Virus record (IMG/VR): IMGVR_UViG_3300032086_000519
Span: 1 to 29,575 of that record
DNA: 29,575 bases
DNA from: a virus
Strand: one strand, 5' to 3'
A program made the position numbers and the translations under genes. This document shows positions 1-29,575 of this stretch, piece after piece (the stretch's first letter is position 1; every line of letters starts with the position of its first letter). Below the pieces are notes generated by a model, which worked only from the letters and a program-made list of their open reading frames with translations, did no database searches and was not told the DNA's origin.

Positions 1-1394
1 AGACATGTCGAAAGTGGGGCTACCAGATAGCCACAGTCGATGGTCAGAACGTACAGGTTGCTAATTATAGAAGCAGAGACGGTCAGCTTGTTGGGCAGAA
101 GATTAGATATGCCGACAAGTCATTCAAGGTACGAGGTGAACTACTAGGACTGTACGGTCAGCATCTTTGGAAAGACGGTGGACCAAGGGTCATCGTTACC
201 GAAGGCGAGATAGACGCACTGTCTGTTAGCCAAGCATGGGGTAACAAGTGGGCAGTCGTCAGCATACCGCACGGTGCTGGGTCGGCTAAGAAGCATGTGG
301 CACAGGCGTTGGATTGGTTGGAACGGTTCGACAGTGTCATCTTCATGTTCGATATGGATGATGCTGGGAGAAAGGGAGCAGCCGACTGCGCCCAGCTCAT
401 AACACCTGGCAAAGCTAAGATTGCAGAGCTGCCACTAAAAGACCCGAATGACCTGTTGGTCGAAGGACGTTCAGCCGACATTGTGCAAGCCACATTCAAC
501 GCAAGGGAGTACCGACCTGACGGCATAGTCGGACGGGAAGAACTGTGGAACGTACTGAGTGAAGAGACACACACCAGCAGTGTGCCGTATCCCTACACAG
601 CACTGAATGGAATGACCCACGGACTAAGGCTAGGTGAACTGGTCACGGTCTGTGCAGGGTCAGGTATAGGCAAGTCGTTGTTCTGTCGGGAGATAGCCTA
701 CCACCTACTCATGCAGGGTGAGACGGTTGGCTACATCGCGTTGGAAGAAAGCGTAAGGCGTACAGCGTTAGGCATACTTGGTCTGCACATGGGCAAACCG
801 TTGCACCTTGAAAGCAAGCTGGACCTTGACGAGTTGGCTGAACCGTTTGGTCAAACCATCGGCAACGGTAACTTCTTTACCTACGACCATTGGGGTAGCT
901 GCGACAGTGACAACCTGCTCAGTAAGGTCCGTTACCTTTGCAAAGGCATGGGGTGTAGCTGGATATTTTTAGACCATCTGTCAATCGTCGTATCGGGGTT
1001 TGCAGGGGATGACGAAAGACGGTTGATCGACAACACAATGACCAAACTACGGTCGCTCGTTGAACAAACAGGGTGTGGCATGGTCGTCGTTTCTCATCTC
1101 AAAAGACCTGCGGGGGTGGGTCATGAGGAAGGAGCGACGACCAGCCTTGCCCACCTACGAGGCAGCGCAGCCATAGCCCAACTATCGGACATAGTGGTGG
1201 GCATGGAACGGAACCAACAAGCAGAACAGTCAGCCAATCAGACACGCATACGTGTGTTGAAGAACCGTTTCACAGGAGAGACGGGACTGGCTGGCGAACT
1301 TTACTACGACAACGACACAGGAAGACTAAATGAAACGGATACTACTGCTCTTAAATCTGGCACTGACATTACCGTCGATAACGCTCCGTTCTAG
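1..1394 (+). CDS. Primase-helicase (T7 gp4-like), 5'-truncated by window edge
   Basis: This gene unwinds DNA at the phage fork and makes primers for the phage polymerase. The open frame runs from base 3 with no stop, so the N-terminal zinc-finger part lies outside the window. The visible protein starts inside the RNA polymerase domain (CRKWGYQ). A TOPRIM core follows, with VTEGEIDALS and later FMFDMDDAGRKG supplying the acidic metal ligands. The RecA-like helicase half has a Walker A loop (AGSGIGKS), a Walker B strand (WIFLDHLSIVV), motif H3 (VVVSHLKRP) and the segment RGSAAIAQLSDIVVGMERNQQ. The near-C-terminal VLKNRFTGETGLAG also matches T7 gp4. The protein ends in DNAPF. In T7 gp4 the C-terminal phenylalanine of an acidic tail contacts the polymerase, and the ending here fits that role by inference. 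The last 65 bases overlap the lysozyme gene. Assignment is very sure. Confidence 0.96.
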   Translation, partial: TCRKWGYQIATVDGQNVQVANYRSRDGQLVGQKIRYADKSFKVRGELLGLYGQHLWKDGGPRVIVTEGEIDALSVSQAWGNKWAVVSIPHGAGSAKKHVAQALDWLERFDSVIFMFDMDDAGRKGAADCAQLITPGKAKIAELPLKDPNDLLVEGRSADIVQATFNAREYRPDGIVGREELWNVLSEETHTSSVPYPYTALNGMTHGLRLGELVTVCAGSGIGKSLFCREIAYHLLMQGETVGYIALEESVRRTALGILGLHMGKPLHLESKLDLDELAEPFGQTIGNGNFFTYDHWGSCDSDNLLSKVRYLCKGMGCSWIFLDHLSIVVSGFAGDDERRLIDNTMTKLRSLVEQTGCGMVVVSHLKRPAGVGHEEGATTSLAHLRGSAAIAQLSDIVVGMERNQQAEQSANQTRIRVLKNRFTGETGLAGELYYDNDTGRLNETDTTALKSGTDITVDNAPF

Positions 1395-1734
1395 CGGTGA
1401 TAAACGCACGGACCTGTTCAGGGCCATACGTGATGTGGAAAGCAACGGCAACATGTGGGCAGTCGGTGACGACGGTATGTCCATTGGTCCGTACCAGATC
1501 AGTTACGACTACTGGCTGGACGCATGTAAACAAGACCCGTGGTTGAAACGTGGGTCATGGTTGCACTGCATCTTCAGACCGTATGCCGAGCGAACAATGG
1601 CTGCCTACTGGAAACTATACGGACCAGCCGTACCTAGCTACGAGCAACTGGCACGTATCCATAACGGAGGACCACTCGGCTACAAAAAACCACAAACCAA
1701 AGCGTACTGGAGGCGCGTGCAAGGACGACTATGA
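1330..1734 (+). CDS. Invertebrate-type (destabilase-like) lysozyme, probable endolysin with signal/SAR segment
   Basis: This 134-aa protein resembles i-type lysozymes, which cut the MurNAc-GlcNAc bond of peptidoglycan. Visible matches are DVESNGN (Glu37 in the catalytic Glu position), GDDGMSIGPYQISYDYWLD (Asp47/Asp48 near the catalytic Asp, then the typical GPYQI..YW block) and ARIHNGGPLGYKK followed by YWRRVQ. The last block is very close to the C-terminal part of clam lysozyme as I recall it. Only two cysteines remain (Cys66 and about Cys80), unlike the disulfide-rich animal enzymes. Residues 1-19 are KR plus a leucine-rich hydrophobic stretch, so export by Sec or a signal-anchor-release (SAR) mechanism is likely. 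AGGAAG five bases before the ATG supports the start. The gene sits where T7 keeps replication genes, not next to a holin. Lysis function is inferred. Confidence 0.85.
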   Translation: MKRILLLLNLALTLPSITLRSSGDKRTDLFRAIRDVESNGNMWAVGDDGMSIGPYQISYDYWLDACKQDPWLKRGSWLHCIFRPYAERTMAAYWKLYGPAVPSYEQLARIHNGGPLGYKKPQTKAYWRRVQGRL

Positions 1735-2240
1735 CTAAGGGAGCTTACGTAAAACTGAACGAGATGGAGCAGCGGTTGGTCAAGACGGTTGCTAAGGGAC
1801 GACGAGACTTTAACACGTTGCGCGGCACGAAGCGTGTGAAGTACCCAGCCGTTAGTGACGAGTACCTGCCTGACATTGAGGGGTTTGCTGGTGAAGTAGC
1901 CTTTTGCAAAATCTTCAACATCTTCCCCGACATGGACATACGACCCGTCACCCATGAAACAGACGACGGTGACTGTCTGTGGAATGGTCTACGTATTGAC
2001 GTGAAGACAACCCACCGACCTGAAGGCAAGCTGCTGTGCAGCAACAACAAAAAGATTGGTCTAGTTGATTACTACGCACTGATGACAGGTGTGTTCCCCA
2101 TGTATTTTTACAGGGGTGTTATCTCCGCTGAAGAGATGCTGGTCAGTGAACGCATGACCACGCTTATGCCCGTACCTGCCTACGTTGCCGACCAAGAAGA
2201 ACTGTATGAACTAACAAACCCACAACAAGAAAAACGATGA
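1731..2240 (+). CDS. Putative PD-(D/E)XK-fold nuclease-like protein
   Basis: This 169-aa protein starts at ATGA, overlapping the lysozyme stop. I recognise no named family with certainty. The pattern is that of a PD-(D/E)XK nuclease core: an acidic helix (IEGFAGEVAF, Glu50 and Glu55), then DCLWNGLRIDVKTT with Asp90 and Lys92 in the D-x-K position. A beta-rich C-terminal half follows (YYALMTG, MYFYRGVISAEEM), as is common in phage proteins of this kind. It lies directly before the DNA polymerase gene (4-base ATGA overlap), so a role in replication, recombination or host DNA breakdown is plausible. It does not resemble T7 endonuclease I (gp3) in sequence, although it could serve the same step. 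Function is inference; the gene itself is well supported by packing and overlap. Confidence 0.65.
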   Translation: MTKGAYVKLNEMEQRLVKTVAKGRRDFNTLRGTKRVKYPAVSDEYLPDIEGFAGEVAFCKIFNIFPDMDIRPVTHETDDGDCLWNGLRIDVKTTHRPEGKLLCSNNKKIGLVDYYALMTGVFPMYFYRGVISAEEMLVSERMTTLMPVPAYVADQEELYELTNPQQEKR

Positions 2241-4102
2241 AAGACGTAACACTATACTTCGACATAGAGACGAACGCAGTCGAAGACTTTGCCACGCTCA
2301 AGGGTGTGGAAAAGATACACTGCATGTCGGTCTATAATCCGATCAGCCAGAAGATGACCACCTTCACCACCGACACAATCCACATGGGTTTAGCCATGCT
2401 TGGTGAAGCAAAGTACATCTGTGGTCACAACATTATTAACTTCGATCTGCCAGTCATGAAGAAGCTGCTGAACTGGCAACCCAACGGTAACGTGTTGGAC
2501 ACACTGGTCACCAGTAGGTGTATGCATAGCGACATTCGTGGCGTGGACATGCAACGTGGTGATGATTTTCCCAAGGAACTGTGGGGCAGTCACAGTCTCA
2601 AAGCATGGGGCTGGCGACTAGGACTGACCAAAGGTAACTACGGTGAGCAGGAACATGCTTGGGACACATACAACGAAGACATGAAGGACTACTGTGAGCG
2701 TGACGTACTGGTCACTGTAAAGCTTGCACAGTTCCTGAAGGAGGATGAACCGTCCGTCAACATGCTGACCATCGAACACAGGTTCGCTAATATAATAAGA
2801 AGGCAGGAGCTTCGTGGCTTTACGTTTGATGAAGCAGCAGCACAGGACTTGTTGCAGACGCTGACCGTTCGACGGGCTGAACTACGTGACGAACTACAGA
2901 CTGTCTTTCCACCAACACACGAAGAGATGAAGACGGCTGCTGGCTGGTCTGTTGTTGTGGACGGTGAAGAATACACAGCCAAGACCAAGGGTGATTTAAA
3001 GGCTGTGTTGAAAGAAGCAGGACAACCACAGGCAAGAGCCAATGATGCTGAGAAGCAAGGCAACAAGATCAGGACAACACCCTTTAATCCAGGAAGCAGG
3101 GAACAGATAGCAGCTCGTCTTAAAGCTTTAGGGTGGGAGCCGACAGTCTTTACACCTGACGGTCGTGCAAAGATTGACGAAGGTGTACTCAAAGGTATTA
3201 ACCATCCGTCAGCAGTAAAGCTGTTGGAGTACCTGATGGTTGTGAAACGTCTGGGACAATTAGCCGAAGGTAAGAACGGTTGGCTCAGTTGTGTACAGAA
3301 CGGACGTATACACGGTCAGGTCAACACCAACGGAGCCGTCACAGGACGTTGTACCCACAGCCTACCTAACGTAGCACAAGTACCAGCAGTCCGTGCTGAG
3401 TACGGCAAGGAGTGTCGGGCATTGTTCACAGCAGGTGAAGGCTTTGACCTTGTTGGTGTGGATGCTAGTGGACTGGAGTTACGTTGTCTTGCCCACTACC
3501 TAGCACTGTTCGACGGTGGTGAATACGGACGCTACCTGTTGGAAGACGATATTCACACCGTCAACCAAAACGCTGCTGGTCTGGAGACAAGGGACCAAGC
3601 CAAGACGTTTATCTACGCATTCCTGTATGGTGCAGGTGACGCAAAGATAGGTGACATTGTTGGGGGTACAGCCAAAGAAGGTAAGCAACTGAAGACACGG
3701 TTCCTTGCCAAAACACCAGCACTGGCTCGCCTCAAGAAGATCGTTGAGGAACGTGTTAAAAAGTACGGCTTTCTCAAAGGCATTGACGGACGTGTGCTTC
3801 CTATACGCAGCGAACACGCAGCACTAAACACATTACTACAGTCGTGTGGTGCTGTTGCCATGAAGCAAGCGTTGGTTCGATGTGACCAAGCCCTGCGAAA
3901 ATTAAGCTGGCAATACGGAAAAGATTGGGCATGGGTAGCTAATATCCATGACGAATTTCAAGCAGAGGTTGACCCACTCAAGGCTGACTCTTACGGCAAG
4001 ATTGCTGTGGAGAGCATACGCATTGCTGGTGATGACCTGCGTTTCAACTGCCCACTCGATGGTGAGTACAAGGTGGGCAAGAACTGGGCAGACACACATT
4101 GA
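2237..4102 (+). CDS. Family A DNA polymerase with 3'-5' exonuclease (T7 gp5-like)
   Basis: This is the replicative polymerase, 621 aa against 704 in T7. The proofreading domain shows Exo I (YFDIETNA, Asp9 and Glu11), Exo II (GHNIINFDLP, Asp70) and Exo III (DYCERDVLVT, Asp156). The polymerase domain has motif A (VGVDASGLELRCLAH, Asp409), motif B (RDQAKTFIYAFLYGAGD, Arg452, Lys456, Tyr460) and motif C (NIHDEFQAEV, Asp572 and Glu573). Tyr460 falls where E. coli Pol I has Phe762 and T7 has Tyr526. The middle region (about residues 225-345) is shorter than in T7, where the thioredoxin-binding insert of the thumb lies. Whether this enzyme uses thioredoxin for processivity cannot be read from sequence. 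The gene follows its neighbour with an ATGA overlap and precedes a GTG-started nuclease gene by three bases. Confidence 0.97.
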   Translation: MKDVTLYFDIETNAVEDFATLKGVEKIHCMSVYNPISQKMTTFTTDTIHMGLAMLGEAKYICGHNIINFDLPVMKKLLNWQPNGNVLDTLVTSRCMHSDIRGVDMQRGDDFPKELWGSHSLKAWGWRLGLTKGNYGEQEHAWDTYNEDMKDYCERDVLVTVKLAQFLKEDEPSVNMLTIEHRFANIIRRQELRGFTFDEAAAQDLLQTLTVRRAELRDELQTVFPPTHEEMKTAAGWSVVVDGEEYTAKTKGDLKAVLKEAGQPQARANDAEKQGNKIRTTPFNPGSREQIAARLKALGWEPTVFTPDGRAKIDEGVLKGINHPSAVKLLEYLMVVKRLGQLAEGKNGWLSCVQNGRIHGQVNTNGAVTGRCTHSLPNVAQVPAVRAEYGKECRALFTAGEGFDLVGVDASGLELRCLAHYLALFDGGEYGRYLLEDDIHTVNQNAAGLETRDQAKTFIYAFLYGAGDAKIGDIVGGTAKEGKQLKTRFLAKTPALARLKKIVEERVKKYGFLKGIDGRVLPIRSEHAALNTLLQSCGAVAMKQALVRCDQALRKLSWQYGKDWAWVANIHDEFQAEVDPLKADSYGKIAVESIRIAGDDLRFNCPLDGEYKVGKNWADTH

Positions 4103-4105
4103 CCC

Positions 4106-4501
4106 GTGAATCCGAGACAACATGAGGGCTTCATCTACGAGGCTATGTTCAAGGTGGAAGCGTTGAAGCGTATGTTTGACGTGTTGGAACCGTCAACAGT
4201 CCAGCCTTATGACGTGCTGGTGGAATGCCCACGGGGATTGGTGAAGGTACAGGTTAAAGGGAGCAACCTAGTTGGGCATGGCGACTCAATGCGGTTCAAG
4301 GTTAACGACAACAGAAGGGTAACTAATTACACAAAACTATTCGACGTAATGGCTTGCTACCTACAGCCGTATAATTGTTGGTACTTAATACCATCAGCCA
4401 CAATAACGACAGGCTCCCTTCGTCTTTTCCCTAAAACGAAAACCAAGATTAGTAAGCGGGAACGATACAAGGAAAATTGGTCCCTCTTTTACGAACAATA
4501 A
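4106..4501 (+). CDS. PD-(D/E)XK endonuclease-like protein
   Basis: This 131-aa protein starts with GTG three bases after the polymerase stop. It has the layout of small PD-(D/E)XK nucleases of the PDDEXK_5 / intron-endonuclease type: an acidic helix (HEGFIYEAMFKVEAL, Glu7 and Glu12), a YDVLVE strand (Asp36) and KVQVKGS (Gln49, Lys51). The order E...D...QxK is typical of that group and of some Holliday-junction resolvases. The C-terminal part (FDVMACYLQPYNCWYLIP) is the usual core strand pair after the active site. T7 has its junction resolvase gp3 two genes before gp4, and this protein could do the same job here after the polymerase gene. Substrate and structure specificity are unknown. Start choice rests on spacing; no ATG lies near the N-terminus. 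Confidence 0.72.
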   Translation: MNPRQHEGFIYEAMFKVEALKRMFDVLEPSTVQPYDVLVECPRGLVKVQVKGSNLVGHGDSMRFKVNDNRRVTNYTKLFDVMACYLQPYNCWYLIPSATITTGSLRLFPKTKTKISKRERYKENWSLFYEQ

Positions 4502-4518
4502 AAACAAAAAGGATAAAC

Positions 4519-5433
4519 ATGAGTAACAAAGAACAAACAGTCATTCTGATAGACGGTGACGTACTAGCCTACGAAGCAGGGTTTACCAGCCAGTACCCTG
4601 TTGAATGGGAAGAAGACCTGTGGACACTGCACGGTGACATGGGCAGAGCCAAGGACTACGTCCACGAACGTATCAACGAACTGGAAGAACATCTGTGTGC
4701 AACGTCTACCATTGTTGCGTTCAGTGACAGTGCTAACTTCCGACGTAAGCTTAACCCATTATATAAAAGTAACAGGCGAGCATCGTTCAAACCCATCTTG
4801 ATCAAGCCTATCCGTGAGTGGATGAAGGAGACGTTTGAGTGTGAGTGTTGGCCCAACCTAGAAGCTGACGACGTACTGTCCATCCTCGCTACTGAAAGAC
4901 CCAACAGATTAGACACACGTATCATTGTCAGTATCGACAAGGACTTTCACGGTGTACCAGGTCGTTGGTACAACTTCAGAAAGCAAGAACATCACCATCC
5001 CAGCGAAGAGATGGCTGACCGTTTCCACCTGATCCAGACAATCTCTGGTGACCACACAGACGGGTACAGCGGTGTACCTAAGTACGGTGTGAAGACAGCA
5101 ACCAAGTACCTCGACAAGGAAGGCTACACTTGGGACGCAGTGATGAAGCTGTACGACAAAGCCGACCTGCCAGAAAGCGAAGCAGTAATGAATGCGTGGA
5201 TGGCACGACTACTACGTAAGAACGAATACAATCTAAAAAATAAGGAGATAAACTATCTATGGCTACCAAAGACCTTCCAGACAGCGGACAAAAGAAGATA
5301 TTCAACTCAGGTGCACAGCGTGACGGGGACGCTGGACGAGGACGACCAAGCCTTATTCCCCCATGCGCCATTCGCTCCCTTGCCGACCGCTACGAACAAG
5401 GAGCCGTCAAGTATGGTGACTGCAACTGGATGA
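4519..5433 (+). CDS. 5'-3' exonuclease (T7 gp6-like) with C-terminal read-through tail
   Basis: This is a FEN/RNase H-fold exonuclease that removes primers and degrades host DNA, 304 aa. Acidic metal-binding motifs are visible: ILIDGDVLAYEAG (Asp12, Asp14), VAFSDSANFRR (Asp70), EADDVL (Glu116-Asp118), SIDKDFHG (Asp140, Asp142) and ISGDHTDGYSGVPKYG (Asp178, Asp181, then helix-hairpin-helix). The ATG at 4519 is preferred over an upstream GTG at 4477 because AAGGA lies 5 bases before it. The family normally ends near MARLLRKNEYN..NKEINYLWLP, which here is residues 229-250. The frame then continues for 54 more codons rich in Asp, Pro and Thr, all inside the next gene, to a TGA at 5431-5433. That tail has no family counterpart that I recognise. 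The core assignment is firm; the tail is probably a by-product of a lost stop. Confidence 0.93.
   Translation: MSNKEQTVILIDGDVLAYEAGFTSQYPVEWEEDLWTLHGDMGRAKDYVHERINELEEHLCATSTIVAFSDSANFRRKLNPLYKSNRRASFKPILIKPIREWMKETFECECWPNLEADDVLSILATERPNRLDTRIIVSIDKDFHGVPGRWYNFRKQEHHHPSEEMADRFHLIQTISGDHTDGYSGVPKYGVKTATKYLDKEGYTWDAVMKLYDKADLPESEAVMNAWMARLLRKNEYNLKNKEINYLWLPKTFQTADKRRYSTQVHSVTGTLDEDDQALFPHAPFAPLPTATNKEPSSMVTATG
5242..5249 (+). promoter_or_regulatory. Strong Shine-Dalgarno for the nucleotide pyrophosphohydrolase gene
   Basis: AAGGAGAT lies nine bases before the ATG at 5259, inside the 3' part of the exonuclease reading frame. It fixes the start of the next gene and shows that the 175-base overlap is a real translated start rather than an annotation artefact. 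Confidence 0.8.
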
Positions 5434-5621
5434 AGGGTGTTCCCCTCAGTCGGTACGTAGACAGTCTGTCCCGTCATTTACTAGCAGTGAACGAGGGTGA
5501 TGAATCAGAAGACCACCTTGGTGCAATCCTGTGGAATGCAGCGTCCATGATGTGGACAAAGCAAGCCATCAAGGACGGTAAGCTCGACGAAAACCTTAAT
5601 GACTTAGCATTCAATGAATAA
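5259..5621 (+). CDS. dATP/dGTP diphosphohydrolase-like protein (DUF5664 / all-alpha NTP-PPase type)
   Basis: This 120-aa protein matches the family I know as DUF5664, later named dATP/dGTP diphosphohydrolase N-terminal domain (PF18909), an all-alpha helical MazG-like pyrophosphohydrolase group. Diagnostic blocks are RGRPSLIPP (28-35), LADRYEQGAVKYGDCNW (41-57; Glu46, Lys51, Asp54), LSRYVDSLSRHLLA (63-76; His73) and ESEDHLGAILWNA (82-94; Glu84, Asp85, His86, Asn93). Members hydrolyse purine dNTPs to dNMP, so it would adjust the nucleotide pool during replication. The N-terminal FNSGAQRDGDAG is already family-like although it lies in the DNA shared with the exonuclease, so this frame is the constrained one there. 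No PurZ-like gene is visible to suggest a 2-aminoadenine genome. Exact substrate is unknown. Confidence 0.82.
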   Translation: MATKDLPDSGQKKIFNSGAQRDGDAGRGRPSLIPPCAIRSLADRYEQGAVKYGDCNWMKGVPLSRYVDSLSRHLLAVNEGDESEDHLGAILWNAASMMWTKQAIKDGKLDENLNDLAFNE

Positions 5622-5811
5622 CCCTATACGAAAATTACCCGATTTAAGTAAGGACTTGATCGACCGTTTGGACGAGATGTACCCAGCACGTTGTGCCGAC
5701 ATTAGTTGGCCCGACCGTAAGGTGTGGTACTACGCAGGACAACGTGCGGTCATTGACCATCTCATTGCAGTTTATAATGAACAGAACGAAACAATCATCA
5801 TACAGGACTAA
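5614..5811 (+). CDS. Small conserved phage protein of unknown function
   Basis: This 65-aa protein starts inside the last codons of the preceding gene (8-base overlap including its TAA). It has a helix-rich pattern: PDLSKDLIDRLDEMYP, then PDRKVWYYAGQRAVIDHL. I have seen a similar DLS.DL...LD..YP / YAGQR.V..HL pattern in proteins of other podophages, but no function is attached to it. The pattern has no membrane segment and no catalytic motif. Its position at the end of the replication block and before the virion block suggests an early-to-middle expressed accessory protein. Confidence 0.7.
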   Translation: MNNPIRKLPDLSKDLIDRLDEMYPARCADISWPDRKVWYYAGQRAVIDHLIAVYNEQNETIIIQD

Positions 5812-5813
5812 TT

Positions 5814-6026
5814 ATGTGTTTATCACGACCCAAAATGTCACCCCCGCCACCACCGCCACCACCAGCACCTCCTCCACCAGTGCCTACGGCTGCGGTAGTC
5901 CAACCTGCGTCCAAAAGGGCTGCTGGTTCTGCAACCAAGCGTAGACGGGGAACAGCACAACTGACGGTCCGTCGTCCTTCTGTTGGTGGATACAGTGGAG
6001 GATCGGGGGTGAACGTCCCTAAATAG
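5814..6026 (+). CDS. Small proline-rich basic protein, probable virion accessory
   Basis: This 70-aa protein has AGGA six bases before its ATG. After MCLSRPKMS it carries a run of proline with alanine and valine (residues 9-23), then a basic stretch (KRAAGSATKRRRGTAQLTV) and a glycine-rich end (GGYSGGSGVNVPK). Similar small proteins with a polyproline run followed by RGTAQLTVRRP and a VN(I/V)P end occur in marine podophages, usually beside structural genes. The proline run is too short to be a scaffold. A cysteine at position 2 is not part of a lipobox, as no hydrophobic signal precedes it. Function unknown. Confidence 0.68.
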   Translation: MCLSRPKMSPPPPPPPPAPPPPVPTAAVVQPASKRAAGSATKRRRGTAQLTVRRPSVGGYSGGSGVNVPK

Positions 6027-6037
6027 GAATTACAACT

Positions 6038-6358
6038 ATGAGCGTTATATCACTACAAAAAAACACGCTGATGAGCGGAGTTACTGCCAACACCACAGGC
6101 AGCAGTCATGGAACGGAACACGCTAAGGGCTGGACGTTCTCCATTGTTGCTGAATCGGTGAGCAGTGGTGCTACTGTGGACATTCAGGCATACGTTGGAG
6201 CGAACTGGTACAGCATACACGAAGAAGTAATTACAGCTACTGGTGCGTACATGGTCCGTGACGACGAAGGTCATTACGAGAAGATGCGTGCCAAGGTCAG
6301 TAACTATTCTGACGGTACGTACACAGTCTACGCAACAGGTACAGCTAACTCACTCTAG
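6038..6358 (+). CDS. Small beta-rich protein, candidate virion decoration protein
   Basis: This 106-aa protein starts after AGGA with 9-base spacing. Hydrophobic/polar alternation suggests mostly beta strands: GWTFSIVAES, GATVDIQAYVGANWYSIHEE, GAYMVRD, YEKMRAKVSNYSDGTYTVYATG. The layout 'VDIQ..VG.NW..I....ITATGAY.........RAKVS.YSDGTYTV' looks like small structural phage proteins that I associate with capsid or tail surfaces. No catalytic motif or membrane segment is present. It stands just before the LamG adhesin gene, so the two may form part of the same virion appendage. That link is inference. Confidence 0.62.
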   Translation: MSVISLQKNTLMSGVTANTTGSSHGTEHAKGWTFSIVAESVSSGATVDIQAYVGANWYSIHEEVITATGAYMVRDDEGHYEKMRAKVSNYSDGTYTVYATGTANSL

Positions 6359-6361
6359 CGT

Positions 6362-8161
6362 ATGAAGCTACCGTCCCTTACGACAGATTCTGCTTCCAAA
6401 TTTTCGAGGCTACCTAACAAATTTAATAGGTTACCCAACAGGTTTACACGGTCGTCAAACCTTGTACCGACTGTGCCTGTGGGTGGAGACATTAAAGGGA
6501 CGGTGTTGGTACGTATTAGCGCGACCGCTACACCAACACTAAGCGTAACACGTTCAGCTACTGCATCCGTAACAATTACTGCAACAGCAAACGGTCAACA
6601 AACAGACCAACAGTATTACCGTTCAGCCAACATATCGGTAACGATTGAGGCAACGGCAGATGGAGGTTTAACAACACAGACTCACAGCGGTACAGCGTCC
6701 TGTCAGGTTAACCTTAGTGCAAGTGCGATTGGCTTTAATCCGAATACGGATATTCCTGACGAAACAGCTAACGGCAACCACATGACAATAAACGGTAGTC
6801 CGACATTTAGCACGGACGCTGCTGTTGGTACACGGGCATTTGACGTAGGCAACAGCGACTACGGTTTAGTCGAAAATTCGTTTCAAGATACTTTCCGATC
6901 ACCGTTTAGTTTCAGCGTTTGGTACAAACCCGATCAAGCAGATATAGGCAGCAACGTTGACTACTTACTTTATACAGACGTAAACGGAACAGGGGATGAC
7001 TATTACAGACTCTATCATTTTGGTAAGAAGCTACGCTGGACAACAGACATAGGGTCTAGTCCTTCTACCCTTGTAGACACTGCGTCAGATGTTTGGTCAT
7101 CCTCATCGGTTTACAAACATATCGTGGTAACAGTAGCAAGTGACGGTTCCCCTACATTTTATATTAACGGGTCCGCTGTTTCGATGACCACAGACTCAAC
7201 GCCCGAAGACACGGACATATCTAACTACACAAACACATCTGGCTTTAGAATCGGGAGTGGAGTTGAAGGTATATTTGATGACGTTTCTATGTGGTCTACC
7301 GAACTAACCAGCACACAGGTCAGCAACCTTTACAACAGCGGTAACGGCACAGACCTAACAGGTAGTAGTAATCTCGCTGGTTGGTGGAAGATGGGTGATA
7401 GTAATGTAACCTCTACAACACACTCAGGAACAGCAACAGTTTCTGTAGGCGTTACAGCATCTGCTAGTGGCACTCACATTCAGAGCGACGAAAGTATTGT
7501 TGAAGGATTGACAGGTAAGCTCTGTTGGTTCGACGCTAACGATATTACTGGTTCCAGCAACGGTGATGCTCTTTCTAGTTGGCCTTCCAGACATGATAGT
7601 GGGGTAAGTGCATCTAACAGTACATCATCCACCCAACCAATCTATAACACTAATCAGGTCAACAGTCTGCCAGCAGTAAACTTCGATGCTGACTACCTAG
7701 AGGTTAATTACGGAAGTAACACTACTCAACCCGTTACCGCATTCATTGTATGTGCGTATGATGTTACTAGCGGAGGCGGTAGCAACAATGCTTTAGACGG
7801 GCGTGACAATCCTAGTGGTTACAGGGCAGTCAACTTCTCAATGCGGTCAACAGGTTGGGGTAGTTACGCTGGCTCGTCATGGATGGCACCAACAAGCGGT
7901 TCACCTGATACTGACTGGCATTACTTCACAGTCTATCTGAACGGTGCTTCCAGTTATGTCCGTAAAGACGGAGCCAGTCACGCAACAGGTAATCCAGGAA
8001 CACAAGGCACTAACGGACAGATTCTGGGTATGTGGAAAGGCAAGAACACCTCCTACTACATGAACGGTAAGATTGCTGAAGTGTTGATCTTTGATGGCAC
8101 ACTTTCCGACACAAACCGCAACACCACTGAGAGTTACCTAGCCGATAAATACAATATCTAA
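6362..8161 (+). CDS. Large virion adhesin with two LamG/concanavalin A-like domains and short beta repeats
   Basis: This 599-aa protein is likely a carbohydrate-binding appendage. Residues 14-29 contain a doubled FSRLPNK / FNRLPNR motif. Residues 45-125 carry short repeats of the form (S/T)AxVxVxxxATAxG. The first jelly-roll domain (about 150-345) has features of Laminin_G_3: FSFSVWYKP, YKHIVVTVASDGSPTFYINGSAV and IFDDVSMWSTELTSTQVSNLYN. A repeat block (THSGTATVSVGVTASASG, 353-370) echoes THSGTA at 107-112 and links to a second jelly roll (about 385-599) starting LCWFDANDITGSS and ending MNGKIAEVLIFDGTLSD. It sits between small virion genes, not with the tail fibres. Binding target is unknown; attachment to head or tail cannot be told from sequence. 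Confidence 0.82.
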   Translation: MKLPSLTTDSASKFSRLPNKFNRLPNRFTRSSNLVPTVPVGGDIKGTVLVRISATATPTLSVTRSATASVTITATANGQQTDQQYYRSANISVTIEATADGGLTTQTHSGTASCQVNLSASAIGFNPNTDIPDETANGNHMTINGSPTFSTDAAVGTRAFDVGNSDYGLVENSFQDTFRSPFSFSVWYKPDQADIGSNVDYLLYTDVNGTGDDYYRLYHFGKKLRWTTDIGSSPSTLVDTASDVWSSSSVYKHIVVTVASDGSPTFYINGSAVSMTTDSTPEDTDISNYTNTSGFRIGSGVEGIFDDVSMWSTELTSTQVSNLYNSGNGTDLTGSSNLAGWWKMGDSNVTSTTHSGTATVSVGVTASASGTHIQSDESIVEGLTGKLCWFDANDITGSSNGDALSSWPSRHDSGVSASNSTSSTQPIYNTNQVNSLPAVNFDADYLEVNYGSNTTQPVTAFIVCAYDVTSGGGSNNALDGRDNPSGYRAVNFSMRSTGWGSYAGSSWMAPTSGSPDTDWHYFTVYLNGASSYVRKDGASHATGNPGTQGTNGQILGMWKGKNTSYYMNGKIAEVLIFDGTLSDTNRNTTESYLADKYNI

Positions 8162-8415
8162 TGGCAAAGCAATATCTACTGCTCGACACTGTTTCTGAAT
8201 GGGACGCTGCCAATCAACAGGCTGAAGAGGCACTAGGTATACCCAACGCCAATGCTGCTGAATACGCAGAACGTCACACCGTAAACAACCCAGAACATAC
8301 TGACTATGGCAAACACATCCTGCCCGTAACGGAGGAAGTAGCCCATCTATTCAGCAATCAAACACTTTTAAACAATCCAGATGGTGAGTGGTACACCGAT
8401 CCAGACGGAATTTAA
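8161..8415 (+). CDS. Small acidic hypothetical protein
   Basis: This 84-aa protein starts at TAATG, sharing one base with the adhesin stop, so it is probably translationally coupled to it. It begins AKQYLLLDTVSEWDAANQQAEEALG, then is acidic with many Asn and Glu, and ends DGEWYTDPDGI. No known motif, signal or membrane segment is visible. Close coupling suggests a partner, chaperone or assembly protein for the adhesin, in the way that short ORFs follow many fibre genes. That is inference only. Confidence 0.6.
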   Translation: MAKQYLLLDTVSEWDAANQQAEEALGIPNANAAEYAERHTVNNPEHTDYGKHILPVTEEVAHLFSNQTLLNNPDGEWYTDPDGI

Positions 8416-8445
8416 CAAACACAATAAATAACAGGAGACATAACT

Positions 8446-8871
8446 ATGTCAAAAGCATCAAATTACGTTGAGAACCAGATTCTCGATTTTTATCTTAACC
8501 AAGGCACGGGAGCAGGAGGTTCTGTTACTGCACCTAGTACCATCCACCTTGGACTTTTTACAGCTAACCCAACGGAAAGCGACGAAGGTTCAAGCGGTGG
8601 AACAGAAGTTAGTGGAAACAATTATTCCCGTGTGGCGATTACCGACAAGTTTGATAACGCATCGGGTGACGGCACACTTTCCAGTAACGCTAATATTACT
8701 GGCTTTACAGCAACAGGAGGAAATTGGGGAACTGTCACAGGCGTAGGTATATTCGATAGTGCCTCTGGTGGTGAACTACTATTTTGGACTGCACTAGACA
8801 GTTCCGCTACCGTCAATAATGGTGACTCGTTCCAAATCTCCGCTGGCAACCTAACTGTAACCGTAGCCTAA
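8446..8871 (+). CDS. Gp80-like virion protein
   Basis: This 141-aa protein has a clear AGGAG seven bases before its ATG. Its sequence follows a widespread phage pattern: SNYVENQILDFYL, then STIHLGLFTANPTESDEG, GGTEVSGNNYSRVAI, a core FTATGGNWGTVTGVGIFDSASGGELLFWT and an end GDSFQISAGNLTVTVA. I know it from tailed-phage structural proteins sometimes called tail-fibre or 'Gp80-like' virion proteins (Pfam PF23140, recalled and not checked). It is probably a beta-sandwich virion component. The last gene before the portal, it closes the accessory cluster and supports the view that this cluster encodes virion parts. Confidence 0.75.
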   Translation: MSKASNYVENQILDFYLNQGTGAGGSVTAPSTIHLGLFTANPTESDEGSSGGTEVSGNNYSRVAITDKFDNASGDGTLSSNANITGFTATGGNWGTVTGVGIFDSASGGELLFWTALDSSATVNNGDSFQISAGNLTVTVA

Positions 8872-8878
8872 CAACATC

Positions 8879-10435
8879 ATGCAACAGGAAGAGACTGCAC
8901 AGAATCTATATTCGCAACTGGAAAACCAGCGGTGGTCCTTCCTTGATCGTGGAAGGCAAGCTTCCGAGTTAACTATTCCATACATTCTACCACCCGATGG
9001 AGCGAATCACGCTACCAAGTACTACACTCCATATCAGGGTATTGGGGCGAGAGGTGTTAACAATCTAGCAAGTAAGCTGCTGTTGGCACTTCTTCCCCCC
9101 AATGCTCCCTTCTTCCGACTGACCATTGACAGGTTTGAGTTGGACAAGGCCAAGTCTGAACTTGGTGAAGAAGGCGGTGAGCAACTACGTACTGACCTTG
9201 AGAAAGCACTGGCAGAAGTTGAACGGTCTGTCATGCAGGAAGTTGAAGTGGAAGCATTCCGTGTTGGAGTGTTTGAAGCACTGAAGAACCTGCTCATCAC
9301 AGGCAACACTCTGTTGTATCTACCTGACGAAGGTGGGATGCGTGTGTTCCGTCCTGATCGGTTTGTTGTGAAGCGTGACCCAATGGGCAACGTAACGCAC
9401 ATAGCCACCAAGGAAACAATAGCACCCATGATGTTGCCAGACAGCGTCAGGGACGAAGTGTACAAGGACAGCGGTAAAGAAAACACCTGTGACCTGTACA
9501 CGGCTATCTGTCGTCGGGACAACAAGTTCATTGTCTACCAAGACGTTAAAGGCATTACCATTGAAGAGAGTTACGGTGAATACCCACTGGACAAAGTACC
9601 TTGGTTACCACTCCGTTACACCCGCATTGACGGTGAAGATTACGGACGAGGCTTTGTCGAGGAATACATGGGTGACCTGAAGAGTCTTGAAAGCCTTACA
9701 AGGGCGATTGTCGAAGGTTCAGCCGCTGCTGCCAAGGTGTTGTTCATGGTCAACCCTAACGGGACGACAAGGGCCAAGACACTTGCAGAAGCAGCCAACG
9801 GTGCAATCGTTCAAGGTAGTGACGCTGACGTTAGTGTGTTGCAGCTACAGAAGTTCAACGACTTTCGTGTGGCTCAGACCACAATGGCAGCAATACAGGA
9901 ACGACTAAGCCATGCCTTCCTACTCAACAGTAGTGTTGTACGGGACGCTGAACGTGTTACCGCTGAAGAAATACGTATGCTCTCACAGGAGCTTGAAGCT
10001 GCGTTAGGCGGTCTGTACTCAATTCTTTCACAGGAGTTTCAACTTCCTTTGGTCACCAGCCTCATGGCTAGAATGAACAAAGAAGGACGGCTCCCCAAAC
10101 TTCCAAAAGACATAGTCAAACCAACCATTGTAACAGGGGTTGAGGCTTTAGGTCGAGGTAACGACTTGAACAGGCTTGACATGTTTCTGGCGGGAGCCAC
10201 TCAAGTTGTTGGACCAGAAGCTGTTTCTCAGTACGTCAATGTGGGTGACTATTTTAAACGCAGGGCAACTGCTCTGGGTATTGAAACGGAGGGACTAATC
10301 AAAAGCGACGAACAGTTACAGCAAGAAGCACAGGCTGCACAGATGCAGCAGATGGCTGAAAAGCTGGGTGGTCCAGCCATTAACGCAATGAGTCAACAGG
10401 CTATGGCACAACCAGACGCTGAGCCACAACAATAA
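8879..10435 (+). CDS. Head-tail connector (portal) protein, T7 gp8-like
   Basis: The portal ring forms the DNA entry channel of the head and the docking site for the tail. The 518-aa protein (T7: 536) aligns by eye along its length. Matching blocks are YYTPYQGIGARGVNNLASKL, the region around ALLPPNAPFFRLTI, AFRVGVFEALKNLLITGN, YGRGFVEEYMGDLKSLESL, AFLLNSSVVRDAERVTAEEI and LGGLYSILSQEFQLPLV. The C-terminus is Gln/Ala/Met-rich, as in T7 (QQEAQAAQMQQMAEK). No strong Shine-Dalgarno precedes the ATG, which starts seven bases after the previous stop, so coupling to the upstream gene may help translation. The scaffold gene follows after 13 bases. Confidence 0.97.
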   Translation: MQQEETAQNLYSQLENQRWSFLDRGRQASELTIPYILPPDGANHATKYYTPYQGIGARGVNNLASKLLLALLPPNAPFFRLTIDRFELDKAKSELGEEGGEQLRTDLEKALAEVERSVMQEVEVEAFRVGVFEALKNLLITGNTLLYLPDEGGMRVFRPDRFVVKRDPMGNVTHIATKETIAPMMLPDSVRDEVYKDSGKENTCDLYTAICRRDNKFIVYQDVKGITIEESYGEYPLDKVPWLPLRYTRIDGEDYGRGFVEEYMGDLKSLESLTRAIVEGSAAAAKVLFMVNPNGTTRAKTLAEAANGAIVQGSDADVSVLQLQKFNDFRVAQTTMAAIQERLSHAFLLNSSVVRDAERVTAEEIRMLSQELEAALGGLYSILSQEFQLPLVTSLMARMNKEGRLPKLPKDIVKPTIVTGVEALGRGNDLNRLDMFLAGATQVVGPEAVSQYVNVGDYFKRRATALGIETEGLIKSDEQLQQEAQAAQMQQMAEKLGGPAINAMSQQAMAQPDAEPQQ

Positions 10436-10448
10436 GGAAACAAGAACA

Positions 10449-11285
10449 ATGGCAGAATTAAGCCGTGTAACGATAAACGAACTAACACCTGGCGAAGTAG
10501 AGCCAGCCGAACAACCAGCAACTGAAGAAGCTGCTCCCCAAGTCCCACACAACACAATGACTCAAGGCGAGTTACCGTTGGAGACTGAAGAGCAACAGCC
10601 ACACCTAGCTGACAGTTCAGAGGAAGAAGGACAAGACCCTGAAAAGGGTGGACTGGAAATACGCAAGGACGACCGTCCTGAATGGTTACCTGAGAAATTC
10701 AACAGTGTGGAAGACATGGCTAAAGCCTACTCCGAGTTGGAAAAGAAGATCGGTCAGCCACAGGAAAAGAACGACAACAGTGAGACAGTTAGTGAAGGTC
10801 AGGAAACAATCCAGAATGCCAGCGTTGAGTTTTTCGAGAAAGGTGAACTGTCCGAAGACACATACGAAGCACTTGCCAAGGCAGGTCTGAGTCGTGAGTT
10901 GGTAGACAGTTATGTTGCTGGTCAGTCGGCTTTAATACAGAACGAGCAGGACGCTATCCGAAACGTAGCTGGTAATGACTACGATAAAATGTCCGAGTGG
11001 GCAGGTAAGAACCTCAGTGACGACGAGATGAGAGCGTACAACGACGCTGTTACATCAGGTACTATCGACCAAGCCAAGTTCGCTGTGAGTGGACTGTATG
11101 CCCGTTACAAGGCTGAGAACGGTAACCAACCCACGTTAACAATGGGTAACACCGCTGGCTCTGGTTCAATGCCATTCTCCGACATGCAAGACGTTCGTCG
11201 TGCCATGTCTGACCCACGTTACAAAGCAGGTGACAAAGCCTACCACGCAGAAGTGGACAGGAGGTTAGCTGTTAGCAATCTTTAA
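10449..11285 (+). CDS. Capsid assembly scaffolding protein, T7 gp9-like
   Basis: This 278-aa acidic protein directs procapsid assembly and is expelled when DNA enters. The N-terminal half is Glu- and Pro-rich and low in complexity (residues 10-75), then a helical segment (EDMAKAYSELEKKIG) begins. The C-terminal part follows T7 gp9 closely: FFEKGELSEDTYEALAKAGL, then VDSYVAGQSALI and, near the end, DVRRAMSDPRYKAGDKAY followed by VDRRLAVSNL. T7 gp9 ends in the same way (AMSDPRY...VIDSNF). An AAGGA lies 12 bases before the ATG. The adjacent portal and capsid genes confirm the role. Confidence 0.94.
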   Translation: MAELSRVTINELTPGEVEPAEQPATEEAAPQVPHNTMTQGELPLETEEQQPHLADSSEEEGQDPEKGGLEIRKDDRPEWLPEKFNSVEDMAKAYSELEKKIGQPQEKNDNSETVSEGQETIQNASVEFFEKGELSEDTYEALAKAGLSRELVDSYVAGQSALIQNEQDAIRNVAGNDYDKMSEWAGKNLSDDEMRAYNDAVTSGTIDQAKFAVSGLYARYKAENGNQPTLTMGNTAGSGSMPFSDMQDVRRAMSDPRYKAGDKAYHAEVDRRLAVSNL

Positions 11286-11299
11286 CCGAAGGAATAATC

Positions 11300-11476
11300 A
11301 TGCAATTCGTACAAGCAAATTGGGAAGCAATACTTCTCGTACTTACGTCGGCTGTTGCCCTAGCATCTGCTGTGGCAGCACTAACCCCAACACCAAAGGA
11401 CGACAGTATAGTCAAGAAGGTCTACGGACTACTCGACGCACTGGCGTTGAACGTAGGCAAAGCCAAAGATAAGTGA
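11300..11476 (+). CDS. 58-aa single-membrane-segment protein, holin-like
   Basis: This short gene starts at ATG 11300 with GAAGGAA six bases upstream. It encodes MQFVQANWEA, a hydrophobic segment (ILLVLTSAVALASAVAAL, residues 11-28), then TPTPKDDSIVKKVYGLLD and a basic end. The 'ASxVAALTPTPKDD...LDALALNVGKAK' pattern recurs in short proteins of many phages. It would be an inner-membrane protein with a soluble C-terminus. It is followed by a GTGA overlap into the next small gene and by a lipoprotein gene, so the trio resembles a lysis cassette. A holin role is inferred from size and context, and an alternative is an inner-membrane accessory protein. Confidence 0.72.
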   Translation: MQFVQANWEAILLVLTSAVALASAVAALTPTPKDDSIVKKVYGLLDALALNVGKAKDK

Positions 11477-11679
11477 GTTTCCTCACAACGATACTACGTA
11501 CAATCTTTGAAGCACTTTTTAAAAACGTCATCAATGAAGTTAAAAAACCAGTTAAAGCTGAAGACGCTCCTAACAGCCCTGATCGTGACCGCTTTCTTGA
11601 GCGGATGCGGGGCTTCGAGGGTAGTCTTCATCGACTCCCAGAGTCAAATCTTTCGAGTGGGACCAAACGTAAAAGGTAA
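11473..11679 (+). CDS. Small overlapping protein, possible spanin-like partner
   Basis: This 68-aa frame starts with GTG inside the GTGA overlap with the holin-like gene and contains the start of the lipoprotein gene in another frame. Residues 2-22 form an amphipathic to hydrophobic helix (SFLTTILRTIFEALFKNVIN), followed by EVKKPVKAEDAPNSPDRDRFLERMRGF and a basic end (GTKRKR). The AED..P..RDRFL.RMR pattern looks familiar from small phage proteins beside lysis genes. The arrangement, with a lipoprotein frame +1 to it and starting inside it, mirrors Rz/Rz1, but it is too short and lacks an obvious long coiled coil. Whether it is a spanin subunit is speculative. Confidence 0.5.
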   Translation: MSFLTTILRTIFEALFKNVINEVKKPVKAEDAPNSPDRDRFLERMRGFEGSLHRLPESNLSSGTKRKR

Positions 11680-11782
11680 GGTCTACCACTGGAATGGCGA
11701 GGAGTGGCAACTAAGCGGCAACAAGGTTGAGTACCCAGAGGGTCACTTTGTTGGCGGGTTAACTCCCGAAGACGACGACTAA
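11534..11782 (+). CDS. Small lipoprotein, possible outer-membrane spanin (Rz1-like) or lysis accessory
   Basis: This gene encodes an 82-aa lipoprotein. The ATG at 11534 is preferred over a TTG at 11507 because it puts the basic residues and hydrophobic core of the signal in the usual places (MKLKNQLKLKTLLTALIV, then AFLSGCGAS). LSGC is a lipobox, so the mature protein would start at Cys24 and be lipid-anchored. The mature part reads SRVVFIDSQSQIFRVGPNVK, then KVYHWNGEEWQLSGNKVEYPEG, and ends in acidic residues (EDDD). Similar phage lipoproteins with 'VYV...GW..S.NKV.LPEG' ends occur beside lysis genes. It overlaps the preceding frame by 146 bases. An Rz1-like role is inferred from the nesting. 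Confidence 0.68.
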   Translation: MKLKNQLKLKTLLTALIVTAFLSGCGASRVVFIDSQSQIFRVGPNVKGKVYHWNGEEWQLSGNKVEYPEGHFVGGLTPEDDD

Positions 11783-11876
11783 CACTTTCACGAAACAGGC
11801 ATTAACGAATGTCACAGCCCCGTGCGCGGGACAACTGTTGGACAAGCGAACGTGCAATGACGTGGCTACAAACCCA

Positions 11877-11900
11877 CAACAATCATTCAATATAGAAAGG
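11877..11900 (+). promoter_or_regulatory. Candidate phage promoter/leader element before the capsid gene
   Basis: The 125 bases between the lipoprotein and capsid genes hold no ORF. They contain a hairpin (CCCG 11819-11822 with CGGG 11827-11830, extended by ACAG/CTGT) and then CAACAATCATTC followed by AATATAGAAAGG. A close copy lies before the tailspike gene (24038-24059): CAACCATCACTC, TATTG, AAAAG. The ATTCAATATAG part also resembles the ACTCACTATAG core of T7 promoters. GAAAGG doubles as Shine-Dalgarno for the capsid ATG at 11908. A late promoter at this place would parallel T7 phi10. Unproven. Confidence 0.42.
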
Positions 11901-11907
11901 CCATATC

Positions 11908-12966
11908 ATGGCAAATTCAGACACATCCCCATCACGGGTAGGTTTAGTTGAAGGTGGTTCCGACAACCAAGCGTTGTTCCTCAAAAAGTTCAGTGGTGAG
12001 ATTCTTACCACGTTTGAGGAAAAGAACATCATGAAACCCCTCCACACTATCCGTACTATTCAGAACGGTAAGTCCGCACAGTTCCCAGTGACTGGTGTAG
12101 CAACAGCTTCATACCACACACCTGGCCAGAACATTGCTGACGCAGGTAACAGCTACCTTTCCGATATTAAGAAGACCGAGAAGGTCATTAACATCGACAA
12201 GGTACTTCTAGCATCTTCGTTCCTTGCGAACATTGATGACGTAATGAACCACTATGACATTCGCAGCGTCTACGCTAACGAGCTTGGCAATGTACTTGCT
12301 AACCGTTTCGACACTGCTGTCATCAAGACGTTCATAGCTGCTGCCCGTTCTTCTGCTAATCTCTCGCAGACTGCTAAGACTGGTGGACAACTCGACGTTA
12401 CCGCTAACAGCTTTACCGCTGACAGTGACGAAGCAACTGGTGGACTTACTGGCGCACAACTTATCGCTGCTCTGTTCACTGCTGCTCAGAAGCTTGATGA
12501 GAATGACGTATCTGGCGACGGACGCTTCTGCGTGTTGTCACCTGAGAATTACTACAAGCTCATCACTGGTGGTGGTGCTAATGGTCAGATCAACGTAGCC
12601 AACAGTGCGGTTAACTCCGACATTGGTGGTCAAGGTTCTGTTGCCACTGGTAACATCCCACAGATTGCTGGCATCAGCATCTTCAAGAGCAACCACGTAC
12701 CTACCACGGACCTATCCAGTACAGCTACTGGTGACGGAGCGTCAAACAATGACGTATTCGGTGGCAGCGGTGCTGGCTACAACGGTGACTTTTCTGACAC
12801 TGTTGGTATTGTTGCCCATTCCTCCGCTGTTGGTACGGTCAAACTACTCGACCTTGCTACCGAGTCGGAATACCAGATTGAGCGTCAAGGCACATTGTTC
12901 GTTGCAAAGTATGCAATGGGACACGGTGTACTTCGCCCTGAGTCTTGTATCGAACTGGTCAAGTAA
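11908..12966 (+). CDS. Major capsid protein, T7 gp10A-like
   Basis: This HK97-fold protein builds the icosahedral head. It has 352 aa, close to T7 gp10A (345). Family blocks are NQALFLKKFSGEILTTFEEK, TIRTIQNGKSAQFPVTG, the segment around KTEKVINIDKVLLASSFLANI, DDVMNHYDIRSVYANELG and the C-terminal LATESEYQIERQGTLFVAKY followed by MGHGVLRPESCIEL. The ATG has GAAAGG seven bases upstream. A T7-style -1 frameshift product (10B) is not indicated, because the alternative frame stops only four codons past the normal stop. A large share of the preceding non-coding DNA and a terminator-like structure behind it suggest that this gene is a separately controlled, highly expressed unit. Confidence 0.97.
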   Translation: MANSDTSPSRVGLVEGGSDNQALFLKKFSGEILTTFEEKNIMKPLHTIRTIQNGKSAQFPVTGVATASYHTPGQNIADAGNSYLSDIKKTEKVINIDKVLLASSFLANIDDVMNHYDIRSVYANELGNVLANRFDTAVIKTFIAAARSSANLSQTAKTGGQLDVTANSFTADSDEATGGLTGAQLIAALFTAAQKLDENDVSGDGRFCVLSPENYYKLITGGGANGQINVANSAVNSDIGGQGSVATGNIPQIAGISIFKSNHVPTTDLSSTATGDGASNNDVFGGSGAGYNGDFSDTVGIVAHSSAVGTVKLLDLATESEYQIERQGTLFVAKYAMGHGVLRPESCIELVK

Positions 12967-12987
12967 GAGCTTGATCTAATTTTGTCG

Positions 12988-13023
12988 TTACCCTCCATTG
13001 TGGGGTTAGGTAAGGTTTGTTTT
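12988..13023 (+). terminator. Rho-independent terminator-like hairpin after the capsid gene
   Basis: TTACC (12988-12992) pairs with GGTAA (13009-13013). Inside it CTCC (12993-12996) pairs with GGGG (13002-13005), leaving loop ATTGT and a three-base bulge. The stem is followed by GG and a T-rich tail, TTTGTTTT (13016-13023). Its place after the capsid gene corresponds to the T7 late terminator T-phi, which lowers transcription into the tail genes. The bulge makes it a moderate terminator, consistent with read-through into the gp11-like gene. Confidence 0.55.
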
Positions 13024-13066
13024 ATCATCGTTTTCCTTGTCCTTACCTAACTCCCTTTGGGGGGTA
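12989..13066. repeat. Imperfect long inverted repeat spanning the capsid-tail gap
   Basis: GTTAGGTAAGG (13005-13015) is perfectly complementary to CCTTACCTAAC (13041-13051), with a 25-base T-rich loop. GGG (13002-13004) can extend to CCC (13053-13055) past a one-base bulge, and outer arms TACCC (12989-12993) and GGGTA (13062-13066) also match. The 3' arm can fold on itself as CTCCC/GGGGG (13051-13055 with 13060-13064). Forming the 11-bp stem destroys the terminator hairpin, so the two folds are mutually exclusive. Confidence 0.7.
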
Positions 13067-13089
13067 GTTGACACAACACACACACAAAT

Positions 13090-13671
13090 ATGCCGACACT
13101 TACTTCCAAGCTAGAAGCAATCAACACCATGCTGGGTGTTATCGGGGAAACTCCCGTCAACAGCATAGGCACGGGAAGCAGTCGTCCCGTTTCCGTTGTA
13201 CAAGCCGAGAGCCTGTTAGACGAAACAAGTCGTGAAGTGCAGAGTGACGGCTGGCATTACAACACCCAACACGACTACCCGCTGCAAAAGGACACATCCA
13301 ACAAAGTAGTCCTGCCTACCAACACGCTCCGTGTGGACACTGAAGTAGGCAAATACAGCGATATAGACATAGTACAGAGGGGTACTACCCTTTATGACCG
13401 CAAGAACCATACAGACGTGTTTACGGAGGATCTAAAGGTAAGCATCACGTTCTTGCTAGACTTTACCGAACTACCAGAACAGTTCAGAAACTACATAACC
13501 ATCAGAGCAGCACGACGCTTTGGTGTACGTTTCCTTGGCAGTCGTGAGATAGAAGCATTCACGCTTCGTGATGAGATTGAAGCTAAAGCCAAGGCTATTG
13601 ATTCAGACAGTGAAAACGCTGACCGCACCATCTTTGATAACTACGACGTGTATCGTACCCTTGACCGCTAA
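13090..13671 (+). CDS. Tail tubular protein A (adaptor/gatekeeper), T7 gp11-like
   Basis: This 193-aa protein (T7: 196) forms the ring below the portal. Matching features are LTSKLEAINTMLGVIGETPV at the N-terminus, then AESLLDETSREVQSDGWHYN and the strand-rich middle with LPTNTLRVDTEV. The end (FRNYITIRAARRFGVRFLGS, then a helical segment RDEIEAKAKAIDSDSENAD) is also family-like. No Shine-Dalgarno lies close to the ATG. The leader is an unstructured CA repeat (CAACACACACACAAAT) just after the hairpin region. The gene shares one base (TAATG) with the nozzle gene, its assembly partner. Confidence 0.95.
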   Translation: MPTLTSKLEAINTMLGVIGETPVNSIGTGSSRPVSVVQAESLLDETSREVQSDGWHYNTQHDYPLQKDTSNKVVLPTNTLRVDTEVGKYSDIDIVQRGTTLYDRKNHTDVFTEDLKVSITFLLDFTELPEQFRNYITIRAARRFGVRFLGSREIEAFTLRDEIEAKAKAIDSDSENADRTIFDNYDVYRTLDR

Positions 13672-16058
13672 TGCCACTACTAACGACTAGCGTACCGAAT
13701 CTCTCACAGGGAGTATCGCAGCAACCTGACAACCTACGTTATCCAGGACAGGGTGAGTCACAAGTCAACGCTTACAGTAGTGTTGTGGATGGTCTGGTTA
13801 AACGACCCAGCACACGTTACGTCGGTACGTTGGAAAGTAGTAGCATCAGTGCAGACAGTCTGGTTCATATCATTAATCACGACAGCGATAACAGACATGT
13901 GTTGGTCATTACACCTAGTTCCAACACAGCAAAGGTCTACAACACGTCTGACGGGTCAACCGTATCTACGTTGTCCAACAGCTATGTTAATGTAGCTAAA
14001 CCAAGAGAGAGTCTAAAGGCTCTGACCATAGCTAACACAACGTACATCCTTAATAAGACGACAACTACCGCTATGGACACGTCACAAACGTCTAACGCGC
14101 TGGTTAAGGAAGCTATCGTCTTTGTTAAACAGGGTGACTACAGCAAAGAATACACCGTTACTATCGACGGTGCTGACAAGACATACACAACAGGCGACGG
14201 GTCATCTTCTAACAGTGATTCACTCCATGCTTCAGCAGGTGACGGAACTGATGCTTCATCTGAAACAATAGCAGCAGGGTTAGTCAGTGCTATTGGTACG
14301 ATCAGCGGAATAACAGTTGTTCGTAACGGTTCAGTCATCAAGCTAACCAGTACCAACTCTACGTTTACTGTCTCAGTCAGAGACGGTCTGTCCAACATTG
14401 GGTTGGGTATGGCTTATCAGGAAGTTTCCGCTATCACTGACCTGCCTAAGAGTTGTTACCAAGGCTTTACCGTAAAGGTGAAGGGTGACGTTGAACTGGT
14501 ACAGGACGACTACTACGTTAAGTTTGTAGTCAAAGAAGGTGACAGCGTTGCTGCTGGTACGTTTGGTGAAGGTTCATGGGAAGAGACAATAGGCCCAGAA
14601 GTACAGACGACCATAGATAACACGACCATGCCTGTTAAGCTGGTTCCTGCTATTGGCTTTGGCTCATACACTTTAAACACAACGACATGGACCAACAGGT
14701 TAGTCGGAGATGCAGACACTAATCCTGACCCTTCGTTTATCGGTAATCCAATCTCAGACATTTTCTTTTATAAAAACAGGCTAGGCTTTCTTAGCGGACA
14801 GAACGTAATCTTCAGTGAAGCAGACAGTTACGACAATTTCTTCCGCACGACAGTCCTGACACTGTTGGACAGCGCACCCATCGATGTAGGTGTTAGCCAC
14901 ACCAAGGTCAGTCTGTTAAAACATGCTATTCCCTTTCAAGAGAAGCTGGTGTTGTTCAGCCCGCAGTCGCAGTTCGTGTTGCGTGGTACTGACCTGCTAA
15001 CACCCAAGACAGTTAATATCAGTCCGATCACCGAATACAACGTGACGGAGAATGCACAACCGTTAGCGTTGGGTAACTTTATCTACTTTCCTTTTGAACG
15101 TGGTGGCTTTCAAGGTGTGTATGAGTTTTACGTAGACAGCACCACTGATGTGTTTGACGCTTCAGAAATAACCAGCCACGTACCCAAGTACATTCCAACT
15201 GAGTTAAAAGAAATACGGGGTACACCTTCCGAAGACGTGATGGTTGCCACCACAACAGGCAACACCAAGCACCTGTACGTCTACAAGTACTTCTGGCAAG
15301 GCAAGGAGAAGGTACAGAGTAGCTGGTCACGGTTTGAGTTTAAGAACGACGTGATAGGCACAGGCTTTGTTAACAGTGACCTGTTCATGGTTACTACTGA
15401 CGGAACCAACACCTACCTTGAGTCAATGCCTATGGAAGCTGGTGTGACCGACACAGGTAAGGACTACACCATACTGTTGGATAGTAGGGTTAATGGTTCA
15501 GCACTTTCCAGAACATACGACAGTGCTACTAAACTTACGACTATCGACAACATCCCATTCGATCCTGTTAACGCTGTGGTCTACACTGCATCAGGTCAAC
15601 GGATTGTGGTTAGTAGGGTAGACGCTAACACAGGTACTGTGCCTGTTGACGTTAGTGACGGTGCTTTCTTTATCGGCTTTGAATACAACATGGAATACCA
15701 GTTCAGCGCACAGACGCTGAAACAGCCAACAGAACGAGGCGGTAAGTCCAGTAGTAACTTTACCCACCAGACACTCCGCAACGGAGCGATTGACTACGCA
15801 GACACAGGTCACTTCACAGTGGAAGTAACACCCCTGTACCGTGATACGTACAACTACGTGTACAACCCTACCCACCTTGGAGCAGACAGTGTGATAGGTT
15901 CGTTGGTGTTGGACAGTGGTTCTTTCCGTTTCCCCATACATGCCAAACACGACGAAGCTACGATCAAGATAAAGTCGTCGTCGGCTTTGCCAGCACAGAT
16001 ACTGGCAGCAGAGTTTGAAAGCTTCATTACTCCACGTTCACAAAGGTACGGTGGATAG
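13671..16058 (+). CDS. Tail tubular protein B (nozzle), T7 gp12-like
   Basis: This protein forms the nozzle at the end of the short tail and binds fibres. At 795 aa it is almost the length of T7 gp12 (794). It begins PLLTTSVPNLSQGVSQQPDN, the signature N-terminus of the family, then YSSVVDGLVKRPSTRYVG. Other family-like stretches are FFYKNRLGFLSGQNVIFSEA, the segment around FFRTTVLTLLDSAPIDVGVS and RFEFKNDVIGTGFVNSDLFM. It ends FESFITPRSQRYGG, as in homologues. It follows the adaptor gene with a TAATG junction and overlaps the next gene by eight bases. Confidence 0.96.
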   Translation: MPLLTTSVPNLSQGVSQQPDNLRYPGQGESQVNAYSSVVDGLVKRPSTRYVGTLESSSISADSLVHIINHDSDNRHVLVITPSSNTAKVYNTSDGSTVSTLSNSYVNVAKPRESLKALTIANTTYILNKTTTTAMDTSQTSNALVKEAIVFVKQGDYSKEYTVTIDGADKTYTTGDGSSSNSDSLHASAGDGTDASSETIAAGLVSAIGTISGITVVRNGSVIKLTSTNSTFTVSVRDGLSNIGLGMAYQEVSAITDLPKSCYQGFTVKVKGDVELVQDDYYVKFVVKEGDSVAAGTFGEGSWEETIGPEVQTTIDNTTMPVKLVPAIGFGSYTLNTTTWTNRLVGDADTNPDPSFIGNPISDIFFYKNRLGFLSGQNVIFSEADSYDNFFRTTVLTLLDSAPIDVGVSHTKVSLLKHAIPFQEKLVLFSPQSQFVLRGTDLLTPKTVNISPITEYNVTENAQPLALGNFIYFPFERGGFQGVYEFYVDSTTDVFDASEITSHVPKYIPTELKEIRGTPSEDVMVATTTGNTKHLYVYKYFWQGKEKVQSSWSRFEFKNDVIGTGFVNSDLFMVTTDGTNTYLESMPMEAGVTDTGKDYTILLDSRVNGSALSRTYDSATKLTTIDNIPFDPVNAVVYTASGQRIVVSRVDANTGTVPVDVSDGAFFIGFEYNMEYQFSAQTLKQPTERGGKSSSNFTHQTLRNGAIDYADTGHFTVEVTPLYRDTYNYVYNPTHLGADSVIGSLVLDSGSFRFPIHAKHDEATIKIKSSSALPAQILAAEFESFITPRSQRYGG

Positions 16059-16524
16059 AGCCACATACAGCGACTGTCGGATACGACCAGCAATACCCAT
16101 GTTGGACAGTTGGTGGCTATACGAAGACATGCGTGTTGAAGACATGCTTGAAGTTATTGGTCTGGGTACACACCCACGACAGGCTTGCGAGCAATCGTTT
16201 GAACACAGCACTAAGGCGTTCACCATCATGCAAACACCCGTCAACAAGTTAGCAGCTAGTTTCGGTGTGTGTGATACAGCCGTGGACGGTGTGGGTTGTG
16301 TCTGGATGCTAGGCACACACAGAATTTACAACATACGAAATACCTTTATTCGACACAGCCGTGAGTGGAAGGACGAACTGCTAGGTGACTACCGCATGGT
16401 GACCAACCTTGTAGCCAAGTCCAACCTGTTAAGTATGCGTTGGCTCAAGTGGTTGGGTGCAGAGTTTATCCGTGAACCAACGGAAGGGTATTTAGAATTT
16501 ATAATCATTAACACCAAGGACTAA
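16051..16524 (+). CDS. Internal virion protein A-like (T7 gp13-like, GNAT-like fold)
   Basis: This 157-aa protein corresponds to T7 gp13 (138 aa), needed for virion assembly or stability. The frame is open from a TTG at 16015, but GTG 16051 is preferred: AAAGG lies about five bases before it and it overlaps the nozzle stop in GTGGATAG. The visible match to gp13 is the acetyltransferase-like pattern: AASFGVCDTAVDGVGCVWML (T7: LAIGGNCGDQCWFVTS), a basic helical region with HSREWKDELL, and SLLSMRWLKWLGAEF-type core, here SNLLSMRWLKWLGAEFIREP followed by YLEFIIIN. No sign of an active acetyl-CoA site is obvious. Identity rests on order and this pattern. Confidence 0.82.
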   Translation: MDRATYSDCRIRPAIPMLDSWWLYEDMRVEDMLEVIGLGTHPRQACEQSFEHSTKAFTIMQTPVNKLAASFGVCDTAVDGVGCVWMLGTHRIYNIRNTFIRHSREWKDELLGDYRMVTNLVAKSNLLSMRWLKWLGAEFIREPTEGYLEFIIINTKD

Positions 16525-16528
16525 GAAT

Positions 16529-17068
16529 ATGTGCGACCCAGTATCAATGGCAGTTGTTAGTGGTGCTTCAGCTTTAATGCAGTACCAAGGGCAACGACAA
16601 GCCGCTCGACAGCAAGCACGTTATCAGGCCCAAGCTTCAGCAGCCGAACGTGCAAGGTTCCTTCAGGAACAAACAAGTTTACGGATGAGGCAATCTCAGC
16701 AGCAAGAAGCAACCAACAAGGAGTTGGGTGACATTGCGCTGAAGAGCCGTGAAGCCATCTCTCGTGCCAGAACGTCCGCAGGTGAGGCTGGGGTAGCAGG
16801 AGCAAGCGTTGACGCTCTCATGGACGATTATATGCGTCAGGAAGCGAACTACCGCACAGCACTGCTTCGACAACAAGAGTTTCAAAACATCAACACGGGA
16901 CTGGCACTTAGTGATGCTGGCTTTCGTTCACAAAACAACCTGATTGGTATTAACCGTCCGATCAACCGACCATCGTTCCTGACAGCAGGATTAAGTGCAG
17001 TCAGTGGAGCAGCTAGTGGTTACAGGACAGGGTTGGATATAAAAGCAGCACGAGCAACAACAGGATAA
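16529..17068 (+). CDS. Internal virion protein B, T7 gp14-like ejection protein
   Basis: This 179-aa protein (T7 gp14: 196) is ejected first on infection and is thought to form the outer-membrane part of the DNA channel. It has the family start MCDPVSMAVVSGASA, an Ala/Gln-rich helical region (about residues 20-100: GQRQAARQQARYQAQASAAE), then AGEAGVAGASVDALMDDYMR and a Gly/Ser/Ala-rich end (SAVSGAASGYRTGLD). The segment 'GE.G..G.S.D....DY.RQEANYRTA' matches gp14 well. It starts four bases after the gp13-like stop and shares TAATG with the next gene. Confidence 0.93.
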   Translation: MCDPVSMAVVSGASALMQYQGQRQAARQQARYQAQASAAERARFLQEQTSLRMRQSQQQEATNKELGDIALKSREAISRARTSAGEAGVAGASVDALMDDYMRQEANYRTALLRQQEFQNINTGLALSDAGFRSQNNLIGINRPINRPSFLTAGLSAVSGAASGYRTGLDIKAARATTG

Positions 17069-19410
17069 TGGCTACAAGAGTACAGACCCAACTTCTTCCA
17101 GAAGCACCCAATCTTCAACCAACCATTTCCGCTGGTGGACGATACACCGTGCAGGTGCAACAAGCTGGTAAGAATAAGTGGAACGATTTGGCTGATGCGT
17201 TATCACAGGTAAACCCAGCACTACGTGAATATGGTGCTATTCAACAAATCAATTTAGAAGAAGGTCGTAAGCTTGGTGAAGTTGACGCTGCCAAGAACCA
17301 ACTAGACATTGCTCAGAGCGATATGGACAAAGCGGGAGAGCGTTTGGTTGATCAAGGACTACTGCCCCGCTCACAGCTTCTTGGCTACCAACAAGGCTAC
17401 CGTAAACGTATCGGACAACGTGTGGCTCGCAACACCTACATGACAGGCTTAAACAGTCGCATGGACGAGATAACCGATCCAGAAGCTACAGACGACGTGT
17501 TGGATCGTGTTATGGCTGAAGAACGTCAGAAGGCGCGTGAGACGCTACAAGGTCGTCCGTTGGCTGAAGAAGGTTTTACCGAATACGCCACCAACATTGA
17601 GAACAGATTTATATCATCAGCCACAACTAAGCGTGACGCTGCTGTTCAAAGCTACAACGAGAACATAGTCATTGAAGATTTAAACGAACGGTTTGGTTCA
17701 CGTCTTATCGGAGCAAACCCTGACGACATAGGCTCAATACAAAACGAGATAAAGAACGAGTTGGACCGACTAGCCGACACAGACAAGTTTGATCGTAGTC
17801 GCGTGGTTGAAATGTTCTGGAACGGTGTTGGTATGCCGACAGTCACAGGATTGATTGTAGACGGACAACCTGACAAGGCTGAGAAAGTCTTGGAAGCTAT
17901 GTTGGACATTGACCTAACAGGTAAGGGCGGTCGTCTAGGTAACATTAACCGAGAAGGTGCTTACATACGTTCCCGTGCTGTTGAGTTACGTAATCGCATT
18001 ACTGCAAAACGTGACCAACTAGAGAGCGAAACAGGTAAAGAAGCTGACAACATCGAAAACCTGTATGTTCCTGCTGCGTCTGCTGTTGTGTCAGGTATGA
18101 CCAATAACACAGAAATAGACCAACGAAGTATTGATGCTATCTCACGTAGCCTACAAGACGCTGGTTACCCTGAAGAAGAGTCAGGACTGATTGCCAACTC
18201 TCTACTTGAGTCACAAGACCTACAGGAGTTTCAACGCTACCTGACAAAGTATTTAGACGACGATAGTAAACGTATGGCTTACGGAGAAGCTCAACAAAGG
18301 TTTACTCGTTTCAACATCCTTGTTTCGCAGGAAAAGCAATACTTTGTTACCAGCGAACAGATAGACATGATGGTTAAAGGTTTTCAGGATGCTAAAGCAA
18401 AAAACCCTGATCTTACTGCCAACGAATACGCAGCATCTGGGGCAGAGATGGGAGTCGGTCCAGTTACAGACCCGAAAGCTAAAGCAGCACTTCAAGGCGC
18501 ACAGTTAGAACTGGAAGCTCAAAAATGGTTTATCGGATCAGAAGAACAAAAGGTTAGCCAAAACACCTTTGAAAACAACTTAAAGGACCAGATTGTTCTA
18601 ACCCACGGTGATGATGATAGAACAGCGACAGACGCACAGTTCCTAAGTCCTTACGAAAAGGATTACAGACTAGAGTACATACGCTTAGTTAACGAAGAAT
18701 CTTCCAAGTTAGTGAACGACCCTAACAAAGAAGAGAAGATGAAAGAGGCTGAAGCAACCATCAGCAAGAAATTACTAGACCGTTGGACACGATTACAGGA
18801 AACACTCAGAACAGCGGAAGACGCAAGCGTAGACCTAACCTCACCTGCTGGTAAACCCCCTGAGTTACAATCCCTTAAAGAAGCGTACAAAAAAATGTGG
18901 GATGAAACTCTCCCGTTCTGGCAACGAGGAATTGATGCTGTCACCTTCGGTCAGTTAGTGAGGGAGTTTGAATCAGATATAGGTGTAAAGTTTGACACAA
19001 ACGATCCGTCTAATCTTAAAAAGTATGTTGCACACTTAGAAAAACAACTAGCCAACGATCCTAAAATACAGAAAGACGGTAAGAGAAAAGCTGCCGTTGA
19101 AAACATGGTAGACACTTACCATAAGGTGTTTGGCTTTGAAGATATTAAACAAGTTCCTGACGGAGCGGTTGACGAAGGTTACGACTATCGTTTGACCAAG
19201 ATGTTTGGCAGTCCTGAAAAGTTAAACGCTTCTGTCCAGCAGTTTGCTAGGGAATTAAAAGAGTTTGACGGTTTAGAATTAGGTGACCAAAACCGAGACA
19301 CGTTTGAAATGCTACGCTTAATGCGAGACAAGTTTGGTATTCTTACTATGGACGATATTAAAACATTCTGGAACCAACAGAGTAAGTTATTCAACCCTAC
19401 CCAACGATAA
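17068..19410 (+). CDS. Internal virion protein C, T7 gp15-like ejection protein
   Basis: This 780-aa helical protein (T7 gp15: 747) is the middle part of the ejected core that forms the channel through the periplasm. It starts ATRVQTQLLPEAPNLQPTIS, followed by a GGRYTVQVQQAGKNKWNDLA segment and a helical repeat region rich in Glu, Asp, Lys and Gln along the full length. I see no signal peptide, membrane segment or enzyme motif. Assignment rests on size, helical composition, N-terminal pattern and position between gp14-like and gp16-like genes. Its TAA is followed at once by the GTG of the gp16-like gene. Confidence 0.9.
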   Translation: MATRVQTQLLPEAPNLQPTISAGGRYTVQVQQAGKNKWNDLADALSQVNPALREYGAIQQINLEEGRKLGEVDAAKNQLDIAQSDMDKAGERLVDQGLLPRSQLLGYQQGYRKRIGQRVARNTYMTGLNSRMDEITDPEATDDVLDRVMAEERQKARETLQGRPLAEEGFTEYATNIENRFISSATTKRDAAVQSYNENIVIEDLNERFGSRLIGANPDDIGSIQNEIKNELDRLADTDKFDRSRVVEMFWNGVGMPTVTGLIVDGQPDKAEKVLEAMLDIDLTGKGGRLGNINREGAYIRSRAVELRNRITAKRDQLESETGKEADNIENLYVPAASAVVSGMTNNTEIDQRSIDAISRSLQDAGYPEEESGLIANSLLESQDLQEFQRYLTKYLDDDSKRMAYGEAQQRFTRFNILVSQEKQYFVTSEQIDMMVKGFQDAKAKNPDLTANEYAASGAEMGVGPVTDPKAKAALQGAQLELEAQKWFIGSEEQKVSQNTFENNLKDQIVLTHGDDDRTATDAQFLSPYEKDYRLEYIRLVNEESSKLVNDPNKEEKMKEAEATISKKLLDRWTRLQETLRTAEDASVDLTSPAGKPPELQSLKEAYKKMWDETLPFWQRGIDAVTFGQLVREFESDIGVKFDTNDPSNLKKYVAHLEKQLANDPKIQKDGKRKAAVENMVDTYHKVFGFEDIKQVPDGAVDEGYDYRLTKMFGSPEKLNASVQQFARELKEFDGLELGDQNRDTFEMLRLMRDKFGILTMDDIKTFWNQQSKLFNPTQR

Positions 19411-22400
19411 GTGGCAGATAAACCTTACGACCCTTACAGTTTGGACTTTATGAACGAAAGTCCGCTACCGACTGCTGCACCTCAACCAAACACACAGGCG
19501 ACAAGCGACCCATACAACCTTGATTTTATCAATCAACCAGTCGCTGCTCCTATGCCTTCGCAATCCCCTAGCGAATACGAACTAGCTGAAGACGATTACC
19601 TACGTTCTGAAACGTCATGGTCGTTCTGGGGAGCGGTAAGAGGCACTGGACGGACAATAGCACGTATGCCTGTACGAGCCACACAGGACATATACAACGC
19701 TGTGGGTGATTTGTTCTCTGTCGAAAAAAGAGCAAAGTGGGACGAAGATTGGTTTGGTAAACCACAAAATGCTGTTGAAGACATAACAGCCGACATTGGT
19801 TCTTACATAGCTACCTTCCTAGTTCCTGGTGGGGCTATTGCCAAAGGAGCGACCGTTGCGTCTAAAGCAGCAGGTGGAGCGAAGGTTGTCACAGCCCTGT
19901 CCAAAACAGAGAAGGGCAGAAAGGCTGTTAAGTTTGGAAAGATAGTCGGAGAAGGTGCTGTTGCTGGTGTTGTAGCTGATTACATTACATCAGACACAGG
20001 CGACGAACGCGGCATGGCAGCAGTCCAGAAACGATTGGAAGATGTTGCTAAGGGTGCAGCCATTGGTGCTGGCATTAATCTGACTGGTCACGGTCTTGCT
20101 CGTACTGTTGGTGTAGGTGTTAAAAAGATACGTGCGTTAAAAAAGGTCCAGAAAGCAGCCGAAGGTAAAGGTGATGCTGTTGCTGCCCTTAAGTCTTTAA
20201 AGAAGGCCATAGACGAAGAGAATGCCCTTAAAAGCGATGTGATTGACGAAGTACAACGCACCGACGAAGCGTTAAAGCCTTTAGACCTGAACAACTTAAG
20301 TAAAGAAACAGACGACGTTGCTGCCAAACAGACCGACGACCTTGAGGTTGCGCCTGAAAAAGCACCGTCTGAAAAACCAGTAGACGCACCGAAAAAGAAG
20401 GAGACTCAAGAACCGTCACCTGAACAAGCGTTGTTGGAAATAGACGACTTTATCAAAAAGGGACAAAGCCTACCCGATCAGGTCAATCGCTTGATACGAC
20501 TGAACGTAGCGGTGGCTGAATCATTACATCCTAAAATGTTGTCGGTGTTAGGTAAGATTGCTGGCTTTTCAAAGCGTACACCATCGAATGCTGAGATAGA
20601 CACAATACGTCAACTTGTAGGTGACATGGAACTAGACCTTCACCGCTACAAGAAGATGATTGAGTTACGTGCTAGGGCTGGGAATTTATCAGGTAAGCTA
20701 CTGGTAGCCTTCAAAGGTAAACCAATGGATTTTAGTAAACCGTTTACCTACAAGCCTGAAGCTTTGAAACACAGGCGACAGGTAGACGAACTACTCTCGT
20801 TTGTACAAGGCACGAAGAACGGAAGCATCAGCGACGAGTCGGTACTGGCTGGTATTCAAAAAGAATTAGGCGAGTTGGCTGAAATAGAAGGCGGTAAGTC
20901 GCTGGCTGATGTTATCAGTGATTCATTTGCCAGTACCCGTGACAAGTCCACCGAAGACATTTGGAGCAGCTACCAGAAAGAAGTAACTGACCGAGTAACT
21001 AAAGAGTTGGTGGACGGCACTCCGAAACAAAAAGCAGCACTTGGTGAGTTTACGGACCGCATGACCAAGACCCTTACTGACGCAGTTAAGGTAGATAAAC
21101 CTGTTGCCAAGGTGATGAACAAGGCGTTGCGGGAAGTGGAGAACATCTTGGGCAACCCTGACAAGTACAAGGACACGATCAACAAGGTCATTAAAGAAAT
21201 TTCAGACTCTGACAAAATTAAAGCAGCCGACAAAGAAAAGGCTATCGACACACTGAACGACGTGTTGTCAGGTCAAACAGGTAAGACGTTGTTTGAAAGC
21301 CTTCCACAACGTCAGAAGTTGGTGAACAAAATCATCAAGGAAGAGTTGGAAAATGTAGGCACAACAGTAGCCAAGGCTGTCAAAGAAGGACGTGAGACTG
21401 AGGTACTAGACGAAGTGTTGGAGCGTATCGCCAACAAGTCTGAACTGAACGATTTTCAAAAAGAAGTGTTAATCCGCAATGTACGGGTAGAGTTGGCAAA
21501 CGCTATCACCGATATAAAGGACGACATAATCCGCAAGTTTATCAGTAAGGAACTGTATCAGAAGGTAGGTCTAAAAGAACAACTCAAAGAGTTGGACGAA
21601 ATGTCTGACAAAAGTATTGAAGAAATACGCCAGTACCTAGCTGACACAAGCCGACAGATTAAACAAACACCTGAAGATATTGCCATACTCAAGAACGAAG
21701 TTGTACAAGCACGTAAGGAGTTGGAGACACGTTCTAACAACGCCTTCGTTAAAGAACTGCTTAATAAACTAGGACGACTACAAGAGTATCAAGCTGGCGA
21801 CAGTCGTTGGGAATTGTTTGTTAGAGCGGCTGAGAAGTACCGTCTCAACAGTATGTTGTTCAGTCCTAGAACGTGGGTAGTGGGTATTCCATCAGCATTT
21901 TTTAACCTTGGTTATCAACCCGTTAAGCGAGCGTTACAAACATACGCTAAAGCCAGAGACGCTGGTATAGGCGAAGCAGTAAGTAGAAAAGAAGCGTTTG
22001 ACCTTGCTACTGCCGAACTAAAGGCAATGTCTGAATACTTTTCTAACTGGACTGACATGTTGGCGTTAATGAAGCAGACGTGGAAGAACAACGGTCGGTC
22101 AGGTTTTAATCCTAAGTCTTTCAGACGACACGAAGAAGATTTGGTCGATCCAATCAAAGGATCAAGTGACGAACCTCTTAAACTCAATTTCAAGGACCGC
22201 AAACAGTTAAAAGATTTAATAGCACGGTACGGTTCTGACACGATAGACAATCGTAAAAAACTCGATAAGTTTCTGGGCGAAGTTATCGAAGGCGACCCAA
22301 CAACGACTATAGGTAAACTTCTTGATCCGTTGTTTTCGATAAGTTTCCGCTTCATGGGTACGTTAGACGAACCATTCAAATACATGGGAATGATGAGAGC

Positions 22401-24033
22401 GTTGCGTTCTTCTTCTATGCAAGAGGGTATGGAGAAGGGACTAACGGACAAAGCCTTGAATGACTACGTAGCTAAACGCATGAAGGAAGCTGTAGGCGAG
22501 AAAGACGGTTTACCTACATGGTTAAAGAACGAAGAATTTAACGACATTGAAGACTTAGGTTTATCTATCACCTACCAAGAAAAATACGCAGATAAAGCAA
22601 TCTCCAACATTGCTATGAAGTTTTCAGCGTATTCAAGGTCAGGCGACGACGCTTACTACAACCCTCTGAAAATAGCGTTAAGACTGGCTGTCCCGTTTAT
22701 CAAAACACCAGCAGCCATCTTCCAATGGACAGTGGACAATCTCCCTGTCTACGCTCAAGGAAAGTACGCTGTGTTGTTAGCAGGTAAGTCCCAGCTACAC
22801 AGGAAACTGCGAACAGTCAAAGAAAGCATTGAGGACCAGATCAACGTCATGGATAACGCTGTCACAAGTCAGCAGCGTAAAGACGCACAAGATACACTCA
22901 ATCAACTTCACAAAGACCAAGAAGCTCTTAACGATAAAATCATTGAAGCAAAGTCGGAAGCTTACGCCACGGCTGTAACTTCAACTGTCATACAGGCAGG
23001 AATTACTACTGCTATTGCTTTAGGCAACGTCACAGGAACTGGTGCGTATCTGACCGACGACCAACGACGACGGTTACTCGCTCAAGGTTGGCGACCTAAC
23101 TCCATACGAGTTGGAGATAAATGGTACAGTTATGCAAGGTTTGAGCCTTGGTCTACCTACCTATCCATGCAAGCTGACTTTACGACCTACATGGGGTTAC
23201 TGAACGCATACGGTCTAGAAGGTTTAGAAAAAGATCAAAACCCACTTCAAGTTCTACACGCTTCGTTCGTTGAGAACCTAAGTAACAAATACTTCGTGCG
23301 TGGTTTATATGAACTGTTAGGTGCTTTTGTTGACGAAGATTCAGACATTGAAAGCGTAATGACAAACTACGCAGCTTCTTTAAGTCCACGTATTATCCGT
23401 GACCTAGCGACCATCAACGAACCGTTTCAAACACAAGCCACCGATTCTATGTCCCGACTGAAAGAACGGTGGTTAGGTATAAACCCAGGACAGTACCAAC
23501 GTAACTTACTTGGTGAGAAGGTTGAGCGTGTTTGGTCACAAGAAGGGTTGTACGGCTTGGTTAGTCCTATGCTCATCAGTGACATAAAAGACGATCCTAT
23601 ACTGGAAGAGATTGCTGCTGTACGTGGCACGTTAGGTCAGAGCCGTGTTTATAATAGAGACGGCATTGACTCACGTAAGTACCGCTCAGAAGCAGGTACA
23701 ACACTCTATGATTCTTGGATGGAACACATGTCCACTTATCGACATAACCGACGCACCCTGCGTCAATCTTTAACTAAGCTTATCAAAAGTAAGGAATACA
23801 AAAACGCACCTGAAAGATCGTATGACGGTGAGACAGAAGATAAGCGTCAACTAATTGCCAGTGAATTAACCAAGTACCGACGAGAAGCTTGGAAAGATAT
23901 GAAGAAAAAAGCTGGCAAGTTTAAATTCTATAACGACGAAGGCGTGCTTTGGACAGACGAAACAAAGGCTGCAAACGTACAGTCAGGAGATGTTCCTAGT
24001 TTCCTAGAACTAATCAAAGCCAAAGCAGACTAA
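19411..24033 (+). CDS. Internal virion protein D, T7 gp16-like, without visible transglycosylase domain
   Basis: This 1540-aa protein (T7 gp16: 1318) starts with GTG directly after the preceding TAA. The N-terminus has two copies of DPYxLDFxN (residues 7-15 and 33-41) in a Pro/Gln-rich linker, then amphipathic Gly/Ala-rich helices (about 75-240). A long charged helical region (about 250-820) follows. The conserved core begins near KYRLNSMLFSPRTWVVGIPS and goes on through FRFMGTLDEPFKYMGMMRAL and LAVPFIKTPAAIFQWTVDNL to about residue 1500. T7 gp16 opens with a lytic transglycosylase (ES...S..G..GLMQ); no such motif is seen here. The protein would line the inner end of the ejection channel and reach the cytoplasmic membrane. 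Confidence 0.92.
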   Translation: MADKPYDPYSLDFMNESPLPTAAPQPNTQATSDPYNLDFINQPVAAPMPSQSPSEYELAEDDYLRSETSWSFWGAVRGTGRTIARMPVRATQDIYNAVGDLFSVEKRAKWDEDWFGKPQNAVEDITADIGSYIATFLVPGGAIAKGATVASKAAGGAKVVTALSKTEKGRKAVKFGKIVGEGAVAGVVADYITSDTGDERGMAAVQKRLEDVAKGAAIGAGINLTGHGLARTVGVGVKKIRALKKVQKAAEGKGDAVAALKSLKKAIDEENALKSDVIDEVQRTDEALKPLDLNNLSKETDDVAAKQTDDLEVAPEKAPSEKPVDAPKKKETQEPSPEQALLEIDDFIKKGQSLPDQVNRLIRLNVAVAESLHPKMLSVLGKIAGFSKRTPSNAEIDTIRQLVGDMELDLHRYKKMIELRARAGNLSGKLLVAFKGKPMDFSKPFTYKPEALKHRRQVDELLSFVQGTKNGSISDESVLAGIQKELGELAEIEGGKSLADVISDSFASTRDKSTEDIWSSYQKEVTDRVTKELVDGTPKQKAALGEFTDRMTKTLTDAVKVDKPVAKVMNKALREVENILGNPDKYKDTINKVIKEISDSDKIKAADKEKAIDTLNDVLSGQTGKTLFESLPQRQKLVNKIIKEELENVGTTVAKAVKEGRETEVLDEVLERIANKSELNDFQKEVLIRNVRVELANAITDIKDDIIRKFISKELYQKVGLKEQLKELDEMSDKSIEEIRQYLADTSRQIKQTPEDIAILKNEVVQARKELETRSNNAFVKELLNKLGRLQEYQAGDSRWELFVRAAEKYRLNSMLFSPRTWVVGIPSAFFNLGYQPVKRALQTYAKARDAGIGEAVSRKEAFDLATAELKAMSEYFSNWTDMLALMKQTWKNNGRSGFNPKSFRRHEEDLVDPIKGSSDEPLKLNFKDRKQLKDLIARYGSDTIDNRKKLDKFLGEVIEGDPTTTIGKLLDPLFSISFRFMGTLDEPFKYMGMMRALRSSSMQEGMEKGLTDKALNDYVAKRMKEAVGEKDGLPTWLKNEEFNDIEDLGLSITYQEKYADKAISNIAMKFSAYSRSGDDAYYNPLKIALRLAVPFIKTPAAIFQWTVDNLPVYAQGKYAVLLAGKSQLHRKLRTVKESIEDQINVMDNAVTSQQRKDAQDTLNQLHKDQEALNDKIIEAKSEAYATAVTSTVIQAGITTAIALGNVTGTGAYLTDDQRRRLLAQGWRPNSIRVGDKWYSYARFEPWSTYLSMQADFTTYMGLLNAYGLEGLEKDQNPLQVLHASFVENLSNKYFVRGLYELLGAFVDEDSDIESVMTNYAASLSPRIIRDLATINEPFQTQATDSMSRLKERWLGINPGQYQRNLLGEKVERVWSQEGLYGLVSPMLISDIKDDPILEEIAAVRGTLGQSRVYNRDGIDSRKYRSEAGTTLYDSWMEHMSTYRHNRRTLRQSLTKLIKSKEYKNAPERSYDGETEDKRQLIASELTKYRREAWKDMKKKAGKFKFYNDEGVLWTDETKAANVQSGDVPSFLELIKAKAD

Positions 24034-24037
24034 CCAC

Positions 24038-24059
24038 CAACCATCACTCTATTGAAAAG
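24038..24059 (+). promoter_or_regulatory. Candidate phage promoter/leader element before the tailspike gene
   Basis: The 34-base gap before the tailspike gene holds CAACCATCACTC, TATTG and AAAAG (24038-24059). The same order of blocks is found before the capsid gene at 11877-11900, allowing a two-base length difference. In both places ATCATGGC, the start of the gene, follows closely. It may be a phage-specific late promoter, or simply a shared translation-start context. Confidence 0.4.
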
Positions 24060-24067
24060 AAACTATC

Positions 24068-26392
24068 ATGGCTAACACATATGTAGACTACGCAGGCGAC
24101 GGCAGCACCCAAACCTTTAACTTCAGTTTTGACTACCTTGACGCTTCACATGTCAACGTCGAACTGGACGGTGTAGCTACCACAGCTTTTACTGTTCAAA
24201 CTTCACCAAAGTCTGTCTTAATGACTACCGCTCCTGCATCAGGGGTTGTTGTTCGTGTACGTCGTAACAGCGATTCAGCTACCAAGCTGGTAGACTTTGT
24301 TGATGGTTCTGTGTTGGTCGAGAATGACCTAGACAAAGCGTACCTGCATAATCTCTACCTTAACGAAGAAATAGGTGAGCTGAACGAAAATTCCATGCAG
24401 AAGACCGAAGGTAGTACAACCACTTGGAACGCTGGTGGTAACCGTATTATCAACTTAGGTGAACCGACTTTAGCTACCGACGCTGCTTCCCGTCAGTACA
24501 TTGATAACAAAGTATCATTATCCACTACCAACCTGACAGGCTTTAATAAGTCAACACACACAGGAGACGGTAATTTAACGTCATTTACATTGTCGTTCAC
24601 TCCACAAACAACTGACGCAAAGGCATTCATTGTTTCTATCGACGGTGTGCTGCAAGTACCCGACACAGCTTACACGCTCAGCGGTTCAGCCATTACGTTT
24701 ACATCAGCACCGCCAAACGGTTCTACGATCTGTGTTGTAGCTACGGCTGCTGGCTCTACTACTTCAGTAGATAGCGTGCAAGTAACAGCAACAGGAAGCA
24801 CCCAAGCCAGAGCGTTAAACGATAGATTCGCAGATGTTGTTAACGTCAAAGACTTTAATGCTAAAGGTGACGGGACAACAGACGATACGGCAGCAATTCA
24901 AGCAGCATTAAACACAACAGCTAAAGCCGTTTACTTCCCAAAAGGTACTTACGTTATAAAAGCCACAAGCGAAACAACAAGCGATTTTCCTTTAACTTCT
25001 ACTGTTGCTGATCGAAATATTTACGGCGAAGGGGTAATCACGGCAAATACTATCATTAAACGTGCCTTTAATATCACAGGTGATCGAACAGACATTAGTT
25101 TAGATTGTGATGGTAACAGTAAAATTTGTACCTTTATTAGGATCAACGCAGACGATTGCGTAGTCCATGACTCAAGAATTAAAAACCTATATGCAGCAGA
25201 CTCTACCGATTACAACGTATGGGCAATTTATTTTAATTTAGACGATAAAACAGGCGGGGCAATAGCCAGAGACAATGTTATTGAAAACCTAGAAAATCTA
25301 GGGACAGAAACATCTTCTAAGTTTACATCAGGAATTACAGTTGAAGCTAATGCGGATAGATCAAGCAGGGTTTTAATAACTGACAATTACATTGAAGATA
25401 TTAAAGGAACAGAGGGAGATGCTATTAAATTGATTAATAACGTGAGTAGCACTTACTACTCAATGCCAGCGTTAATATCAAACAATACTATTGTAAACTT
25501 CACTAGACGGGCGATAAAAATACAGGCAAACGCAGTTGCGATTATCAATAACAGCTTTGAAAACAACAAAACAGAACAAGGTAGTCTTCAAGGTGTTGTT
25601 GATCTGGTACAAGGTGACCATCACGTAGTTAACAATAACATTTTTCGGAACTGTACCTTTTGTTCCCAGATTAAATGTTCAGCAGCATCAGTTGGAGAAA
25701 CACTCAATAACATTACAGTAAGCAACAATATTATATTGGGCATAGGTAGTGAAACAACCACTGGTATACTATATTTTAAAACAGGAGAGTCTTCATCAAC
25801 CAAAGGTGACTACCTAACAATCCAAAATAACTTTATTGATGCTGGAGATTACACAGGAAACGCGATAAGCGCAGTTAACGCTAAAAGGGTGGTAGTCACG
25901 AACAACCACGTCACTCAAGGTGGTGGTGGCATGTCTCCGTTTTCTCAGACAAATTGCGAATCTGTCGCTTATTTAAATTCGTTAGGCACTGGTGTTAACC
26001 CACCTAGTTTAAGACTATCTAATACCGATACATCAGTTACGGATGGGCAAGAATGCGGTGCTTTGGAATTTGAACAAAACGATTCATCCAACACATCAAC
26101 TGTACACGCTGCGGTAAAAGCAATGTTTGCGGGAACAACAGGTCTAACTGAATTACAATTCAATTGCCGAGCCAACGAACATAAAATGACTTTATCAACT
26201 GGTGGTGATTTACTACCTGCTGCTGATAACACTCAAGATTTAGGGTCTTCTTCAAGTCGTTGGGCAACCGCTAGTTTCGGTACGCTTTCAGCAAACGCTT
26301 TACCTACTTACGCAGACGATTCAGCAGCTAGTAGTTTAACCGCTGGACAACTTTATAAAACGTCTACTGGCGAGTTAAGAGTTAAACTATAA
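24068..26392 (+). CDS. Tailspike/tail fibre with T7 gp17-like anchor and beta-helix (pectate-lyase-like) domain
   Basis: This 774-aa protein likely recognises, and may cleave, host surface polysaccharide. Residues 1-150 match the T7 gp17 tail-anchoring domain: ANTYVDYAGDGSTQTFNFSF, DYLDASHVNVELDG, and GNRIINLGEPTLATDAASRQ. A second module of the same type (163-230: HTGDGNLTSFTLSF, FIVSIDGVLQVPDTAYTL) follows. VNVKDFNAKGDGTTDDTAAI (259-278) opens a right-handed beta-helix, with repeated Asn-rich turns (ISNNTIVNF, IINNSFENN, VSNNIILGI) to about residue 650. The C-terminal part (LLPAADNTQDLGSSSSRWAT) looks like a trimer or capping region. Catalytic residues cannot be assigned. DNA from about 24950 to 26200 is visibly more AT-rich than its flanks, suggesting a swapped module. 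Confidence 0.9.
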   Translation: MANTYVDYAGDGSTQTFNFSFDYLDASHVNVELDGVATTAFTVQTSPKSVLMTTAPASGVVVRVRRNSDSATKLVDFVDGSVLVENDLDKAYLHNLYLNEEIGELNENSMQKTEGSTTTWNAGGNRIINLGEPTLATDAASRQYIDNKVSLSTTNLTGFNKSTHTGDGNLTSFTLSFTPQTTDAKAFIVSIDGVLQVPDTAYTLSGSAITFTSAPPNGSTICVVATAAGSTTSVDSVQVTATGSTQARALNDRFADVVNVKDFNAKGDGTTDDTAAIQAALNTTAKAVYFPKGTYVIKATSETTSDFPLTSTVADRNIYGEGVITANTIIKRAFNITGDRTDISLDCDGNSKICTFIRINADDCVVHDSRIKNLYAADSTDYNVWAIYFNLDDKTGGAIARDNVIENLENLGTETSSKFTSGITVEANADRSSRVLITDNYIEDIKGTEGDAIKLINNVSSTYYSMPALISNNTIVNFTRRAIKIQANAVAIINNSFENNKTEQGSLQGVVDLVQGDHHVVNNNIFRNCTFCSQIKCSAASVGETLNNITVSNNIILGIGSETTTGILYFKTGESSSTKGDYLTIQNNFIDAGDYTGNAISAVNAKRVVVTNNHVTQGGGGMSPFSQTNCESVAYLNSLGTGVNPPSLRLSNTDTSVTDGQECGALEFEQNDSSNTSTVHAAVKAMFAGTTGLTELQFNCRANEHKMTLSTGGDLLPAADNTQDLGSSSSRWATASFGTLSANALPTYADDSAASSLTAGQLYKTSTGELRVKL

Positions 26393-26417
26393 AAGGACAA
26401 CCCCAACCAAATGACTA

Positions 26418-27032
26418 ATGGCTATTACCCAAACTCACTCTCGAATGGTCAGCGACGTGGACGCTGGCAGCACCTACCTAACAGGAACAATCGGCACAGC
26501 AGCCAACAACATTGTTCAACTGGACAGCACTGCAAAACTACCAGCAGTAGACGGTAGCCAACTGATAAACGTAAGTGCAGGGAAAGTCCTACAACACGTA
26601 CACGCTTCTGTATCTTCTGTGTTAACAGGCACAACCGTAATGAATGCGGATGATACAATTCCTCAAAATACCGAAGGGAACGAGGTAATAACGCTTGCTA
26701 TAACCCCGACAAGCGCAACTAGCCGTCTTTTGATAACAGCCAACATCTTCCACTCTGCTGAAATATCCGCATACAACATGATAACGGCATTGTTTCAAGA
26801 CACAACAGCCGATGCTTTAGCTGCTGTTATGGAAGATGTGCGAGTCAGTACCGCTCCATTAGTAACACCATTAATCTACGAAATGGCAGCAGGAACAACT
26901 TCAGCAACTACTTTTAAAATTAGAGCAGGAGCTGGGTCAGCGGGAACTTATACATTAAATGGGTTTTCTGGCAGTCGTATTTTTGGGGGCGTTGCCTCAA
27001 CTACTTTAAGCATAATGGAGCTAAGCGTATAA
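26418..27032 (+). CDS. Second fibre/receptor-binding protein with C1q/TNF-like beta domain
   Basis: This 204-aa protein begins AITQTHSRMVSDVDAGSTYL and has a short collagen-free stalk-like part (GTAANNIVQLDSTAKLPAVD). The second half is a beta-sandwich pattern typical of phage fibre tips: VLQHVHASVSSVLTGTTV, TPTSATSRLLITANIFHS and TLNGFSGSRIFGGVASTT followed by LSIMELSV. It resembles small fibre proteins that follow the main tail fibre gene in marine podophages. It lacks its own tail-anchor domain, so it may bind the spike or another fibre. The start at 26418 is chosen by the recurring MAIT.(x)..RM pattern; the nearest AGGA is about 20 bases upstream, so initiation is weak. Confidence 0.7.
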   Translation: MAITQTHSRMVSDVDAGSTYLTGTIGTAANNIVQLDSTAKLPAVDGSQLINVSAGKVLQHVHASVSSVLTGTTVMNADDTIPQNTEGNEVITLAITPTSATSRLLITANIFHSAEISAYNMITALFQDTTADALAAVMEDVRVSTAPLVTPLIYEMAAGTTSATTFKIRAGAGSAGTYTLNGFSGSRIFGGVASTTLSIMELSV

Positions 27033-27035
27033 AAC

Positions 27036-27305
27036 ATGGAACCAATGGCTGAACAAATCTCACACTTTCTCGACAGCATCCTAGCTGTTGTTCTTGGCGT
27101 ATTCGGTTGGATCGGTAAAAAGTTTAGTGATAGACTTGATAGCGATGAGAAACGTTTAACAAAAATAGAAGTAGAACTAGCTGCTCAACATGAACGTGAT
27201 ATATCCGTTGAGAAACGTATGCAAGGTCTGGAACAGAAACTAGAAGCAATGAACGATAAGCTTGATCGTCTGCTTGAGTTAATCATGAAGAACCAATCAC
27301 GATGA
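27036..27305 (+). CDS. Small membrane plus coiled-coil protein, holin- or spanin-like
   Basis: This 89-aa protein has one hydrophobic segment near its N-terminus (ILAVVLGVFGWIG, residues 15-27) and then a charged coiled coil to the end (heptad-like LTKIEVELAAQHERDISVEK, GLEQKLEAMNDKLDRLLELI). The layout is like XhlA-type hemolysin/holin partners and like inner-membrane spanins (Rz). Position after the fibre genes and before the terminase genes is where T7 has gp17.5 (holin) and gp18.5 (Rz). ATG 27036 is the longest start; ATG 27045 (MAEQ) is equally possible. Neither has a good Shine-Dalgarno. It could pair with the lipoprotein encoded at 11534-11782 despite the distance, which is speculation. 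Confidence 0.68.
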   Translation: MEPMAEQISHFLDSILAVVLGVFGWIGKKFSDRLDSDEKRLTKIEVELAAQHERDISVEKRMQGLEQKLEAMNDKLDRLLELIMKNQSR

Positions 27306-27541
27306 GACGTAAAGGTGTATCACTTCGCAAGGAACACAAGAGCGACAAAGGTGGACTGACCAAGAAGGGCAGGGACTACTACAACCGTAAGACAGGCAGT
27401 AACCTTAAAGCCCCACAGCCAGGTGGTGGTTCACGTAAACGCTCGTTCTGTGCAAGGATGAGCGGTGTTAAAGGACCAATGAAAGACAGTAAAGGAAAAC
27501 CAACAAGAAAGGCACTGGCACTACGTCGGTGGAAATGCTGA
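27302..27541 (+). CDS. DUF6321-like basic protein beside the terminase genes
   Basis: This 79-aa basic protein starts in an ATGA overlap with the previous gene. It follows a recurring phage pattern: DKGGLTKKGRDYYNRKTGSN, LKAPQPGG, SRKRSFCARMSGVKGPMKDS and KGKPTRKALALRRWKC. I know this as DUF6321 (recalled, not checked), a short protein without known function that is often coded near terminase genes. Conserved Cys, Arg and Lys suggest nucleic-acid binding, possibly with packaging proteins. It has no membrane segment. One base is shared with the small terminase gene (TGATG). Confidence 0.82.
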   Translation: MRRKGVSLRKEHKSDKGGLTKKGRDYYNRKTGSNLKAPQPGGGSRKRSFCARMSGVKGPMKDSKGKPTRKALALRRWKC

Positions 27542-27789
27542 TGAGCGACAACACCCGACAACAACTCCACGACCTACAAGCATACGTAGCTAAGACGTAC
27601 ACCATAGCTATCGACCAGATGCACGAAACAGGGGAGTTTAACGCAGCAGTGCTTAACGGTGCACGACAACTTTTAAAAGACAACGATGTGGTGACTGTCA
27701 GCGACACAGGCACACCATTAGGTAACCTTGCCAACGTCCTGCCGTTTGACGACGACGACAAGACCAAGGAAGCGATTAGGCAGGGGTAG
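27541..27789 (+). CDS. Small terminase subunit, T7 gp18-like
   Basis: This 82-aa acidic protein (T7 gp18: 89) selects phage DNA and stimulates packaging. The ATG at 27541 shares one base with the preceding stop and has GGTGGA seven bases upstream; a GTG at 27529 and an ATG at 27535 are in frame but less well placed. The helix LHDLQAYVAKTYTIAIDQMH, FNAAVLNGARQLLKDNDVV and LGNLANVLPFDDDD match the helical core and acidic end of gp18-like proteins ('LYNAINKLLDRHKF...LGGLAGAL'). Position before the large subunit supports the call; sequence similarity alone is moderate. Confidence 0.82.
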   Translation: MSDNTRQQLHDLQAYVAKTYTIAIDQMHETGEFNAAVLNGARQLLKDNDVVTVSDTGTPLGNLANVLPFDDDDKTKEAIRQG

Positions 27790-27848
27790 ACCTACCCACG
27801 GACGTACAAACGTCTCCTTGCACCCTTAGAACGTCTTCTAGGGGGTGC
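27784..27848 (+). promoter_or_regulatory. Triple hairpin between terminase genes; the third covers the terL ribosome binding site
   Basis: Three hairpins lie in tandem: GGGTAG (27784-27789) with CTACCC (27792-27797); GACGT (27801-27805) with ACGTC (27810-27814); and GCACCC..TAGAA (27820-27831) with TTCTA..GGGTGC (27836-27848), an 11-bp stem with a small internal loop. The only Shine-Dalgarno-like sequence for terL, AGGGGG (27840-27845), is in the 3' arm of the third. None is followed by a T-run, so RNA processing or translational control is more likely than termination. Confidence 0.6.
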
Positions 27849-27856
27849 TACACACA

Positions 27857-29551
27857 ATGGACACTAGTAACAACGACCAAACACTCGACCAACTACGGGA
27901 CTTTAGGAACTTCCTGTTTGTTGTGTGGAAACACCTGAACCTACCCAACCCAACAGACCTTCAGTACGATATTGCTGAGTTTATGCAACACGGTCCTAAA
28001 CGATCTGTTGTCATGGCTTTTCGGGGTGTTGGTAAGAGTTGGATATGTTCAGCGTATGTGGTGCATCAACTCCTGCTTGATCCATCCAAGAACTTTCTGG
28101 TTGTGTCTGCTTCCAAAAGCAGGTCCGACGACTTTAGTACTTTTACTCTTCGTATTATTAACGAAATACCGTGCCTACAGCATCTTAAACCAAGAGACGG
28201 TCAACGGTTCAGTAAGGTTGCCTTTGATGTGGCTCCTGCTCCACCTGCTCATGCACCGTCCGTTAAGAGCCTTGGTATTACCTCACAGCTAACAGGTAGT
28301 CGGGCTGATGTGATTGTGGCTGATGACGTGGAAGTTCCCAACAACTCCCAAACACAGGGCATGAGGGACAAGCTTGATGAACAGGTCAAAGAGTTTGAAG
28401 CTATCATCAAACCACTGGACACCAGTCGTATTATCTTTCTGGGTACACCACAGTGTGAAGATTCTATCTACTCCAAACTACAGGAACGTGGATACAACAC
28501 ACGGGTGTGGCCTAGTGAGTACACAACACCTGACAAAGCCCAACACCTTTATGGTGATAACCTTGCTCCCTTTGTGATGAAGGACTGCCATGATGAGAAC
28601 CTTGGTAAGTCAACAGAACCTCTACGATTCAGTGAACTGGACCTAGAGGAAAGACGACTGTCGTATGGACGGTCTGGCTATGCCCTACAGTTCATGCTCA
28701 ACCCAAGACTGTCGGATGTTGACCGTTATCCCCTCAAAATCAACGACCTTGTTGTCATGGATATTGACAATGAAGTAGGTCCAGAGAAGATCGTCTGGGC
28801 TGCTAATCCTGACAACGCCTACGATAACAGTCTGCCTAATGTCGGCTTTAACGGTGACCGTTTCTTCCGTCCGTTTCAAACAGTCGGTGAACACATCCCT
28901 TTTACTGGTTCTGTCATGTCCATTGACCCTTCTGGTCGTGGACGAGATGAAACAGCTTATGCCGTTGTTAAGATGCTCAACGGTCAACTCTTTGTGCCAG
29001 AAGCAGGGGGTATGCGTGGTGGATACAGTGAGAACACCCTGAAGGAACTGGCTAAGTTAGCTAAGGCTCATAACGTCAACACCATCGTTATTGAATCTAA
29101 CATGGGTGACGGAATGTTCACCGAACTGTTAAAGCCCATACTAAGGACTATACACCCTTGTAGCCTTGAAGAAGTTCGTCACAGCCAACAAAAGGAAAGA
29201 CGAATCATAGACACTTTAGAACCTGTCCTGAACCAACACAGACTTATTGTTGACCCAAAGGTCATTAAGGATGACTACCAGTCAGCACAGTCCTACCCAC
29301 TAGAACAACAATCCAGATACATGTTGTTGTACCAACTGTCCCGTATTACCAACGACAGAGGTTCCCTTCTTCAGGACGATAGACTGGACGCTCTGGCTAT
29401 TGCCATCGCTTATTGGACAACACAGATGGCACAGGATGCTGACCAACAGATAACAGACCGTAAGGAGGAACTACTCCAACAAGAATTGGAGAAGTTCATG
29501 GATACAGCACTAGGGACTAAAACACGCTCCAATACTTGGATGACGGTTTAG
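27857..29551 (+). CDS. Large terminase subunit, T7 gp19-like packaging ATPase/nuclease
   Basis: This motor protein pumps DNA into the head and cuts concatemers, 564 aa (T7: 586). Walker A is AFRGVGKS (residues 54-61) and Walker B is DVIVADDVEV (Asp156/Asp157, Glu159). IIFLGTPQCEDSIY carries the coupling motif. The RNase H-like nuclease domain has MSIDPSGRGRDETAY, TIVIESNMGDGMF and LQDDRLDALAIAIAYW, giving the acidic triad. QFMLNPRLSDVDRYPLKI between the domains also matches gp19. ATG 27857 is taken because AGGGGG lies 11 bases upstream; a GTG at 27845 is in frame but lies in the hairpin. The last 24 bases of the window follow its stop and include TTGACA, too close to the edge to judge. Confidence 0.97.
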   Translation: MDTSNNDQTLDQLRDFRNFLFVVWKHLNLPNPTDLQYDIAEFMQHGPKRSVVMAFRGVGKSWICSAYVVHQLLLDPSKNFLVVSASKSRSDDFSTFTLRIINEIPCLQHLKPRDGQRFSKVAFDVAPAPPAHAPSVKSLGITSQLTGSRADVIVADDVEVPNNSQTQGMRDKLDEQVKEFEAIIKPLDTSRIIFLGTPQCEDSIYSKLQERGYNTRVWPSEYTTPDKAQHLYGDNLAPFVMKDCHDENLGKSTEPLRFSELDLEERRLSYGRSGYALQFMLNPRLSDVDRYPLKINDLVVMDIDNEVGPEKIVWAANPDNAYDNSLPNVGFNGDRFFRPFQTVGEHIPFTGSVMSIDPSGRGRDETAYAVVKMLNGQLFVPEAGGMRGGYSENTLKELAKLAKAHNVNTIVIESNMGDGMFTELLKPILRTIHPCSLEEVRHSQQKERRIIDTLEPVLNQHRLIVDPKVIKDDYQSAQSYPLEQQSRYMLLYQLSRITNDRGSLLQDDRLDALAIAIAYWTTQMAQDADQQITDRKEELLQQELEKFMDTALGTKTRSNTWMTV

Positions 29552-29575
29552 TCGTAAATTTTAGTGTTGACATGG

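Follow-up and report, generated by a model that had tools for sequence, protein, structure and literature searches.

Three small overlapping genes, a candidate lysis module, in the scaffold-capsid slot of an uncultured T7-like phage

The DNA analysed here (the window), a linear viral contig of 29,575 bases, belongs to an uncultured T7-like podovirus. Its genes follow the T7 order: primase/helicase, DNA polymerase, exonuclease, portal, scaffold, major capsid, tail tubular, internal virion, fibre and terminase. The slot between the scaffold, or capsid assembly, gene (10449..11285, + strand; PF05396, 2.6e-16; phrog_1052, 2.7e-48) on the left and the major capsid gene (11908..12966, + strand; PF21703, 5.7e-69) on the right is filled by three small overlapping ORFs, P1, P2 and P3. 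The sequence-only reading, made before any database was searched, had placed three ORFs at 11300-11782 between scaffold and capsid genes; all three are present and both flanks are confirmed by the family matches. The gap between terS and terL is only 55 bases long. A 204-aa protein encoded 3' of the fibre gene (26418-27032) matches PF05475 (Pgp3 C-terminal domain) weakly, at 1.4e-5, just above the cut-off, and is probably a fibre-associated trimeric domain.

P1 (11300..11476, + strand) is a protein of 58 aa with the motif LTPTPKDD and, as had been read from the letters, one TM helix, whose best 19-residue Kyte-Doolittle mean is 2.44. It matched none of the known holin families; its matches are to phrog_9685 (E 3.6e-14) and phrog_402, both of unknown function, and no Pfam family matched. 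Outside the T7-like context an endolysin, holin or spanin family lies at most about 3 kb from the P1 homologue in 27 of 41 distinct loci, so that P1, with its one TM, belongs to the small membrane proteins whose genes accompany lysis genes; this count describes an association rather than an enrichment, because about six lineages account for the 27 loci and the neighbour queries were drawn from the same loci. The neighbouring families are Amidase_3, Phage_lysozyme, Peptidase_M15, GTA_holin_3TM and the Rz-like spanins phrog_739 and phrog_812. Another holin or holin candidate is encoded in addition to the P1 homologue in the Pseudomonas phage LUZ100 (the T7-type holin gp50) and in L132 and L153 (GTA_holin_3TM). 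P1 is plausibly a holin; it would be a small membrane component of the phage's lysis programme, most likely a holin or holin regulator, and is treated below as a candidate for a holin or for an accessory membrane protein in lysis.

A rival candidate for the holin role is an 89-aa protein encoded before terS (27036..27305, + strand). It has a TM helix and a coiled coil, in agreement with the second membrane/coiled-coil protein claimed earlier at this place, and matches phrog_462 (8.4e-7) and the holin family phrog_1296 (0.0035). It sits at what we take to be the position of T7 gene 17.5 (holin), and homologues occur in 7/7 searched records of the window's capsid clade, whatever the slot type. 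The presumed endolysin is a lysozyme-like protein encoded near the primase gene (1330..1734, + strand; Destabilase PF05497, 9.4e-9). This lysozyme, of the Destabilase (invertebrate-type) family, was found in only one of the 13 related records searched. In T7 the lysozyme gene also lies far upstream, near the primase gene. The lysis genes had been described as split; the upstream lysozyme is confirmed, but the split itself is ordinary for T7-like phages, since the T7 arrangement has the same lysozyme placement.

P2 (68 aa; 11473..11679, + strand) starts at a GTG that overlaps the TGA stop of P1 (GTGA), just as first described. It has an N-terminal amphipathic helix and a basic C-terminal half, and would be the inner partner of a spanin-like pair. 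The P2 family shares a layout in which a KASDA-like linker joins a short amphipathic helix to a charged helix behind it. The best hydrophobic segment of P2 scores 1.11 on the Kyte-Doolittle scale, which is amphipathic and below TM grade; 30 of the 31 aligned members of the type-A P2 family, the window P2 included, score 1.6 or less, and polar or charged residues lie inside the helix segment. An i-spanin is usually defined as an adjacent protein with an N-terminal TM helix, and P2, at 1.11, is not an i-spanin in that sense because it has no TM-grade segment. The pair could still be a classical two-component spanin in which P2 is a regular i-spanin; its N-terminal helix, though short and of low hydrophobicity, would then cross the inner membrane. 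Such a reading is consistent with the gene order and +1 frame, which are those of Rz/Rz1, with the combined soluble length of P2 and P3 (about 100 residues, within the 62-300 of known pairs), and with the P2 proteins of LUZ100 and L109, which reach 1.76 and 1.98. The type-A scores and the polar or charged residues within the segment argue against it, as do the canonical Rz-like partners of LUZ100-type lipoproteins, which score about 2.0-2.25 (1.99 in phage A18P4 and 2.25 in phage AF), and we consider it a rather unlikely, though serious, alternative.

The charge of P2 bears on another possibility. For spanin-less phages, short amphipathic peptides called disruptins have been proposed (PMC12819732), and P2, with its short amphipathic helix and a net charge of +5 in the window, might resemble an antimicrobial peptide that exits through the holin lesion, P3 merely docking it at the outer membrane. 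The charge, however, is not conserved in the P2 family, where it ranges from -4 to +9 with a median of +3, and no lipoprotein partner is described for the archetype, whereas P2 goes together with P3. A disruptin-like action of this kind therefore appears unlikely.

P3 (11534..11782, + strand) is an 82-aa lipoprotein read in the +1 frame relative to P2, with the lipobox LSGC and the mature C1 at 11606; it would be the outer-membrane, o-spanin-like partner. Its ORF also contains an upstream TTG (11507), but this codon is lacking in the close homologues L024 and L088, which start at the ATG/GTG position, and the start was therefore set to the ATG at 11534. The LSGC lipoprotein in the +1 frame reported from the sequence is thereby upheld with a corrected start. 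Across all six frames the window has no ORF with a lipoprotein signal other than P3, and such ORFs were absent from its 20 first-order Markov shuffles. The LSGC lipobox and a basic n-region are those expected of an o-spanin lipoprotein. The lipobox Cys and the Gly before it are invariant in 13/13 aligned type-A homologues, and the family pattern is RVVFVD...VRLGPDVKGHVY...W..S.NKV.LPEGWYAG. Compared with spanin families, the window P3 gave no significant match (best phrog_1275, E 0.079). P3 alone was also considered as a unimolecular spanin and was rejected, as its C-terminus is acidic and has neither a hydrophobic segment nor a TM helix.

With a cut-off of E 0.01 the P3 family was not found among 50,697 phage records; the phage-record searches, one of which used as query a consensus drafted by eye from the family alignment rather than a natural protein, gave nothing convincing. 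Bacterial genomes contained a single P3 fragment, in a Neomarinimicrobiota MAG. As far as the searched collections go, P3 is thus a gene family of uncultured viruses. Structure prediction for full-length P3 (13 sequences) was too poor for use (pLDDT 47); for the mature protein (38 sequences) the pLDDT was 78.5, and a small, compact, beta-rich domain is predicted. A search of the PDB with this model found no match. Among viral structure models the single match was an 83-aa protein, A0A516LV47, with 43% identity, which probably belongs to the P3 family. Superinfection exclusion is a possible role of small phage lipoproteins, and the predicted compact beta domain would suit P3 as an exclusion or other envelope-modifying lipoprotein with no part in lysis. 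P3, however, is linked to P2 and overlaps it, has a lysis neighbourhood, and occupies a slot in the late structural region that is shared with genes of spanin topology, all of which make such a role improbable.

The overlap between P2 and P3 (11534..11679, + strand) carries a drop in variable wobble columns. P3 starts about 30% into P2, covers about 70% of it and ends 103 bases beyond its stop. Overlapped and embedded classes of spanin genes have been defined (PMC6139136), and in these terms P3 is overlapped, not embedded, because it runs past the P2 stop. The description of the frames as nested therefore holds for the start of P3 inside P2 in the +1 frame but not for its end. Variable third-position columns were compared between the overlap and the part of each gene standing alone in 11 distinct close homologues, the window included. 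In the P2 frame 15 of 19 columns vary outside the overlap, against 13 of 47 within it (Fisher p=1.8e-4); in the P3 frame the counts are 27/31 and 16/47 (Fisher p=2.8e-6), both p-values being only approximate because the columns share ancestry. The wobble-position test was relied on instead of a full synonymous-resampling identity test, which assumes saturation. This is the pattern of two coding frames: P2 and P3 are both coding, and chance ORFs were rejected as an explanation, both frames being under selection.

The homologue search found both frames conserved, not one of them only. P2/P3 pairs recur in many viral contigs, also without P1 and without a capsid of the window type. L193 and L202 keep both proteins with an overlap of just 4 bases, so P2 and P3 are each an independent gene. 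Each of the 15 distinct T7-like loci that encode a P1 homologue has an overlapping lipoprotein ORF, and over all loci the lipoprotein frame is +1 in 26 of 26 pairs, although either shifted frame was permitted. The lipoproteins paired with P1 are of several types, mutually unlike in sequence. P1-less P2/P3 pairs are preceded by a 70-aa protein (KPGWKTTEFW...LGYTVSRGLAK; L187:3149-3361, L193:3127-3339, L213:3203-3412) that probably has two TMs and gave only weak holin matches, which were not counted as proof.

The scaffold-capsid slot was surveyed in 47 distinct relatives of the window capsid having enough upstream sequence. Of these, 7 have P1/P3 there, 17 have a lipoprotein whose C-terminal part contains a TM, and 23 have a 155-aa membrane protein with a lipobox ORF in an alternative frame; none of the 47 is without one of these three types. 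The lipoprotein with a C-terminal TM has about 140 aa and u-spanin topology (for example L034:2358-2774 and L011:2331-2768). The alternative frame of the 155-aa gene (L008:409-828 within L008:414-881), found in P1-less capsid relatives, has a conserved LLSGC lipobox. It is open for 139 codons in 29/29 distinct sequences, but when one of them was resampled synonymously 20,000 times it was open in 0 cases; it looks like a further overlapping lipoprotein gene. Neither the 155-aa nor the lipoprotein-TM proteins matched an annotated family, and a lysis label for them is consequently based on topology. In T7-like phages farther away the slot contains small genes of unrelated kinds, such as those for basic peptides in HTVC168P and P-SCSP2, which means that the slot is not universally for lysis. 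These unrelated genes, together with the position between scaffold and capsid, would be compatible with a part of P1-P3 in head assembly or as minor virion proteins. P1 and P2/P3, however, also have homologues outside the window-type capsid context, P1 adjoins lysis genes, and a TM protein with a lipoprotein signal beside it speaks against virion proteins; the proposal was rejected on the lysis neighbourhoods and is very improbable.

Equivalent cassettes in other phages contain recognisable spanin lipoproteins. In LUZ100 the scaffold gene is followed by the P1 homologue gp37, by an unannotated P2-like ORF (L168, 3692-3928) that overlaps the gp37 stop, and by the Rz1-type lipoprotein gp38 (3843-4034). 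Gp38 matches the Rz-like spanin family phrog_1275 (1.6e-12) and, by tblastn, proteins that are annotated as Rz-like/Rz1-like in phages AF and A18P4. The LUZ100 paper reported a lysozyme and a holin and found no spanin (PMC10134795). Lipoproteins downstream of P1 in L087 and L109 match another Rz-like spanin family, phrog_8971 (4e-11 and 4e-10). LUZ100 and the window are alike in the slot, the P1 homologue and the overlapping P2-like ORF and +1 lipoprotein; they differ in that gp38 is recognisably of Rz1 type whereas the window P3 is unlike it in sequence, and in that LUZ100 has gp50.

The lysis role that had been suggested for the cassette gains support at the level of sequence, since P1 homologues adjoin lysis genes and Rz1-like lipoproteins occur in the LUZ100, L087 and L109 cassettes. 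On these grounds we think it likely that P1-P2-P3 are a lysis module in which P2 and P3 act as a two-component spanin, with P2 held by an amphipathic in-plane helix, and P1 is a lysis membrane protein. In the course of events that we infer, which includes the role of P1, the localisation of P2 and P3 and the route of P2 to the periplasm, the holin would open the inner membrane and the lysozyme would remove the wall. P3 would be sent to the outer membrane as a lipoprotein, and P2 would be its partner at the inner-membrane side, anchored by the in-plane helix and not by a TM helix. P2 and P3 would then meet and disrupt the outer membrane.

The layout had been said to copy Rz/Rz1; this is true of the overlapping +1 lipoprotein but not of the anatomy, P2 having no TM-grade helix. 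Like lambda Rz/Rz1 and T7 18.5/18.7, the window has an overlapping gene pair, the second gene in +1 and encoding a small lipoprotein of the outer-membrane type, in the late region of a T7-like phage. Unlike them, its P2 lacks a TM-grade anchor, the pair is overlapped and not fully embedded, and it lies at the scaffold-capsid position instead of between terS and terL. P3 differs from known o-spanins in its predicted compact beta domain and has no significant sequence relation to them. The phiKT disruptin is likewise a short amphipathic-helix protein, proposed to disrupt the outer membrane without an i-spanin (PMC12819732), but P2 is paired with a lipoprotein and its family is not uniformly cationic. 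Unimolecular spanins of the T1 gp11 type have their counterpart in those capsid relatives with a lipoprotein and C-terminal TM in the slot, a TM that the window P3 does not have. Tentatively, the pair may represent an intermediate between spanin and disruptin, in which uncultured marine phages combine an amphipathic protein without a TM helix with a dedicated outer-membrane lipoprotein encoded in an overlapping frame; the slot would then be a place where three or more unrelated lysis-type gene sets take turns.

About 13% of surveyed phages on Gram-negative hosts are without a recognised spanin (PMC6139136). The P1-P3 cassette is a candidate for opening the outer membrane that standard criteria, an adjacent TM protein and clustered lysis genes, would overlook, and it provides a spanin candidate in a phage that is in culture, LUZ100, which was reported as spanin-less. 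A P2 without a TM helix would probe whether spanin function requires a TM helix in the inner membrane.
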